Shown here: positions 1 through 64,000 of the stretch, one piece after another
Numbering within the stretch: the stretch's first letter is position 1
How the letters are laid out: every line of letters begins with the position of its first letter
From: Oscillatoria sp. FACHB-1406
GTDB lineage: Bacteria > Cyanobacteriota > Cyanobacteriia > Cyanobacteriales > Spirulinaceae
Length of the DNA stretch: 64,000 nt
Direction: 5' to 3'
NCBI RefSeq assembly: GCF_014698145.1
Contig: NZ_JACJSM010000019.1
Location: forward strand, 1 to 64,000
Position numbers and translations under genes: made by a program
The notes under the pieces: generated by a model
Seen by the model: the letters and a program-made list of their open reading frames with translations, nothing else
Told to the model about the DNA's origin: nothing
The model's database searches: none

Positions 1-45
1 AGTCTCCAGGATTTTTTGACGAAACTCCGTCGAATAGGCTTTCAT

Positions 46-105
46 AATGGCATTTCTAACCTTCTCTTTGACTGTACCTCACTCACGTGAAAATTGCTAT
101 AATAA
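46..105 (+). repeat. Dispersed repeat R1, copy 1 (inside CHAT gene)
   Basis: Positions 74-100 match 51224-51250 with a single difference (core GTACCTCACTCAC then TGAAAATTGCTAT). A shortened upstream part (AATGGCATT, CTAACC) resembles the 5' half of the copies at 51184 and 56942. The copy ends just before the recognisable CHAT coding sequence. Confidence 0.65.
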
Positions 106-736
106 CATTTCCGTCCTCGCAATGGGTCTTTCTAAAAGTGTTTCTGGGTTTAACTCTCTTCCGAATGTTCCCGACGAACTCGACGGGATTGTTAAGACGG
201 ATGACAATGATTCTAAAGGAGTCTACGCGGGGAGCGAATATCTCAACGAAGCGTTTGATTTTCGCACTTTACGCAATAACCTCAGAGGACATCAAATTCT
301 TCATATTGCTACGCACGGCAACTTTCAGCCTGGACGACCAGAAGATTCGTATTTACTGCTAGGAACGGGCGACAAATTAGCCATTCCTGAAATCGCCAAA
401 TTGCCCGCTTTAAATGACTTGCATTTAGTGACCTTAAGTGCTTGCGAGACGGCACTAGGGGGAGAAGGAAACGATGGGGTAGAAATTAATAGTATAAGCT
501 ATTATTTTCTCAATCAAGGGGCAAAAGCGGTTTTGGCTTCGCTCTGGTTAGTGAACGATGCGAGTACGGCGCAATTGATGCAGGATTTCTATCAAAATTT
601 GTCGCAGGAAATGCCGATAACGAAAGCAGAAGCGTTACGACAAGCGCAGTTAAAAATGTTGTACTCAAAAGCTTCGCTAAATTTTTCGCATCCCTACTAT
701 TGGTCGGCGTTTATTTTAATCGGCAATGGGTTTTAA
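47..736 (+). pseudogene. CHAT-domain (caspase-like) protease, 5'-truncated
   Basis: The open frame carries the C-terminal part of a CHAT peptidase domain. The catalytic pair is visible as His90 in HIATHGNF and Cys133 in LSACETALG, followed by the usual end LNQGAKAVLASLW and YYWSAFILIG. Cyanobacterial CHAT proteins normally have several hundred residues of TPR or other sequence upstream; here only about 20 residues precede the domain start (VLAMGLSKS). Those first residues are encoded by a dispersed repeat (about 46-105) that also occurs near 51184 and 56942, so the ATG at 47 is probably accidental. The most likely reading is that repeat insertion or rearrangement separated the domain from its N-terminal region. 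It might still be expressed as a short protein. The domain call is firm; the pseudogene call is an inference, because the sequence before position 1 is missing. Confidence 0.7.
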
Positions 737-815
737 ATAGGGCTTGCTGAGCAAGTCCCGCTAGCTGACCTCACCTACGAATTATATTGACTTCAGGTGG
801 CTGAAACTCAGGAAC

Positions 816-3800
816 TTATCCAGTAATAGAGTGAGGTTGGAGAGGCAGATAGATGCAAAATTCGCTACCCTGACCTAATTGCGACTGAACTTCAAGTTTC
901 CCGCCATGTTTTTCTTCAATAATTTGTCGCGCGATCGCAAGTCCTAAACCCGTACCTTTCCCTACGTCTTTGGTCGTAAAGAGGTAGTCAAAAATCCGAG
1001 ATTTAAGATATTCGGGTAAACCCGTACCGTTGTCGGCGATCGAGATTTTTACTCCATTTCCTTCTACTTTTGTTTTAATGCTGATGCGATTCTGACAGGT
1101 TTTAATTTCGGCAAAGCTTCGTCCTAAATTAGACTCCTCTAACGCATCGATTGCATTAGCAATAATATTCATAAAGACCTGATTTAACTGTCCGGGGAAA
1201 CAGGGAACTAGCGGCAATTCACCATAGTTTCGCTCGACTTGAATTGCCGGACGCAAATCATTCGCTTTGAGTCGATATTTCAAGATCAGCAGGGTACTGT
1301 CAATTCCTTCGTGCAGGTTGGCACTAACTTTGGACTGGTTATCGGCGCGGGAGAAGGTGCGGAGGCTGGTACTGATGGATTTGATGCGCTCGGTAGCCCC
1401 GAGCATGGCATCGAGTAGTCTGGGCAGATCCTCCATTGAGAATTCTAGATCGATGTCTTCGGCGTGGTCTTGAATTTCTGAAACTGCATTGGGGTAATGT
1501 TGATGATATAGGGCTAAATGTTCGAGTAAATCCTTCACATAGTCTTTGCCATTGTTAATACTGCCATTGAGAAAGCCGATCGGATTGTTGATTTCGTGGG
1601 CGACTCCGGCGACTAAATTTCCCAAGGATGCCATTTTTTCGCTTTGGACAATTTGTAATTGGGATTGTTCCAATTGTTGGACATAGTTTTGGGCTTGTTG
1701 ATAAAGTCTGGCGTTTTCGAGAGAAATAGCGGCTTGGGTACACAGGAAATTCAGGATCGGGAGGCGATCGCGGGAAAATACGCCACGGGTAGAGCGATTT
1801 TCTAGGTAAACAATACCGCGTAAATTGCCTTGGTTGAGAATAGGCAAACACAATACGCTCTTAGGCTGATGGTGGCGCATATAATCGCTAATGACAGGCA
1901 GATCGGTGTCGAGATCGTCGATCGCAACTGTCGTCAAGGTATTCTTCACGTACTGAATCAGTTTGAAGGGAACGCTGGGATTATTCTCAAGCGGTGCAGA
2001 TTGCAGCGCTTTTTTCACGTACTGAATCATTTTGACGGGAACGGTAGGATTATCCTCGAGGGATGCAGATTGCAGCGTGACTTGCTCGAGATTGGCGATG
2101 ACTCGGACTTGCCATTGGTTATCTCGAGCCAACATTAAGGCACAGTAGTCAGCGCCAGAGTTTTCCAGCATTGTCTGGGTTAGGGTTTGCAGGAGTTCAT
2201 CCAGTTCGATCGTCCGGGCGAGGGTCTGAGAGACTTGCAATAGGGTCGCAAAATCTAGGGTTTGGTTGATGCTGGAGGAACTTTGACCGGAGGTAGAATA
2301 GGCGGAGTAGGTCGGGGCAGAGAGACTCACTAAGGTTTCTAAAACGGTGAGGGGTTGGTTTGCTTTTTGTAGGATGGGTTGCAGGAGTTGGGGATAGCGT
2401 TGTTCTAAGTGGGTAATTTTGGCTTTGGCTCCCCAGCGGGCATAATTATAATAGGCTTCCTGCATATAGCCGCTCGCGACTTTCTCTTTGCCCCAAGCGA
2501 GGTAAAATTTAGCAGCCAGTTCGTTGGCGAGGGCTTCTTCTTGGATGTAGCGGTTGGCTTTCGCTTCAGCAATGGCGCGATCGTATAAGTCGATCGCGTC
2601 TGCACGATTTCCTAAAATTTGCTGCTGTTCTGCCTGAATTAGATAGCACCGATGCGTGAAGTTCATGGGGGCATGGGTTTCCCAATGACGCAGGCGATCG
2701 AGATCGGTGGCAATCGCATTGTTGGAGTCAGCCGTAGGTTCGGGTCTGTTGGCGAGCAGCGTCAGTGCGTGGTAGAAGTAAAAGACCGCATAAAATGCAA
2801 TACCAATAATGCCCCCAATTGCCCCTTCAGCCGCTCGAGCGATTTCAAGGGCTTCTTGGGGCGACCCGAAATGGTAGGTCAAAATCAGTTTTTGGATATA
2901 GTATTTCCCAATGGAGTAAGTGTCTCCTGCTGCTTGATGTTGCGGCAATCGCAGGGTTTCATTGTAGACCGAACCAATCAGGTCTTTGGGCTGTGCCGTT
3001 TCGCCTAACCAATTCAGAACAGCTTGCTGTCCGATTTGATGAAAGTTGAGCGCAGTGGTTTGATTGAGTTGAGCGATCGCGTTGCCATAATATTGCATTT
3101 CGGTTTGCAATTGCACTAAGTCATTCCCAGCGGCATACGCCAGCAAACAATGGTTATAAGCACAGTAGGCAGCAAATTCTAAATCTCCAGTGTCCAGCCC
3201 CGCCTGATAGCCTTGACGCAGGGGTTCTAGCGTCTTTTGTAATGAACCCTGCCAGATGCGTGCAAAGGGATAAACGAGATTGAAAATTTTGGCTTTGAAG
3301 CGCGTCGCTTGCAATTTTTCCATTAAGACGATCGCAATATCCGCCGAACGATTGCCCGCAACAATTTCATTCTCAAAAGCACAAAGGATCAATCCGTAAG
3401 TCGCAAAAGCATACGATGTTTCCGCAGCCAGACCGAACGAGAGCGAAAGTTCGATTTGTTTCAAAACAATCAAAGGATAAAGGGCTGGAGCGCCAATATA
3501 GGCGGCTGAAGCCATGTTACTCAAAAGCGCGATCGCTGCTAATTTGCTCGGTTCTTCCATGAGTGGAAGTTCGGCGACATCTGCAATGGTTTCGAGTTGT
3601 TGTCGAATCCCTTTAAGGGCATTCGGTAGCATTTCCGAGGTGGGCTGTTCGGGTAAGATGACACCGAGGGTTTCGAGGGTATTGCGACCGACTTGAATCG
3701 CCTCAGAGAGTTGATTGCGAGCGATAAAAGATTGAATTTGAACTTCGATGGCTTTAATGCGATCGAGCGGATTCTTTACCTCTTGTAGAATGGTAGCGAC

Positions 3801-6341
3801 GTATCGATCCACTTGCTCGAATGCCCCCACCAAACAGGCAGAATTTGCTGCTTCAACGTAGAGTTCAAGGGCGAATTCCGGTTGCTGCCAAACTCGATCG
3901 ACAAGCTGCAAGGCGATTTCACAGTATTGAGCAGAGGCTGCATAAGCCGCTGAGAGTCGAGCTTTGCGAGCGGCATTCAAGTTAAGGCGAGCAATCCGAT
4001 CGCGCTCGAGGGCCGTATCAATTCCCTCGAGACCGAGATTGAATTGACTGATAATGGTAAAGATTTGTTCGTCTAGGGAGGTTGCTGGAGTTTGTGCGAG
4101 TAAAAGTCGCCCAATGTTTAGGTGTATGCCTTGTTTTTGAGAATCTGGAATGAGGGAATAGGCGGCTTGCTGGACGCGATCGTGCAAAAATCGATAGACG
4201 GGATTGATACTATCGCGAACATCAGCTATCTCTATCTCTTCGGCTTGAAAGAACTTATAGATCTGAGTGGTAGGTACAATCAAGCCTTCTTGTAACGCTT
4301 TCCACAGGGCTGTCGCAGTCGCGATTTGCGATTGCTCGGAAACGATCGCTAAAGTCGCTAGATCGAACTGATTGCCCACGCAAGCGGCTAACTTCAAAAC
4401 TTGTTGGGTTTCCTCTGGCAACTTCTGCAATTTCTGGGCCATAAATTCAACCACATCATCGAGAAGGGTGAGGGCATTGACTTGAGTCATGTCACATTGC
4501 CAATAGCCCCGCGCCGCTACGCGGATCCCTGCGGGATCGCGAGCAAAGGTAATGTATCCATCTTCATACAAGGCTTTAAGGAATTGCGTGGTGAAAAAGG
4601 GATTACCTTTAGTTTTGCGATCGACCAGTTGGGTCAAGGGTTGCGCCCGTTCTCGGCTGCAATTCAAGGTATCGGCAATCAGATGATTGGTATGTTCTGG
4701 GGTTAATGGAGTGAGGGTAATCGTATTAATGAGCGCGCCCGCTTTTTTCAGTTCCTCTAGGGTCAGCATCAATGGATGCGCGGGCGAGACTTCGTTATCC
4801 CGATAGGCCCCCAACATCAACAGATAGCCTTTACCCTTCATTAATAGCTCGATCAACTGAAGCGAAGCCAAATCTGCCCACTGCAAGTCATCGAGAAAAA
4901 TAACTAAGGGATGTTCGGCGGCGGTAAAGACCTGAATAAACTTCTGGAACAGTAAGTTAAAGCGATTCTGCGCCGCCGTTCCCGATAGTTCCGGTGCAGG
5001 GGGCTGCGAACCGATAATGCGTTCTAATTCTGGAATCACCTCCGTCAACACTTGACCGTTTTCGCCCACTGCTTCTAAAATCTGCGCTTTCCATTGGGCT
5101 AATTGGGTGTCGGACTCTGAAAGCAGTTGTCCCATTAAATCGCGTAACGCTCGGACAAATGCAGATAGAGGGATATTGCGATTCAACTGGTCGAATTTGC
5201 CTTTGATGAAGTAACCTTTTTGCCGCGTGATGGGTTTGTGGACTTCGTTGACTAGGGCGGTTTTACCAATCCCGGAAAAGCCCGCGACTAGCATCAGTTC
5301 GACTTCCCTGTGTTCCTCACGGCTAAGGGGACATACCACCGGACTAGAAACTCGCTCAAAGGCATCAAGCAGGATCTGCACTTCTGCTTCTCGACCGTAG
5401 AGCTTTTCGGGAATGTTGAAGCGATCGCATACGTCCCGCTGTCCTAATTGAAAATCTGCGATCGCTCCTGTTTCTCGCCACTGCATCAAACACTGTTGTA
5501 AATCGTGCTTGAGTCCCAAGGCACTTTGATAGCGATCTTCGGCATTTTTTGCCATTAGTTTAGCGACGAGCGCCGCTACCATAGGCGGTACGGAAGCGTT
5601 CGCCCGATCGAGAGGTACGGGCATTTTGGCAATATGACAATGCACCAGTTCCAGCGGATCTTCTGATTCAAACGGCAGATGTCCGCTCGAGAGTTGGTAC
5701 AACGTCACCCCCAAGCTATAAAAATCAGCGCGGTAATCAATAGCGCGATTCATGCGTCCGGTTTGTTCTGGAGACAGATAGGCTAGGGTTCCTTCTAAGA
5801 TATTTGGATTTTGGATCTCTTGGGTTTCCTTGGGCAGCAAGGAAGCAATACTGAAGTCGATCAGCTTGACTTGTTTTGATTCTGGATGAATCAGAATATT
5901 GGCCGGTTTGACATCTTTGTGGATGACGCGATTGGCGTGTAAGTTGTGGAGGATGTCTGTCAGTTGCAACGCGATCGCCAGTACGTCTGTCAGGTTTAAG
6001 GGATGGGTTTGATGATACTCGCGCAGCGAAACGTCGCCAAAGTCTTCCATCACCAGCGCATAGCCGTTGCGGTACGCTTCTAAACTGTAAGGACGAATGA
6101 TACCTGGAATGTTTAGGTTCTTAGCGATTGTATATTGATTGCGGAACTGTAACAAATCGTTGAAGGTCGGATAGTCTTGTTGCAGTAGTTTGACTGCGAC
6201 AGACTGCTCGTCAACTAAGCGAACACCTCGGTAGACAACAGTTTTACTGCCACAATACAGAGTTTCCAATAGACGATAGCCGGATAGAGCAACGGTGGCA
6301 CTCGCCGAGGCGTTCATCGGTACTTGCTTCATGGAATGCAA
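816..6341 (-). CDS. Hybrid Ser/Thr protein kinase / AAA ATPase / GAF / sensor histidine kinase
   Basis: A 1841-residue signalling protein. The N-terminal protein kinase domain (about 20-290) has the ATP lysine K51 (VAVK), catalytic D143 in HKDVKPAN (Lys replaces the usual Arg of HRD), DFS in place of DFG, and a GTLAYLSPEQTGR activation segment. A STAND-like ATPase follows, with Walker A lysine K360 (GFSGIGKT) and Walker B LVIFLDDLQWAD, then a long helical TPR-like region, a GAF domain, and a histidine kinase with H1582 (VAHEINNP), an N box (NIIANAIDAL) and G boxes (DNGTG, GKGTGLGLA). The order matches the HstK-type family of cyanobacteria; the substrate is unknown. There is no membrane segment, so it is probably cytoplasmic. 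It lies 109 bp downstream of a paralogue on the same strand. Relative to that paralogue it has an in-frame repeat insertion and a duplicated GAF segment. Confidence 0.93.
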   Translation of the reverse strand: MHSMKQVPMNASASATVALSGYRLLETLYCGSKTVVYRGVRLVDEQSVAVKLLQQDYPTFNDLLQFRNQYTIAKNLNIPGIIRPYSLEAYRNGYALVMEDFGDVSLREYHQTHPLNLTDVLAIALQLTDILHNLHANRVIHKDVKPANILIHPESKQVKLIDFSIASLLPKETQEIQNPNILEGTLAYLSPEQTGRMNRAIDYRADFYSLGVTLYQLSSGHLPFESEDPLELVHCHIAKMPVPLDRANASVPPMVAALVAKLMAKNAEDRYQSALGLKHDLQQCLMQWRETGAIADFQLGQRDVCDRFNIPEKLYGREAEVQILLDAFERVSSPVVCPLSREEHREVELMLVAGFSGIGKTALVNEVHKPITRQKGYFIKGKFDQLNRNIPLSAFVRALRDLMGQLLSESDTQLAQWKAQILEAVGENGQVLTEVIPELERIIGSQPPAPELSGTAAQNRFNLLFQKFIQVFTAAEHPLVIFLDDLQWADLASLQLIELLMKGKGYLLMLGAYRDNEVSPAHPLMLTLEELKKAGALINTITLTPLTPEHTNHLIADTLNCSRERAQPLTQLVDRKTKGNPFFTTQFLKALYEDGYITFARDPAGIRVAARGYWQCDMTQVNALTLLDDVVEFMAQKLQKLPEETQQVLKLAACVGNQFDLATLAIVSEQSQIATATALWKALQEGLIVPTTQIYKFFQAEEIEIADVRDSINPVYRFLHDRVQQAAYSLIPDSQKQGIHLNIGRLLLAQTPATSLDEQIFTIISQFNLGLEGIDTALERDRIARLNLNAARKARLSAAYAASAQYCEIALQLVDRVWQQPEFALELYVEAANSACLVGAFEQVDRYVATILQEVKNPLDRIKAIEVQIQSFIARNQLSEAIQVGRNTLETLGVILPEQPTSEMLPNALKGIRQQLETIADVAELPLMEEPSKLAAIALLSNMASAAYIGAPALYPLIVLKQIELSLSFGLAAETSYAFATYGLILCAFENEIVAGNRSADIAIVLMEKLQATRFKAKIFNLVYPFARIWQGSLQKTLEPLRQGYQAGLDTGDLEFAAYCAYNHCLLAYAAGNDLVQLQTEMQYYGNAIAQLNQTTALNFHQIGQQAVLNWLGETAQPKDLIGSVYNETLRLPQHQAAGDTYSIGKYYIQKLILTYHFGSPQEALEIARAAEGAIGGIIGIAFYAVFYFYHALTLLANRPEPTADSNNAIATDLDRLRHWETHAPMNFTHRCYLIQAEQQQILGNRADAIDLYDRAIAEAKANRYIQEEALANELAAKFYLAWGKEKVASGYMQEAYYNYARWGAKAKITHLEQRYPQLLQPILQKANQPLTVLETLVSLSAPTYSAYSTSGQSSSSINQTLDFATLLQVSQTLARTIELDELLQTLTQTMLENSGADYCALMLARDNQWQVRVIANLEQVTLQSASLEDNPTVPVKMIQYVKKALQSAPLENNPSVPFKLIQYVKNTLTTVAIDDLDTDLPVISDYMRHHQPKSVLCLPILNQGNLRGIVYLENRSTRGVFSRDRLPILNFLCTQAAISLENARLYQQAQNYVQQLEQSQLQIVQSEKMASLGNLVAGVAHEINNPIGFLNGSINNGKDYVKDLLEHLALYHQHYPNAVSEIQDHAEDIDLEFSMEDLPRLLDAMLGATERIKSISTSLRTFSRADNQSKVSANLHEGIDSTLLILKYRLKANDLRPAIQVERNYGELPLVPCFPGQLNQVFMNIIANAIDALEESNLGRSFAEIKTCQNRISIKTKVEGNGVKISIADNGTGLPEYLKSRIFDYLFTTKDVGKGTGLGLAIARQIIEEKHGGKLEVQSQLGQGSEFCIYLPLQPHSITG
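1945..2082 (-). repeat. Tandem 69-bp coding duplication in GAF domain
   Basis: Two adjacent 69-bp units (1945-2013 and 2014-2082) each begin TTCACGTACTGAATCA on the plus strand and share GATTGCAGCG near the end. They encode two similar 23-residue segments ending IQYVKKAL and IQYVKNTL. The paralogue at 6451-11877 has only one such segment (IHYVERTL). Confidence 0.8.
4508..4541. repeat. Small dispersed palindromic repeat, in-frame in kinase gene
   Basis: The stretch contains GCGCCGCTACGCGGA followed by CCCTGCGGGA. The reverse complement of the intergenic sequence at about 30647-30679 is nearly the same. In the coding frame it adds roughly ten residues (RDPAGIRVAA) between YITFA and GYWQCD that the neighbouring paralogue lacks. 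Very small mobile repeats of this kind are known in cyanobacteria. Confidence 0.75.
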
Positions 6342-6450
6342 TCTTAAGAGCGTTATACTTAATTAGACATCTCCTAAATCAATTATGAAGCGCTTTTCCG
6401 ATACGGACAATAATCTAATTTTGTGAGAGGTCTATACCCGAAGAATTGCG

Positions 6451-9400
6451 CTAACGAACGGGCAAACTCAGAATAAATTCGGTTCCTTTGCCGACTTCCG
6501 ATGTGACATCGATCGCTCCGCCGTGTTTTTCAACAATAATTTGCCACGCGATCGCCAGTCCTAATCCCGTACCTTTTCCGACAGTTTTTGTCGTGAACAG
6601 ATGCTCGAAGATGCGATTTTTGAATTCTACCGCTATTCCGGGGCCGTTATCAGCGATTGTGATGTTTGCCCTTTCTCCTTCTAAGCGAGTCTCAATAGTA
6701 ATGCGATTGGGATGGGTTTGAATTTCTGTCAAACTACGGCCTGCATTAAACTCCTCCAAAGCATCGATCGCGTTAGCAATAATATTCATGAATACCTGGT
6801 TTAGCTGTCCCGGAAAACAAAAAATTTCTGGGACTTGACCGTAGTTCGTGACGATTTCAATTGCCGGACGAATGCTGTTAGCTTTTAAGCGATGGCGGAG
6901 AATCAATAAGGTACTATCAATTCCTTCGTGAATATTAAAAAGTTGCTTGGCTTCGCTGTCGGAACGGGAGAAGGTACGGAGGCTTTTACTGATCGATTTG
7001 ATACGGTTTCCACCGTCTTTCATCGCCTCGATCAACTTCGGAAAGTCCGAGCGCAGGTAATCAATATCAATTGCTTCTAATTCTTCTTCAATTTCTAAGC
7101 CCGGTTGAGGAAATGTTTTTTGATATAGGTCGATGATATCTAACAAGTTACTCATGTAATCTTGTGCAACATTAATATTTCCAATAATACAACCGACAGG
7201 ATTATTGATTTCGTGAGCAACTCCTGCTACCAAGTTTCCTAAAGCGGACATTTTTTCGGACTGTATCAGTTGCACTTGCATTCCTTGCAGTTCTGCTAGG
7301 GTTTTTTCCAACTGTTGAGATTTATCGTGCAGTTGTTGGGTGTAAGTTTGGGATTGTTGGTAGAGTGTCGCATTCTTTAGGGAAATTGCCGCTTGGGAAC
7401 ACAGAAATTTTAATAACTCAACTCGCTCGCTCGTAAATGCACCATTTGTAATGGCGTTTTCGAGATATAATACACCAATAAGTTTGCCTTGATTCAGAAT
7501 TGGCGTGCAAAATAAACTTTGAGGTTGATGTTTGATAAAATAGCGATCGCTCGCCATGCTCGGATAACTTTTAGAATCAGTTGTTACGGTTTCTAAAGTA
7601 CGTTCTACATAGTGAATTACACTGGTTGGTAAATGTTGGCACTCATCAACAGGTTTAGGGAAAAAAGATAAGATAGCACGATCTACATATTTGATTACTG
7701 CTTGTAACTCCCCATCGCGATCGAGGAATAAAGCCGCTTTATCTGCCCCAGAGTTATCCACGACCACTTGCATTAAAGTTGCCAGTAGTTTTTCGAGATG
7801 GATTTCGCTATATAGGGATTGAGCGACTTTCAATATCGTATTAATATCGAGTAAGTTAGAAATAGAAATAGAACCACTAGAGACAGTTTGATGTAAGGGA
7901 ACAAGGGTGTTAGATGAAGTGGTGAGGGGCGAGTTCTGCTCGCCAATCTGCATTCTTTGCAAAATTTGACTTAGCAGTTGGGGATAGCGAGTTACTAAGT
8001 CTTCTACCTTAGCTTTTGCTCCCCATTTGGCGTAGCAATAATAGGCTTCTTGCATATAGCCCGCTGCTACTTTTTCTTTGTCCCAATTGAGGTAAAATTT
8101 GGCGGCGAGTTCGTTGGCTAAAGCTTCTTCTTGAATGTAGCAGTTAGCTTTTGCTCCTTTGATGGCGCGATCGTACCAATCTCCAGCCTCATATAGCTTT
8201 CCTAAAACTCGGCATTTCTCCGCTTCCACTAAATCGTATTTATGTTGGTGATTCATGGGAGCGTGGTTTGCCCAATACTGCTGTAATGGCATTTGATTTT
8301 GGGTCGCGCGCTCTACAATTTCTAAGGTGCGATCGGAATCTCGATCGCATTTTCCCAGCGCAATCAAAGACTCGTAAAAATACAACGAGGCTTCATGGAT
8401 TAACCCCGCACCTGCCATAAAATAGCGTCTGACTTCTAGGGCTTGGTTTTGGGCGCGATCGAGTTCCCCAAACCAAAAGCAAAGTATCATTTTGTAGAGA
8501 TTAAAAGTATACAAACCCGATTCATCACGAGTAGACTGAAGTAAAGGGAGCAATTCTGTTTCTTGCAAAATTTCTCCTGTCAAACAGGTGGGATCCGGTG
8601 CTAAACCCAGTAAATTTGATGTCGCTTGCCAGCAGATACGAGCGTAAGTGGCTGTGGTCAATTGATTGAGTTGCGTCATCTCATGGCAGTAAGCGCGACT
8701 CTCTTTCTCCACAGTTTCTAGAGGCTGACCGCTCACAAAAGAATGTTGACAAAAACTGTGTCCGTTATGCCCAACGAACTCTAAGTTGCCAAATTCTAAA
8801 GCAGTTGCGTAACCTTCTTGTAGGAGAGAAAGCGTTTCTTTCAGGTGAGATTTGCGGTGCATCAAAAATACCGCTAACATTAACAATACTTCTGGTTTGC
8901 TGGCTTTAGCATCGAGTTTTGCAAGGATCTGAAGCGCTAAGGAACCATACTGTGCTGCGGTATCCACGGCTCTCAAAAAATTGCATAGAATGATGCCATA
9001 GTTTGTATAAATGTACGCCGAAACTGAGGTATTGCCGTACTGAATTAAAAACTTGACGGAGAAACAAACCAGTAGCGGATATAAGGGCGAACCCGAAAGA
9101 AAAGCGGGGGCCATAATGCTTTTAGCGATCTGGACAATACCAATGATTTTGCGATCGCTCATCTCGGGCAGGCGAACTAGATCGGCAATTTCGCGGTCTG
9201 CGATAAGTTCGTCTATCTCCTGAATAACCTGTTGAATATCTGCTGGTGTTGGTGATTCGGGAAAAGTTAGGCCAAGCTGTTCTAAAAGTCCTTGACCGAT
9301 GGTTACGGCTTCAGCCAGCTTATTTTGAGAGGCGCTCGCTTGAATTTTAATACAGTAGACATTGATTTGTTCGACTAAAGAACGCGATCGCGCGATAACC

Positions 9401-11877
9401 GTCTCAATGAACTGTTCCATCGATTCCAAGTCACCGCACAGCATTGCTAATTCAGCGGCTAACTCATGGAACTCTAAACTCATTGCATATTGCCGACCCC
9501 AAGCATTTTCTCCCAGCAGGGACAATCCTTTGTTAGCATATTCGCGACCTGCATTATAAGCCGTAGTGCTTCGAGCTTTACGGCAGGCAATCAAATTGAG
9601 TTGGGCTAATTCATCGCGTTCTTTTTGCTGAGTAATGAAAGCAGTTCCGTAGTTTAATTGATTGACTAACTCAAAAATGCGTTCTTCCCTAGCGGCAGGG
9701 GAAATTTGTTGCAGTAGGAGTTGCCCGATTTGGTAATGAGCGAGCGCCCGCTCGGCTTCCGGAACCAGGGAGTAAGCGGCTTGTTGGACGCGATCGTGTA
9801 AAAACCGATAAGGAACTGCTATATTTTGAGTTGTTAATGTCTCTTCTGTTTCAGTTAAGAAAAATTTGTAAGTCTCATTAATCGGAAGAATTAATCCAGA
9901 TTGCAAAGAACTCCACAATGCTCTAGCCGTTTCGGTTTCTGACTGCTCGCAAACAATTGCTAAAGTTTGAAGCTCGAATTGCGCCCCGATACAAGCTGCC
10001 AATTTTAAGACATCTTGCGTCTCAGCAGGCAGTTTTTGTAACTGAATCGACATGAATTCAACGATATCATCGGTCAAGATATGAAGTTTTACGCGAACGA
10101 GATCGCACTGCCAATAGCCCGCATTGATATCAAATTTTATAAAGTCATCATCATACAATGCTTTCAATAATTGGGTGGTAAAAAACGGGTTTCCTAAAGT
10201 TTTTTGATAAATGACTTGTGTTAAAGGCTTTGCAATTTCACAAGAGCATTTTAATGTTGCCGCAACCAATTGGTTAATGTGGGACAAAGCCAAGGGTAAT
10301 AGCGTTATCTTGTCAATCGTAACTCCGACTTTATTTAATTCATCTAATGTAAAAGTTAAGGGATGAACTGGCGAGACTTCATTATCTCGATATGCTCCTA
10401 AAATCAATAAATATTCTGTATCTTTCATCAATAATTCTAGCAGCTTCAACGATGCCCCATCTGCCCACTGCAAGTCATCGATAAAGATAACGAGGGGATG
10501 TTCTACACTCGTGAAGACTTTGACGAATTTTTGGAAGAATAAATTGAATCGATTCTGAGCAGCACTACCCGTTAATTCTGTGACTTCTGGTTGTTTTCCA
10601 ATAATCCGTTCTAATTCGGGAATAACTTCAACAATAACTCCCCCACTTTCTCCGACTGCGTTCAGGATTTTGGTTTTCCACTCCCACAGTTGTGCATCGG
10701 ATTCTGAAAGTAATTGCCGGATTAAATCGCGGAAGGCTTGCACGAACGCCGAAAAGGGAATGTTGCGGTTCAATTGGTCGAATTTTCCCTTAATAAAATA
10801 CCCTTTCTCTCGCACGATGGGCTTGTGGATTTCATTGATTGCTGCGGTTTTCCCAATCCCTGAATATCCCGCCACTAGCATCACTTCTGAGGCTCCTGCT
10901 GCTACGCGCTCGAACGCCTCCAACAATCTCTTGACTTCAGCTTCCCGTCCGTAAAGCTTTTCTGGGATGATGAAGCGCTCGCATACATCTCGCTTTCCTA
11001 ACTCAAACTCATTGATGCTTTGATTTTCTTGCCATTGCTTTTGGCATTGTTCGAGGTCGTATTTTAACCCCAAGGCGCTCTGATATCGGTCTTCAGCATT
11101 TTTGGCGAGTAGTTTCAAGACGATGTGCGACAATTGCGGTGGAATGCTGGGGTTAATCTCGTGGGGCGCAACGGGCGACTGGGCGATGTGAGCGTGGACG
11201 AGTTCTAGGGCTTCTGGGGATTGAAACGGCAGTTGCCCGCTTAGCAGTTGGTAAAGGGTGACTCCTAAACTGTAGAAGTCGCTGCGGTAGTCTACACCTC
11301 GATTCATCCGGCCGGTTTGTTCTGGGGAGATATAAGCCAGGGTTCCTTCCAAGACGTTGGGATTCTGGATTTGTTGGGTTTGTTTGGGCAGGTTTGATGA
11401 GAGGCTGAAGTCTATCAGTTGAATTTGCCCGGTTTCAGGCTTAATGAGGATGTTGGCGGGTTTGATATCTTTGTGAATGATGCGTTCGGCGTGCAGTTGC
11501 TGCACAATCTCAGCGATTTGTAGGGCGATGTCGAGTTGAGAGGATAAGCTGAGGGGCTGTTGGTGGATGTATTGCGCTAGGGAGATGCTTCCGGTATCTT
11601 CCATGACTAGGATATAGCCGTTTTGCCCGCTTTCTAAACTAAGGGGACGGATGATACCCGGGATGGGAAGATTTTTGGTCAGGGTGTATTGGTTGCGGAA
11701 TTGAAGCAGTTCCTGGAAACTGGGATAAGCGGCTCGCAGAATTTTGAGGATGACGCTTCGTTGGGTGGCGAGTTGTTCGGCGCGGTAGACGAGGGTTCTG
11801 GAACCGGCGTAAAGTTGCTCGATGATGCGATAGCCCGACAGGTTCGGTAGGGGAATTTCGGATATCGATGCAGTCAT
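6451..11877 (-). CDS. Hybrid Ser/Thr protein kinase / AAA ATPase / GAF / sensor histidine kinase (paralogue)
   Basis: An 1808-residue protein with the same architecture as its downstream neighbour. The kinase domain has VILK, HKDIKPAN and LIDFSLSS motifs. The ATPase has K343 in GYSGIGKT and a LVIFIDDLQWAD Walker B. A helical repeat region and a GAF domain follow, then a short coiled coil (about 1510-1540) leads into H1555 of VAHEINNPVG, with an N box (NIIANAIDAL) and DNGPGI and GKGTGLGLA motifs. Both members keep Lys rather than Arg before the catalytic Asp and Ser after DF, as seen in this cyanobacterial family. The two genes are head-to-tail with a 109-bp gap, which suggests a local duplication followed by divergence of the helical sensor region. 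Co-transcription is possible. No response regulator lies beside them, so the phospho-acceptor is unknown. Confidence 0.93.
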   Translation of the reverse strand: MTASISEIPLPNLSGYRIIEQLYAGSRTLVYRAEQLATQRSVILKILRAAYPSFQELLQFRNQYTLTKNLPIPGIIRPLSLESGQNGYILVMEDTGSISLAQYIHQQPLSLSSQLDIALQIAEIVQQLHAERIIHKDIKPANILIKPETGQIQLIDFSLSSNLPKQTQQIQNPNVLEGTLAYISPEQTGRMNRGVDYRSDFYSLGVTLYQLLSGQLPFQSPEALELVHAHIAQSPVAPHEINPSIPPQLSHIVLKLLAKNAEDRYQSALGLKYDLEQCQKQWQENQSINEFELGKRDVCERFIIPEKLYGREAEVKRLLEAFERVAAGASEVMLVAGYSGIGKTAAINEIHKPIVREKGYFIKGKFDQLNRNIPFSAFVQAFRDLIRQLLSESDAQLWEWKTKILNAVGESGGVIVEVIPELERIIGKQPEVTELTGSAAQNRFNLFFQKFVKVFTSVEHPLVIFIDDLQWADGASLKLLELLMKDTEYLLILGAYRDNEVSPVHPLTFTLDELNKVGVTIDKITLLPLALSHINQLVAATLKCSCEIAKPLTQVIYQKTLGNPFFTTQLLKALYDDDFIKFDINAGYWQCDLVRVKLHILTDDIVEFMSIQLQKLPAETQDVLKLAACIGAQFELQTLAIVCEQSETETARALWSSLQSGLILPINETYKFFLTETEETLTTQNIAVPYRFLHDRVQQAAYSLVPEAERALAHYQIGQLLLQQISPAAREERIFELVNQLNYGTAFITQQKERDELAQLNLIACRKARSTTAYNAGREYANKGLSLLGENAWGRQYAMSLEFHELAAELAMLCGDLESMEQFIETVIARSRSLVEQINVYCIKIQASASQNKLAEAVTIGQGLLEQLGLTFPESPTPADIQQVIQEIDELIADREIADLVRLPEMSDRKIIGIVQIAKSIMAPAFLSGSPLYPLLVCFSVKFLIQYGNTSVSAYIYTNYGIILCNFLRAVDTAAQYGSLALQILAKLDAKASKPEVLLMLAVFLMHRKSHLKETLSLLQEGYATALEFGNLEFVGHNGHSFCQHSFVSGQPLETVEKESRAYCHEMTQLNQLTTATYARICWQATSNLLGLAPDPTCLTGEILQETELLPLLQSTRDESGLYTFNLYKMILCFWFGELDRAQNQALEVRRYFMAGAGLIHEASLYFYESLIALGKCDRDSDRTLEIVERATQNQMPLQQYWANHAPMNHQHKYDLVEAEKCRVLGKLYEAGDWYDRAIKGAKANCYIQEEALANELAAKFYLNWDKEKVAAGYMQEAYYCYAKWGAKAKVEDLVTRYPQLLSQILQRMQIGEQNSPLTTSSNTLVPLHQTVSSGSISISNLLDINTILKVAQSLYSEIHLEKLLATLMQVVVDNSGADKAALFLDRDGELQAVIKYVDRAILSFFPKPVDECQHLPTSVIHYVERTLETVTTDSKSYPSMASDRYFIKHQPQSLFCTPILNQGKLIGVLYLENAITNGAFTSERVELLKFLCSQAAISLKNATLYQQSQTYTQQLHDKSQQLEKTLAELQGMQVQLIQSEKMSALGNLVAGVAHEINNPVGCIIGNINVAQDYMSNLLDIIDLYQKTFPQPGLEIEEELEAIDIDYLRSDFPKLIEAMKDGGNRIKSISKSLRTFSRSDSEAKQLFNIHEGIDSTLLILRHRLKANSIRPAIEIVTNYGQVPEIFCFPGQLNQVFMNIIANAIDALEEFNAGRSLTEIQTHPNRITIETRLEGERANITIADNGPGIAVEFKNRIFEHLFTTKTVGKGTGLGLAIAWQIIVEKHGGAIDVTSEVGKGTEFILSLPVR

Positions 11878-12282
11878 GAGGATTTAGGGCGGAGGATTAG
11901 CGTTAAGGTGAGTTGGCTCGAAATCTGAATTTAGGGGGTTGTCCTGAAATAATAGGGCTTTCAGCTTGCAGTATAATTGCGATTTTAGCCTCTGTCGAAC
12001 TCACTTAGGGTTCGGCCTGTATCGGGTTGTTAATTTTAGAGTTCCCAAAAGGGCCTCGGAAATTTGGGAGTAAACGCCCTTTTTCTCTCAGCACTGAGAA
12101 AATCATACCCCGCCCGAGAAACGCTAAATTTGTTACAAATCTTAAAAAAAAGTTGAAAAAATTGGTCGCTGTGCCTTCGTGTGGCAATCATGGATTAGAA
12201 ACCTCACCGATGAACTTGAGGCTACCTAAGCTAAAACATCAGCAAGTCGCCAGTAAGGGGGCGAGCCACACATTCAATTGAT
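11878..12282. other. Intergenic region, divergent promoters expected
   Basis: About 400 bp separate the divergent kinase and pentapeptide genes. Short open frames here (for example 12027-12281) have no recognisable protein features and I do not call them. No RNA gene or repeat was recognised. Promoters for both flanking genes should lie here, but none could be assigned with confidence. Confidence 0.4.
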
Positions 12283-12816
12283 ATGCGGAAGTTAAGTGAA
12301 GATAAATTGCTGACGGATTACCATTGCGGTCAACGAGACTTTACAGAGGTGAATCTTAGAGAAGCGGAACTATTTGAAGCCAAGCTATCTGGTATTAACC
12401 TCAGCCGCAGCAATCTCGAAAGTGCTTATCTCCCCTACGCTAACTTGACCGATGCTAAGTTGGAGCGCTCTAAGTTGCGAGGCGTACAACTTGCCAATGC
12501 TAAACTTTTACAGGTTAATTTAAGGGAAGCCGACCTATCGAGAGCCAATCTTTCTCGGACGAATCTGCGCCATGCGAACTTACGGGGAGCAGATTTATCG
12601 GGTGCTAATCTGTACGCAGCGGATCTGGGTTACGCCGACCTGAGTAATGCTAATCTCCAGAGGGCAAATCTTCAAAATGCCAATTTGGAGAACGCCAAGT
12701 TGCATCAAACCAAATTGCAAGGTGCTAATTTATTTCGGGCGCGGGGTGCGGACTTTTCTGAAGCGGAAACCGATGCGATTACTGTCTTTCCGGACGGCCA
12801 TCACAACGTTGATTGA
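12283..12816 (+). CDS. Pentapeptide-repeat protein
   Basis: A 177-residue protein consisting almost entirely of A(D/N)LXX pentapeptides from about residue 20 to 160 (for example ANLRGADLSGANLYAADL). This predicts a right-handed quadrilateral beta-helix. There is no signal peptide or membrane segment, so it is probably cytosolic, unlike the two exported pentapeptide proteins at 36757 and 37360. The biochemical role of most cyanobacterial pentapeptide proteins is unknown. It is convergent with rpoC2, and a 12-bp stem lies between the two stop codons. No strong Shine-Dalgarno sequence precedes the ATG, which is common in cyanobacteria. Confidence 0.9.
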   Translation: MRKLSEDKLLTDYHCGQRDFTEVNLREAELFEAKLSGINLSRSNLESAYLPYANLTDAKLERSKLRGVQLANAKLLQVNLREADLSRANLSRTNLRHANLRGADLSGANLYAADLGYADLSNANLQRANLQNANLENAKLHQTKLQGANLFRARGADFSEAETDAITVFPDGHHNVD

Positions 12817-12831
12817 AGGTGAATTTATTGA

Positions 12832-12858
12832 ATAGGGGCGAAAACCTTTCGCCCCTAT
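12832..12858. terminator. Inverted repeat between convergent genes, possible bidirectional terminator
   Basis: A perfect 12-bp stem, ATAGGGGCGAAA pairing with TTTCGCCCCTAT, has a 3-nt loop and sits between the ends of the pentapeptide gene and rpoC2. No good T-run follows on either strand. A related GGGGCGAA/TTCGCCCC stem occurs at 34786-34808, so it may be a dispersed repeat used as a terminator. Confidence 0.45.
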
Positions 12859-12893
12859 CGCTAGTTGATTCTAGCAACCCGCCAGCTAAAAGG

Positions 12894-15800
12894 TTATTCC
12901 TCCTCGCTATACTCCTCGTCTAAGTATTCTTCGTCGTCGCTAAATACGTCGCCGAAGTTGTTATTGCTATAGGAGTCGTTAGAGTGATAGGCTCGGGCGG
13001 TGCGATCGTCTAACACCATATCCATGTCATCATCGACGTTCTGGAAGGAGCGAGCCGAACCGCGCATTCCGGGGGCATCGCCAGCGCCGCGCGCTCCGTA
13101 GTCCCGCAGCACGCTCGGAGAATCTAGCTCTGCCGCACCAAAATCCTCATCGCTACCGTACAGGACACTGGGATTGTCGGCGAAACCGCCTTTGGCATAG
13201 CGATCGCTATTACCATAGCTGTCGCCGCGAGCGTTGTAGTCGCCGCTATCGCCCTCGAAACTGCCGCCGTTCATCTCTTCGTGGGTGTTGAATCCGGTAC
13301 CAGCCGGAATCAAACGCCCGATGATCACGTTTTCCTTCAAACCGCGCAGCCAGTCGGATTTACCCTCAATCGCTGCTTCGGTGAGGACGCGGGTGGTTTC
13401 TTGGAAACTCGCCGCACTAATAAAGCTATCGGTATTCAAAGATGCTTTGGTGATCCCCAAAAGAACGGGCGTGTAACGAGCGGGCGCGCCGCCAGTAATC
13501 CCCATTGCTTCGTTCACCTGCTCGACTTGCCGCAGTTCGACTAATTCTCCCGGCAGCATTGTCGTGTCTCCACCGTCATCGATGCGGACTTTAGAAGTCA
13601 TCTGACGCACGATCGCTTCGATATGCTTGTCGGCAATATCGATCCCTTGCGACTGATACACCCCTTGCACGGCATCCACCAAGAAGTTTTGCGCTTTTTG
13701 CAAGCCAATTAAAGCCGCTTCGTAAACGCCCTTCTCTTCGCAATAATACTCAAAGAAGGTTTCTAAAATTTCGTGGGGGTTGGGCGGACCATCGGTTACG
13801 GGTTCGGCAACTCCAACTTCTTGCCCATCGACGACGATCGCGTTTTGTCCGGGGCTGAGCGGATAGTCGGCGACGACACCGCCAGCTTCAATAATCTTGA
13901 CATCGACGATATCATCTTCGCCGTAAACCACTTGGGCGGTTCCGGGACGCTTCGCCAAAATACACGCTTCTTTAGGACGGCGAGCTTCGAGCAATTCTTC
14001 AATCCGAGGCAACCCTTGGATAATATCCCCAGTTTTAGAACGCTCGAAAACCAGTAGAACGAGGTTATCGCCGCGCTGGACGAGATCGCCATCGCCAACT
14101 TGCAAGATTGCACCGGCAGAGACGCGGTAGGGCCGCCCCAGGCGTAGGGAAAGGGTATGAACGTCGCTCGCTTTATCGGGGGTTTCGATCGCAACGATCT
14201 GTCCGGATTCGGGAGCGGTTACGCCGGGAACGATTTCGGTTCCGGCGACAACTAAAGAGCCAACTTTCAGCTTCGGACGTGCGGGCAGTTCGAGCGAGAC
14301 GCGATCGGCGGATCGGGCGACGAGAACGCGACGAATCGCTTCTGCCCCGGCGCGAATCCCGCGTACTTCTCCGGCTTCCTTACATTTAATCTCCGTGCGA
14401 GCGACGACGGCTCCGGGGGGAATTTCTTGACCGTCTTCAACGAGGATACGGGTTTTCGTCCCGCCGCTGGTGGTGTCGGCTTCGACATCGCGACGAATCA
14501 CTAAAGATTCGAGGATGACGATTTGCAACTGGTAAGTTTCGCCATCGCCGTCTTCGTTGGCCTCGGAGACGGGGAGTAGTTCGATATCGGCGCTCAAGCT
14601 GCTGGAATCGATAAAATCCTTGCGCTCTTGCGTTTGTTCGATCTCGAGGACGAGTTGGGTGCTGACGAGATCGACTCCTTCGACGGACTTGACGCGATCG
14701 CCGTCTTTATAAAACAGGCGTTGAATCGCGCGCAGCGAAATCGAGGGCCCCGTCGCCTTATTATCGATCGATTCTTGGGAGGGAACGTCGGGATGTTCGG
14801 AAACCACATACTCGATCGCCGGTCGCAGCAGCAGGGCTAAGCCTTCGGGAGTATCGACGTACTCGCCGTAACGCAGTTCTTCCATCACCAGTCCCGGTAA
14901 GACTTCCGTTCCCGGTTGCAGCAGTTGCCCGTCGGCTTCGACTAAAGGCGGTTCTTCAATCGGGTGCAGTTCGCCCGGTTTGATGGCGATTTCGCGTAAG
15001 ATGTCGTTTTTCTGAACGACTTCTACCACCCCAGACGATTGAGCGTAGATATCTTTAACGACTTCGGTTCCTGCTTCAACGTACTGCCCTTCTTCTACCA
15101 ACAACAGGGAAATATCTTTATTTACCTCGTGGCATTCTTCGGGAATCCAGAGCAACGAACCCCCTTGGGTGACTTCGTAGCCTTTATTAGCGCGTCCCGG
15201 CTCGTTGCGCCCGCGCCCTTTACTCGTTTCCAATCCGGCGTACTTAACGATACCGCCGGTTTGGGTGCGGTAGCGATCGTCGATCAGTTCGGCAATCACT
15301 TGGTGGTTGAGAACTTTGGTACCGGGGGTGGCTTTGAGCAAGAAACGCTGACCGCTTTGGGCATTGATGACGTAGCGGTTGTGTTCGCGCTGGACGATAG
15401 AGCGATCGAGTTGGACGGAGGCGGTAATGATTTCGATTTCGCGGCTGCCGGGATGCAGTCGCACGACTCCGCCGTGGAGGGTAATCAGTTTGGTCTGAGC
15501 GAGGACGGTTCCAGCTTCGACGCGATCGCCGTTTTTAACGACGGGTTCGGCTCCCGGCAGGAGGTTGTAAACGTCGCCGGACATGACCCAAAGCAAGCCA
15601 CCGCGCTGGGCGATGTGGGTGACGTTCCCTTGGCGATCGGTTTTTTCTTCGCCGATCAAACCGGCAAACATGACTTCTCCGGCCAGATCTGCCGATACGT
15701 CTTTGGTTGCTTTTTCAGTCGAACCGCGTCGCTGCCGCAGGGCAACTTCAGCGAGCATTTGATCGTTTTCAACGGTATCGCCGTCGCGGACGAAGAGTAA

Positions 15801-17030
15801 GGAACCGGGGGTAATCGAGTAGGCGATCGCGTCGCTGCTTTTTTTCGAGCCTACGGGCATGAGTAGCATATCTCCTGCTACTTCCACTTGTTCGCGATCG
15901 TCGCCGTGACGGGTTCGCACCGGGCGAGTCCGCAGGTTCGGGCCGAACTTAATCGTTCCGGCGGCTTCGGCGCGCACGTTGCGGGCGACTTCACCGGTGA
16001 ATACGCCCCCGGTGTGGAAAGTCCGCATGGTTAATTGCGTTCCGGGTTCGCCGATCGACTGGGCGGCAATAATACCAACGGCTTCGCCGAGATCGACCAT
16101 GTGGCCGTGGGCGAGACTCCAGCCGTAACAGTGTTGGCAAACCGATCGCGCGGCTTCGCAAGTCAGCGGCGATCGCACCCAGACGCGATCGACGTGCTTG
16201 CCGATTTTCTTGGCTAAGGTATCGTCGATATCCTGGTTGCGAACGGCGATAATTTCGCCGCTTTGGGGATCGACCACATCCCGGGCGAGAATGCGCCCCA
16301 AGAGGCGATCGCTCAGCGGAATCAGGACGCGATCGTTATCCATCATCGCTTCCACTTTAATACTGCGTTCCGTACCGCAGTCGTTTTCCCGCACGATCAC
16401 ATCTTGGCTGACATCGACCAAACGCCGGGTTAAATATCCCGAGTCAGCCGTGCGCAGCGCCGTATCGACCAAGCCTTTGCGCGCCCCGTAAGAGGAAATA
16501 ATATATTCCGTTACTGTCAGCCCTTCGCGGAAGTTGGTCTTAATCGGCAGCGCAATAATCTGCCCCTGCGGGTCGGCCATTAGCCCCCGCATCCCTACCA
16601 ACTGACGAACCTGAGACAGGTTCCCCCGCGCGCCGCTGAAGGCCATCATATAAACGCTGTTGAGCGGGTTCGTGGCGCGGAAGTTTTCGACTACCTCATC
16701 TTTGAGCGCCTCAGAGGTACTGTTCCAGGTATCGATGACCTTCTGGAAGCGTTCGACCTCGGTAATATCCCCGGTGCGATACCGCCTTTCTGTGGTGCGA
16801 ATTTCCGCTTCGGCGGCGGCGAGCATTTCCTTTTTCTTCGGCGGGACTTGCAGGTCGTCCACGCTAATCGATACGCCCGCTTTGGTGGCGTAGCGGAATC
16901 CTAAATCCTTCAAGCGGTCGGCCACTTGGGAAGATACGGCGCTGCCATAGTGGGTATAAGTCCAGGCAATCAGCCGTCGGAGTTGGCCTTTGTCAACAAT
17001 GCGGTTGAAAAAAATCGGTTTTTTTGACAT
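12894..17030 (-). CDS. rpoC2: DNA-directed RNA polymerase subunit beta' (C-terminal part)
   Basis: A 1378-residue beta' subunit. In cyanobacteria and plastids the bacterial beta' is split into gamma (RpoC1) and this chain. The N-terminus [20 protein letters not shown] and the segment [11 protein letters not shown] are typical. A long insertion made of sandwich-barrel hybrid motifs (repeated [13 protein letters not shown]-like, GEIIAV-like turns) fills the middle, as in other cyanobacteria. The conserved part ends near [13 protein letters not shown]. About 125 further residues form a Gly-, Asp-, Ser- and Tyr-rich, strongly acidic tail ending in [13 protein letters not shown], which is probably disordered. 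It is the last gene of the rpoB-rpoC1-rpoC2 operon, 45 bp after rpoC1. Confidence 0.98.
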
Positions 17031-17075
17031 TTGCCCTTGTTAAGGTGAATGTAGAATCTTCGGGACGGACGGGGA

Positions 17076-18953
17076 TTAACTCGCCAATGCCTCTTGAATG
17101 GTCTTGTTATAGATAATGCGTCCGGTGGTGGTGCGAATGTACTGAACGATGACTTCCCCGGAGGCTGTTTCGCGGACTTTACGGAATTCGTATTCCTTTG
17201 TTACCGTTCCGTCCTCATTTTCGGTCTTACTCACGAGCGTCTCTTCGCCATCGGGGGCTTCGAGTTCGCCGCTGTAGCGTACCCAGACGTAAGCGTGGAG
17301 GTCGAGTTCGTCGCGATCGAAAGCGCGCAGCGCATCGTCCAAACTTCCGAAATAGCGTCCCGCCCCTTTCTGTGCTTTCGGATTTTCTGCGGTGAGGTAA
17401 TAGCACCCCAACACCATATCCTGAGACGGCGTAACGATCGGGCGGCCGGTAGCGGGCGATAAAATGTTATGGCAAGCCAACATCAACAACCGCGCTTCGG
17501 CTTGCGCTTCTAAGGAGAGGGGAACGTGAACCGCCATTTGGTCGCCGTCGAAGTCGGCGTTAAACGCGGGACAGACCAAGGGGTGCAACTGAATGGCACG
17601 ACCGTCTACTAAAATCGGCTCGAAGGCTTGAATCCCCAAACGGTGGAGCGTCGGCGCGCGGTTTAACATCACGGGGTGTCCGGCAATGACTTCTTCGAGG
17701 ACATCCCAAACCACGGGATCCGATCGCTGAATTAACTTCTTCGCTGCCTTGATATTGTTCACCAAGCCGCCTTTGATCAAGCGATGAATGACAAACGGCT
17801 GAAACAATTCGATCGCCATTTCCCGAGGCAAACCGCACTGATAAATATTCAAGTTCGGCCCAACGACAATCACCGATCGCCCGGAATAATCGACCCGTTT
17901 GCCGAGCAAGTTTTGTCGGAAACGACCCTGTTTCCCTTCAATAATATCGGAGAGGGATTTAAGCGGGCGGTTATTCGCTCCCACCACCGTGCGTCCGCGC
18001 CGTCCGTTATCGATCAGCGCGTCTACTGCTTCTTGCAGCATCCGCTTTTCGTTGCGAACGATAATTTCCGGTGCAAGAATTTCTTGCAATCTTGCAAGGC
18101 GGTTGTTGCGGTTGATCACCCGCCGGTATAAATCGTTCAAATCGGAGGTTGCAAAGCGTCCGCCGTCGAGTTGCACCATCGGGCGCAAATCCGGCGGAAT
18201 TACCGGGATCGCTTCGAGAACCATCCATTCCGGGCGCGCGCCGGTGGCAATAAAGTTATCGATCACCCGCAAGCGTTTAATGAGCTTGGCGCGTTTCTGT
18301 CCTTTCGCTCCAGCAATTTCCTCGCGCAGTTTCTCGGCTTCTTCCTCGAGGTTCACTTCCTCGAGCAGGCGTTGAATCGCCTCGGCACCGATTCCGACTT
18401 CAATCCCTACCAATTCCGATTCTTCGGCGTAAAGCTGTTCTTCGATCTCCAACCACTGATCTTCGGTTAGCAGTTGGCGATAGCTGAGATTGCTGGCATT
18501 GCCGGGATCGAGAACCACATAAGCATTGAAATACACGATCTGCTCGACATCCCGCAGCGGCATATCGAGCAAAATGCTGAGATAGCTGGGAATCCCTTTG
18601 AGATACCAAACGTGGGTAACGGGGGCGGCTAATTTAATAAAGCCCATGCGATGGCGGCGAACGCGAGATTCGGTCACTTCCACGCCGCAGCGCTCGCAAA
18701 CGATACCGCGATGGCGCACTCGTTTATACTTGCCGCAATGACATTCCCAATCCTTTGCCGGACCGAAAATGCGCTCGCAGAACAAGCCGTCCATTTCGGG
18801 TTTGAGGGTGCGGTAATTAATCGTTTCCGGTTTGGTGACTTCGCCCACGACTTGACCGTTGGGTAGCGTGCGCTCTCCCCAGCGGCGGATCCGCTCCGGG
18901 GAAGCCAGACCAATTTTCACGTAATCGAAGCGCTGTTCTGTTGGAGTTTTCAT
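17076..18953 (-). CDS. rpoC1: DNA-directed RNA polymerase subunit gamma
   Basis: A 625-residue gamma subunit, equal to the N-terminal part of bacterial beta'. The active-site metal-binding motif NADFDGD is present with D467, D469 and D471. A zinc site is formed by C71, C73, C86 and C89. The lid/rudder region and the [21 protein letters not shown] motif are intact. The length agrees with other cyanobacterial RpoC1 proteins. The gene lies between rpoB (190-bp gap containing a 22-bp palindrome) and rpoC2 (45-bp gap), all in the same direction, so all three are expected to be made from one operon. Confidence 0.98.
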
Positions 18954-19107
18954 AAATCGATCGCAATCGGAATAGCCATTGAAAAATCAAACGTCGCACC
19001 GAGAACATCCTTGAAATTCCCAAGGGTTTCTGGAGCGGTGCCGTCGCTCGCCAGCTTTCTAAGTAAGGGCGAGCGTTTCCTAGGTCGGTCAAGGGAAGAA
19101 TCGAGCC

Positions 19108-19129
19108 GGGAAGCGCGATCGCGCTTCCC
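19108..19129. promoter_or_regulatory. 22-bp perfect palindrome in rpoB-rpoC1 spacer
   Basis: The sequence GGGAAGCGCGA followed by its exact reverse complement TCGCGCTTCCC is centred on a HIP1 octamer (GCGATCGC). It lies just after the rpoB stop, inside the operon. In RNA it could fold into a GC-rich hairpin that slows exonucleases or causes partial termination. This function is inferred only. Confidence 0.5.
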
Positions 19130-19143
19130 CTCAAACGCGATCG

Positions 19144-22100
19144 TTAAATCTCGTCTTCTTGTAGATCCTCAGCCGTTAAAGATTCGTAGGTCGGACGGCT
19201 CGGAGCGCGGCGGCGATCGGTGTCCGCCATCAAATCCACCTCGAGATCGTTGGAGGTTCCATCATCGGCATTGTCTACTTTATGAACGGCAATGTCTAAT
19301 CCTAACGATTGCAGTTCTCGCATCAATACCTTGAAGGATTCGGGCGTTCCCGGACGCGGAATCGGCTTACCTTTAACGATCGCGTTTAACGCTTCGTTGC
19401 GCCCTTGCATATCGTCGGATTTCACCGTTAGCAATTCTTGCAAGATATAAGCCGCACCGTAAGCTTCTAGCGCCCACACCTCCATTTCTCCAAAACGCTG
19501 TCCGCCTTGTTGGGCTTTACCGCCGAGGGGCTGTTGCGTTACCAAGGAGTACGGTCCAGTAGAACGGGCGTGAATCTTATCATCGACTAAGTGAACCAGT
19601 TTCAGCATATAAGCCATACCCACCGTAACCGGTTGATCTAGCGCCTCGCCGGTTCGACCATCGTAGACGGTAATTTTGCCAGCATTTTCGGGATCGAACA
19701 CCCAATTTTTACCCAGCTTGTTACTCGCCTCTATAAGCTTGCCGTGGACGCTCAAACGAGACGCTTCTTCCCCATACATTTCGTCAAACGGGGTCATCTT
19801 AAAGCGCACGCCTAAGTTCTCGCCCGCCCAACCCAGCAGACATTCAAACACCTGTCCCACGTTCATCCGCGACGGTACGCCCAAGGGGTTGAGGACAATA
19901 TCGATGGGGCGACCGTCGGGAAGGTAGGGCATATCTTCCATCGGCAGAATTCGCGAAATAATCCCTTTATTCCCGTGGCGACCGGCCATTTTATCGCCGA
20001 CTTGGATTTTGCGTTTCTGGGCGACGTAAACGCGGACGACCATATTCGCGCCGGGGGGGAGTTCGTCGCCTTGTTCGCGCGTAAACACCCGCACGTCTAC
20101 TACTCGACCTTTTTCGCCGTTGGGAACCCGCAGGGAGTTATCCCGCACATCCCGCGCTTTTTCGCCGAAAATCGCGCGCAGCAGTTTTTCTTCGGGGGGT
20201 TGGTCGGATTCGCCTTTGGGGGTGACTTTCCCAACCAAAATATCTCCGGCTTCGACCCAAGCCCCGACCCGGATAATGCCGCGTTCGTCAAGGTTTCTTA
20301 ACGAATCTTCACCGACGTTAGGGATTTCGCGCGTCACTTCTTCGGGGCCGAGTTTGGTTTGTCGCGCTTCGATTTCGTATTTCTCGACGTGGATGCTGGT
20401 ATAAACGTCATCCATCACCAAGCGCTCGCTAATCAGGATGGCATCTTCGTAGTTGTAGCCTTCCCACGGCATATAGGTAACGAGGATGTTCTGACCGAGG
20501 GCGAGTTCGCCGCCTTCGGTTGCCGAACCGTCTGCTAGCACTTGACCGGGAACGACGGGTTCGCCGATGTAAACCAGAGGGCGCTGGTTCAAGCAGGTAT
20601 CTTGGTTGGAGCGCTGGTATTTTTGCAGTTCGTACTCGATTTCAATCGGCGCTTTGCTGCTGCCGTTATTCATCGAAGCGGTTACGCCTTCATCGCCTGT
20701 GGTTTCAAGAGCCGTAACTGAATCGGCATCCGATTCGTTAACTCGCACCCGAATACGCTCGGCATCGACGTAGGTAACGACTCCGTAGTGTTGGGAAACC
20801 ACAACCATCCCGGAGTCTCGTGCGGCTTGGGCTTCGAGTCCGGTTCCGACGAGGGGGCGTTCGGGGCGCAATAAGGGAACGGCTTGCCGCTGCATATTAG
20901 AACCCATCAGGGCGCGGTTCGCGTCGTCGTGTTCGAGGAAGGGAATTAGGGAGGTTGCTACCGAGACGATTTGCATCGGCGAAACGGCGACGTAATCCAC
21001 CTGTTCGGGGGTGGTGGTGGAGAATTCCTGCCGATAGCGCACTGGAACTTGCGGCCCTTGGATGTTTCCAGTTTCATCAACGCGCAAGTCTCCCGGCGCG
21101 ACTTGCAAGTCGTCTTCTTCGTCGGCGGTGAGGTAAACAGCGTCTTCGTCGTAGCGAACTCGACCGTTCTCGACGCGATAGTAAGGGGTTTCGATGAAGC
21201 CGTATTCGTTGACGCGGGCGTAGGTGGCGAGCGAGCCGATTAAGCCTGCGTTGGGCCCTTCAGGGGTTTCCACCGGACAGATTCGTCCGTAGTGGGAGGG
21301 GTGAATGTCGCGCACGGCGAAGCCCGCCCGCTCGCGGGTGAGTCCTCCAGGGCCGAGGGCAGAGAGGCGGCGTTTGTGGGTCAACTCAGCCAGAGGATTG
21401 GTTTGATCCATGAACTGGGAGAGTTGGGAGGATCCGAAGAATTCTTTGATGGCGGCGACTAAGGGTTTGGGGTTGACCAAGGAGGCGGGGCTGAGGGAAC
21501 CGGCTTCGGATACGGTCATGCGCTCGCGGATGATGCGCTCGAGGCGGTTGAGGCCGACGCGGACTTGGTTTTGCAGGAGTTCGCCGACGGAGCGGACGCG
21601 GCGGTTGCCGAGGTGGTCGATGTCGTCGGTGCTACCGGAGTCGAATTCGAGGTTGATGAGGTAGTCGATCGCGGCGAGAATATCAGTTGGGGTCAGGACG
21701 CGCATGGTGTCGGGGACGTTCAAGCGCAGTTTTTTGTTGAGCTTGTAGCGGCCGACTTTACCGAGGTCGTAGCGTTTGTTGTCGAAGAAGCGCGATTCGA
21801 GCAGTTGTTTCCCGCCGGAGACGGTGGGAGGTTCTCCCGGACGCAGTTTCCGGTAGAGTTCCATTAAGGCTTCTTCTTCGCTGGGGTTGCCTTCTTTGTC
21901 GAGGGTTTTTTGGTAGTAGTCGGGGTGGCGCAGCGCGTCGAGGATCTCGTTATCGGCCAGTCCGATGGCTTTGAGTAGGACTTGGGCGGAGAGTTTGCGG
22001 GTTTTGTCGATGCGCACCCACACGAGGTCGTTTTTGTCGGTTTCAAATTTAAGCCAAGCGCCTCGGTTGGGGATGAGGGAGGCGGAGTAGGTGCGGCGAC

Positions 22101-22515
22101 CGTTTTTGTCGGTTTCGGATTTGTAGTAAACTCCGGGCGATCGCACGATTTGGTTGACGATGACCCGTTCTGCGCCGTTAATAATGAAGGTTCCGCGCTC
22201 GGTCATGAGGGGCAGGTCGCCGATGAAGACTTCCTGTTCGATGATTTCGCCGGTTTCGCGGTTGATCAGGCGCGTGGGAACGTACATTTGCACGGCGTAA
22301 CTGGCATCGCGCCGTTTGGCTTCGTCTACGCTGTATTTAGGCTGGTGTAATTTATAGTTGTCGCCGATAAAGTGCAGTTCGAGCTTGCCGGTATAGTCGG
22401 TAATCGGCGAGAAACTGCTGAGTTCTTCGATTAGTCCGGTTTCGAGGAACCAACGGAAGCTAGACCGTTGAATTTCGATCAGGTCGGGAAGCAAATTATA
22501 GGTTAAGTTTGTCAT
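19144..22515 (-). CDS. rpoB: DNA-directed RNA polymerase subunit beta
   Basis: The 1123-residue beta subunit of the catalytic core. Typical beta motifs include [53 protein letters not shown] and the C-terminal clamp segment [26 protein letters not shown]. The rifampicin region reads [24 protein letters not shown]; Gln, Asp, His and Arg at the usual contact positions suggest a normal drug pocket. The length is typical for cyanobacteria, which lack the large insertions of proteobacterial beta. It heads the polymerase operon and follows tatD by 150 bp. The C-terminus [10 protein letters not shown] is acidic. Confidence 0.98.
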
Positions 22516-22665
22516 AGTTCGCTCGCTCGGATTTGGATGCTTGAGTTTGGGCGGGGAGCGCTCGCAATTAAGCCATTCTTCTGGGGGAGGATTGAGGGCT
22601 GCCCGAAGGGTTTGCTTGCTGTCGGTTCTCTTTTTTTAGGGGCGATCGCGCGGTTGAGCGTTGAG

Positions 22666-23457
22666 TTAGGCTCGGGCGATCGCGAGATCGTCTAATCCAA
22701 AGAGTTTACAGGCATTGCTCGTGGTTTGGGCGGCTAGCGCTTCGAGGGACGTTCCCCGCAGTTCTGCTAATTTTTCCGCCACGTAGTAAACGTAGGCGGG
22801 TTCGTTGCGCTTGCCGCGTTTGGGATGGGGGGCGAGGAAGGGACAGTCGGTTTCGATTAACAAGCGATCGTTCGGAACGAGTCGGGCGGATTCTTGCACC
22901 GCGATCGCATTTTTAAAGGTGACAATGCCGCTGAAGCTGATATAAAAGCCCAGATCGAGAAACCACTGCGTTTCTTCCGGCGTTCCCCCCCAACAGTGCA
23001 TGACACCGCGCAGGTTCGGATTGTCGATTTCTCTAAACAAGTTTTTTAGCGCTAATGCTGCCTCGCGACAATGAATAATGACAGGTTTATCGAGCGCCAG
23101 GGCAATGCCCAACTGCGCTCGACAAACCTCTTTTTGATGCTCTTCATTTTCAGCTTTATAGAAGTCTAAGCCGGTTTCGCCGATCGCGACCACGCGAGGA
23201 TCCGACTTTGCTAGGGCTAAGATTTCGCCCTCGCTCCGATTCGTCCATCGCTGGGCATCCAACGGATGCAGCCCGATCGCAAAACGCATCTCGGTAAAGC
23301 GATCCGCTAAGCTTCGGATACTTTCAAACTCGCTCGGCTCGACGCAGGAGTGAACTAGGCCCACCACTCCCGCTTCTCGCCAGCGATCTTGAATCGCGTC
23401 CAACTCTTGCTGAAAAACTTCAAAATTGATGTGGACGTGGGTATCGATTAGCTGCAT
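22666..23457 (-). CDS. tatD: TatD-family metal-dependent DNase
   Basis: A 263-residue amidohydrolase-fold protein of the TatD family (metal-dependent 3'-5' exonuclease; in some bacteria linked to DNA repair). The expected metal ligands are visible: IDTHVH near the N-terminus, the Glu of GETGLDFY, His of HCREA, His of MHCWGG and Asp of [12 protein letters not shown]. Length is normal for the family. It lies between rpsT and rpoB, all leftward, an arrangement common in cyanobacteria that may reflect co-transcription rather than shared function. Confidence 0.95.
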
Positions 23458-23541
23458 TTAGGATTTCGCATTTGCAATCGATCCGTTTGGGGGATCGCTA
23501 TTGAGCACTATAACGAACGATCGCTGTCGGAAGCTAATATT

Positions 23542-23570
23542 CCCCCGCGATCGACCTCAAGAAGCGGGGG
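23542..23570. terminator. GC-rich inverted repeat at the rpsT stop codon
   Basis: CCCCCGC (23542-23548) pairs with GCGGGGG (23564-23570) around a 15-nt loop that includes the rpsT stop codon. On the transcribed strand the following bases (AATATT) are not a real U-run. It could be a weak terminator or a processing hairpin between rpsT and tatD. Confidence 0.35.
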
Positions 23571-23850
23571 CTGCTTTTTTCAGCGCGCGAGCCAAGCGAG
23601 ATTTCTTTCTCGCCCCGTTATTGGCGTGAAAGACTCCGCGCGCCACGGCCTTATCGATCTTCTGATAAGCTTCCGATAGCGATTCCTGCACTTGTTCGGA
23701 TAACTCTGAAGTCGGGTTCGCTGCGTAGCGATCCACCCGCGTCAGACATTTCTTCATCAGGGTTCTCACTGATGATTTATAAGCTTTATTGCGCAGCCGA
23801 TTTCTTTCGGCGATTTGAATTCGTTTGGTTGCAGATTTGCTGTTAGCCAC
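23557..23850 (-). CDS. rpsT: 30S ribosomal protein S20
   Basis: A 97-residue, lysine- and arginine-rich helical protein. The N-terminal [21 protein letters not shown] and the central [15 protein letters not shown] are typical of S20, which binds 16S rRNA early in 30S assembly. It is the first gene of a leftward block leading to tatD and the polymerase genes. The upstream region (23851-24143) is shared with divergent hisD and is AT-rich near 23900, a likely promoter position. Confidence 0.97.
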
Positions 23851-24143
23851 CGTTTTTACTGCTCTGGAGAAAAATTAACTTGCGATCGCACAAACTTAAG
23901 GGAAAATATTATAGCACTGTTAATGCCATCCCAACAAGGTCAATTTAAGATCGAATCGGAAGGTCTTCTCGATCCTACAACATCAGATTCAACTTCGATC
24001 GCGCCAATCGCGCCTTCTGGCAAAAATCCGCGATAAGCTATAAGAGAGAGTAGGGGTTCGGGGCATTTTTCTTCCGCGAAGTTGAATCAAATGCCAGTTC
24101 CTCACTCACCAAGGGAAGTCGCGAGAATAGGCATTCTAACTCA

Positions 24144-25460
24144 ATGCTGCGAATCATCACTCAAGAAGCTGAAGCCCGGTCGGAACTGCGTCGAATCAGC
24201 GATCGCGCCTACAGCGTCGAAATTCTTCATAAAGAAGCCACGGTTCGAGAAATCATTCAAACCGTGCAACGTCAAGGCGATAAAGCCCTGCTCGATTACA
24301 CCCTCGAGTTTGACGGTCAGTCCCTCACGCGCGAACAACTGCGCGTCAGCGGCTCCGAACTCGACGCGGCCTATCAGCAGGTCTCCAAAGAATTGCTCGA
24401 AGCGATCTCCCTCGCTCGCGAGCAAATCGAAGCCTTTCATCGCCTGCGCGTTCCCAAATCTTGGGTGCATTTCGACGAAAACGAGGCGGTATTAGGCAAG
24501 CGCTATACCCCCGTCGATCGCGCGGGACTCTATGTTCCCGGCGGGCGTGCTGCCTACCCCAGTACGGTACTGATGAACGCCATTCCCGCAAAAGTGGCAA
24601 AAGTTCCTAAGATCGTCATGGTTACGCCGCCGGGAGAAAACGGCAAGCTCCCCGCAGCCGTCCTCGTCGCTGCCCAAGAAGCAGGCGTAACCGAAATTTA
24701 TCGCATTGGCGGCGCGCAAGCCATTGCCGCCCTCGCCTACGGGACTGAAACCATTCCCGCCGTCGATGTCATCACCGGTCCGGGCAACATTTACGTTACC
24801 CTCGCCAAAAAAACCGTTTACGGAAAAGTTGGCATCGATTCCTTAGCCGGACCTTCCGAAGTCCTGATTATCGCCGATCGCCAAGCCAATCCCGTCCACG
24901 TCGCCGCCGACTTGCTCGCCCAAGCCGAACACGACCCGATGGCGGCTGCAATCTTAATCGCTACCGATTCCGACCTCGCCAGCAAAGTCCAAACTGAAGT
25001 CAGCAAACAACTCAACGATCATCCCCGCAAACTGCTCGCCGAAAAAGCCGTCGCCCACTACGGTTTAATTATTGTTGTCGATACCCTCGAAACTGCCGCC
25101 GAACTCTCTAACCTTTTCGCCCCAGAACACCTCGAACTCGAAGTCGAAGAACCCTGGGAACTTTTGGAGAAAATTCGCCACGCCGGAGCTATCTTTTTAG
25201 GTAATTCCACACCCGAAGCTGTAGGGGATTATTTAGCAGGCCCCAATCATACTTTGCCCACCTCCGGAGCCGCGCGTTATGCCTCAGCGTTGGGGGTAGA
25301 AACTTTCATCAAACATTCGAGTTTGATTCAGTATTCGCCCCAAGCTTTACAGAAAATGTCGAGTGCGATTCAAATCCTCGCGCGAGCGGAAGGATTGCAC
25401 TCGCACGGCGAATCGGTGCGCTTGCGAATGGAGAATGAGTATGTCGATCCTCAAGAGTAG
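24144..25460 (+). CDS. hisD: Histidinol dehydrogenase
   Basis: A 438-residue enzyme catalysing the last two steps of histidine synthesis (L-histidinol to L-histidine via histidinal, using two NAD+). Characteristic segments are YVPGGRAAYPSTVLMN, RIGGAQAIAALAYGTE, VDVITGPGNIYV, AGPSEVLIIAD and the signature LGNSTPEAVGDYLAGPNHTLPT. The zinc-binding Gln/His/Asp residues lie in these segments (for example QAEHDPMA). The start MLRIITQEAEAR fits the family. It stands alone, divergent from rpsT; no other his genes are in the window. Confidence 0.97.
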   Translation: MLRIITQEAEARSELRRISDRAYSVEILHKEATVREIIQTVQRQGDKALLDYTLEFDGQSLTREQLRVSGSELDAAYQQVSKELLEAISLAREQIEAFHRLRVPKSWVHFDENEAVLGKRYTPVDRAGLYVPGGRAAYPSTVLMNAIPAKVAKVPKIVMVTPPGENGKLPAAVLVAAQEAGVTEIYRIGGAQAIAALAYGTETIPAVDVITGPGNIYVTLAKKTVYGKVGIDSLAGPSEVLIIADRQANPVHVAADLLAQAEHDPMAAAILIATDSDLASKVQTEVSKQLNDHPRKLLAEKAVAHYGLIIVVDTLETAAELSNLFAPEHLELEVEEPWELLEKIRHAGAIFLGNSTPEAVGDYLAGPNHTLPTSGAARYASALGVETFIKHSSLIQYSPQALQKMSSAIQILARAEGLHSHGESVRLRMENEYVDPQE

Positions 25461-25522
25461 AATCAACCAAAGCTCGGTCTCTTAATTATGACTGCCCTGA
25501 AAATACTTGAATTTCCCGATCG

Positions 25523-26185
25523 CTACTTTTTACGATGAAGAGACTGGAGATTGATGGATAACTCAAGGGCAGATTCAGAACTGGGCTGCTGAAAAGGCGA
25601 CTTTTGAAGGATTTCGGCATAAGCGATCGCCTCCGGAAAAAATTGCAAAAATCCCGCTTCTAAAGCTTCGTAATGTTCGGCAAGTTCCTCAGATGCCGTT
25701 GCTAAAGGATTGGCTCGCTTTAAACGCCGAGAAATACGAGCGAGCGTTCGATTGACTCCGGCTAAAGTTTGGTAAGAGGCGAGCCAATTTTCAAGAACAA
25801 CTTTGGGAGCGATCGCGCGTGCTTTCGGCGGTAAAATCGAGCGATTTGCTTGTAAATTATCGTAAAAATCATTGACAAAATCATCCAACTGTGAAGCTGC
25901 GAATAGTTGCCAATGTTTTGATAAAAAGTGGTCGTAAGCGATATCAATAATGATGCCAGAAAAGCGAAAATAGCGATCGCCTAATAAGCGCCGACTTTGA
26001 AGATAGAGTGGGTGGCGATCGGTAAAACAATCGATCTGGCGATGGGTTGCAATTCCCTTTAAAATTTCGGCACTATAGCAATTTTGATAGTCCTCCAACG
26101 GTCCTTTTACAAAATCGCCTAGAAAATTTCCCAATTGAGATTCGGGGGTATTTTCAGCAAGCCGAATATGAGCAAGGTAGTTCAC
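25523..26185 (-). CDS. ACP phosphodiesterase-like protein (DUF479)
   Basis: The protein begins MNYLAHIRLAENTPESQLGNFLGDFVKG when read from the GTG at 26185, which is the usual N-terminus of the AcpH/DUF479 family. Family members remove the 4'-phosphopantetheine from acyl carrier protein or have related HD-like hydrolase activity. The motifs LAH, GNFLGDFVKG, IATHRQIDCFTDRHP and IDIAYDHFLSKHW contain the expected His and Asp ligands. A longer frame opens at 26236, but the GTG start is better: it overlaps the stop of the upstream methyltransferase as GTGA, a translational coupling arrangement. The product is about 220 residues. Substrate specificity is inferred from family only. Confidence 0.85.
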   Translation of the reverse strand: MNYLAHIRLAENTPESQLGNFLGDFVKGPLEDYQNCYSAEILKGIATHRQIDCFTDRHPLYLQSRRLLGDRYFRFSGIIIDIAYDHFLSKHWQLFAASQLDDFVNDFYDNLQANRSILPPKARAIAPKVVLENWLASYQTLAGVNRTLARISRRLKRANPLATASEELAEHYEALEAGFLQFFPEAIAYAEILQKSPFQQPSSESALELSINLQSLHRKK

Positions 26186-26982
26186 GATGCCGATTTTTTT
26201 CCCCAGACTGCCATAATCGCATAATCTAACATCCAAACCGCCGGATCGTCGATAAGTTGAAGAAAATTAGCTACGTCCCGACTGCTACAAAAATCAGTAT
26301 CGATCGCTCGTTGTCCGATGCTTTCTATTGCCATTTTCCAAATTTTAGCTCGCTGCGAGCCTCCCTGAAACAAAGCAGTATTGGTCGCCGTATCAAGGGC
26401 TTCAAAATTAAAAGAATTGAAAATTAGAGGCAATTTCCGTCCGAAATAAGGATCGACTCCTAGAGTTTCATAAAGTTTTCGGGTTGCCTCAAAAACTCGT
26501 GCGATACATTGCCCGTTTGGACTTTCTGTTTCAACGGGTAGGGCATGGGTAAAATCGGGTTCTTCAACTAAAAGCCATCCCCCCGGTTTGAGTGCCTGAA
26601 AAAGATTTTTAATGGCTGAATCGCGATCGCAAAGGTGCATTAAAACCGCACGAACGTGAACGAGATCGTAGCAATTCGGTTCTAATTCAGTCGTGACAAT
26701 ATCCAAACGACGAATTTCTAAGTTAGAGCGTTGAGTTGCCTCAATAAAACGAGGGTCTATATCTACAGCAACTACGCGCCCGGATTCGTCAACGCGATCG
26801 CAAAGGTAGTGCATAATCGAACCGGCACCAGCACCAACCTCTAAGCAATTCCATCCCTTCTCAATCCCGATTTGTTGAAGGTAAGAATGCGTGTCCGGAT
26901 CGAAAATTAACTGAAGGGTTTCTAGACGCTCTTTCTCGGGAATCGCCTGGGTCTCCGAAAAAACGTATGATTTTTCAGTCAT
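26182..26982 (-). CDS. Class I SAM-dependent methyltransferase
   Basis: A 266-residue protein with a Rossmann-type SAM-binding fold: motif I VGAGAGSIMHYL, the acidic end of beta 2 in VAVDIDPRFIE, RRLDIVT, and the post-motif segments DLVHVRAVLMHL and LKPGGWLLVEEPDF. The substrate cannot be told from sequence; relatives methylate many small molecules. It begins 6 bp after the Uma2 gene and its stop overlaps the start of the ACP-phosphodiesterase-like gene, so the three genes are likely to be transcribed together. Confidence 0.9.
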   Translation of the reverse strand: MTEKSYVFSETQAIPEKERLETLQLIFDPDTHSYLQQIGIEKGWNCLEVGAGAGSIMHYLCDRVDESGRVVAVDIDPRFIEATQRSNLEIRRLDIVTTELEPNCYDLVHVRAVLMHLCDRDSAIKNLFQALKPGGWLLVEEPDFTHALPVETESPNGQCIARVFEATRKLYETLGVDPYFGRKLPLIFNSFNFEALDTATNTALFQGGSQRAKIWKMAIESIGQRAIDTDFCSSRDVANFLQLIDDPAVWMLDYAIMAVWGKKSAS

Positions 26983-26988
26983 GAGCGG

Positions 26989-27591
26989 TTAAAATGAAAG
27001 CTTTTGAAAGAGTTCTGCCACCGGAAACGTAAATCCGGGAACAACTTCTTCGCCATCGAGACTATCGGTAGATTTTAGCAGGCGATCGGGTTCTTTGCCC
27101 GAACGATAGACGAGAATATAGTGTTGAGTCGGGCTAACCACCCAAACCAAGCGACTCCCATTCTCGAAATATTCAGCAACTTTAGCGTCAATTTCTTCGA
27201 CGGTATTTCCAGGAGAGAGAACTTCAACGGCTAAATCGGGCGCGCCTTCGAGAAATCCAGAAGGGAGTTCGGTTAGTCCTTGCAAGCGTTCCTTAGAAAA
27301 AAAAGCAAGATCGGGAGAACGTTTATTACCATTTTTCATTTTAAAAGCAGTGCTGGAATCAAGGATTACTCCTAGTTTTTTTTGTACGACATAATTGAGC
27401 AGAGCGCCTAAAAGAAGGCTACAAGTATACCCGTGTAATGCTCCTGAATTACCCATATCAATTAGTTCTCCATTCACGATTTCGTAGCGATGTCCATCAT
27501 TGAGCGCCATAAACTCTGCATCAGTCCAGACTTTTTTCTCAACGACTTCGGGTGCGATCGTTTCTGGGAGTTGGGGAGCGATGGCAGACAT
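26989..27591 (-). CDS. Uma2-family (DUF820) putative endonuclease
   Basis: A 200-residue protein of the Uma2/DUF820 family, a PD-(D/E)XK nuclease-fold group greatly expanded in cyanobacteria. The core is visible: EIVNGELIDM, SPDLAFFSKERL, APDLAVEVLSPGNT (catalytic Asp and Glu) and EYFENGSRLVWVVSP. The start was placed at 27591 because AAGGAG lies 6 bases upstream; a further in-frame ATG at 27609 has no such site. Nuclease activity and biological role are unproven for most members. It lies at the head of a three-gene leftward cluster. Confidence 0.9.
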   Translation of the reverse strand: MSAIAPQLPETIAPEVVEKKVWTDAEFMALNDGHRYEIVNGELIDMGNSGALHGYTCSLLLGALLNYVVQKKLGVILDSSTAFKMKNGNKRSPDLAFFSKERLQGLTELPSGFLEGAPDLAVEVLSPGNTVEEIDAKVAEYFENGSRLVWVVSPTQHYILVYRSGKEPDRLLKSTDSLDGEEVVPGFTFPVAELFQKLSF

Positions 27592-27609
27592 AAGATACTC
27601 CTTTGCCAA

Positions 27610-27950
27610 GGGCGGGCGGTTTCTAAAATTAAATTATAGCAACAGCTTCCTTTTTCAAGATCGGAAGTTTCTTGAGAATCGTTTGTAAAAAAGAAGGAGT
27701 GAATGCCTGTTTGCTTTTACTGCAATTCTAGCAAAGCCAGATTTTTCGATTTTTATTAAAAAAATGAATGCTCTTTTTCGAGATTAAATTCGGGTTAATG
27801 TCGGGTTAAGGTTATTCAATTTTAAGCTTAAAGCTCGCTAAAGAGGCTTGTCGATTTTAGGGTAACGCGGTATTATAAAATGAAACAAACTTCTAAATCA
27901 GGGCGCGAGCGGAAATTGAAACGAAAGCTATAGTCAATTATCATGAATAA
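27610..27950. other. AT-rich divergent intergenic region
   Basis: About 340 bp between the leftward Uma2 cluster and the rightward histidine kinase. No gene was recognised. It contains the Pho-box-like array described separately. Confidence 0.4.
27781..27810 (-). promoter_or_regulatory. Pho-box-like triple direct repeat
   Basis: On the minus strand three octamers, CTTAACCC, ATTAACCC and TTTAATCT, are separated by exactly 3 bp each, giving an 11-bp period. The cyanobacterial SphR/PhoB box is described as tandem PyTTAAPyPy(T/A) octamers with 3-bp spacers, so spacing and TTAA cores fit while some flanking bases deviate. It lies about 160 bp before the histidine kinase start and about 190 bp before the Uma2 start. 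Confidence 0.4.
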
Positions 27951-27971
27951 TTGAAAAACTCTAATTTGTTT

Positions 27972-29318
27972 ATGCTCGAAGCAATGTCAGACGCTGGCGA
28001 AACTACCCCAAAGCTTTTTGCTCGTCTTGAAAAGCTGGAGATTGACTCGACTTTAGAAAGTTTGCTCCTATACGAAAGTCAGATTGATATTACCTGCCAG
28101 GGGAAAGAAGTTATCCACCGCTTCCAAAATGACTTATCGTTACCGGGAATTATTTTAGTCGATCGCGGGGGGGAATTCCAGGGGATGATTTCGCGGTGGC
28201 GTTTCTGGGAACACATGAGTCGCCCCTACAGCCTCGATCTTTTTTATAAACGCTCTCTCAATTCTCTCTACAGTTTTACCCAAACCCAAATCTTAATCTT
28301 AAAGGGCGATACAAGCATCGTCGAAGCAGCGCGCAAATCCCTCGAACGCCCGACGGAATTACTCTACGAACCGATTGTTGTGGAGGGGAAAAATGGGGGT
28401 TATTTACTGCTTGACATTCATCAACTTTTAATGGCGCAATCAAGAATTCATGAGTTAACCAGTCAATTGCTCGATGAAAAAACTTATGCGCACCGCATTC
28501 AAACCGAAAAAATGGCGAGTTTAGGGCGAGCAATGGCAGGAGTCGCTCACGAAATTCGCAACCCCGTTAATTCGATCGACGGCAATCTCGAATTTATCGA
28601 TGAATACTCTAAGAATTTAATTGACTTACTGAAGTTATATCAAGCGGGAGTTACAATAAAATCCGCAACGATTGCCGATTTTGAGGAAGAAATCGAACTC
28701 GAATATCTCCTGGAAGATTTACCAAAGATTGTGGAAACGATGCAGGTGAGTGCAGAACGCTTAACGCATTTGGTAACGGGGTTACGCAATTTTGCTAGAG
28801 TCGATGATAAAAAACGCCAAGTCATCAATCTTACAAGCTGCATTGAAGGAACGCTGCTGATTCTTCACAATCAAATTAAAAATGCGATCGAGGTGATTCG
28901 AGATTACGAAGAGTTACCCGAAATTGAGTGTTATCCCGGACAATTGAGTCAAGTTTTTATGAATTTGCTGGCAAACGCGATCGATACTTTAATGGAACGT
29001 CAGGAAATCGAAAAAGATCCGCAATGGCAGCCACAAATCACAATTTCGACCCGGACGGTAGAAAGACCGGAAGACGATCGCGCGATCGCGATTATTATTG
29101 CCGACAATGGGATGGGAATTTCACCCCAAATTCAAGCGAAAATTTTTGAAGAATTTTTCACGACCAAACCGGTGGGCAAGGGAACGGGCTTAGGTTTAGC
29201 GATTAGCCATCGAGCGATCGCACAAAAGCACGGCGGACAGTTAAAATTGCGATCGGAAGTGGGCGTAGGAACGGCGTTTGAGATTACACTTCCCGTCAGC
29301 CGAGGCAACCTAGAGTAA
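27972..29318 (+). CDS. Sensor histidine kinase with CBS-like input region
   Basis: About 448 residues. The first 160 residues form an input module with the segment LPGIILVDRGGEFQGMISRWRFWEHMSRPY, seen in many cyanobacterial kinases and diguanylate cyclases and reminiscent of a CBS half-site. The kinase core has the phospho-His in GVAHEIRNPVNS, N box MNLLANAIDTL, and G boxes DNGMGIS and GKGTGLGLAISH. There are no membrane segments, so it is likely soluble. The frame can also be read from a TTG at 27951; the ATG at 27972 is preferred. No response regulator is adjacent. A Pho-box-like array lies upstream, so phosphate control of its expression is possible but untested. Confidence 0.9.
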   Translation: MLEAMSDAGETTPKLFARLEKLEIDSTLESLLLYESQIDITCQGKEVIHRFQNDLSLPGIILVDRGGEFQGMISRWRFWEHMSRPYSLDLFYKRSLNSLYSFTQTQILILKGDTSIVEAARKSLERPTELLYEPIVVEGKNGGYLLLDIHQLLMAQSRIHELTSQLLDEKTYAHRIQTEKMASLGRAMAGVAHEIRNPVNSIDGNLEFIDEYSKNLIDLLKLYQAGVTIKSATIADFEEEIELEYLLEDLPKIVETMQVSAERLTHLVTGLRNFARVDDKKRQVINLTSCIEGTLLILHNQIKNAIEVIRDYEELPEIECYPGQLSQVFMNLLANAIDTLMERQEIEKDPQWQPQITISTRTVERPEDDRAIAIIIADNGMGISPQIQAKIFEEFFTTKPVGKGTGLGLAISHRAIAQKHGGQLKLRSEVGVGTAFEITLPVSRGNLE

Positions 29319-29336
29319 CCAACCTGCGATCGCGAT

Positions 29337-29828
29337 TTACCAACTCAGAGTCCCCATTCCCCCCTTAAAAGGCCCAACAATATCGTTAGTAATCCAACCG
29401 CCGTAGAAATCTCCTTCCTGCGCTTGGACTCGTTCCCCATCGACATAACAAGCATCTAAAAGACTCGGATAAAAAGCAATACAATCCTTCAGGGCGGCAA
29501 AGCGTTCCGTCGGGCTAGGATAATTCCATCCTACATTAGGAATTTTCCGGTCTTCCGCCAGCAAAGTGTAATAACGAGCAACCCCCTTCCACTCGCAGAA
29601 AGTTTGTCGAGGAGAAAGCGTGAGATATTCCATTTTGATATCGGTCGCGGGAATATAGTAACCGGGCGGATGACTGGTTTCTAAAACTCGGTAAGTTTTG
29701 GTACTATCGGCAAGCGTTATGCCGTTAAAAATCACTTGAATGTGTTTTGTGGAAGGTTCGAGGCGCGGGGGGCGCGGGTAGTCCCACACAGACTCTTGAC
29801 CGGGCTTAGGTTCGATCCGTTTAAACAT
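29337..29828 (-). CDS. DUF427 domain protein
   Basis: A 163-residue protein of the DUF427 family. Typical features are the opening ESVWDYPRPPRLEPS, the segment VLETSHPPGYYIP, TFCEWKGVARYYTL, VGWNYPSP and a C-terminal GDFYGGWIT. These small beta-rich proteins occur widely in bacteria and fungi; their biochemical role is not established. It lies 18 bp from the end of the convergent histidine kinase and is followed upstream by an intergenic inverted repeat. No signal peptide. Confidence 0.88.
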   Translation of the reverse strand: MFKRIEPKPGQESVWDYPRPPRLEPSTKHIQVIFNGITLADSTKTYRVLETSHPPGYYIPATDIKMEYLTLSPRQTFCEWKGVARYYTLLAEDRKIPNVGWNYPSPTERFAALKDCIAFYPSLLDACYVDGERVQAQEGDFYGGWITNDIVGPFKGGMGTLSW

Positions 29829-29895
29829 CAGAAATTAATAACGATGAATGAAGAGTTATCAGAGGCATAACGCATTCAATCATAACTCTTCATCC

Positions 29896-29970
29896 GTGAG
29901 TTCGACGGAACCTGAAAACCTGCTTCTTTCATGGCAAGGCTCAAAATTCAGGTTTTCCATCGAACTCGCG
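29896..29970. repeat. Imperfect inverted repeat, intergenic
   Basis: GAGTTCGACGGAA near 29898 pairs with TTCCATCGAACTC near 29955-29967 (one mismatch), and CCTGAAAACCTG is partly repeated inside the arm. It fills most of the gap between the DUF427 gene start and the Coq4-like gene stop. It may form a hairpin that ends the Coq4-like transcript or may be a mobile palindromic repeat. Confidence 0.55.
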
Positions 29971-29984
29971 TATAATACGTCCTG

Positions 29985-30563
29985 TTAAAAAGGAACAACA
30001 CCGAGCTTATTGCGAACTTCGCCCAGCGGCGTTGTCCAGTCTTCTTCAATGTTCCATTCAACCAAACGATCGCTCAATCGACTGTAATGAATTGCCTTCA
30101 GGATATCGCCCAAACTGCATCGTCTAGTTAAAAGTCCGAGCAGTACGAGAACAGCGCAGGAAGGACGAAATAATTGCGCGCGGGTGAATGCTTGGAGGAT
30201 AAGTTCGTCTTCAGCAGAGGGAGATAATCCCGTTAAAACGTGCCAAACATCGTGGCTGCGCTGAATCCAATCCCCGGAGTTGAGCGGTTCAAAGCCATGT
30301 TCGTCAAGAAAGCGGGCAACTTCGCGTCCTAGGGTTCCCTGGGGTAAATGACGCAACTGGTTTAAATCGAGTTCTAAAGGTTGTTCGGGCTTGATTTGGG
30401 GGTTAATTGTTTGGGCAAGTTGTAAGATAAATTTCAGACCTTGAGTAGCCACAGATCGATCCTCCTCGGGTAGATAAAGTAGAGATGCTCCCCGATGAGA
30501 AGGATTCAAGAGTTTACGAGAGCGAACGCGAGATAATTGCGCTTGCATACTGTAAAACCACAA
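29985..30563 (-). CDS. Coq4-family protein
   Basis: A 192-residue protein with the Coq4 metal motif HDxxH-x11-E: H104, D105, H108 and E120 (SHDVWHVL ... SAEDE). Coq4 in eukaryotes acts in ubiquinone synthesis, where it supports decarboxylation and hydroxylation of the ring and organises the enzyme complex. Cyanobacteria make plastoquinone rather than ubiquinone, so the role here is uncertain; a quinone-related or lipid-binding function is a reasonable guess. It may start at the first ATG (30563) or at an ATG five codons later. Single gene, leftward. Confidence 0.8.
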   Translation of the reverse strand: MWFYSMQAQLSRVRSRKLLNPSHRGASLLYLPEEDRSVATQGLKFILQLAQTINPQIKPEQPLELDLNQLRHLPQGTLGREVARFLDEHGFEPLNSGDWIQRSHDVWHVLTGLSPSAEDELILQAFTRAQLFRPSCAVLVLLGLLTRRCSLGDILKAIHYSRLSDRLVEWNIEEDWTTPLGEVRNKLGVVPF

Positions 30564-30646
30564 CAGTGAAGATTGAAATTCAGGAAAAAATTTGTGAAGT
30601 TTAGGGAGAATATTTTAAGTTTTCCGATTCGGTATCTTGCCTGTCG

Positions 30647-30679
30647 CGCTCCCGCAGAGGTTCCGCGTAGCGGCGCGCC
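30647..30679. repeat. Small dispersed palindromic repeat (second copy)
   Basis: Contains CCCGCAGAGG and TTCCGCGTAGCGGCGC. Its reverse complement matches the repeat found in frame at 4508-4541 in the kinase gene. Here it sits in the spacer between the Coq4-like and LuxR-type genes. Confidence 0.7.
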
Positions 30680-30790
30680 AAAACCCGTTCGCTCGCCGCA
30701 AGTACCGGAACGCCGTCTCGATTGACCTCACGTAAAGTGTCGGTTTTTGTAACAAACGAGATGCTCCCACTTCCTTAGAAAAATGGCGAT

Positions 30791-31375
30791 TTAGTCCTCA
30801 GAATCATGATTTTTCTTTCCGAAGAAGGCTTTTTGCTTAACTCTGATATTTTTCAGATGTTTTTTGACCGTATTTTCTGAAATATACAGTTTTGCACCGA
30901 TTTCTTTATAGGAGTAGTGGGCGCATCGCAGCGACCAGACTTCAGTTTCTCGTGGCGTGAGACCGTACTTTTCGCTGTCGTCAATTTCAGGCTTTTGTAG
31001 GGGGTGGCAGCTATCCTCGAGGGTGATGGAAACATAGGCGGGTTCGTTGGCTTCCCACTGTACCCACCGTCCGCGCAGGCGCAATGTATTGGAGGGCGAA
31101 GCGTTTACTTCAGACTCGATGGCTAAAATGCGATCGCCCCAAAGCTGATGTCCTTCGATTAAAGCGTGACAGATCTGTAAAATCGCTTGGGGAATGCCGT
31201 AGGGATGAGCGGGATTAGGGGGGAGTTGCTGGCACAACGTCCGAGCTTTTTTGTTAGCATGGATGAGTTCGCCGCGATCGCTGAAAATGGCGATACCATC
31301 AACGAGACCTTCGAGGATGGCTTGGAGAAAGATCGGTCGATCCATTGGGATAGAGATGGGTACGCTGACAAACAC
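30791..31375 (-). CDS. PAS-LuxR transcriptional regulator
   Basis: 194 residues. The N-terminal half (ILEGLVDGIAIFSDRGELIHANKKAR) has the form of a PAS sensor. The C-terminal 60 residues form a LuxR/GerE DNA-binding domain: LTPRETEVWSLRCAHYSYKEIGAKLYISENTVKKHLKNI. There is no receiver domain, so control is probably through the PAS domain rather than phosphorylation. The GTG at 31375 opens the frame; an ATG ten codons later (31345) is the alternative start. Target genes are unknown. A SD-like GGAG lies upstream. Confidence 0.87.
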   Translation of the reverse strand: MFVSVPISIPMDRPIFLQAILEGLVDGIAIFSDRGELIHANKKARTLCQQLPPNPAHPYGIPQAILQICHALIEGHQLWGDRILAIESEVNASPSNTLRLRGRWVQWEANEPAYVSITLEDSCHPLQKPEIDDSEKYGLTPRETEVWSLRCAHYSYKEIGAKLYISENTVKKHLKNIRVKQKAFFGKKNHDSED

Positions 31376-31631
31376 AGATTGAGTCTCCTTGAATTGCTGC
31401 TTCTTAGATACCGCGTCCCGATCGCTTCGCCAGAGTTGCTAAGGCGCGATCCGTTTTGCGGATTCTGTCGGGCGGGTGCTTTTGTGAATTTCTGATGAAT
31501 CCATTCTCTGGAAACAGATTAGGTAACTGCAAGGAGGGGAGGTTAGTCAGAGGTGGCAACCCGTTCTTCTGCGAACCCCCCTGAAGTAAGGTGAAGTTTT
31601 TTAAAAAGAGCGGGGTGCAAGCGCGCTTAAA

Positions 31632-32756
31632 ATGAAAGGTATCGAGCCGCCTATCCTTTCTCAACTCATGACCGCTCCCAACCTCCAGCGCCCCTCCGAT
31701 TCCGAAATAGCGCCCGAATTCATCGATCTCTGGTTTGCGCCCGAGCGTCAGTCAGAGCAAGTTGCACTCTTAATGAACCCCGCACGCCGTCCCGTCGGCT
31801 TAACCCGCTGTCGCGCTGAATATTTCGTGCGTCTGTGGATTTATCTCTTTCTCAAGCAGCACCAAGCCGTCGAACCCGCTCTCCAACGCCCTTTACCCGA
31901 ACTGAAACTGCCGGAAGGCTGGATTTCTTGTACCCATCGCGAAGCAGCGGCGGTTTTCTATGCGGGGAAGGAACGGGGTAGCGAACGTTCGGCGGGAATG
32001 ATTCTCGATAAGTTAGTCGCGCTGGGGTTAATTAATAAAGAATTTGACGGCAACACGATTTCTTTGCAAGTCAACCCCTTACCCCAACTCGCCGCTTCCC
32101 CAGCAGTGCAAAGCGCCTTAACGTTTCAAGTCGATGACTTCGATGCTCGAAGCGATGCTATTCTCGTTGCTAATTTTTTGGCCCGAAACTATAACTGGAT
32201 GAATAACAACACGGCAGCAGTTCCCCATCGCATTGCTCGCCGTCTGCGTCAGTGGGCGCGCCAATATCCTCGGGGAATGCGGGTGTTGCGGCGTTGCGAT
32301 AATTCTAATCCCGTTGGTTTCTATGTCTTTTATCCTACGTCAGTGGAATCGGAGCAGAACTTTTTTCTACCGCCCCGCATCAGCCTGCATTTGAGTTCGA
32401 CGGAAGAAGAAGATCCGATTGCTGTCGCGCCCATCGGCGATCTCGATTGTACTGCCATTTTTATCCGCAGTTGGTCGATAGACAGTCCTTATATGAAGTA
32501 TCCTCAAGCGTGTCAATTAGCCGAAGATTGCCAACAAACCGTCCGTCGAATGCAGGAAGATTTTCCGAACTTGTGCGATATTTTTGGTCTGACAATTCAT
32601 CCGATTTTGGAGCAATTGGCGGCGGCGATGGGCTTCCAAAAGACGCATAAAGATATCGTTGTTGGGATTTCTTGGATGTATCAGTCGATCGATCGCTTAA
32701 TCGCATTGGACGTTCAGAAAGCCTTATCAAGTGTTGAATTCTTACAGAGTAAGTAA
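31632..32756 (+). CDS. Conserved cyanobacterial protein of unknown function
   Basis: A 374-residue soluble protein that I cannot assign to a named family. It has a tryptophan- and arginine-rich middle (RCRAEYFVRLWIYLFLKQ, RRLRQWARQYPRGMRVLRR) and several predicted helices, one of which (HREAAAVFYAGKERGSERSAGMILDKLVALGLINK) resembles a winged-helix segment, so nucleic acid binding is possible. No signal peptide or membrane helix. An alternative ATG lies 12 codons downstream (31668). The flanking genes give no functional hint. Confidence 0.75.
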   Translation: MKGIEPPILSQLMTAPNLQRPSDSEIAPEFIDLWFAPERQSEQVALLMNPARRPVGLTRCRAEYFVRLWIYLFLKQHQAVEPALQRPLPELKLPEGWISCTHREAAAVFYAGKERGSERSAGMILDKLVALGLINKEFDGNTISLQVNPLPQLAASPAVQSALTFQVDDFDARSDAILVANFLARNYNWMNNNTAAVPHRIARRLRQWARQYPRGMRVLRRCDNSNPVGFYVFYPTSVESEQNFFLPPRISLHLSSTEEEDPIAVAPIGDLDCTAIFIRSWSIDSPYMKYPQACQLAEDCQQTVRRMQEDFPNLCDIFGLTIHPILEQLAAAMGFQKTHKDIVVGISWMYQSIDRLIALDVQKALSSVEFLQSK

Positions 32757-33085
32757 GAAGCTAGTGCCGCCGAACTTTGGCGCGAAGGATGTCAATTAAA
32801 ATTAAGCTGACATTAAAAAATGTTAAAGGCGATTTTTTGGAGGAGTGCTGCAAAGTTTCCTTAAATAGCGCCGATTTCAGCAAAAAAAAGCACAGAAGAA
32901 ACGATCGAGACTGGCTTGGGATCGCTGCTAATATAGTCAATATTGATTTGCTTTCTAAGTTTATATTGAGATAAAGGTAAAGCTCTATTCAGTAGAAATA
33001 CGGGAAGCTGTATCGGTGGAATTCCGGATAGTTTTGTCTTTAGTGTAACTTTTTTATTTATTTTTTTGAAAAGGGGATAATAGTA
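32757..33085. other. AT-rich intergenic region
   Basis: About 330 bp between the unknown-function gene and the small zinc-ribbon gene. It contains poly-A/T stretches near 33046-33068 just before the small gene, consistent with a promoter or leader. No protein or RNA gene was recognised. Confidence 0.35.
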
Positions 33086-33262
33086 ATGAAAACAATTGTT
33101 AAAGTTTGCTGTCCGAATTGTGGAAGTCGTGCAGAACGGCATTACATTAAGCCGAGTTCTATCGTACAGACGCAATGCTCGACTTGCGATTATCTGATGG
33201 TTAGTTGCGCGCGAACCGGAAGAGTTGTCGAAGCGTATGCTCCCGGTATTGCGATGCGGTGA
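33086..33262 (+). CDS. Small zinc-ribbon protein
   Basis: A 58-residue protein beginning MKTIVKVCCPNCGSRAERH, with a second Cys pair in QCSTCDYLMVSC and the ending GRVVEAYAPGIAMR. Two CxxC pairs about 24 residues apart form a zinc ribbon. Near-identical small proteins are widespread in cyanobacteria and are sometimes mislabelled as PriA helicase because they resemble the zinc-binding part of PriA. The spacing, start ATG and lack of internal stops support a real gene. It is a free-standing unit between a gene of unknown function and the convergent LapA-like gene. The function is unknown. Confidence 0.85.
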   Translation: MKTIVKVCCPNCGSRAERHYIKPSSIVQTQCSTCDYLMVSCARTGRVVEAYAPGIAMR

Positions 33263-33301
33263 TACTAATTCTAGATAATGTTGCGATCGCCCCTCTTAAT
33301 T

Positions 33302-33934
33302 TTAAGCATCGCGATCGCGGAATTGTTGTCGATACTCCGACTCAAATTCATCATCATCAAAACCCCAATCTTCATCGCTGACAGAGTTTGCAGGTTTTTC
33401 GGAAATGGGAGGATCGATAACCCGATAATTGGCATCGAAGACTGTATTATCCGTCGGTACCGATTCGCGACGCTCTCGCGGTGGATTGGGTGGGGTGACG
33501 GGCGGTTTGGGGCGCATTTCTTTGCGGGGACTGGGCTTAGCGCGCGCTACGGGTTCGTCCCAGCTTTCATTACGCGGGGTTGAGGGGGCATCCCAATCTG
33601 AGTTAGGAGATTGAGGCGGACGTACAGAGTCTCGAACTCGTTCGGGGGGACGTTGGGGAATCGGTTCTCGCGCATCCGGCGGTAAATCCCCTTCTCGACG
33701 CGGCGATTTTGAAGGGGGAGGAGGATCGGCGCGCAGGGCAAATTTTGGGCGATAGTTGAGTAATTGTAAGATTGTACTGGTGAGAATGCCCGCCGCGATC
33801 GCGCCCGCCATCCACACTGCAACCGGCAGTGCGGGTAGTGCGTAACCAAACAGCATTAACGCCTGAAACTGTCCGTTCTGGAGAACTAGCAGAACTACGC
33901 CTCCTACTAGAACCAGTAAAATAAAAAGTCTCAT
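33302..33934 (-). CDS. LapA-like membrane protein
   Basis: A 210-residue protein. Residues 1-60 contain two hydrophobic helices (LFILLVLVGGVVLLVLQNG and a second ending at LQLLNYRP) that match the LapA/DUF1049 arrangement. The rest is a proline-, arginine- and aspartate-rich, probably disordered cytoplasmic tail ending EDWGFDDDEFESEYRQQF. In proteobacteria LapA helps regulate lipopolysaccharide synthesis; in cyanobacteria the role is unknown. The start is followed on the upstream side by a short AT-rich tandem repeat. Confidence 0.8.
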   Translation of the reverse strand: MRLFILLVLVGGVVLLVLQNGQFQALMLFGYALPALPVAVWMAGAIAAGILTSTILQLLNYRPKFALRADPPPPSKSPRREGDLPPDAREPIPQRPPERVRDSVRPPQSPNSDWDAPSTPRNESWDEPVARAKPSPRKEMRPKPPVTPPNPPRERRESVPTDNTVFDANYRVIDPPISEKPANSVSDEDWGFDDDEFESEYRQQFRDRDA

Positions 33935-33938
33935 CGGA

Positions 33939-34058
33939 ATTAAAAATTAAAAGTTAAAAATTAAAAAATTGGAACTCAGTGAGTTTTTGCATTCTCCCAA
34001 TCCATCATTTATAATTTATCCCCCATTCATAACTCATAATTCATAATTCATCACTCAT
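33939..34058. repeat. Short tandem AT-rich repeats
   Basis: AATTAAAAATTAAAA-type units (33939-33971) and CATAACTCATAATTCATAATTC-like units (34027-34055) lie between the LapA-like and ubiX genes. Similar heptamer tracts recur at 36529, 38577, 43730, 44977 and 60290. Confidence 0.6.
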
Positions 34059-34656
34059 TCTTCCAACGGGACAGAGGAACGCAATCAATCTCGAACGAAT
34101 CCAAAGCGCGCGCTACTACAAAATCTACCAAATCTTCAATCGTTTGGGGGTTATGATACCAAGCTGGAATCGCTGGAACGATTCTCACGCCGACCTCTGC
34201 TAGGGCTGTTAAGTTGCGTAAATGAATGAGACTGAAAGGTGTTTCGCGCGGGACTAACACTAATTTTTTGCCTTCCTTAATTTGAACGTCGGCAGCGCGT
34301 TCTAATAAGTCGGAACTCAAACCGGCGGCAATTTTCGCAACCGTACTCATGCTGCACGGCATTACTAACATTCCCAAGGTACGAAACGAACCGCTGGCAA
34401 TATTCGCCCCGACATCATCGTAGCGGTGGCAGCGCAACTTGCCGCCCGTTGCTACTCCTGCCCGCTCGCGCCAGAACTGTTCCTGTTCGTCGGGATCGGG
34501 GGGCATTCGCGTTTGGGATTCTTCTTGCCAAACGCGATAACTCGCCCTCGAAGCGACTAATTCGACTTGGTAGTCTGCCTCGAGTAAATATTTAACGGCG
34601 CGCACGGCGTAAATTAAGCCGCTCGCACCACTGACACCAAGCACTAATGGTTTCAT
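34051..34656 (-). CDS. ubiX: Flavin prenyltransferase UbiX
   Basis: About 201 residues from MKPLVLGVSGASGLIYAVRAVKYLL. UbiX joins dimethylallyl phosphate to FMN to make the prenylated FMN cofactor used by UbiD-type decarboxylases. The flavoprotein motif GVSGASG, the PCSMSTVAKIAAGLSSDLLERAADV segment and LVPRETPFSLIHLRNL are characteristic. An upstream ATG (34680) extends the frame by eight residues, but the homology begins at the chosen start. The matching UbiD is not in the window. Confidence 0.95.
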   Translation of the reverse strand: MKPLVLGVSGASGLIYAVRAVKYLLEADYQVELVASRASYRVWQEESQTRMPPDPDEQEQFWRERAGVATGGKLRCHRYDDVGANIASGSFRTLGMLVMPCSMSTVAKIAAGLSSDLLERAADVQIKEGKKLVLVPRETPFSLIHLRNLTALAEVGVRIVPAIPAWYHNPQTIEDLVDFVVARALDSFEIDCVPLSRWKNE

Positions 34657-34785
34657 TAATTTGGCGATCGCAGATCGCATTTCACAAACACAATCGTATC
34701 GATAAAAGAAGTCCTGAAACCTCCTAGAGAGCCGGTCAACGACTCGCTCTTGACAAAATGGACGTGGTGGGAATTGCTAGCTGCG

Positions 34786-34818
34786 GGGGCGAAAATCTAA
34801 TTCGCCCCTATTTTTTGG
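34786..34818 (+). repeat. Inverted repeat GGGGCGAA/TTCGCCCC with T-run
   Basis: GGGGCGAA (34786-34793) pairs with TTCGCCCC (34801-34808), loop 7 nt, followed by TATTTTTT on the plus strand. No plus-strand gene ends here, so despite its terminator look it may be a dispersed repeat; a related stem lies at 12832-12858. Confidence 0.45.
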
Positions 34819-34877
34819 CTTTCAGTTAAAGAGAGGGAATACTCCCCCTACACCTGTTAACAGTTCGCTGTTAACGA

Positions 34878-35411
34878 TTAACTGCTCAGATAGCCCAGTT
34901 CTTTCAACTTATCGAACACTTTAGCGACGCTTTCCTCTAATTCTTCCTTATCGGTGCGGCATTCGATTTCGGGGTTGAGGGGGGGTTCGTAGGGATCGTC
35001 AATGCCGGTAAATCCTTTGATTTCGCCCGCTCTGGCTCGTTTGTAAAGCCCTTTTACATCTCGCGACTCGCAAACTTCTAGGGGAGCATTGACAAAGACT
35101 TCTACAAAATCGCCGATGCGCCCGCGCACTTCATCGCGAATTTCCCGATAAGGAGAAATTGCCGAGACGATAACGATAACATCATTGCGGGTTAATAGAT
35201 GGGCGACAAAGCCGATGCGTCGGATATTTTCATCGCGATCTTCTTTGCTAAATCCTAGCCCTTTTGTCAGGTTTTGACGCACGATATCGCCGTCTAATAC
35301 CTCGAATTTATAACCTTGCGATCGCAGCTTCTCGGAAACCGCTTCGCTAATCGTCGTTTTTCCTGCCCCGCTCAATCCTGTAAACCAGAGCGTAACGCCA
35401 CGTTGCTCCAT
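34878..35411 (-). CDS. cysC: Adenylyl-sulfate kinase
   Basis: A 177-residue APS kinase that phosphorylates adenosine 5'-phosphosulfate to PAPS. The P-loop GLSGAGKT is at residues 12-19. LDGDIVRQNLTKGLGFSKEDRDENIRRIGF, ISPYREIRDEVR and the end segment GFTGIDDPYEPPLNPEI are typical. It is a stand-alone CysC rather than a CysNC fusion. It lies 61 bp downstream of a UDP-glucuronate-4-epimerase-like gene on the same strand, a pairing that could serve sulfated polysaccharide synthesis, although PAPS is also used in sulfate assimilation. Confidence 0.96.
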   Translation of the reverse strand: MEQRGVTLWFTGLSGAGKTTISEAVSEKLRSQGYKFEVLDGDIVRQNLTKGLGFSKEDRDENIRRIGFVAHLLTRNDVIVIVSAISPYREIRDEVRGRIGDFVEVFVNAPLEVCESRDVKGLYKRARAGEIKGFTGIDDPYEPPLNPEIECRTDKEELEESVAKVFDKLKELGYLSS

Positions 35412-35472
35412 GAACTGTATCCTCGAACGAACAAACTAAAATGGGGGCAAACGGTTTACCTGCCCTTCACCA

Positions 35473-36453
35473 TTAAACGCCATAATAGGATCGATACCAA
35501 GCTACAAATCGTTCGATTCCGGTTTCAATAGGCGTGTCCGGGCGAAATCCCACATCTGCCATCAACTCGTCAACATCGGCGTAGGTAATGGGAACGTCCC
35601 CGGGCTGCATGGGTAGCATCTTTTTAACTGCCGTTTTCCCCAAGCATTTTTCTAACGTTGCGATCGCGTGCAACAATTCCACCGGTTGATTGTTGCCGAT
35701 ATTATAAACTTTATAGCGCGCGCCGCTATTGCCTTGCGGTTCCGGGACTTTATCCATCACTCGTATCACGCCTTCGACGACATCATCGACGTAGGTGAAA
35801 TCGCGCTGCATCTGCCCTTCATTAAACACCTCAATCGGGCGATCTTCCAAAATCGCTTTAGTGAACATAAACATGGCCATATCGGGACGACCCCACGGCC
35901 CGTAAACTGTAAAAAAGCGCAAACCCGTGGTCGGAATTTGGTACAAATGACTGTAACAGTGCGCCATTAATTCGTTGGCTTTTTTCGAGGCGGCGTACAA
36001 ACTAATGGGCGAATCGACATTATCTTCCACTGAGAACGGAACTTTTTTGTTAACCCCGTACACCGAACTCGAGGAGGCGAAAACAAGATGCTTGACGGAT
36101 TGATGGCGACATCCTTCCAAAAGGTTGACAAATCCCACTAAATTGCTATCGACATAAGCATGGGGATTGGTGAGGGAATAGCGCACGCCCGCTTGTGCTG
36201 CGAGGTTAACGACAACATCAAAAGGTTGCTCGGCAAACAGTTGCGCCATCCCTTCGCGATCGACTAAATCGAGTTCGCAAAAGCGAAAACCATCTTGGGC
36301 AGTGAGTTGATTTAGGCGAGCTTTTTTTAAGGAAACATCGTAATAAGAATTGAGGTTATCGAGACCGATTACTGTATCTCCTCGTTCGAGCAATCGCTGA
36401 CTGAGGTGAAATCCAATGAATCCTGCCGCACCAGTAACTAAAGCTGTAACCAC
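35473..36453 (-). CDS. NAD-dependent epimerase, UDP-glucuronate 4-epimerase-like
   Basis: A 326-residue extended short-chain dehydrogenase. The NAD motif GAAGFIG is at residues 8-14 and the catalytic Tyr153-X3-Lys157 (YAASK) is preceded by FASSSSVYG. The LDNLNSYYDVSLKKARL and YGPWGRPDMAMFMFTKAIL segments are typical of UDP-glucuronate 4-epimerases of the CapI type, which supply UDP-galacturonate for capsule, lipopolysaccharide or extracellular polysaccharide. Substrate is inferred by similarity. It is upstream of cysC, probably in the same transcript. Confidence 0.9.
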   Translation of the reverse strand: MVTALVTGAAGFIGFHLSQRLLERGDTVIGLDNLNSYYDVSLKKARLNQLTAQDGFRFCELDLVDREGMAQLFAEQPFDVVVNLAAQAGVRYSLTNPHAYVDSNLVGFVNLLEGCRHQSVKHLVFASSSSVYGVNKKVPFSVEDNVDSPISLYAASKKANELMAHCYSHLYQIPTTGLRFFTVYGPWGRPDMAMFMFTKAILEDRPIEVFNEGQMQRDFTYVDDVVEGVIRVMDKVPEPQGNSGARYKVYNIGNNQPVELLHAIATLEKCLGKTAVKKMLPMQPGDVPITYADVDELMADVGFRPDTPIETGIERFVAWYRSYYGV

Positions 36454-36756
36454 GCTATATTTCTCAGCAATAATCTTATGATTTCTGTTCTACTGTAGCT
36501 TCTGAGTGAGACAACCGACAAGGTGGTCAATTAAAAATTAAAAATTAATCATTAAAAATTCTTTGCTAGGGCGAGATCGGGCTGTTTCAAAGCCGGATAC
36601 TCTCATTCTCTACGATCCGTATTTCTGGGAAAATTGCTCGACGCGCCCTCGGCAGACTCAAGTGCAATCGCCTTGTCAAGCACTGACTCCATTCCGAAGC
36701 CGTCATGAGAGTAGAGTGAGAACTTCATCCTCAACGACAGTACGATTTCAGAGTCT
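36454..36756. other. Intergenic region with AATTAAAA-type tandem repeat
   Basis: About 300 bp between the divergently facing epimerase start and the leftward pentapeptide stop. The AT-rich tandem repeat (TTAAAAATTAAAAATTAA) occupies 36529-36560. Nothing else was recognised. Confidence 0.45.
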
Positions 36757-37248
36757 CTAAGGACAAAGTAAGGAATCGCGCGTTGCTACACCAGTTTTTG
36801 AGTTAACTCCGGAAGCAATAGCGCACAATTCTTCAATTTGTTTTCCGTCTAAAATTGCATCGGTGAAGTCTGCGCCGGTAATATTAACCTCGTGAAAGGT
36901 AGAAACGAGTAACAGCGTTTCATTAAAAATTGCATCGCTCAAATCAGCGCCGGTAAAGTCTACCCAATCTGCCATGCCATAGCTTAAATCGGCTCCGTGC
37001 AAGTTCGCACCTTTGAGCGAAGAAGTGCTGAAAATCGTACCGCGAACGTCGGCATTGCTAAAGTTTGTTTGCTGCAAATTCGCGTTAGAAAATTCTGCCG
37101 ATCGCAACGTTTGTCCGGAGAAGTCGCGCCCGGGCAGTTCGGCGTTGCTGTAGGAGAGGGGCGGTGGGTAATATTTTGTCGCTTGGGCGAAGGCGGGGGC
37201 GGGAAAAAGAAATAGCGCGATCGCGAGGACAATTCCAATAAGTTTCAT
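36757..37248 (-). CDS. Secreted pentapeptide-repeat protein, lumen type
   Basis: 163 residues with a clear signal peptide (LIGIVLAIALFLFPAPAFA, cleavage expected after AFA). Pentapeptide repeats occupy about residues 35-140 (AEFSNANLQQTNFSNADVRG). The C-terminus LCAIASGVNSKTGVATRDSLLC has two cysteines that could form a disulfide, and the same element ends the neighbouring protein at 37360. Similar proteins occur in the thylakoid lumen or periplasm of cyanobacteria and plants. The function is unknown. It is probably a tandem duplicate of the upstream gene. Confidence 0.9.
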   Translation of the reverse strand: MKLIGIVLAIALFLFPAPAFAQATKYYPPPLSYSNAELPGRDFSGQTLRSAEFSNANLQQTNFSNADVRGTIFSTSSLKGANLHGADLSYGMADWVDFTGADLSDAIFNETLLLVSTFHEVNITGADFTDAILDGKQIEELCAIASGVNSKTGVATRDSLLCP

Positions 37249-37359
37249 TAACCAAACGGGGGAGATTGTGACACTTTCTGGAACCGGAGGCAGATTTGAC
37301 GAAAATTCACCGAGGGCTACGGTTTAATTTTCGCTCAACCTGCCCCTAAAAACATTGCC

Positions 37360-37854
37360 TCAATCGCATTCTAAAGAATAGCGCGTTGCAACTCCCGTAA
37401 TCGAGTTCGTTCCCGAAGCGCGATCGCATAATTTCTTGCGCTGTACGTTATCGAGAACTGCATAGCTAAAATCCGTGCCGGTAATATCGGCATCGTCAAA
37501 CGTCGATCGCAGTAACATCGATTCCACAAACACAGCATCGCGCAGATCCGCACCTTTAAAGTCCGATAAATAAGCGATTCCTTCAGTGAAGTCCGCACCG
37601 CGCCAGTTGCTATTTTTCAGCAGAACGCCGTTGAAAACCGCGCCTTGCATCTGCGCTTTGCTAAAATCTGCCTCTTCAAGCTTAGTTTGGGCAAATTCTG
37701 CCCCTTGTATGTTTTGTCCGGCAAAATCCTTACTGACAACTTTTACGTCGTCGTAGGCGCGGATTGCTGCCGAACTCCCTGCTAGTGCCGGATTCGGCAA
37801 GATCGAGAGAACTAGCACTAACACGCTAGCGATCGCTCCTAACCACTTTTTCAT
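37360..37854 (-). CDS. Secreted pentapeptide-repeat protein, lumen type (paralogue)
   Basis: 164 residues: signal peptide WLGAIASVLVLVLSILPNPALAG, pentapeptide repeats about 45-140, and the C-terminal element LCDRASGTNSITGVATRYSLEC with two cysteines. It is 111 bp upstream of the paralogue at 36757 in the same orientation, so a head-to-tail duplication. The Cys pair and the TGVATR segment are shared. A thylakoid-lumen or periplasmic location is likely, based on similar proteins. Confidence 0.9.
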   Translation of the reverse strand: MKKWLGAIASVLVLVLSILPNPALAGSSAAIRAYDDVKVVSKDFAGQNIQGAEFAQTKLEEADFSKAQMQGAVFNGVLLKNSNWRGADFTEGIAYLSDFKGADLRDAVFVESMLLRSTFDDADITGTDFSYAVLDNVQRKKLCDRASGTNSITGVATRYSLECD

Positions 37855-37978
37855 GAGATGAATCGAATCATTGCTAAACTCAAAGCCATAGTCGATTTTA
37901 GGTTAAAATCTCCAACTACGACCGATTTTTTAATTTCTGAGATAAGTAGGAGCGTGTAAAAAAAGTGCGATCGGATTC

Positions 37979-38041
37979 GTAGGGGCGGGTTTAGCTAAAA
38001 CCTTTGCTATGAAGTGAATTCAGCCGTCAAAACCCGCCCTC
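37979..38041. repeat. Inverted repeat upstream of purE
   Basis: GTAGGGGCGGGTTTAG (37979 on) pairs with AAAACCCGCCCT (38029-38040). Similar GGGCGGGTTT/AAACCCGCCC palindromes are common between cyanobacterial genes. It overlaps the longer open frame upstream of purE and so argues for the downstream purE start. Confidence 0.55.
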
Positions 38042-38073
38042 TTCAAGTTAAGGTTATTTTCGTCAACCTACTT

Positions 38074-38589
38074 ATGAGTCAATCTCCTTTAGTTGGAATT
38101 ATTATGGGTAGCGATTCCGATCTGCCGACGATGCAGGGCGCGATCGCGGTTTGCGAGGAATTTGAAGTCAGTTTTGAAGTTGCGATCGTTTCAGCCCATC
38201 GCACCCCAGAACGGATGGTAGACTATGCCAAAACAGCGCGCGATCGCGGCATTAAAGTGATTATCGCCGGAGCGGGTGGCGCGGCGCATCTCCCCGGTAT
38301 GGTGGCATCTCTCACGCCACTTCCCGTCATTGGCGTTCCTGTCGCGACTCGCAATCTGGGGGGCGTTGATTCGCTTTATTCCATCGTGCAAATGCCCGCC
38401 GGGATTCCTGTTGCTACCGTTGCGATTGGAAATGCAAAGAATGCGGGTTTACTGGCGATCCAAATTTTAGGAACCAGCGATCCTCAATTGTGCGATCGCG
38501 TTCGACAATACCGCCAAAGTTTGCAAGAAATGGTCTTAGAAAAACAAGCTAAACTCGATGAAGTTGGATATAAAAATTATGAATTATGA
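38074..38589 (+). CDS. purE: N5-carboxyaminoimidazole ribonucleotide mutase
   Basis: About 171 residues from [20 protein letters not shown]. Class I PurE moves the carboxyl group of N5-CAIR to give CAIR in purine synthesis. The GSDSD motif (residues 12-16), SAHRTPERM and [12 protein letters not shown] are characteristic. A longer frame opens at 38014 but begins inside an inverted repeat, so the ATG at 38074 is preferred. The last residues KNYEL and the stop codon come from the AATTATG heptamer repeat that follows. No purK is in the window. Confidence 0.95.
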
Positions 38590-38640
38590 ATTATGAGTTA
38601 TGAATGGGGGAATTACGAATTACGAATTACGAATTACGAA
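38577..38640. repeat. Heptamer tandem repeat between two stop codons
   Basis: Repeated AATTATG units (38577-38604) and then about four copies of AATTACG (38611-38640) fill the gap between the purE stop and the stop of the convergent small membrane protein gene. Such short tandem heptamers are common in cyanobacterial spacers. Confidence 0.75.
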
Positions 38641-38907
38641 CTATAACTTCGTACAAGTTTTTCCTTCCGCAGTTTTTTTTGCATAGAAAAGATCGGCAGA
38701 AGCAACGTCCCCAAAACCGGCACGCTCCCAACTGGTTTCCGCTTCGCTACAAGTTACTTTGTAGGGTGAAAGGGATATCGCCAACGTTACAATGCCAAAA
38801 AGAATACCCCAACCCGCAGCCACGCAGCAGCATTTCACGATTAACTCTTGGCGACGAGATGGCTGATTCAATTGCAGGAACGATTTGTAGGGATTCGGCT
38901 CACTCAT
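38641..38907 (-). CDS. Small membrane protein of unknown function
   Basis: An 88-residue protein with one long hydrophobic segment (about 30-52: CCVAAGWGILFGIVTLAISL) and a C-terminal region with two cysteines (VTCSEAETSWERAGF and KTCTKL). Not a family that I recognise. The translated features are protein-like and the frame spans the full gap between purE and the DUF4347 gene, so it is more likely real than not. Its stop codon abuts the heptamer repeat. Confidence 0.6.
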   Translation of the reverse strand: MSEPNPYKSFLQLNQPSRRQELIVKCCCVAAGWGILFGIVTLAISLSPYKVTCSEAETSWERAGFGDVASADLFYAKKTAEGKTCTKL

Positions 38908-39044
38908 AGCAGCCTTGAGAGGGGGGTACGCAATACTACAATTTTAACCCCGATAAAAAACTTTTTTTCGATTGTCCGGGTTTAATTTCCGTAGCGAGTA
39001 TAAGTGGCTAGGTGACGCATTATACTCTAATCCCCCATAAGCGT

Positions 39045-42000
39045 ATGGACGCGATCGAACCAACCTACCCCCTTGCTGAATCGGGACGCGACGAGCTAAA
39101 CCCCCTCGGAGCGGTGGGTATGGAAAACCCCTTCAATTCCTCCGGTTCCCGCTTTTCTTCGGCTTCCGGCGATGTGTATTGGTCGCAAGCGGAACGACAA
39201 TCGAACGGTAGCGCGCACAGTCGGCTAGAATCGAGTTCGAGCAAGCATTCCCTGGTTGCGATCGACAGTCGGATCGAAGATTTAGACGCGCTATTGGCAG
39301 GGCTAGCGCCGGATGTGGAAGTGACGCTATTAGATGCAAAACGCGATGGCATCGCTCAAATTAGTGAGGTTTTAGCCGGACGCAATGATATTTCTAGCCT
39401 GCACCTCATTTCTCACGGCAGCGCGGGCAGCTTGCAACTCGGTTCGACAACTTTAGATACCGCAGCACTAGCAGCGCATCAAACGCAAATTCAAGCTTGG
39501 GGACAAGCGCTAACCGATGAAGCTGATATTCTCCTCTACGGCTGTAATGTTGCTTCTAATACACAAGGCGTTGATTTTATCAAGCAAATTTCGGCGTTAA
39601 CCGGCGCGGATGTTGCCGCATCGAACGATTTAACGGGCAACCGCGCGCTGGGCGGCGATTGGAATCTGGAAGTTTTCACCGGCAGCATTGAAACGGATGT
39701 CGTGCTGCAACGGTGGGCGCAGGAGGCTTACGGCGCGGTTTTTGGTACGGTGACGGATTTGCCTGCGACGGCGGCGAGTTATTTCGGTACGGCGGGCGAG
39801 GATACGGGCAATGCGGTGGAAATTGCGCCGGATAACACGATTTTGATTGGCGGGACGGTCGGCGGTCAAGGTACGGTGTTACGCTTGGATGCGACGGGAC
39901 AAACCGTTCTCGGTCAATATTCGGTGGGAACGAATATTCAGGATTTGGATGTTAACCGCAGCAATGGCAATATTACCGTTGTGGGGGATAGCGGCGTAAC
40001 GACGTTGAAGAGCGATGGTAGCGTGCTTTGGAGTCAGACGTTGAGTTTGGCGACGAGTACGCGCCGGGTGGCAGTGGCGCAAGATGGCACGGTGGCGGCG
40101 TTGGAGTCAGATAATAACGGCAGCCATCGGGTGACGGTGTGGAATGCGGCAGGAACGCAAACGGGTAGTTTTGCGATCGCGGATGGTAAGAGTATTGATG
40201 ATATCGCGATCGACAGCAACACCGGCTCGGTTTTTGTTGCCGGTTTTCGGCAGGTTGCATCGACTCTCCAACTTCCCCTCTTTCGCAGCTACAGCTATGC
40301 AGGCGGCTTGAAATGGAGCAATTATGATTTTTCTGCCTCGCAAGCCCAATCCAGCGGCGATGGGGCGGATTCGCGAGGATTGCGGGTGGCGATGGGGCGC
40401 GACGGAATGCTGTACTATGCGGGCAGTTTGGACGGCGGTAACACCGTCTATCGCAGGGATGCCAGAGATCTGACCAAAAATGCCACCTACAACGTCAATA
40501 TCGACAGTTACACCAGCACCTCGAATCTCGGAAGCGGTCAGTTTGGCTACTTTGCGCGGGTGAATCCGGGGACGGGAGAGGTGTTGAAGGGGCAGTACGT
40601 CGTCAATCGCCTTTCGAGTGGTAAGGGAAATTCTTTCGGGATTAATGCCATTACTGCTTCGGAAAGCGGACAGGTGTTTATCGGCGGTAGTTCGATGGCT
40701 TCTGCACCGAATCGGACGGAGTTAAAGGTTAATGGTAGCGCGATCGGCGGCTATACGGCGAGTGAGGGGGCGGTCATTGCGATTAGTGCCGATTTTACCA
40801 GCCGCGAGTTGGTGGCGGTGTGGACGGGGACGGGAACTAAAGCGCCTTCGGGGGTGAAGGGGGTGGCGGCGGCGAACGGGATTCGCGCGATCGCGTCGGC
40901 GGCTTCTGGGAGTATGATGACGGTCAATCCCCTACAAGCCTCTTCTGCGGGCGGTAACGACCTCTACTTCTCGGTTTGGGGAAATAGTACCTTACCGTCT
41001 GTTTCGATTGCCGACATCCAGATGCAGGAAGGAAACGACGGTACGCCCTATGCGGAATTAACAGTTACGCTGTCCCAGAAACCGACAGCGAATGTTACGC
41101 TCGATTTTGCGACAGTGGCGGGAACGGCGGCGGAGGGGAGTGATTATATCGCGCAGGCGGGAACGCTGACGTTTGTACCCGATGGCGCGCTGGTGCAAAA
41201 GATTCAAATTGCGATCGCGCCGGATACTGATTTTGAAGCCAACGAGACTTTTACGGTTAAACTCAGTAACATCAGTGCAAATGCAACGGTGGCGAAAGAT
41301 TTCGGTACGGTAACGCTCCTCAACGACGACTCGAATGCACCAACTGCGATCGCGATTTCGGGCGATAGCGTTGCGGAAAATAGCGCGAATAATACGATTA
41401 TCGGCACGTTTTCTACGGCGGATCTGGATGCGGGCGATACGCAAACCTATACGTTGCTCGACGATGCAGGCGGACGTTTTAAAATTGATGGCGATCGCTT
41501 GTTAGTTGCTGACGGTACGAAGTTGGACTTTGAAAGCAACGGTACTCATGCGATTACCGTTCGCAGTACCGATGCGGCAGGATTATTTCTCGATCGCACC
41601 TTGACGATTAACCTTCAGGATCTCAACGAAGTCCCAACGACAACCGGATTCGACAACCTGATAATTCCCGATCCAAACGTTACGCCCAGTAGTACCCTTG
41701 ATATAGCGAAAGCGTTCGGCGATCTCGACGCGGGCGACACCCTCACTTACTCGATCGCGGATAATACTAACCCCGAGCTTTTCAGTACGCCGCCGAGTTT
41801 GGATGCGAAAACGGGTCAATTAATCCTGAACTACCAGCCCACAGCGTTAGGTAAAACCAGTTTAACCTTGCGCGCAACGGATGCGAAGGGATTGTTCGTG
41901 GAAAGCGCGATCGCGATCGAAGTAGGAACGCCCGTACCTCCTACACTGCCCGATCCCACCGCAGAACCGAAACCCGAAACGCTACCCGTTCCGCCGCCGT

Positions 42001-42851
42001 CCTCAAATTCCACTCCTAATGCAGCAAATCCTTCTGCGATCGCAACTTTAACTCCCGAACCATCACCGAATAATATTCCTGCTGAAACTCAAATATCCGC
42101 CACACCAGTGCCTCTAGAAATACCTGCGGATATTGCCTTCAACAACGTTGAATCTCCGCAAAACGCCTCCAATGTTGAGGTTGTAAATTCCCTAAATTCT
42201 AGTGTAACTTCGCCAGATTTAGTAGTTAACTTTACAGCACAAAGTTCGGAAAATCTGCTACAAAAAACTAGACTCGATTCCGCAAGCTTGAGTCAAACAC
42301 CAATTGCTATTCAGAACTTAGGAAAAGAACAACTCTACGAGTTTTTAAATTATGCTTCACAATCGAGTTATCCAGCTTCATTAGAAATATTGAATCGTAA
42401 CAGCCCCACGATTGGGAGTGCAATTTCTTCAGACTTATCGCCCCCATCCAGTCCTCCCAATCCTTACCCAAGCTCCCTGTCAGGGAGTCCCTCGACTTTA
42501 CCCTTACAACTCAATTTTAACGATCTTTTTTCTCAGATTGGCGCTCAATTTAATCAGCCAAAATCGAGAGCGGAAGAACTCGAATTTTGGGCAGCAGCCA
42601 CCGTATTGATTTCGCTTTTCTTAGGGAACTATAATTTTAATTCAAGAGTCTATGGTCGTAGTGTAGTAAAATCAAAACTCGCTCCGGTAAAACTCCTGAA
42701 AAAATCCCGCCTTCCGAGCGATTTAAACGACACGAGCGATGAGACAGACAGCCGAGATTCCGATGACTTATTGGAATCGCACGATAACGACCCTTTTGGA
42801 TTAGCTTCTCCAGGAAAGCTTTTGTTTCAACAAACTTCCTGGTCGCTTTAA
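39045..42851 (+). CDS. DUF4347/Calx-beta/cadherin-like giant surface protein
   Basis: A protein of about 1270 residues. The first 240 residues contain a DUF4347 domain with SHGSAGSLQLG and ILLYGCNVAS (His and Cys in an order reminiscent of caspase-like CHAT domains). Then come beta-propeller-like repeats (IAIDSNTGSVFVAGF), a Calx-beta motif (VTLDFATVAGTAAEGSDYI ... DFEANETF), a cadherin-like repeat (SVAENSANNTIIGTFST, DLDAGDTQTYTLLDDAGG), a Pro/Ser-rich stalk, and a hydrophobic segment near the C-terminus (WAAATVLISLFLGNYNF) before a charged tail. Calcium-binding adhesins of this build are usually exported by type I systems. A GTG start at 39012 is also possible. It is followed by a PPIase gene. 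Confidence 0.85.
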   Translation: MDAIEPTYPLAESGRDELNPLGAVGMENPFNSSGSRFSSASGDVYWSQAERQSNGSAHSRLESSSSKHSLVAIDSRIEDLDALLAGLAPDVEVTLLDAKRDGIAQISEVLAGRNDISSLHLISHGSAGSLQLGSTTLDTAALAAHQTQIQAWGQALTDEADILLYGCNVASNTQGVDFIKQISALTGADVAASNDLTGNRALGGDWNLEVFTGSIETDVVLQRWAQEAYGAVFGTVTDLPATAASYFGTAGEDTGNAVEIAPDNTILIGGTVGGQGTVLRLDATGQTVLGQYSVGTNIQDLDVNRSNGNITVVGDSGVTTLKSDGSVLWSQTLSLATSTRRVAVAQDGTVAALESDNNGSHRVTVWNAAGTQTGSFAIADGKSIDDIAIDSNTGSVFVAGFRQVASTLQLPLFRSYSYAGGLKWSNYDFSASQAQSSGDGADSRGLRVAMGRDGMLYYAGSLDGGNTVYRRDARDLTKNATYNVNIDSYTSTSNLGSGQFGYFARVNPGTGEVLKGQYVVNRLSSGKGNSFGINAITASESGQVFIGGSSMASAPNRTELKVNGSAIGGYTASEGAVIAISADFTSRELVAVWTGTGTKAPSGVKGVAAANGIRAIASAASGSMMTVNPLQASSAGGNDLYFSVWGNSTLPSVSIADIQMQEGNDGTPYAELTVTLSQKPTANVTLDFATVAGTAAEGSDYIAQAGTLTFVPDGALVQKIQIAIAPDTDFEANETFTVKLSNISANATVAKDFGTVTLLNDDSNAPTAIAISGDSVAENSANNTIIGTFSTADLDAGDTQTYTLLDDAGGRFKIDGDRLLVADGTKLDFESNGTHAITVRSTDAAGLFLDRTLTINLQDLNEVPTTTGFDNLIIPDPNVTPSSTLDIAKAFGDLDAGDTLTYSIADNTNPELFSTPPSLDAKTGQLILNYQPTALGKTSLTLRATDAKGLFVESAIAIEVGTPVPPTLPDPTAEPKPETLPVPPPSSNSTPNAANPSAIATLTPEPSPNNIPAETQISATPVPLEIPADIAFNNVESPQNASNVEVVNSLNSSVTSPDLVVNFTAQSSENLLQKTRLDSASLSQTPIAIQNLGKEQLYEFLNYASQSSYPASLEILNRNSPTIGSAISSDLSPPSSPPNPYPSSLSGSPSTLPLQLNFNDLFSQIGAQFNQPKSRAEELEFWAAATVLISLFLGNYNFNSRVYGRSVVKSKLAPVKLLKKSRLPSDLNDTSDETDSRDSDDLLESHDNDPFGLASPGKLLFQQTSWSL

Positions 42852-42979
42852 AGAATTTCAGTTATCCTTCGATAAAGCGCGATCGCCAAGCCAAATCAAG
42901 TTTATTTTTGAAAGCGTCAAAGGTCAGAAAAACAGACTACAACCTCGTCCGAACTGAATAACCTCACAATTTAACGCTC

Positions 42980-43732
42980 ATGACTCAAGCATTTCTCAGA
43001 ATCGAGGATCGCGTTCTTAACGCTGAAGATATTGCCGCTTTACTAGAGAAATACAACCTTTTGCCGCAACTTGCGCGCGAAGCCATTATCGATCGAGCGA
43101 TTGAAGAGATTGCGATCGCACCGGATGAAATCGAGAGAACTTGCGAGAGTTTCTGGAATCAGCGCCAACTCTTGCAACCCGAGGTTCAAAAACAATGGTT
43201 GTGGCAGCAAGGAATCACCCCAGAACAACTGCGAGAAAAGCTGCTGCGAGAATTAAAAATCCTTAAATTCAAAAAAGACACTTGGAGCAATCATCTCTCC
43301 GATTATTTTCTCCTGCGCAAAAGCAGTTTGGATGGCGTTGTTTACTCCCTGGTACGAACTTCTAACCTCAATATTGCCCAAGAACTCTACTTTCGCATTC
43401 AAACTGGCGAGTCTCTGTTTGCTGAAGTTGCGCGCCAATACTCCCTCGGTCCAGAAGCGCAAACCGGCGGACTCGTCGGTCCAGTGGAACTCTCGCGTTT
43501 AGATCCCGCCCTTGCTGAGGTTCTTGTTTCTAGTGAAATCGGACAATTGCGTCCGCCTCTTCAGTTTGGGGAATGGTCGATTTTGCTCCGCCTTGAAGAA
43601 CGGATTCCCGCCCAACTCAACGGCATTATGGAACAAAAATTACTGGATGAGTTGTTTGAAAGTTGGCTGCAAGAACGAGTCACGGAGGTTGTGCAACAAC
43701 ATAAATTAGAGCGCCATCTCGTGACTCAATAA
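42980..43732 (+). CDS. Parvulin-type peptidylprolyl isomerase
   Basis: A 250-residue protein. The C-terminal half has a PpiC-like rotamase core (FAEVARQYSLGPEAQTGGLVGPVELSRLDPALAEVL ... LQFGEWSILLRLEERIP). The N-terminal half is helical, as in SurA-like chaperones, but no signal peptide is visible. Similar proteins are encoded beside type I secretion or large repeat-protein genes in cyanobacteria. Here it is 128 bp after the giant surface protein gene, so a role in its folding or export is plausible but inferred. Confidence 0.85.
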   Translation: MTQAFLRIEDRVLNAEDIAALLEKYNLLPQLAREAIIDRAIEEIAIAPDEIERTCESFWNQRQLLQPEVQKQWLWQQGITPEQLREKLLRELKILKFKKDTWSNHLSDYFLLRKSSLDGVVYSLVRTSNLNIAQELYFRIQTGESLFAEVARQYSLGPEAQTGGLVGPVELSRLDPALAEVLVSSEIGQLRPPLQFGEWSILLRLEERIPAQLNGIMEQKLLDELFESWLQERVTEVVQQHKLERHLVTQ

Positions 43733-43887
43733 TTACTAATTCGTAATGCGTAATTCGTCATTAAGAATTCCTTAATTTTGTAGGTTGGGGAGCCACTGCG
43801 GTGGACGGATTCCCCGGCTTGAAGCACGCGGCATTCAAGCGAAGCGCGACCCAACAAACACCTATGGATGTTGGGTCTCGTCCCTTT
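43730..43887. repeat. Intergenic repeat cluster (heptamers and GTTGGG palindrome)
   Basis: A TAATTCG-type heptamer tract (43730-43765) is followed by a composite palindromic element (43780-43887) with TGTAGGTTGGGG, GACCCAACAAAC and GTTGGGTCTCGTCCC. The TGTAGGTTGGG...CCCAACA pattern is a very common cyanobacterial spacer repeat. Confidence 0.6.
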
Positions 43888-43892
43888 AAGGC

Positions 43893-44933
43893 CTATTCAT
43901 TAGGCGGTTCGGCATAGGGAGCTAAATCAACTTCGGGTGCAAATTCACGAACCGGCGTTTCAGGATTGCCATGTTTCTTGATTTCTTGCGCCGCTTCCAC
44001 CATTTCTGGGGTGGGGGGCTGGGGCGGCATTGGTTGAGAATTTTCAGTATCGAGATCGATCGCGCTTTCTTCTTTTTCCCAGTCGGCGCGCTCGTCTTCG
44101 ACAGAGGCTAGAGGTTCCTGTTCTCGGGCAGCCTCATCTTTTTCTGCTTGAGTCTCTTCTTTTTCTAAAGGGATAAAACTAGCGGACGATTCGCCCTCTG
44201 AAACGGAGGGATTCTCCTCAGTCTCCATTTCGATCGTTTCGAGAAGGATTTCTACCGATTCGCTCAAAACTTCGCCGGTTTCTAAATCGACGGATTGTTC
44301 GACACTTAAGGTGGCAACTTCGATTGTTTCGGATTCTTCGCCGTCTGGATTGTCCTCGAGGGGAGTTTGGGGGGGAGGAGTGATGCTTTCTGCGGTTGCT
44401 TGTGCTTCTGCTTCGGGGTTTGTCTCGCTGGCGCTTACACTGTCGGAGGTTGTCTCCTCAACCTTCGGGGAGGGAGGCGCGATGCGATCGGCGAGCGATT
44501 CGAGCTTGTCGGTTTGAGGGTCTTCTGCTTCTTCAACTAAAGTCGCAACGGACTCAACGGGGGCAGAGGTTGGCGGTTTGGGTTTGCGGAAGCGATTGGT
44601 AATCGGGGCAAATAGGATATTCGGGGAGAGGCGGTTAATTTTTGCCTGGGTTTCGGGGGAAATCACTGTTTTTTCGCCGTCTGCGGTGGTAGCACGGCGC
44701 AGACTGAAAGCTTCCCATCCCAACCAACCGAGGAGGGCAACGGAAGCCGTTTGACCCAATAATACGCCGCCGGTGATGCGTCCGGCGCAAATCCACAGTA
44801 CGAGGGCGTAGAACATGGCAACACCACTCCAGAGGAAGTCGTACTTGCGGTGAACTTCGGGGAAAAAGAAAGCGGCCATGAATAGGACAAAGCTTCCGAG
44901 GGCGACGGCGATCGCGAGGATATGGGCAAGCAT
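43893..44933 (-). CDS. Ycf66-family protein
   Basis: A 346-residue protein. Residues 1-90 carry three hydrophobic helices and the Ycf66 signature (FFPEVHRKYDFLWSGVAMFYALVLWICAGRITGGVLLGQ). The remaining 250 residues are acidic and low in complexity (TNPEAEAQ, EKEETQAEKDE), probably disordered in the cytoplasm. Ycf66 occurs in cyanobacteria and some plastids; its role is unknown. Length is greater than plastid Ycf66 because of the tail. Confidence 0.88.
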   Translation of the reverse strand: MLAHILAIAVALGSFVLFMAAFFFPEVHRKYDFLWSGVAMFYALVLWICAGRITGGVLLGQTASVALLGWLGWEAFSLRRATTADGEKTVISPETQAKINRLSPNILFAPITNRFRKPKPPTSAPVESVATLVEEAEDPQTDKLESLADRIAPPSPKVEETTSDSVSASETNPEAEAQATAESITPPPQTPLEDNPDGEESETIEVATLSVEQSVDLETGEVLSESVEILLETIEMETEENPSVSEGESSASFIPLEKEETQAEKDEAAREQEPLASVEDERADWEKEESAIDLDTENSQPMPPQPPTPEMVEAAQEIKKHGNPETPVREFAPEVDLAPYAEPPNE

Positions 44934-44976
44934 TATTAAAAGTCCTCCTCTAAGGTTTGAGTGTTGGGGGTCATTT

Positions 44977-45025
44977 CAGTTATGAGTTATCAGTTATGAG
45001 TTACCAGTTATTCAGTTATTAGTTC
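44977..45025. repeat. AGTTAT-type short tandem repeats
   Basis: Repeated CAGTTATGAGTTATCAGTTATGAG-like heptamers just upstream of the Ycf66 gene, of the same class as the heptamer tracts near 38577 and 43730. Confidence 0.6.
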
Positions 45026-45108
45026 TTCCTCTCTTAATCAAATTTAACCATCAATGGGTCGTTCGAGCCGTTTTCCCGGCAGGTATGGCGCTAAATTAAG
45101 CCCGATTG

Positions 45109-46719
45109 TTAATGCCCTACTGGGGCTTTTGCGCCGCGCCCGCCCTTACCGAGAAACAATAAAAGCGGTAGAGAACAGAGGAAAATAATTCCTACAAATC
45201 GAAAGATATCGGCGTAAGAGAGAACGGCAGATTGCAGGCTGACGAGGCGATCGAGGGTTTCTAGGGCTTGTTGCTGCGCGATCGCGGCATCGACACCGCG
45301 ACTTTGAAAATATCCTGTTAGCGCTTCGAGTCGTTGTAGGGTTTCGCGATCGTAACCGCTTAAATCTGTTAATAGCATAGCGCGGTGAAAGGTTTGCCGT
45401 CGGTCGAGCAAGGAAGCCAGAATTGCAATGCCAATGCTGCCGCCCAACTGCCGCATTAAGTTATAAAAACCGGAACCGGCGGAAATATCTTCTGGGGGCA
45501 AACCGCCCAAAGTCGCTAAACTTAAGGGCAAAAACATGAGAACGGTGGTCGCGCCGCGCCACACTAAGGGCCAAAAGAGATTATCCGTGCCGGTTTGGGG
45601 AGTAATTTGGGCGAGATCGAACATAACGAGGGTCGTGCCGATCGCGCCCATACCGATTAAAATACGAGCGTCTACTTTGGTGGAAATTTTCCCCAACAAC
45701 ACCATCATGATTGCTGAGGCGAGCGCGCCGGGAGCAAGCAACCAGCCGGTTTGCGTGGCGGAATACCTCAATATCCCTTGGGCGAAGAGGGGAACGGCGA
45801 ACAGCGCCCCATACAAGCCCATCCCCAAAATGCCGGAATAGAGGCTGCCAGCGGCTAAGGCGCGATGGCGCAAGACGCGCAAATCGACAGCGGGATGTTT
45901 TACCCGCAGTTCGCGGCGGATAAACAGGAATAAGCCAACCACCGCTGCGATCGCGAGGCGGATAATAAAAGGGGAGTCAAACCAACCTTCAGTTTCCCCT
46001 TCTTCGAGCAGCGTTTGCAAGCTGCCCACGGCGATAATTAAAAAGAGGATGCCCCACCAGTCTACGGGTTGTCGTTGTTGCGATCGCTTCTTGGCATCCG
46101 GACGCAAAAACAGCAGCGCCATAATTGTTGCGACAATGCCCACCGGCAGGTTAATAAAGAAAATCCAGCGCCATCCAAGGCTATCGGTTAAATATCCCCC
46201 CAAAGTCGGACCAATCGCTGGCCCCGCAATCACCCCGACTCCAAAGACGGCTTGAGCGAGGCCCTGTTCGGCGGGGGGAAAGCTTTCAAACAAAATCGCT
46301 TGTGCCTTAGCGAGCAATCCGCCGCCGCAAAGTCCTTGTAAGATGCGCGCTACGATCAGCATCGGCAGATTGACCGAAAAACCGCAGAGAACTGAGGAAA
46401 GCGTAAACCCAACCATTGAAAAGACAAAGTAGGTTTTTTTGCCGAAGAAGTCGCCCAACCAAGCCGAAAGGGGAATGAGAATGACATTGGCGATGGCGTA
46501 GGCGGTGACAACCCAGCCCACTTCGCTAATGGTTGCGCCCAAGGTGGCTTGAATCTCGGTCAGTGCCACGTTCACGATGCTGGTATCGATGACTTCGAGA
46601 ATTGCGCCTAAAGCTGCTGTCAGCGCGATCGCCCATTTTAAGGGGCCTTGCACGTAACCGGCAAACGCTTCTGGGGAGAGTTCGGCTTTTGAGTTCGGTG
46701 AGGAGGAAATATTGGTCAT
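45109..46719 (-). CDS. DHA2-family MFS multidrug efflux transporter
   Basis: A 536-residue protein with 14 predicted membrane segments. The start of the transporter core, IDTSIVNVALTEIQATLG, matches the EmrB/QacA subfamily motif D1; GWVVTAYAIANVILIPLSAWLGDFFGKK follows. It exports organic compounds with proton antiport; the substrate is unknown. No EmrA-type adaptor gene is beside it. The gene begins 7 bp after the YihY-family gene in the same direction, indicating one operon. The C-terminal residues are Gly- and Lys-rich. Confidence 0.93.
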   Translation of the reverse strand: MTNISSSPNSKAELSPEAFAGYVQGPLKWAIALTAALGAILEVIDTSIVNVALTEIQATLGATISEVGWVVTAYAIANVILIPLSAWLGDFFGKKTYFVFSMVGFTLSSVLCGFSVNLPMLIVARILQGLCGGGLLAKAQAILFESFPPAEQGLAQAVFGVGVIAGPAIGPTLGGYLTDSLGWRWIFFINLPVGIVATIMALLFLRPDAKKRSQQRQPVDWWGILFLIIAVGSLQTLLEEGETEGWFDSPFIIRLAIAAVVGLFLFIRRELRVKHPAVDLRVLRHRALAAGSLYSGILGMGLYGALFAVPLFAQGILRYSATQTGWLLAPGALASAIMMVLLGKISTKVDARILIGMGAIGTTLVMFDLAQITPQTGTDNLFWPLVWRGATTVLMFLPLSLATLGGLPPEDISAGSGFYNLMRQLGGSIGIAILASLLDRRQTFHRAMLLTDLSGYDRETLQRLEALTGYFQSRGVDAAIAQQQALETLDRLVSLQSAVLSYADIFRFVGIIFLCSLPLLLFLGKGGRGAKAPVGH

Positions 46720-46726
46720 CGGTCAA

Positions 46727-47797
46727 TTAAATTTTATCGGGCTTATCCACGCGATCGCGTCTAACCTCAAAATTGAGGGGCGGTTTCGACGATTTCGCCA
46801 GCATCTTTTCGCCAATGGTCGTATTGAGTTGCGCCCCCAGTAACATCACCAAAGAAGTCATATACAACCACAACATCAACACAATAACGGCTCCTACCGT
46901 TCCGTAAACCCGATTATAATGCCCGAAATTATTGACATAGAGGCGGAACAAACCGGAAATACAAGCCCAAGAAAGCGCTGCTAAAATCGCGCCCGGAACA
47001 ATGGGCGTTCCGCGCTTGCGACGGCTGGGGCCATAGCGATAAATAAAGGCAAAAGATGTACTAACAATTCCTAGCGCGACCGGCCAACGCAGTAAACCCC
47101 ATAAATCCAAGAAAAAGACGATGCGAGCGGTTAAAGCTTTGGCATTATCGGCAGAGAAAGAGTTTTCGGCTACGCCGGGAAGATTATTAAGCAGTTCGGG
47201 AAGCTGGAAAATGAGGCTCAGTGAGAATTTAAAGATAAAATCCCCCATTAATACTAGGAACGAAGCCATCACCATCAGACCAATGCTGCCCAGCGTGAGT
47301 AGAATCGCGATGATTCTTGATTTCCAAAACGGCCGCCGGTAGGGGAGGGGAATGCGTTGAATTTGATCGAGGGCGTTCATGGCAGCACCGACGGCGGAAG
47401 AGGCAATCCAAATTGCGGCCAGAAAGCTAAGGGAAAATAAACTTTTACTTTTGGTTTGCGTAATTTCGGCGACAACACTTTTGACGAGGGCCCAAGCCAT
47501 GTCGGGCGCAAACATTTTGAGTTGAGTGACGAGATCTCGGAAGGTTAATTCTAACGAGGAGTTACCTCTGCCAGCGAGTTGTTGGATAACGCCTAAGAAG
47601 GTGGCTTGTAAGGATTCCTCGAAAATTGCGATCGCCGCGATCGTTGCTAGAATCGTGGGGAAGAGTGCGAGCATGGTATTGTAAGCCATTTCTGCCGATA
47701 GGCCTCCCAAGCGTTGTTCCATTGCTTGCAACAATGCCAACCTCAACGTCGTGAAGTTGAGGTAGGTAAAGAATAGTAAACAACGCGGGACTCGCAT
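46727..47797 (-). CDS. YihY/BrkB-family membrane protein
   Basis: A 356-residue polytopic protein with about six membrane helices. Typical segments are SAEMAYNTMLALFPTILATIAA, IWIASSAVGAAMNALDQIQ, YRRPFWKSRIIAILLTLGSIGLM, YGPSRRKRGTPIVPGAILAALSW and YVNNFGHYNRVYGTVGAVIVLMLWLYM. The family was once named ribonuclease BN, but that activity belongs to another protein; the role is unknown. It lies 7 bp before the MFS transporter gene. It is divergent from the coiled-coil gene at 47873. Confidence 0.92.
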   Translation of the reverse strand: MRVPRCLLFFTYLNFTTLRLALLQAMEQRLGGLSAEMAYNTMLALFPTILATIAAIAIFEESLQATFLGVIQQLAGRGNSSLELTFRDLVTQLKMFAPDMAWALVKSVVAEITQTKSKSLFSLSFLAAIWIASSAVGAAMNALDQIQRIPLPYRRPFWKSRIIAILLTLGSIGLMVMASFLVLMGDFIFKFSLSLIFQLPELLNNLPGVAENSFSADNAKALTARIVFFLDLWGLLRWPVALGIVSTSFAFIYRYGPSRRKRGTPIVPGAILAALSWACISGLFRLYVNNFGHYNRVYGTVGAVIVLMLWLYMTSLVMLLGAQLNTTIGEKMLAKSSKPPLNFEVRRDRVDKPDKI

Positions 47798-47872
47798 AAT
47801 AATGCTGTAGGGCGTACTCTTTTAATATTTAAACTCGGATTCGAGAGGTCTGTTGAAAGTCGAGCGAACTTT

Positions 47873-48313
47873 ATGAATGAAGAAGTCGTACAGTGGTTGA
47901 CAGAAATTCGCTCTTTGCAGGAAGAATTGACGCAATGCAGGAGCGATCGGGATGCTTCGGATAAAAGCGCGGCACACTGGCGGGAATTATACTCGACCGA
48001 GGCACAACAGCGCCGTGTAGAAGCTCGCTTGGCTCGAGAAAATCTCAATCGGCTCGAGCGAGAGATTCGGCAATTAAAAACGGGAGGCGTTGGCAATGCT
48101 TCGACTTCAGACGAGGAACGCGCTGCTGTTGAAGCGGAAGTGCTGGCGCTGAAGGATATCGAGAGTTTACAGCAAAAACTGATCGCAACGATTGAGGAAC
48201 GCGATCGCGCTTTGGCGGCGTTGAAAGTCGAACAGGAACAACACCAACAAACGCGCGACAGTTTAACGGCGATTATTAGCGATACTGTCGAGCAGCTATC
48301 TCAGTATCGATGA
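47873..48313 (+). CDS. Coiled-coil protein of unknown function
   Basis: A 146-residue, highly charged protein dominated by two coiled-coil stretches (about 5-75 and 88-140), rich in Glu, Arg, Gln and Leu with heptad spacing, separated by a short flexible segment TGGVGNASTS. No enzyme motif or membrane segment. Similar proteins appear in other cyanobacteria. Its last 18 bp overlap the end of the convergent DUF2079 gene. Confidence 0.75.
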   Translation: MNEEVVQWLTEIRSLQEELTQCRSDRDASDKSAAHWRELYSTEAQQRRVEARLARENLNRLEREIRQLKTGGVGNASTSDEERAAVEAEVLALKDIESLQQKLIATIEERDRALAALKVEQEQHQQTRDSLTAIISDTVEQLSQYR

Positions 48314-49804
48314 GGATTGGGGCTTGCGCGCAAATAAATAAATTTCGTCTCGTTGCGAGACTAAGTTGAAATTTGGCTGCTGTCGGAAATAAGCCACTCT
48401 TTGCTGCGCTAAAGCCACATGATCCGGCCAAGGACGGCGTAAATCGATTAAAACGAAGTCAAAAGCGCCGAGTTCGGCTTCGGAAAGCGGCGTATTAATT
48501 AATTTAAGGGTGGGGCGGTGGGTGAGGTGGGGCGCGAGTTCGTTATCGGTGAGGACGCTGGCGTTGGGTGGAATCGCTGACATGGCTTGCGTTGTCGCTG
48601 TCCAGGTGTCGAAGGTGGAGAGGAAGCGCAGGATGTAGTAGTGTTTGGCGAAGGCAAAAAATGCGATCGCGCACCACAACATTACCGTTTTTCTTCGCAG
48701 GCGCAATCCTTCCCCCGCCGCTAGCGTTGCGATAACGCTGAGAATGAGAAAGGGGAGAACGGGGAGGGAGTATTGATAGTACAAATCCCGTTGATTGGGA
48801 TCGTCGGCGAGGAGATTGAGGCAAAGGGCGGGAATAGCGGCGATGAGGGGCGCGAGGCGGCGCGGCGAAAGTCCCCACAAAAGCGGTAATACGAGCAATA
48901 GGAGATAGCGGAGGCTATCAAAGGAAAAGATTTGCCCGAGTAGGAGTTGGGGTTTAAAGAGGAAGTTTTGGAAGATTTCGTTGAAGGAACTGCCGAGGTA
49001 GGCGTAACGCCACAAATGCCGCCCTAGGGTTGCGCCTGCGCCGCCAAAAGTCGGGATAATGATTTGAGTAGCGATCGCAAACCAAGCAATTCCGGCGCAA
49101 AACGCGATCGCGCCGTACAGCCTTTTTTTCTCGCAGGCGAACAGCCAAACGCCCATCGCAGCTACCGTAAGGGAAAGAACGGCTTTGCAACTGAGAATTA
49201 ACGCGATCGCGGCGCAAAACCCGATAATTTTTCCCCGCCTTGCCGATAAAACCGCTGCAAACAGCCCGAAGGGGACAAAAACATCGGGGTGAAAGTCGAA
49301 GAGGTTGATATTGAAGATGAGGGGGTAAAAGAGGTAGGCGAAGGCGACTAAGCGACTTTGGGAACGCGGCAAACCGGCATCTAGAGCGAGGTTAGAGGCG
49401 AGGAGGGCGGCAGAAGAGAGCGCGATCGCTTGTAGCGCAAAGAGCCAATAAACAGAGGGATAGAGTTTATAGAGGAGCGCGATCGGATAATAAATGAAGG
49501 CTGCATGATCGCCTAAGATATGAAAGCCCAATAACGACGAAATTGGCGTTTTTCCCTGACTAATGAGGTAAATGGCTTGGTCGAAAATCCCTAAGTCTGC
49601 TGCTGTCGAACGGTAGAGGGCGTGTTTTAAACTGCTACAGGCGAAGAGGAGTAAACCGAACAGCGCGATCGCAGCAATTAACGAATTTTGCTGCCGTTCG
49701 ACGATAAGTTCCTTGCGTTGCCGATTGGATTCTTGTATCGTTTTTGAAGCTTGGCTTGCACTCAAAATGCCGTCTCCTCCGACGCAGCAGCAACCAATTT
49801 TCAC
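48296..49804 (-). CDS. DUF2079 polytopic membrane protein
   Basis: A 502-residue protein with about ten membrane helices. The segment YRSTAADLGIFDQAIYLISQGKTPISSLLGFHILGDHAAFIYYPIALLYKLYP is the DUF2079 signature; the aspartate-rich loop resembles that of GT-C glycosyltransferases, but activity is unproven. The unusual N-terminus (MKIGCCCVGGDG) precedes the first helix by about 40 residues; the true start may be later. Its 3' end overlaps the convergent coiled-coil gene by 18 bp. It is divergent from a second polytopic gene at 49889. Confidence 0.88.
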   Translation of the reverse strand: MKIGCCCVGGDGILSASQASKTIQESNRQRKELIVERQQNSLIAAIALFGLLLFACSSLKHALYRSTAADLGIFDQAIYLISQGKTPISSLLGFHILGDHAAFIYYPIALLYKLYPSVYWLFALQAIALSSAALLASNLALDAGLPRSQSRLVAFAYLFYPLIFNINLFDFHPDVFVPFGLFAAVLSARRGKIIGFCAAIALILSCKAVLSLTVAAMGVWLFACEKKRLYGAIAFCAGIAWFAIATQIIIPTFGGAGATLGRHLWRYAYLGSSFNEIFQNFLFKPQLLLGQIFSFDSLRYLLLLVLPLLWGLSPRRLAPLIAAIPALCLNLLADDPNQRDLYYQYSLPVLPFLILSVIATLAAGEGLRLRRKTVMLWCAIAFFAFAKHYYILRFLSTFDTWTATTQAMSAIPPNASVLTDNELAPHLTHRPTLKLINTPLSEAELGAFDFVLIDLRRPWPDHVALAQQRVAYFRQQPNFNLVSQRDEIYLFARKPQSSSILR

Positions 49805-49888
49805 GGGCTTACCTCATTTTTGTCAAGGCAGTTCTATTTCCCGTAGTTATACTTAAGTTTTCTTGAAAATATTAAGAATTTAACTGCT

Positions 49889-51034
49889 ATGACTTTTGTG
49901 CGATCGCGATTCTCGCTTCTCTTCCGAAATCCCGTCATTCTCGGCGCGATCGTCGTTTTTTCTTTCGCACTTTACCTCTACATTTTTAAGTTTCAAAGCA
50001 ACATCTACGGTTTTTTTCGCATCGGTTCCGTACTGCCTTTCTCTCCTTACCTCGAACTTAAAAAAGCCCTCATATTTAACGGAGAACTCGGCTTTGACGG
50101 TCAACAATTTCTCAGCATTGCTTTCGATCCCTTGTTGCACAATCCCGATACTTTGTCAACTCTCGATAGTCCAAGATTGCGATATCGAAGAATTCTTTAT
50201 CCCTTACTGAGTTACGTTCTCGGACTGGGGAACGTTAACCTGATTCCCTATGTAATGGTGGCGATTAATATCGCTTCTATTCTGGGGTTAACCTGGATTT
50301 TTACACAATACTCGAAGGCTAAAAAGTGGCGATCGCTATTCCTCCTCTGCATTCCTGGCGTGTGGATTGTGCTTTCCCTCTCCACCGCCGACTTACTCAA
50401 TAGTTTGCTAACCATAGCCGCATTTTACTGCTATCAAAACTCGCGAATTGGACGCACTGCAATTCTGCTTTCTTTAGCGTATTTAACGAAAGAAATTTCC
50501 GTGATGATGGGACTCGCACTTATTTTAAATAGTGCTTGGAAGCGCCAAGGAAAACAAATCCTCTATTTAGGGGCTGCATTTATTCCCACTTTACTGTGGA
50601 ATATCTACGTTTTACTGAGACTAAAATCTCAAGGGTTTCTCGGCATCAATGAAAATTTCGGGACTCCCTTGCTCGGCATCACACAAAAAATCTTAGCATT
50701 AATCAACGGAGGATTTAGCATTAAAAATGTTTATGAAGCTTATGCTTTTTTCCTGTTGATAGTAATATTTGCTTCAAATCTCGTTATTGCAGCGAAATCA
50801 CTTCGAGAAAACCGCGTTATCGGGTTAGCGACCTTACTCTACGGCGTATTATTTATTTCCAGCAGTATGGCGATGCTAAGCTATTTCTTGAATTATCCGC
50901 GTCAATATATTGATGTTTACTTTCTCTTGCTCTTAACTTGCTGCAATCGCCTCCCCAACTTCGAGCGATTAAAACTTGGCTTAATCGCTGCGGCAGGGAT
51001 AGAGAGCGTTATCTTTATTTTCGGACATAGTTAG
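49889..51034 (+). CDS. Polytopic membrane protein, possible GT-C-type glycosyltransferase
   Basis: A 381-residue protein with about nine hydrophobic helices. The first extracytoplasmic loop contains GELGFDGQQFLSIAFDPLLH followed by LRYRRILYPLLSYVLG, a pattern shared with proteins linked to cell-surface glycopolymer formation. I have no firm family name. The neighbouring DUF2079 gene, divergent and 84 bp away, is also a polytopic envelope protein. A role in cell-surface sugar transfer is inferred only. Confidence 0.75.
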   Translation: MTFVRSRFSLLFRNPVILGAIVVFSFALYLYIFKFQSNIYGFFRIGSVLPFSPYLELKKALIFNGELGFDGQQFLSIAFDPLLHNPDTLSTLDSPRLRYRRILYPLLSYVLGLGNVNLIPYVMVAINIASILGLTWIFTQYSKAKKWRSLFLLCIPGVWIVLSLSTADLLNSLLTIAAFYCYQNSRIGRTAILLSLAYLTKEISVMMGLALILNSAWKRQGKQILYLGAAFIPTLLWNIYVLLRLKSQGFLGINENFGTPLLGITQKILALINGGFSIKNVYEAYAFFLLIVIFASNLVIAAKSLRENRVIGLATLLYGVLFISSSMAMLSYFLNYPRQYIDVYFLLLLTCCNRLPNFERLKLGLIAAAGIESVIFIFGHS

Positions 51035-51048
51035 AATAATTGAGAATT

Positions 51049-51153
51049 GACAATGGACAATTGATAACGTTTGGAGATATTTCGTAGGGTGGGCAGCGCC
51101 CACCAGCCTTAAGTCAGTGCCATTCGACAATGGACAATTGATAACGTTTGGAG
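51049..51153. repeat. 28-bp direct repeats flanking a GGTGGGC palindrome
   Basis: Two identical 28-bp direct repeats (51049-51076 and 51126-51153, starting GACAATGGACAATTG and ending GTTTGGAG) flank 49 bp containing GGTGGGC-AGC-GCCCACC. This looks like the insertion of the common GTAGGGTGGGC repeat into another repeat with duplication. Nothing indicates CRISPR. Confidence 0.65.
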
Positions 51154-51181
51154 CCGTTAATTGAAGAGAGTCGATTCTATG

Positions 51182-51250
51182 CGGCGAATGTCATTCGCTC
51201 TTAACCATCTAATTTAATTTTTTGTACCTCACTCACATGAAAATTGCTAT
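51182..51250 (+). repeat. Dispersed repeat R1, copy 2
   Basis: Begins GGCGAATGTCATTCGCTC, contains AATTTTTTGTACCTCACTCAC and ends at TTGCTAT, directly against the ATG of the following gene. It matches copy 3 (56942-57008) over its full length and copy 1 (74-100) over the last 27 bp. Confidence 0.75.
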
Positions 51251-51559
51251 ATGCTTTATATAACAGTTAAGATTTACGGAATGAACGGAATTCGAGGAGA
51301 ATTTAAAGATTACGAGAAAAAAGCGTTAGCCCTATTCAAAAAACACGGAGGTGAAGTGCTTGTTGCCTATGCTCCAGAAAAGGAAAACACCAAGTTAGAA
51401 TACCCCGATGAAATCCAAATCTTAAGAATTGAAAACCGTACAAAATTTGAGGAGTTTATGAAAGATCAAGAGCGGCTGAAGATGGCAGGCGAGCGTACAT
51501 CAGTGATTCGGAAAACTGAAGTTTATTTATCTGAAGAAATCATTGACTATTCAACTTAG
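51251..51559 (+). CDS. Small alpha/beta protein, DUF1330-like
   Basis: A 102-residue protein with the beta-alpha-beta pattern expected of a ferredoxin-like or dimeric alpha/beta-barrel fold (MLYITVKIYGMNG, DYEKKALALFKKHGGEVLVAY, IRKTEVYLSEE). It resembles DUF1330/YCII-type small proteins, but I am not certain of the family. The ATG directly follows dispersed repeat copy 2, so the promoter and translation start region is at least partly repeat-derived. Convergent with tilS. Confidence 0.7.
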   Translation: MLYITVKIYGMNGIRGEFKDYEKKALALFKKHGGEVLVAYAPEKENTKLEYPDEIQILRIENRTKFEEFMKDQERLKMAGERTSVIRKTEVYLSEEIIDYST

Positions 51560-51586
51560 AAACGATCGCTTGTTTTAGAAGCTGTT

Positions 51587-52552
51587 TCACTTGCTTTCCT
51601 TGCCGATAAAATCCCCTCTCACTTCCAGCACCACACCGCCCGGAAAAGAAGAAGTCCGCGAGCGCTTTGGCGCATCAATTAACTGCGTTACGGCTTCGAT
51701 TTGCTCGAAATTCGGAGCAATTTTTAAGATCTTTTGCAAAAATTGACGCACGACGCGACGCTGAATTGCTAGGGGAATGGAACGCAATACCTTACAATTC
51801 AGCATTCCTTCTGGGGTAAGGCAATCTTTTAACTGCTGGGATGCAACTTCTTCGAGATAGTCGGATTCTGCGCGCAAGATTTCGGCTGTTTGCGCGATCG
51901 CGGTTTCCACTTGCGGGTTAAAATGCGCTTTTAAATAGGGAATGGTTTCCTGACGCAGGCGATTGCGCGCAAACTTCAGGTTATGATTCATCGCATCGTC
52001 CCATACCGGCAATTGAAACTGCCGACAAAACTCCCCCGTTTCCGCGCGGCTAAAGTTTAATAAGGGGCGAACTAATTGTAAATTGGGGGCGAGGGAACGC
52101 TGCCAAACCATCGCCTGCAAACCATCGGAACCCGCACCGCGAAAGCAATTATACAGGAAAGTTTCGGCGCGATCGCTCAATGTATGCCCCGTCGCGATCG
52201 CGCTATACCCCCCCTCCCGCGCCATTTCCATTAACGCCTCATATCGCCACTCCCGCGCCGCTGCTTCCGTTTCCGGCAATTCCCGCGCTACTTTCAGAAA
52301 AAACGGCAGATTTCGCCCGCGTGCAATCTCCTCAACGTGCGCCGCAATTCCCGCATCCGTCGCCCAACCATGATCGCAGTGCGCCACCGCCAATTCCCAA
52401 TCCCACTTCGGTTGCAAGTGCAGCAACAACTCTAACAAACAAAGCGAATCTTGTCCCCCCGAAACCGCCACTAGCACTCGCGCTTGTCGCGACAACAATT
52501 GCTGTTGCCGACAGGTTTGGTGCAAGCGCGCGTGGAAAAGCGTCCAAACCAT
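51587..52552 (-). CDS. tilS: tRNA(Ile)-lysidine synthetase
   Basis: A 321-residue enzyme that attaches lysine to C34 of tRNA-Ile(CAU) so that it reads AUA. The PP-loop SGGQDS is at residues 31-36; HCDHGWATDAG, ATGHTLSDRAETFLYNCFRGAGSDGLQAM and RPLLNFSRAETGEFCR are characteristic. Length agrees with short cyanobacterial TilS forms. The C-terminal domain VVLEVRGDFIGKESK is brief. The gene is essential in most bacteria. Confidence 0.95.
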   Translation of the reverse strand: MVWTLFHARLHQTCRQQQLLSRQARVLVAVSGGQDSLCLLELLLHLQPKWDWELAVAHCDHGWATDAGIAAHVEEIARGRNLPFFLKVARELPETEAAAREWRYEALMEMAREGGYSAIATGHTLSDRAETFLYNCFRGAGSDGLQAMVWQRSLAPNLQLVRPLLNFSRAETGEFCRQFQLPVWDDAMNHNLKFARNRLRQETIPYLKAHFNPQVETAIAQTAEILRAESDYLEEVASQQLKDCLTPEGMLNCKVLRSIPLAIQRRVVRQFLQKILKIAPNFEQIEAVTQLIDAPKRSRTSSFPGGVVLEVRGDFIGKESK

Positions 52553-52666
52553 AACCTAATCTTGACGTTACGTGAGCGCAAAGAAGGACAGAATAAAGCG
52601 CAAAAAGAAAGACAGACTAATTATTGAAAACCGCCTATCTTCCTCAAGATCGCCACTTTCTACTCT

Positions 52667-54091
52667 TTAATTGATATCTTTCCAAAGATCGTCAAACTCA
52701 TCAGCAGAATCAGTTTTCTTCTTCTTATCCTGCGACGATTCAGCCCACGCAAAATCATCATCTGAGCCTAAACCGCCTAATTCAAGGCTGTCATCCGAAG
52801 CCGCAAATAGATCGTCCTCTAAGTCGTCATCTGCTGCCCCAAAAATATCTTCTACAGCTTCTTCATCTGCTCCACCAAATAGATCGTCTTCATCCTCTGC
52901 GCCTCCCCACATATCGGCTTCTAAAGAATTATTAGTAGTATTATCTGTTTCATCTAAACTGCCGAAAAGATCGTCGGCTAACTCTTCTTCTGCGGATTCT
53001 GTAGCAAATAAATCATCTTCAGCTTCGGCTTCTAACGATGCACCGGCAAACAAATCTTCTTCAGAATCTTCGGCTGCGCCCGTACCAAATAAATCATCTT
53101 CAGCTTCTAACGATGCACCGGCAAACAAATCTTCTTCAGAATCTTCGGCTGCGCCCGTACCAAATAAATCATCTTCGGCTTCGGTTTCTAACGATGCACC
53201 GGCAAACAAATCTTCTTCAGAATCTTCGGCTGCGCCCGTACCAAATAAATCATCTTCGGCTTCGGCTTCTAACGATGCACCGGCAAACAAATCTTCTTCA
53301 GAATCTTCGGCTGCACCCGTGCCAAATAAATCATCTTCGGCTTCGGTTGCCGGTTCGCTAGCGAATAAATCGTCTTCGGCTTCTTCAGCAATAGCCTCAG
53401 TTGCAAATAAATCATCTTCGGCTTTGGTTGCCGGTTCGCTAGCGAATAAATCGTCTTCGGCTTCTTCAGCAATAGCCTCAGTTGCAAATAAATCGTCTTC
53501 GGTGGCGGTTGCCGGTTCGCCAGCAAATAAATCGTCTTCGGCTTCTTCAGCAATAGCCTCAGTTGCAAATAAATCGTCTTCGGTGGCGGTTGCCGGTTCG
53601 CTTTCTGAATTTACCGTAAAGACTTCTGTCGTTGTTACTTTAGTCGTGACTTCCTCTGTCACTTTGGCAACAGGGATATTCGGGGGAGTCTCGACGGAGG
53701 CAGTTTCTGTTGCCGCCATCGTAGCTGGAGTGGCCACTGTTGGCATTGTCGCTAGCGATGGATTGCTGGGCGCGCTGACTGCATTGGCAGCAGGAGAAAC
53801 GGGCGTTGAGGAAGTTCCCGGTTCTGAGGGACAAAATTCGATATGAATTCTGACCTTTCCGCTTTGCCAACTTGTTGCCCCGAAGCGCAGCACTTCACAG
53901 GAAATACCATCTTCACCGAACCATTCTTCCGTGTCGCCCGTCAAACCTCCGATGCCATGCTCGAGCATGGCAGCTTTCAATGATTCTGAGAGTTCGCCGA
54001 CTCTAAACGTGCCGTGTCCGATTAAGAATTTCATCGATTCGGGTACGGATAGCACTTCCCCAGTTAAGAGTGGTTCAAATTGATTATCCAC
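52667..54091 (-). CDS. KGK-domain protein with tandem EDDLF repeats
   Basis: 474 residues. The N-terminal 95 residues match the KGK domain found in cyanobacteria (VLSVPESMKFLIGHGTFRVGEL, EEWFGEDGISCEVLRFGATSWQSGKVRIHIEF). Then a Ser/Thr/Ala/Pro-rich linker, and from about 165 to 370 an array of 27-residue units, each with two DLF motifs 14 residues apart: three units of the type EDDLFATEAIAEEAEDDLFA and four of the type EDDLFGTGAAEDSEEDLFAG (one shortened by two residues). A degenerate acidic tail follows, with DLF/DIF at intervals, ending EFDDLWKDIN. The region is very acidic and probably disordered, possibly for binding many partners. The function is unknown. Confidence 0.8.
   Translation of the reverse strand: MDNQFEPLLTGEVLSVPESMKFLIGHGTFRVGELSESLKAAMLEHGIGGLTGDTEEWFGEDGISCEVLRFGATSWQSGKVRIHIEFCPSEPGTSSTPVSPAANAVSAPSNPSLATMPTVATPATMAATETASVETPPNIPVAKVTEEVTTKVTTTEVFTVNSESEPATATEDDLFATEAIAEEAEDDLFAGEPATATEDDLFATEAIAEEAEDDLFASEPATKAEDDLFATEAIAEEAEDDLFASEPATEAEDDLFGTGAAEDSEEDLFAGASLEAEAEDDLFGTGAAEDSEEDLFAGASLETEAEDDLFGTGAAEDSEEDLFAGASLEAEDDLFGTGAAEDSEEDLFAGASLEAEAEDDLFATESAEEELADDLFGSLDETDNTTNNSLEADMWGGAEDEDDLFGGADEEAVEDIFGAADDDLEDDLFAASDDSLELGGLGSDDDFAWAESSQDKKKKTDSADEFDDLWKDIN
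53008..53580 (-). repeat. Tandem 81-bp coding repeats
   Basis: Seven units of 81 bp (one of 75 bp) in the KGK-domain gene. Four share AACGATGCACCGGCAAAC and three share CTTCAGCAATAGCCTCAG on the plus strand. Units within each group are almost identical, which points to recent expansion. A long open frame on the opposite strand across this repeat is a composition artefact. Confidence 0.85.
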
Positions 54092-54178
54092 AGCTATTTC
54101 ACCCCATTATTTTCTAAAGTTAGTGGTGGATTTCTCCTTGTCTGACGGGCGCGCAGCTTTCAGCGAAGCGGCGACGGT

Positions 54179-55168
54179 TTAGAAAAACCAACCGTAGGAA
54201 TGCAATCCTTTGCCCAATAGGTTCACACCAAGATAGCAAATCCAGACTACTGCAAATCCTGTTGCTGCTAAAATTGCGGGTCTGCGACCTTGCCAGCCGC
54301 GCGTAATGCGGGCGTGGAGGTAGGCAGCGAAGACAAGCCAGGTAATTAAGGCCCAAGTTTCTTTGGGATCCCAACTCCAGTAGGAACCCCAGGCTTCGTT
54401 TGCCCAGACTGCACCGGCGATAATGCCAATGGTGAGGAGGGGAAATCCGAGGCCGATGATGCGATAGCTGATGTTGTCGAGGGTATCGGCTAGCGTCAAG
54501 CGCTGGGGCGAGAGGGTGGCGATTTCGGCACTGACAGCGTTGAGGACAGCGGTATTAGCTTTAGTTGGACTAGCAACTTTGAGTTCTTCTGCGGGGGCGG
54601 CGGAAGAGGTTTTAGAGAGGAGGCGATAGCCTCCGGTGCCGATGGAACTGCCGCGCAGTTCGATGTTTTTGCCCCGCGTTACGACCAAAAATGCGATCGC
54701 CAGTAGCGCGCCGATCATCAGCGTTGCATAGCTGAGCATCATAATGCTGACGTGCATCATCAGCCAATTCGATTTGAGAGCGGGAACGAGCGGTGCGGAC
54801 GCTTGCATTTCGGAGGGTAGCGTCAGTGCAGCAAAAGCTGCAATTCCCATTGCGAGGGGGGCGGCAAATGCACCCACTAATCGACTGCGACTCATGCGTT
54901 CGGCGACTAAATGAATGGCAGTTACTCCCCAAGCGAGGAAGAATAAGGATTCGTAAAGGTTGCTAATTGGGAAGTAGCCTGCTTCTATCCAACGAGAAGC
55001 GAGGAGGGCTGCGATACATAGGTTTGCGATCCCCATCCCTGCCGTTCCTAGTACCTGTAAATAGGGGATTTTTGGGAAGGCAACCCCTACCCAATAGATC
55101 AACACGGTTAGGAACAGAACCGCAAACGAGGTATTATCTAGCGCGTTTTGGAGAGCAACTAAATTCAT
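54179..55168 (-). CDS. ccsA: Cytochrome c biogenesis protein CcsA (Ycf5-like)
   Basis: About 329 residues from [15 protein letters not shown]. It has eight or so membrane helices and the haem-handling tryptophan-rich WWD segment [28 protein letters not shown]. With Ccs1 (CcsB) it forms the system II machinery that delivers and attaches haem to c-type cytochromes such as cytochrome f and c6 on the lumen side of the thylakoid. Conserved His residues occur near [11 protein letters not shown] and in the last loops. A longer frame begins at 55231; the chosen start fits the family. Some databases label this protein CcsB. Confidence 0.93.
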
Positions 55169-55360
55169 AAGGCCGGAGTTTAAGGATTTGGGAGTTATCG
55201 AAACAGACTTGGCGAGCCAAAGTCCGTGCAACGTCCTAGCCTGTCAATAATATCCTATCGTTTGACCCCCTTAAACGGTTGACCGAATTTTCTTCGAGTA
55301 AATTTTATATTCATTCCACATTTTGCGGGTTCTTACTGAGGTACGATTAGGCACAGCCCT

Positions 55361-55567
55361 ATGTTGTCCGAGTTAGTGGAGAAATCTATGGAGTTTGTGT
55401 CAGAGAACGGAGATCGCGCAGTCTGTACTTATATGGAGCTTGTGGTTGATGCTTATATCCACGTTCTTTATCGCGAGCGAGCGAACGAAGAGTTGTTTGC
55501 CGATCGCATTAGCGATATCGAACCGCTAGCGCCGGAGGCGGAATCTCTAGACGCGATCGCGGATTAG
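55361..55567 (+). CDS. Small acidic protein of unknown function
   Basis: A 68-residue protein, acidic in its second half (ISDIEPLAPEAESLDAIAD) with a helical N-terminal half (LVEKSMEFVSENGDRAVCTYMELVVDAYIHVLYRERANEELF). No family recognised. An in-frame ATG ten codons later is an alternative start. Clean start and stop and protein-like composition make it a probable gene. Confidence 0.6.
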   Translation: MLSELVEKSMEFVSENGDRAVCTYMELVVDAYIHVLYRERANEELFADRISDIEPLAPEAESLDAIAD

Positions 55568-55911
55568 TGCCGAGACGCACAATTTTAAGGACAAAATTTC
55601 TAATTCGATCGAGCATAATCTAAAGAGCATTATTAGCCAGCTTAAACGCTAACTCGCTCTCCTAGCCCTAACCTCAATTTAAATGGCGATCGCCACCTCA
55701 GATACTCCTCTCATCGCACGCAGATTTACTAACACTCCTTACAATCATCCCGCTGTTCGACCTGAATTGGTAAGCAGCGGGATAATTACACTTGATGCTA
55801 AGATATCCTTTTCAATATTGGGGAAGGTCGGCGATATCTAACCGAGCTTGTTTTATCTTCTCCTGGTGTAGCCTGTTCGAGTTGGCAGCAAGCAAACGAT
55901 TTAAATTTGTT
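55568..55911. other. Intergenic region
   Basis: About 340 bp between the small acidic protein gene and the DUF1824 gene. An open frame begins at 55792, but the DUF1824 homology begins at 55912, so this stretch is probably promoter and leader. No repeat or RNA gene was recognised. Confidence 0.4.
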
Positions 55912-56322
55912 ATGACTTCTTTAACAATTACCGAAGCTCGAAAAATTTTGAACGCTTTTAGTTGTACGACTCCAAGAGCGATAGCCTCTCCCGTTGAAAA
56001 AGGGCAAGTCCGCGAAGCTCTATTAGCGATCGCGCGTGCTTCGGATGCGGAGAATTTAGGCGTTTGCGCCAATTGTGCCGAGGAAGGATTTGCTGCCCTC
56101 AATCGCTATCTTTCTGCAATGGGCTATCGAGCCAATTTAGCCGAAGCTGAGGCAGCAGAAGGGTTAGAACCGATCTACATTAAGTATAATACTCAAAAAC
56201 AATCTTGTTATTGCGATCGCTACACCGGAACCTATCGAGGCGTGTTAGTTTCTTGCCAGTCCGACGATGATAATATTAATGGAACTTTCGGACATTTTCC
56301 CCTCGATTTGTTTGGAGAATGA
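55912..56322 (+). CDS. DUF1824 family protein
   Basis: About 136 residues from MTSLTITEARKILNAFSC. The segments VREALLAIARASDAENLGVCANCAEEGFAALNRYLSAMGY, YIKYNTQKQSCYCDRYTGTYRGVLVSCQS and the C-terminal NGTFGHFPLDLFG match DUF1824, a family limited mainly to cyanobacteria and plants with no known function. A longer frame from 55792 adds 40 residues unlike the family, so the start at 55912 is preferred. Confidence 0.9.
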   Translation: MTSLTITEARKILNAFSCTTPRAIASPVEKGQVREALLAIARASDAENLGVCANCAEEGFAALNRYLSAMGYRANLAEAEAAEGLEPIYIKYNTQKQSCYCDRYTGTYRGVLVSCQSDDDNINGTFGHFPLDLFGE

Positions 56323-56388
56323 AGCTCCAGTCTTTCCGAATCCTGTAGTAGTCGTTCATGAGGCCATGCGAATTTCGCACTGCACCCA

Positions 56389-56778
56389 TTAAGGATTGTA
56401 AGCCCGGACGCTTTCTTGCTCGTTGGCATCGTTGCGCGACACCAGTGCGATCGCATCGGTATCGTTGCTAAGGTTCACGGGCTGATGCGGTACGCCGGAT
56501 GGGATGTAAAGAAAGTCGCCTTGTTGGTTGATGCAGGATTTGGATAGCCCTTCGCCGTAGAAGGTTTGAACTTCCCCTTTAAGGATGTAGATTGCTGTCT
56601 CGAATCCTTCGTGATAGTGCGGCTGAGCTTTAGCACCGGCGGGGATGATGACGACGTTCATCGAGATACCGGTGGAACCTGCTGTTTTGCTGGAAATGCC
56701 TACATAGTTGGGCAATTTCTGAAGCGTATCGATCGCGACATCGGGTCGCACTGTGATAATTTCACCGTTGGGATTCAT
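56389..56778 (-). CDS. Cupin-domain protein
   Basis: A 129-residue single-domain cupin. Motif 1 is seen in AKAQPHYHEGFETAIYILKGEVQTFYG (two His and a Glu as metal ligands) and motif 2 in GDFLYIPSGVPHQPVN (His). Small cupins of this type bind metal and act as sugar isomerases, oxygenases or regulators; the substrate is unknown. It is convergent with the DUF1824 gene. Confidence 0.88.
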   Translation of the reverse strand: MNPNGEIITVRPDVAIDTLQKLPNYVGISSKTAGSTGISMNVVIIPAGAKAQPHYHEGFETAIYILKGEVQTFYGEGLSKSCINQQGDFLYIPSGVPHQPVNLSNDTDAIALVSRNDANEQESVRAYNP

Positions 56779-56941
56779 GCAGACCTCGCGGAATTAGAGA
56801 GCGTTGAGACTACTGATAAGTGGCAACGGCGGCTCGTGAGTTCTTTGACCGCCTAACCCCGGCTAGGGGCGATCGGGAACAATTCAAGTATTTCTCTAAA
56901 ATATTTATAGCATTTTTCTTTGGCGTGAGGTATGCTGTGCG

Positions 56942-57008
56942 GGCGAATGGCATTCACCCTTACCCATCTCATGGCAATTTTTTGTCCCTCATCCCTATGA
57001 AAAACGCT
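56942..57008 (+). repeat. Dispersed repeat R1, copy 3
   Basis: Begins GGCGAATGGCATTCACCC and contains AATTTTTTGTCCCTCATCC and ATGAAAAACGCT. It matches copy 2 (51182-51250) across its whole length with scattered differences, and lies between the cupin and GNAT genes. Confidence 0.7.
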
Positions 57009-57025
57009 GGAGAGAGCCGAGTGAA

Positions 57026-57520
57026 TTACTTGAAACTTTTTTTCATGATAAATGAAAGACCTCCAACCCGATTAACAATTTCGCTGCCTGTGATTTTAAC
57101 AAATCCAAGTTTTTGGTATAAGTTTACGGCTGGATTATTATCGCGTACACTGAGAGAAATGGCTGGATAGAAAGGGTTTATCTCTTCAATCAGACGATTA
57201 ATTAATAAGGTTCCAATCCCCCGACCTCTGACCGCTGGAAGTGTAGCAACAACAAGCTCGGGAGTGGTATCGTCAAGATATCCAAAACCCTTATTTGTCG
57301 CCGTCCCTAAACGAATCCAAGAGGCTCCGATCGCGCGATCGCGCTCTACGGCAATAAACCCTCTATCGCCAGTTTTGCCCCAATCTTCTGCATAGGCCAT
57401 AAGCGCGGGCTGAGTCCGAACATCATCTATAGAGTCTTCATGTGAGGCATACATAAGCATCTGCAAGATGAAATCTTTATCATTTAAATTACTTTTACGA
57501 ATACTAAGGTCGTTTAGCAT
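57026..57520 (-). CDS. GNAT-family acetyltransferase
   Basis: A 164-residue protein of the GNAT fold. Motif A is visible as ELVVATLPAVRGRGIGTLLINRLIEE (RGRGIG acetyl-CoA site), with the later YPAISLSVRDNNPAVNLYQKLGFVKI segment for motif B. The acceptor is unknown. The N-terminus LNDLSIRKSNLNDKDFILQML is typical. Stands alone, leftward, after a dispersed repeat. Confidence 0.9.
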   Translation of the reverse strand: MLNDLSIRKSNLNDKDFILQMLMYASHEDSIDDVRTQPALMAYAEDWGKTGDRGFIAVERDRAIGASWIRLGTATNKGFGYLDDTTPELVVATLPAVRGRGIGTLLINRLIEEINPFYPAISLSVRDNNPAVNLYQKLGFVKITGSEIVNRVGGLSFIMKKSFK

Positions 57521-57967
57521 AAGTACGAACGCGCAGGGGGAAGAGATTATTTATAAACTTTTTCTTAAGAATTCTAGAACGCAGAGCTAGTGGTGGGCAA
57601 GCGCGGCTCTTTGAATCGCTCCGATTGCAGGAAGAGCGCTTTTGCTACCCTTGCCCAGCCGACCAAGATTTAAGAGCCGCCCGACGGCAAACCTTGAAAG
57701 AACATTCCTAAATACTGTGCCATCAGAAATTAATAAATCGTTAAAATACTTGAGATTTCGTAAAATAGGCATTTCTCAGCCGCTATAAGTCAGCATCCTT
57801 TGACTCTTCTTCAATTCTAGCCTTGAGAGGAGTGCGTTTTGCCTAAAAAAGTGCTAAAATAAAATTCGAGCCTTAAACGATCGGTAACAATTTTTGATTT
57901 CAGTATTGCCTGGTTTTTTCGATCTCAATATTGACGAGTTGCTCTCCGACACTTTAACTCACTACAG
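57521..57967. other. Intergenic region and leader of the RRM gene
   Basis: About 450 bp before the RRM protein gene. A 61-codon leftward frame (57587-57772) has no recognised features. The stretch 57840-57990 is AT-rich (CTAAAATAAAATTCG) and probably holds the promoter and a long 5' leader of the RRM gene. Confidence 0.4.
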
Positions 57968-57978
57968 TTGTTCAATTC

Positions 57979-57984
57979 AGGAGG
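57979..57984 (+). promoter_or_regulatory. Ribosome binding site of the RRM gene
   Basis: AGGAGG lies 10 bases before the ATG at 57995. It decides the start; a TTG at 57968 opens the frame further but encodes the Shine-Dalgarno region itself. Confidence 0.85.
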
Positions 57985-57994
57985 CAATTCCTCT

Positions 57995-58303
57995 ATGTCA
58001 ATTTACGTCGGCAACCTCCCCTACGAGGTTACGCCTGATGATTTAAAGGAGATTTTTGCAGAATACGGAACCGTTAAGCGCGTTCATCTGCCTACCGATC
58101 GCGAAACCGGTCGGATGCGCGGTTTTGCATTTGTAGAAATGGATACAGAAGCTGAAGAAGACAAAGCGATAGAGACCCTCGACCAAGCTGAGTGGATGGG
58201 TCGCGAACTCAAAGTCAACAAAGCCAGACCCCGCGAAGACAACAGAGGCGGCGGAGGCTCCTTCGGCGGCGGCGGTGGCGGTCGCAGAAACAACCGCTTC
58301 TAA
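57995..58303 (+). CDS. Glycine-rich RRM RNA-binding protein
   Basis: About 102 residues from MSIYVGNLPYEVTPDDLKEIF. One RNA-recognition motif: RNP2 is IYVGNL, RNP1 is RGFAFVEM. A C-terminal Gly-rich tail (GGGGSFGGGGGGRRNN) follows. Cyanobacterial Rbp proteins of this form are often cold- or stress-induced and have long AT-rich leaders; a strong Shine-Dalgarno (AGGAGG) and a terminator hairpin after the gene are visible. Likely a single-gene transcript. Confidence 0.95.
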   Translation: MSIYVGNLPYEVTPDDLKEIFAEYGTVKRVHLPTDRETGRMRGFAFVEMDTEAEEDKAIETLDQAEWMGRELKVNKARPREDNRGGGGSFGGGGGGRRNNRF

Positions 58304-58443
58304 TAACTGCTGTAACGCTTCTGCGACGCACTGGGAATCTGCAACAAGTTAAGGATCGGTAGCTCGAATAAAGCTTTCAATTCCTAATCAATCGTTGTTA
58401 AAGCGCTCCCGATTTTAAGTAAACTCTGTCAGAGCGTCGAGTA

Positions 58444-58474
58444 ACCCCCCAAGAAATTGTCTTGGGGGGTTTTT
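58444..58474 (+). terminator. Rho-independent terminator of the RRM gene
   Basis: An 11-bp perfect stem, ACCCCCCAAGA pairing with TCTTGGGGGGT, with a 5-nt loop AATTG, followed directly by TTTT. It lies 140 bp after the RRM stop codon and also before the convergent ATP-grasp gene. Confidence 0.9.
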
Positions 58475-58501
58475 AGCGCTCTAAAATTGAGAGATCGAAG
58501 C

Positions 58502-60097
58502 TCACTCACTTCCCAGCCAAGTAATTGGTAAAGTTGGAGATGATGAAGACTCAGAAGGATCGATCCCCGTTTGAGTTTCTGCATCCAAAACGGATTCAGC
58601 GCGTTGATACAAACTGACGGCTTCCTCAATCGTATTCCCAATACTGGTCAGCCCTAACTTACCAAATTCCGAAAGCGCGCCAATTAAATGAAACACCGTT
58701 CCCGTCATCGTACTGCTATCGAAATGGAGGTGATGACAAGTAATGATATCCATCAAATCGCTGGGTAATAAACCTCGGTATTGAGGTTTTTGTAAATTGT
58801 CCGTTGCGATGTAATATTTCGCCTGACCTTGCTGACTGTATAACAGTCCGTTGGCTGCATCGTAGTTGCCATTCGTCAGCAATTTAAGCGCCATAAAGGG
58901 GTGTGTCGTTCCGCCTTTGCGCAAATTAATCTCGATCGCTTGCAAGTCCCACTGACCGTCTTTTTCCGGCGAGCGAACGGCGATAAAATCCACGCCGTAG
59001 CGTTCCATTGCCCCTTTCGCGGCAAGCGCTTTGCCAATTTCGAGGCCCATATCTTGCAAGCGCAAGCGATAAGCATTATCGGCAGGAAAGCGGCAGCCGA
59101 GATAAATTTGCCCGTCCGGGCCGCCTAAAATTTGGTCGTGGGTCGAAAGAATTTTTACGCGCCCGTCCGGGCTAATGTAGCCTTGAACGCTGGGCGATCG
59201 CTTTTCTTCCCCTTCGACAAAGGCTTCGACGATTGCCCCCAGTTCGGGAATGCGGCGGGAAAAGCTTTCCCAGGTTTCATCGGCGGCTTGCAAGCTGAGG
59301 TGCTGGAGGTTGGCGCGCACGGCGGTTTCAATCGCTTCAAGGCTCGCATCGGCGCTCAAATCTTTTAAATCGAGAACGGCATTTCCTTCGCCAGAAAAGC
59401 CTTCATTGAGTTTAATCGCCATGCGTCGCAAATCCGGCTGGCGCGATCGCAACGCCACGGCTTCCTTAACTAACTCATCGACAGTCCAAACGCTTAAACT
59501 GCCGACGGGATGGGGAATTTCGACTTCTGCGAACAATTCCCGACTGCCGCTTTTCGATCCCCAGTAGAGTAAATCGGGACAAGCGGCCAGGAGAGGGATA
59601 TCGAGGGCGAGGGAGAGTTCTTGCTCGAGGGGGCTGGCGTTAAAGCATACCATGTGGGATTTGCCGGGACGGAGGGCTTTTCGCAAGCGTTCCACTAAGC
59701 GCGGGCGTTCGAGAATCTTTTGGGTAAGGGGTTTAACGGACGCATCGTAAGTTGAAAAAAGTAACAAGCGATCGCGCGCGTGGGAAAAAGGAATCCCCGG
59801 CAAAAGTTGCAAGTAGTAGTCGATAATCAGGGGCGAGAGGGGTAAAGCAGTGACGTAAATCAGCCGCGTGTGGGGGTTGCGCAAGCGAATCAGGGAAAAG
59901 AGCAAGCGTTCTTCGTAGTGGATGAAACCCGATACTTTTCGCAATTGCTCGCGATCGAGGCTTAAGGAGGGGATCACCAGGATATCGCGATCGTCGAGAT
60001 CGAGGCGATCGTCGCTGGCGGTGCTATCGCGCAATCGATCTTGTAACTGTCGAAACCGAACGTTGGGTTCCGCAGGGCGATTTTCAATGGTTTGCAT
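58502..60097 (-). CDS. ATP-grasp protein, PGM1-type peptide ligase related
   Basis: A 531-residue protein. The first 200 residues form a pre-ATP-grasp region (DILVIPSLSLDREQLRKVSGFIHYEERLLFSLIRLRNPHTRLIYVTALPL). The ATP-grasp core follows (RRMAIKLNEGFSGEGNAVLDL, LGAIVEAFVEGEEKRSPSVQGYISPDG, DFIAVRSPEKDGQWDLQAIEINLRKGGTTHP) with Glu and Asn metal ligands in EINLR. The family includes the pheganomycin peptide ligase PGM1, but the substrate here is unknown. It is divergent from a glycosyltransferase gene. No peptide precursor gene was seen nearby. Confidence 0.85.
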   Translation of the reverse strand: MQTIENRPAEPNVRFRQLQDRLRDSTASDDRLDLDDRDILVIPSLSLDREQLRKVSGFIHYEERLLFSLIRLRNPHTRLIYVTALPLSPLIIDYYLQLLPGIPFSHARDRLLLFSTYDASVKPLTQKILERPRLVERLRKALRPGKSHMVCFNASPLEQELSLALDIPLLAACPDLLYWGSKSGSRELFAEVEIPHPVGSLSVWTVDELVKEAVALRSRQPDLRRMAIKLNEGFSGEGNAVLDLKDLSADASLEAIETAVRANLQHLSLQAADETWESFSRRIPELGAIVEAFVEGEEKRSPSVQGYISPDGRVKILSTHDQILGGPDGQIYLGCRFPADNAYRLRLQDMGLEIGKALAAKGAMERYGVDFIAVRSPEKDGQWDLQAIEINLRKGGTTHPFMALKLLTNGNYDAANGLLYSQQGQAKYYIATDNLQKPQYRGLLPSDLMDIITCHHLHFDSSTMTGTVFHLIGALSEFGKLGLTSIGNTIEEAVSLYQRAESVLDAETQTGIDPSESSSSPTLPITWLGSE

Positions 60098-60423
60098 CGC
60101 TCAATTCCTCTCCTCGCCCTCAAAAAAAATGCTGCTCATCTATCTCGATATCCGCTATTCTAGGCGATTTCCGGTGCGATCGGGCTAAACAATTCTCCTC
60201 GCAGCGTAGAGCGCCCCAACTAGCTGATAACATCAGCACAGACTCAGCCCCAAGCTCGACATCGCTTAAAACGTGCAGCCCGCGTCAACATAATTCGTAA
60301 TTGATAATTCGCGGTCATTGAGACTTCGGCAAGCTCAGTCGAACGCTTGTCGAGATGTAGTTCGTAATTATGGGGTCGCGATCTCCCTCGGAACTCAGGC
60401 TTGAAATATCTCCGCAGCTAACC
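60098..60423. other. Divergent intergenic region with short repeats
   Basis: About 325 bp between the ATP-grasp and glycosyltransferase genes. It contains TAATTCG-like tracts (about 60293-60312 and 60360-60370) and ACTTCGGCAAGCTCAGT at 60323-60339, nearly repeated as ACTTCGGCAGGCTCAGT at 61562-61578 on the other side of the glycosyltransferase gene. Confidence 0.5.
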
Positions 60424-61527
60424 ATGCAAACTTTAACTCAAATTGTCCCGATTCTTCCCCCTGCTGTTGATGGTTTGGGGGATTACGCGCTGAACCTCGC
60501 CCGACAGTTACATCGAGATTGGGCGATCGCAACGCAGTTCATTGTTGCTAACCCAACTTGGGCGGGACGCTCGGAAATTGAAGGGTTTTCAGCGGTTTGT
60601 CTCAGGGAACGCAGCGATCGCGCCCTACAACAAATCCTGCCGAAGGAGGGTTCGATTTTACTGCACTATTCTGGCTACGGCTACGCGCAACGCGGTTGTC
60701 CGAGGTGGTTGGCTACTGGGTTGGAGGAGTGGAAACGAGGATGCACTTCTGAGGGGAAGCGCGCTTTATCCGTTATGTTCCACGAAGTCTATCCCTATCG
60801 CCGCACGCCCCCCTGGACGAGTTCGTTTTGGCTGTCTGGGTTGCAAAAACAGGTTGCAGCGCGTTTGTTAAAATGCAGCGATCGCGCCTTCACCAATCGG
60901 GAAAATTATGCCCGACTCTTGCGCCAACTCGCCGCCGGAGAGCGAGAGATTCCCGTTTTACCCGTCCCCTCCAATATCGGGGAACCCGCTGTACTTATCC
61001 CTTGGGAACGACGAGAACGCAGCGCTGTTGTCTTCGGACATCGCAACACGCGATCGCGCCTTTACCAAAACTACCTGCCCCAAGTCCTGGAAACCTGCCG
61101 CACCTTCAACCTCGATACCCTTTACGATATCGGCGTTCCGACTGAAGCGCTTCCCCCTTCAAGCGGCGAACTCAAAATCTTGGCAATGGGCGTACTCAGC
61201 GCCCCCGAAGCAAGCGCCCTCCTCGGAAACGCGACGATCGGCTTTTTGAGCGCCCCTCCCCCGGAATACTTCGGAAAATCTACGGTTTTTGCAGCTTACA
61301 GCGCCCACGGACTCCTTTCTGTCTTGCCGCACTCTCACCCCGTCGCTGTCGAAGGGTTAGTTGCCGGTCAACATTACTGGGCGTTTGACGGAACAATGGC
61401 GCAGATAACAGCAGAAACCGGACGCGCGATCGCGCAAACAGCGTACACTTGGTATCAAACCCATCCTTTGTCCGCGCAAGCCCAATTTTTCGCTCGTTCT
61501 CTCCTGCTAGACGAACTCGGGGAATAA
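60424..61527 (+). CDS. GT-B-type glycosyltransferase
   Basis: About 367 residues from MQTLTQIVPILPPAVDGLGDYALNLARQL, the usual start of a GT-B N-terminal domain. The frame is open from 60370, but the added residues are spacer sequence. A basic central region (ERRERSAVVFGHRNTRSRLYQNYLP) and a C-terminal half with FGKSTVFAAYSAHGLL follow; the usual GT4 E-x7-E motif is not clear. Donor and acceptor are unknown. Gene neighbours (ATP-grasp ligase, NodB deacetylase) hint at cell-envelope or extracellular polymer chemistry. Confidence 0.75.
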   Translation: MQTLTQIVPILPPAVDGLGDYALNLARQLHRDWAIATQFIVANPTWAGRSEIEGFSAVCLRERSDRALQQILPKEGSILLHYSGYGYAQRGCPRWLATGLEEWKRGCTSEGKRALSVMFHEVYPYRRTPPWTSSFWLSGLQKQVAARLLKCSDRAFTNRENYARLLRQLAAGEREIPVLPVPSNIGEPAVLIPWERRERSAVVFGHRNTRSRLYQNYLPQVLETCRTFNLDTLYDIGVPTEALPPSSGELKILAMGVLSAPEASALLGNATIGFLSAPPPEYFGKSTVFAAYSAHGLLSVLPHSHPVAVEGLVAGQHYWAFDGTMAQITAETGRAIAQTAYTWYQTHPLSAQAQFFARSLLLDELGE

Positions 61528-61587
61528 TTGACCGAAAATAATGGGATACAGAGCTACGCCCACTTCGGCAGGCTCAGTGCATCGCTT

Positions 61588-61828
61588 CTAGGGCGGCTTT
61601 TGATGGTAGGATAAAGGCATCCGCCACACAGTCAGAGACTCGCGCCAAGAGCGGAGGAACCTGTCTCGCAATGGGCGTAATTTCCTGGGAAAGTTTTGGC
61701 TCCAAGGGAGCAGAAAGAATTTTCTCATACAGCGGTGGGGCGCATCGCCGTGAATTTTGGTGAGGGTAAAGTCATTAGACTCCCTACGATCCAAGAATCC
61801 TCGCATCTTTAGGGCGAGGAGCCGTCAA
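61588..61828 (+). mobile_element. Putative IS200/IS605-type right-end remnant
   Basis: The end of this stretch reads CCAAGAATCCTCGCATC, then TTTAGGGCGAGGAGCCGTCAA. The CCTCGC/GCGAGG hairpin preceded by GAATCC and followed by GTCAA is the pattern seen at the right end of cyanobacterial IS200/IS605 elements, just past tnpB and its guide RNA. No TnpB or TnpA coding sequence remains on either strand. It is therefore a relic or a non-autonomous element. Spacer 61528-61920 holds no gene. Confidence 0.45.
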
Positions 61829-61920
61829 AAGGAATAGTTGACAGCGGACAATTGGGCATATCGCGTTCGAGGGGGGGCGGATTCGGTTCGCTCATTTGGT
61901 GTTTTTCTGCGATAAAAAAA

Positions 61921-62778
61921 GTGCAACTATCGATCTATCTGACTAAGAAATATAAAAGTAAAATTGTTTTTTTGGTGCTATTTTTAACTATTTTTTTGAG
62001 CATTGTCGGGTTCAAAAAAAATACGATAGCCGAGGCAACAGTATTAGCGCCCGAAAATCAATTTTTGTCTCCCGTTATTCTGAATTCTCTCGAAAGAACG
62101 ATAGAAATCAGGATGCAGGAAACCCAACAAGATAATTTAAATAAATATCAAGGTAAAGTTATTGAAAAGGTTACGCCGAAAACTTCCGACAAAATCATTG
62201 CTTTAACGTTTGACGACGGGCCAGACGGCAAAACAACGCTTCAAGTCCTCGATATTTTAGGGCGGTATCAAGTTAAAGCGACTTTCTTTCTGATTGGCGA
62301 AAATGTCAAAAAATATCCTTATGTTACTCGTCGCATTGTCGAACTCGGTCACGCGATCGGCAACCATACTTTAACTCATGCTTATAAGGTTATGAGTCCG
62401 GAAAGTGCAGCGCAAGAAATTGAAAAGACCGCAGATGAGATAGCGCAATTTACCCGAAACCGACCGCTTTTATTTCGTCCTCCCTTGGGAAATATGAATA
62501 ATGGTTTGGTCGAGTATGCCAGAAACCACAACTATTTAACGGTTTTATGGTCGATTAACTCCGAAGATTCTGTGGGCTATCCGGGAGTAAATACTATCGC
62601 TGCTAATGTTATAAACCGCGCTCATTCTGGCGGGATTGTTCTCCTCCACGATGCTCCTTGGTATCGTTGGAAAACGATCGCTACTTTACCCACCATTATC
62701 GAGCGTTTAAAAGCTCAAGGATATCGCTTTGTCACCGTACCGGAATTATTAACCCTAGCGAAAGGAACCCCGAATTAA
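61921..62778 (+). CDS. NodB-type polysaccharide deacetylase
   Basis: About 285 residues from a GTG at 61921 (MQLSIYLTKKYKSK, then a membrane anchor or signal IVFLVLFLTIFLSIVG). The NodB homology domain has motif 1 TFDDGPDGKTT (D98, D99), motif 2 GHAIGNHTLTH with the metal His residues, motif 3 FRPPLGNMN and a final IVLLHDAP. It removes N-acetyl groups from extracytoplasmic polysaccharide or peptidoglycan. No ATG is available upstream of the domain; a TTG at 61852 opens the frame further. The anchor sequence supports the GTG. It is 37 bp before the convergent ABC gene. Confidence 0.9.
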   Translation: MQLSIYLTKKYKSKIVFLVLFLTIFLSIVGFKKNTIAEATVLAPENQFLSPVILNSLERTIEIRMQETQQDNLNKYQGKVIEKVTPKTSDKIIALTFDDGPDGKTTLQVLDILGRYQVKATFFLIGENVKKYPYVTRRIVELGHAIGNHTLTHAYKVMSPESAAQEIEKTADEIAQFTRNRPLLFRPPLGNMNNGLVEYARNHNYLTVLWSINSEDSVGYPGVNTIAANVINRAHSGGIVLLHDAPWYRWKTIATLPTIIERLKAQGYRFVTVPELLTLAKGTPN

Positions 62779-62815
62779 TATCGATTAGAGCGTTAGAAGA
62801 GGGCTGAAACAATAA

Positions 62816-64000
62816 TTAACCCCTCGCAATTGCATTTCCGGCAGGAATTGAAGCGATTAACTGACGGGTGTATTCTTGCTGCGGTTCGCGATAAATGCGA
62901 TCGGGATCGCCCATTTCTTCGATTTTCCCCTTATTCATGACAATTAAGCGATCGCTCATAAACTTAACGACGCTCAAATCGTGGGAAATAAAGATATAAG
63001 TTAAACCGAATTCCGATTGCAACTCCTTCAACAAATTCAACACCTGCGCTTGCACCGAAACATCTAAAGCAGAAACCGATTCATCGCAGATGATAAACTT
63101 AGGGTTGAGTGCGAGGGCGCGAGCGATACAAACGCGCTGCCGCTGTCCGCCGGAAAATTCGTGGGGGTAGCGATTCGTCCATGTAGGATTAAGTCCGACG
63201 CGCTCTAAAAGGTATGCTACGCGATCGCGCCGTTCTTTGCCACTTTTCCCCACCTGATGCACCTCCAACGGTTCCATCACCGTTTTCCCGATACTCATGC
63301 GCGGATCTAAAGAATTATAGGGATTCTGGAAGACAATTTGCATCTCGCGCCGCAACCGACGCAAGCGTTTCCCGCTTAAATGGGTAATCTCTTCGCCTTC
63401 AAACTCAATGCGCCCTTGCAACGCGGGCGTTAAGCGTAACAGCGTGCGCGCGAGTGTCGATTTTCCGCACCCAGACTCGCCCACCAATCCTAACGTTTCG
63501 CCGGGATACACCTCAAAGGAAACGTTATTCACTGCCATAAAATAGCGCTGCATCTGTCCGAATACGCCGCGCATGGGGAATCCGACGCGCAAGTTTTCGA
63601 CGCGCAGGAGTGGGGGACTGTCGGGGGAACGGACGGGCAATTTAACGGTGTTAATCGGGAGGGTTTCGCGCGGCGCTTTTTCGCGAATCGTCCATTCGCC
63701 GTTTGCATCCGTTTCGACTTCCATAAAATCTGATACGGTGGGAAGAACGGTTTCGGTGCGATCGAGGCGAGGACGACAAGCGAGCAAACCTTTGGTGTAG
63801 GGATGTTGGGGATTGAGGAAAATCTCTTGCAGGGAACCTTGTTCGACGATTTTACCTCGGTACATGACGGCGACGCGATCGGCAATTTCTGCGATTACGC
63901 CCAAGTCGTGGGTGATGAAGATGGCGGAAAGATTGCGGGCGGCGCAAAGTTCGCGCAATAAATCTAAAATAGTGGCTTGAACGGTGACATCGAGGGCGGT
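62816..64000 (-). CDS. Fused oligopeptide ABC transporter ATP-binding protein (partial)
   Basis: The frame continues past the right edge of the window (TALDVTVQATILDLLREL precedes FITHDLGVIAEIADRV). The last part of a first ABC domain is followed by a linker with NPQHPYTKGLLACRP (the usual C-terminus of DppD/OppD), then a complete second ABC domain: Walker A GLVGESGCGKSTL, Q-loop QIVFQNPYNSLDPRM, signature FSGGQRQRVCIARAL and Walker B KFIICDESVSALDV. It is thus a DppD-DppF-type fusion that powers peptide or nickel-type import. The first domain's Walker A lies beyond the window. Confidence 0.92.
   Translation of the reverse strand, partial: TALDVTVQATILDLLRELCAARNLSAIFITHDLGVIAEIADRVAVMYRGKIVEQGSLQEIFLNPQHPYTKGLLACRPRLDRTETVLPTVSDFMEVETDANGEWTIREKAPRETLPINTVKLPVRSPDSPPLLRVENLRVGFPMRGVFGQMQRYFMAVNNVSFEVYPGETLGLVGESGCGKSTLARTLLRLTPALQGRIEFEGEEITHLSGKRLRRLRREMQIVFQNPYNSLDPRMSIGKTVMEPLEVHQVGKSGKERRDRVAYLLERVGLNPTWTNRYPHEFSGGQRQRVCIARALALNPKFIICDESVSALDVSVQAQVLNLLKELQSEFGLTYIFISHDLSVVKFMSDRLIVMNKGKIEEMGDPDRIYREPQQEYTRQLIASIPAGNAIARG

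Follow-up and report, generated by a model that had tools for sequence, protein, structure and literature searches.

A giant kinase gene with an in-frame insert

The window, by which we mean the whole stretch of 64,000 nt that was analyzed, is the opening 64 kb of a contig of 108 kb from Oscillatoria sp. FACHB-1406, which the relatives of its kinase also mark as a cyanobacterium. At 816-6341 on the reverse strand it carries the gene for a giant kinase of 1841 aa with Ser/Thr kinase, STAND-like ATPase, and histidine kinase parts, which were assigned from NCBIfam matches (every listed row fell under the curated cutoff). Within this gene lies a 24-nt element, here called SDR5-type, at 4512-4535 on the same strand. 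Because one G is shared, the boundary is ambiguous by one base, and the insert could equally be placed at 4511-4534. The kinase reading frame is intact across the insert, the coding strand reading Asp-[PAGIRVAA]-Arg, or D-[PAGIRVAA]-R. About ten extra residues had been proposed for this place; the insertion itself stands, and its net gain is eight residues (24 nt).

The adjoining paralogous kinase at 6451-11877 (reverse strand) lacks the insert in a sequence comparison, as the earlier note had stated, and reads FDINAGYWQCD where the kinase reads FARDPAGIRVAARGYWQCD. A tblastn search provided 118 kinase segments, two of which are the kinase itself; some loci contributed two segments. Exactly eight residues are absent from 103 of the 116 non-self segments, the neighboring paralogue included, and the remaining 13 have other lengths and other residues at the insert site. 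The closest homologue among those compared is 73% identical over a 160-residue region. The same residues in orthologues of distant genera, in the absence of repeat-like DNA, had been named as evidence that would speak against a repeat; none of the 116 non-self segments carries the inserted residues.

The element is a dispersed repeat, best read as two small hairpins

The 15-mer GCGCCGCTACGCGGA occurs at 4511-4525 (forward strand) and 30662-30676 (reverse strand), its sole matches in the window within two mismatches (two versus 0.19 expected; two or more were reached in 2 of 100 shuffles). The second site belongs to a copy of 25 nt at 30651-30675 on the reverse strand (profile match at 30643-30680, E = 1.9e-7), which lies between the ORFs 29985-30563 and 30791-31375. 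The reverse-orientation copy claimed earlier near 30.65 kb is thus present on the reverse strand, but it is diverged and intergenic.

In the host genome (5.47 Mb in 42 contigs), the genome-wide search that had been suggested found the 15-mer at 17 places within one mismatch, versus one place for the backwards control. Fifteen of the 17 have a longer element in common; L007 and L013 do not. A profile built from 15 copies, flanks included, gave at least 45 matches at E < 0.005, at least 35 at E ≤ 1e-4, and at least 80 at E ≤ 10, with 150 of 4529 candidates scored and E values that are to be taken as rough. Eighty matches were listed and the best 50 classified, 45 of which are 37 nt long.

The conserved part of the element consists of GCG, YGCCGCTACGCGGATCCCTGCGGG, and ATCGC. 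Its middle folds into two hairpins side by side, CCGC-TAC-GCGG and ATCCC-TGC-GGGAT, each with a three-letter loop that varies; the unit is better read as these two small neighbors than as one long palindrome. The first loop is TAC in 23 of 45 copies, TTC in 6, AAA in 5, GAA in 4, and other letters in 7. Alignment of 43 copies, from which L042 (which repeats L041 exactly) and L097 (which ranks last among the 50) are absent, showed pairing in 93.8% of the hairpin cells and changes on both sides in only three cells, a number equalled by 12 of 500 shuffles, so that covariation is weak. The lone kinase copy with its flanks folds no better than shuffles (z = −0.48 as DNA and −0.46 as RNA). Folding of a single copy was dropped as support for the element, since shuffles fold equally well.

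An identical 24-mer is present in six copies at different places in the genome. This recurrence, together with the dispersal of the element and the empty sites of the homologues, suggests that the element is mobile, and it supports the earlier proposal of a small mobile repeat that has become protein coding. L041 (on contig C33) and L042 (on C41) have an identical element and identical near flanks, the C33 copy lying at the contig end; the pair is probably part of a larger repeat.

HIP1 is the target site

Excision of the 24 nt joins GCG to ATCGC and produces the HIP1 octamer GCGATCGC, which places the insertion point at GCG^ATCGC. Among the 33 coding copies described below, 31 had a 37-nt match and could be collapsed for the target and frame counts. 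Exact HIP1 was restored in 25 of these 31. The joined site was one letter off in the kinase copy (L027), L032, L083, and L084 and two letters off in L093 and L097. In the kinase, the split target site spans 4509-4540; on the forward strand, CCG precedes the insert and ATCGC follows it, and the joined site CCGATCGC matches HIP1 in seven of eight letters. GCG flanks 42 and ATCGC flanks 38 of the 45 37-nt matches, counts that lean towards HIP1 because the profile was trained with flanks included.

Removal of 24 nt leaves one HIP1 site or near form, with no target site duplication beyond the one-base ambiguity. HIP1 octamers number 8119 in the host genome, versus 154 for the control, and therefore fewer than 1 in 100 of the sites are seen filled. 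The insertion point was derived from these data before comparison with PMC4390886, which places the insertion of SDR5 exactly between the third and fourth nucleotides of HIP1; since the element enters HIP1 at that point, it is called SDR5-type. The HIP1 target, the 24-nt unit, and the SDR5 precedent are additions to what the earlier note contained.

Copies in genes, reading frames, and stops

When coding and intergenic copies were listed, as had also been suggested, 33 of the best 50 were found in ORFs of at least 150 aa (mechanical ORF calls). The background was provided by the HIP1 sites of this one window, 67 of 91 of which lie in 32 long ORFs, hand-picked from 81 mechanical calls. The proportions within ORFs do not differ clearly (p = 0.34, and p = 0.39 for the 23 of 35 copies at E ≤ 1e-4), and insertion into genes is therefore not visibly rare.

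The Asp-Arg frame holds 23 of the 31 coding copies, compared with 21 of the 67 HIP1 sites of the window background (p = 1.5e-4); for the Ala-Ile-Ala frame, the counts are 6 of 31 and 36 of 67 (p = 0.0019). When the coding copies are restricted to the 23 at E ≤ 1e-4, the respective values are p = 5e-4 and p = 0.009. The common version of the element is free of stops in five of six frames; in one Ala-Ile-Ala orientation, the common TAC loop gives rise to a stop. Three copies, L025, L028, and L093, occupy this stop-making frame, and their loops (TTC, TTC, and AAA) are stop free. The frame skew and the loop variants are consistent with removal of harmful insertions, in a count to which stop-bearing ORFs could not contribute as hosts. 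The peptide of the kinase insert is also present in unrelated proteins.

Empty sites and removal scores in other host proteins

The element-bearing IS982 transposase copy (L026) measures 531 nt, versus 507 nt in seven of eight full-span homologue matches and 504 nt in one; two plasmid matches have 507 nt each. Homologues from elsewhere were used because the host genome contains a single full match, and no empty copy was found there. Along the aligned segments, 13 of 21 homologues are 24 nt shorter than L026, four are 23 nt shorter, two are 27 nt shorter, and one is 19 nt shorter, while one (L209) is 18 nt longer, all of these being net gaps over the whole aligned segment. The IS982 lengths support the 24-nt unit independently of the flank-trained profile. 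L209 (about 1700-1780), an IS982 homologue from another genus, holds an insert of another kind next to the FGD motif, at the site that the element occupies in L026, and its segment is about 42 nt longer than the empty IS982 form.

Removal of the eight residues, the only deletion that was scored, raised the leading family score in three of five proteins: from 111.7 to 125 for the CrtI family (L021), from 200.1 to 215.1 for IS982, and from 113.4 to 118.3 for Pkinase. The score of the GDPD host (L018) dropped from 110.6 to 109.0, and in L023 the insertion site lies outside the ATP-grasp match. In L021, the scores for NAD_binding_8 and Amino_oxidase rose, and those for the weaker families DAO (30.2 to 24.7) and FAD_binding_2 (20.9 to 20.0) fell. 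The element of L021 stands just before the VGGR of a relative of CrtI-type desaturases and that of L026 right after the FGD of the IS982 transposase. These interrupted places are conserved motifs of importance, and both proteins may be impaired by the element.

The kinase insert is modeled in a loop with unrelated inserts elsewhere

Kinase residues 470 to 760 (4062-4934, reverse strand) were modeled from 38 sequences, that of the window kinase plus 37 taken from 91 eligible segments. The model has a mean pLDDT of 80.2 and a pTM of 0.66. The insert is placed between segment strands 128-131 and 144-147, in a low-confidence strand-strand loop whose pLDDT is below 50 at segment residues 138 to 141. 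The best fold matches were Apaf-1 chains (E = 4.7e-5 to 6e-4, entries 3sfz to 1z6t), followed by a STAND protein (1.5e-3) and, more weakly, by MarR-type winged-helix regulators. The model and these matches suggest that the loop is probably the beta-wing of a STAND winged helix.

Unrelated inserts, several of them C-run/G-run palindromes, occupy this kinase loop in other cyanobacteria. One such palindrome, CCCCCCTTNNNAAGGGGGG, is found in the loop exactly in L107 and L167 and in similar form in L110. It was counted 141 times in the genome of L107, 87 times for L103, 15 times for L146, and 42 times for L106 (N. punctiforme NIES-2108), against 3 times in the host; the control gave 0 in all five genomes. 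These palindromes resemble the element in being a palindromic repeat in the same kinase loop, but their sequence is unrelated to it.

Distribution among genomes

A survey of 291 genomes of the order, with stricter filters and at most 23 candidates scored per genome, revealed the element at E ≤ 1e-4 in at least 28, the host included, and its distribution is patchy. Copy-rich genomes are G000 and G036 (at least 23 copies each), G055 (at least 21), and G006 (at least 20), with further copies in G008 (at least 15), G028 (at least 13), and G061 (at least 10). Within the family, 12 genomes besides the host were covered: G006 and G008 are rich in copies and G009 has at least one; in the remaining nine, none was found at E ≤ 1e-4 among the candidates scored. 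Sixteen other cyanobacterial genomes were searched with the element model, up to 150 candidates being scored in each, and none gave a match at E ≤ 0.01; eight of them are Nostoc, Calothrix, or Dulcicalothrix, and N. punctiforme NIES-2108 is included. The same model matches the host genome, though in a separate search.

Y1_Tnp genes gave four matches in the host genome and occur in 12 of 13 family genomes irrespective of element copy number, in a count that takes RAYTs together with other Y1 genes. A Y1 transposase was rejected as the mover, its presence being unlinked to copy number in these family genomes.

Origin and meaning of the kinase insert

The observed 24-nt unit, its dispersal, the HIP1 target, the empty homologue site, and the loop position in the model are brought together by a reading that we hold with high confidence: the kinase insert is a copy of an SDR5-type, HIP1-inserting 24-nt repeat and most likely lengthens the beta-wing, a change that is tolerated and brings little if any new function. 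A two-hairpin repeat of this type would enter the HIP1 octamer at GCG^ATCGC with no visible target duplication. As its length of 24 nt is divisible by three and the common version has a stop in just one of six frames, entry into a coding HIP1 site would add eight residues. The copies would have moved recently, driven by something that acts either on HIP1 or on a single strand in folded form, and selection would clear those whose peptide or stop harms the host protein. In the kinase, the result would be a longer wing of the STAND winged helix that the protein tolerates.

It might instead be supposed that the peptide D-PAGIRVAA-R helps the kinase and that the element was retained as a new functional loop: the insert does not break the frame, and regulation in STAND proteins can take place at the winged-helix wing. 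However, the presence of the same peptide in unrelated proteins, the pLDDT below 50 at segment residues 138 to 141, and the quite different inserts at this loop in other lineages fit tolerance better, and we regard a functional loop as very unlikely. Nor do the counts agree with a HIP1-rich, GC-rich sequence that evolved in place, without a mobile element. The genome is rich in HIP1 (8119 copies), and the single kinase copy folds no better than shuffles, but the 24-mer recurs six times without differences at different places, the homologues lack that length, and in 263 of the 291 genomes of the order, with up to 23 candidates scored in each under stricter filters, nothing reached E ≤ 1e-4; evolution in place is already contradicted and deserves next to no credence.

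REPs are extragenic repeats tied to RAYT genes. A repeat of the REP/REPIN type, mobilized by a REP-associated tyrosine (Y1/HUH) transposase, would account for a small hairpin repeat in a genome with four Y1_Tnp matches. Yet Y1_Tnp is present in 12 of the 13 family genomes, whether copy rich or not; 33 of the 50 copies lie in ORFs, whereas REPs are extragenic by name; and HIP1 targeting is not known as a REP feature. An origin of this kind is most improbable.

Beyond the tolerated SDR5-type insertion in the kinase, HIP1-targeted 24-nt elements may be a recurrent, peptide-filtered source of eight-residue insertions for which exposed loops are recurrent landing places, a generalization that we offer tentatively, being nearly evenly divided and leaning slightly against it. 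The peptide filter would favor the Asp-Arg frame and would leave the stop-making frame to stop-free loop variants alone. Exposed loops would include the wing of the kinase winged helix, hit by unrelated palindromic families in different cyanobacteria. The repeat is seen carried inside many different genes of one genome, with target, length, frame, and peptide all readable, and it offers a countable system for how bacterial proteins absorb mobile DNA. Any genome rich in HIP1 allows the frame skew and the loop variants to be examined for selection. Annotators should be aware that such eight-residue inserts in cyanobacterial proteins, as in the CrtI-type and IS982 examples, derive from a repeat.

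Comparison with known repeats

This kind of repeat is already known from other cyanobacteria; what is seen here is a clean target, the unit length, and the coding effect. SDR families measure 21 to 27 nt and have hairpins conserved with compensatory changes. The length of the element is similar (24 nt from the protein gap, the IS982 lengths, and the rejoining of HIP1), and the insertion point in HIP1 is that of SDR5, with the kinase copy one letter off HIP1. SDR5 of Nostoc punctiforme and relatives is said to have been described by Elhai et al. in 2008, in Genome Res 18:1484. The sequence family of the element appears to differ from SDR5, because the element model gave no match at E ≤ 0.01 among the candidates scored in the 16 genomes, N. 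punctiforme NIES-2108 among them; the term SDR5-type refers to insertion point and length, the features compared, and not to the published consensus letters.

Rickettsia palindromic elements (RPE) are described in PMC2229807 as lying in frame in proteins, with 19 reading frames concerned and lengths of 105 to 146 bp. Like the element, they are palindromic in-frame repeats; unlike it, they measure 105 to 146 bp rather than 24 nt, belong to a different phylum, and are not known to have a HIP1 target. PMC3116915 presents REP/REPIN sequences as extragenic and tied to RAYT genes. They share with the element the form of short dispersed hairpins and differ from it in being extragenic, whereas ORFs of 150 aa or more contain most of the best copies of the element (33 of 50). 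Target site duplication, a feature of MITEs, is lacking in the element. A literature search found no paper on in-frame SDR5-like insertions in kinases, which is not a claim of absence from print.

Other repeats at HIP1 sites and in the window

Loci scanned by pattern for the Nostoc SDR5 showed no excess at a spacing of 24 nt (45, versus 15 to 54 for spacings of 20 to 30 nt). Other hairpin inserts inside HIP1 were noticed in L144 and L135, as leads only. Among Nostoc loci, L144 (about 2655-2690, 24 nt), L150, and L099 have other hairpin inserts in HIP1 or HIP1-like sites, and these are possibly classical SDR5.

The kinase gene has a further repeat at 1942-2077, a 67-nt direct repeat with a spacing of 69 nt and 87% identity, which resembles a tandem duplication of 23 residues that kept the frame. 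Elsewhere in the window, a 28-nt sequence is exactly repeated within 51049-51153, at 51049 and 51126, and the ORF at 52667-54091 (reverse strand) contains a tandem array at 52986-53602 with a spacing of mostly 81 nt.
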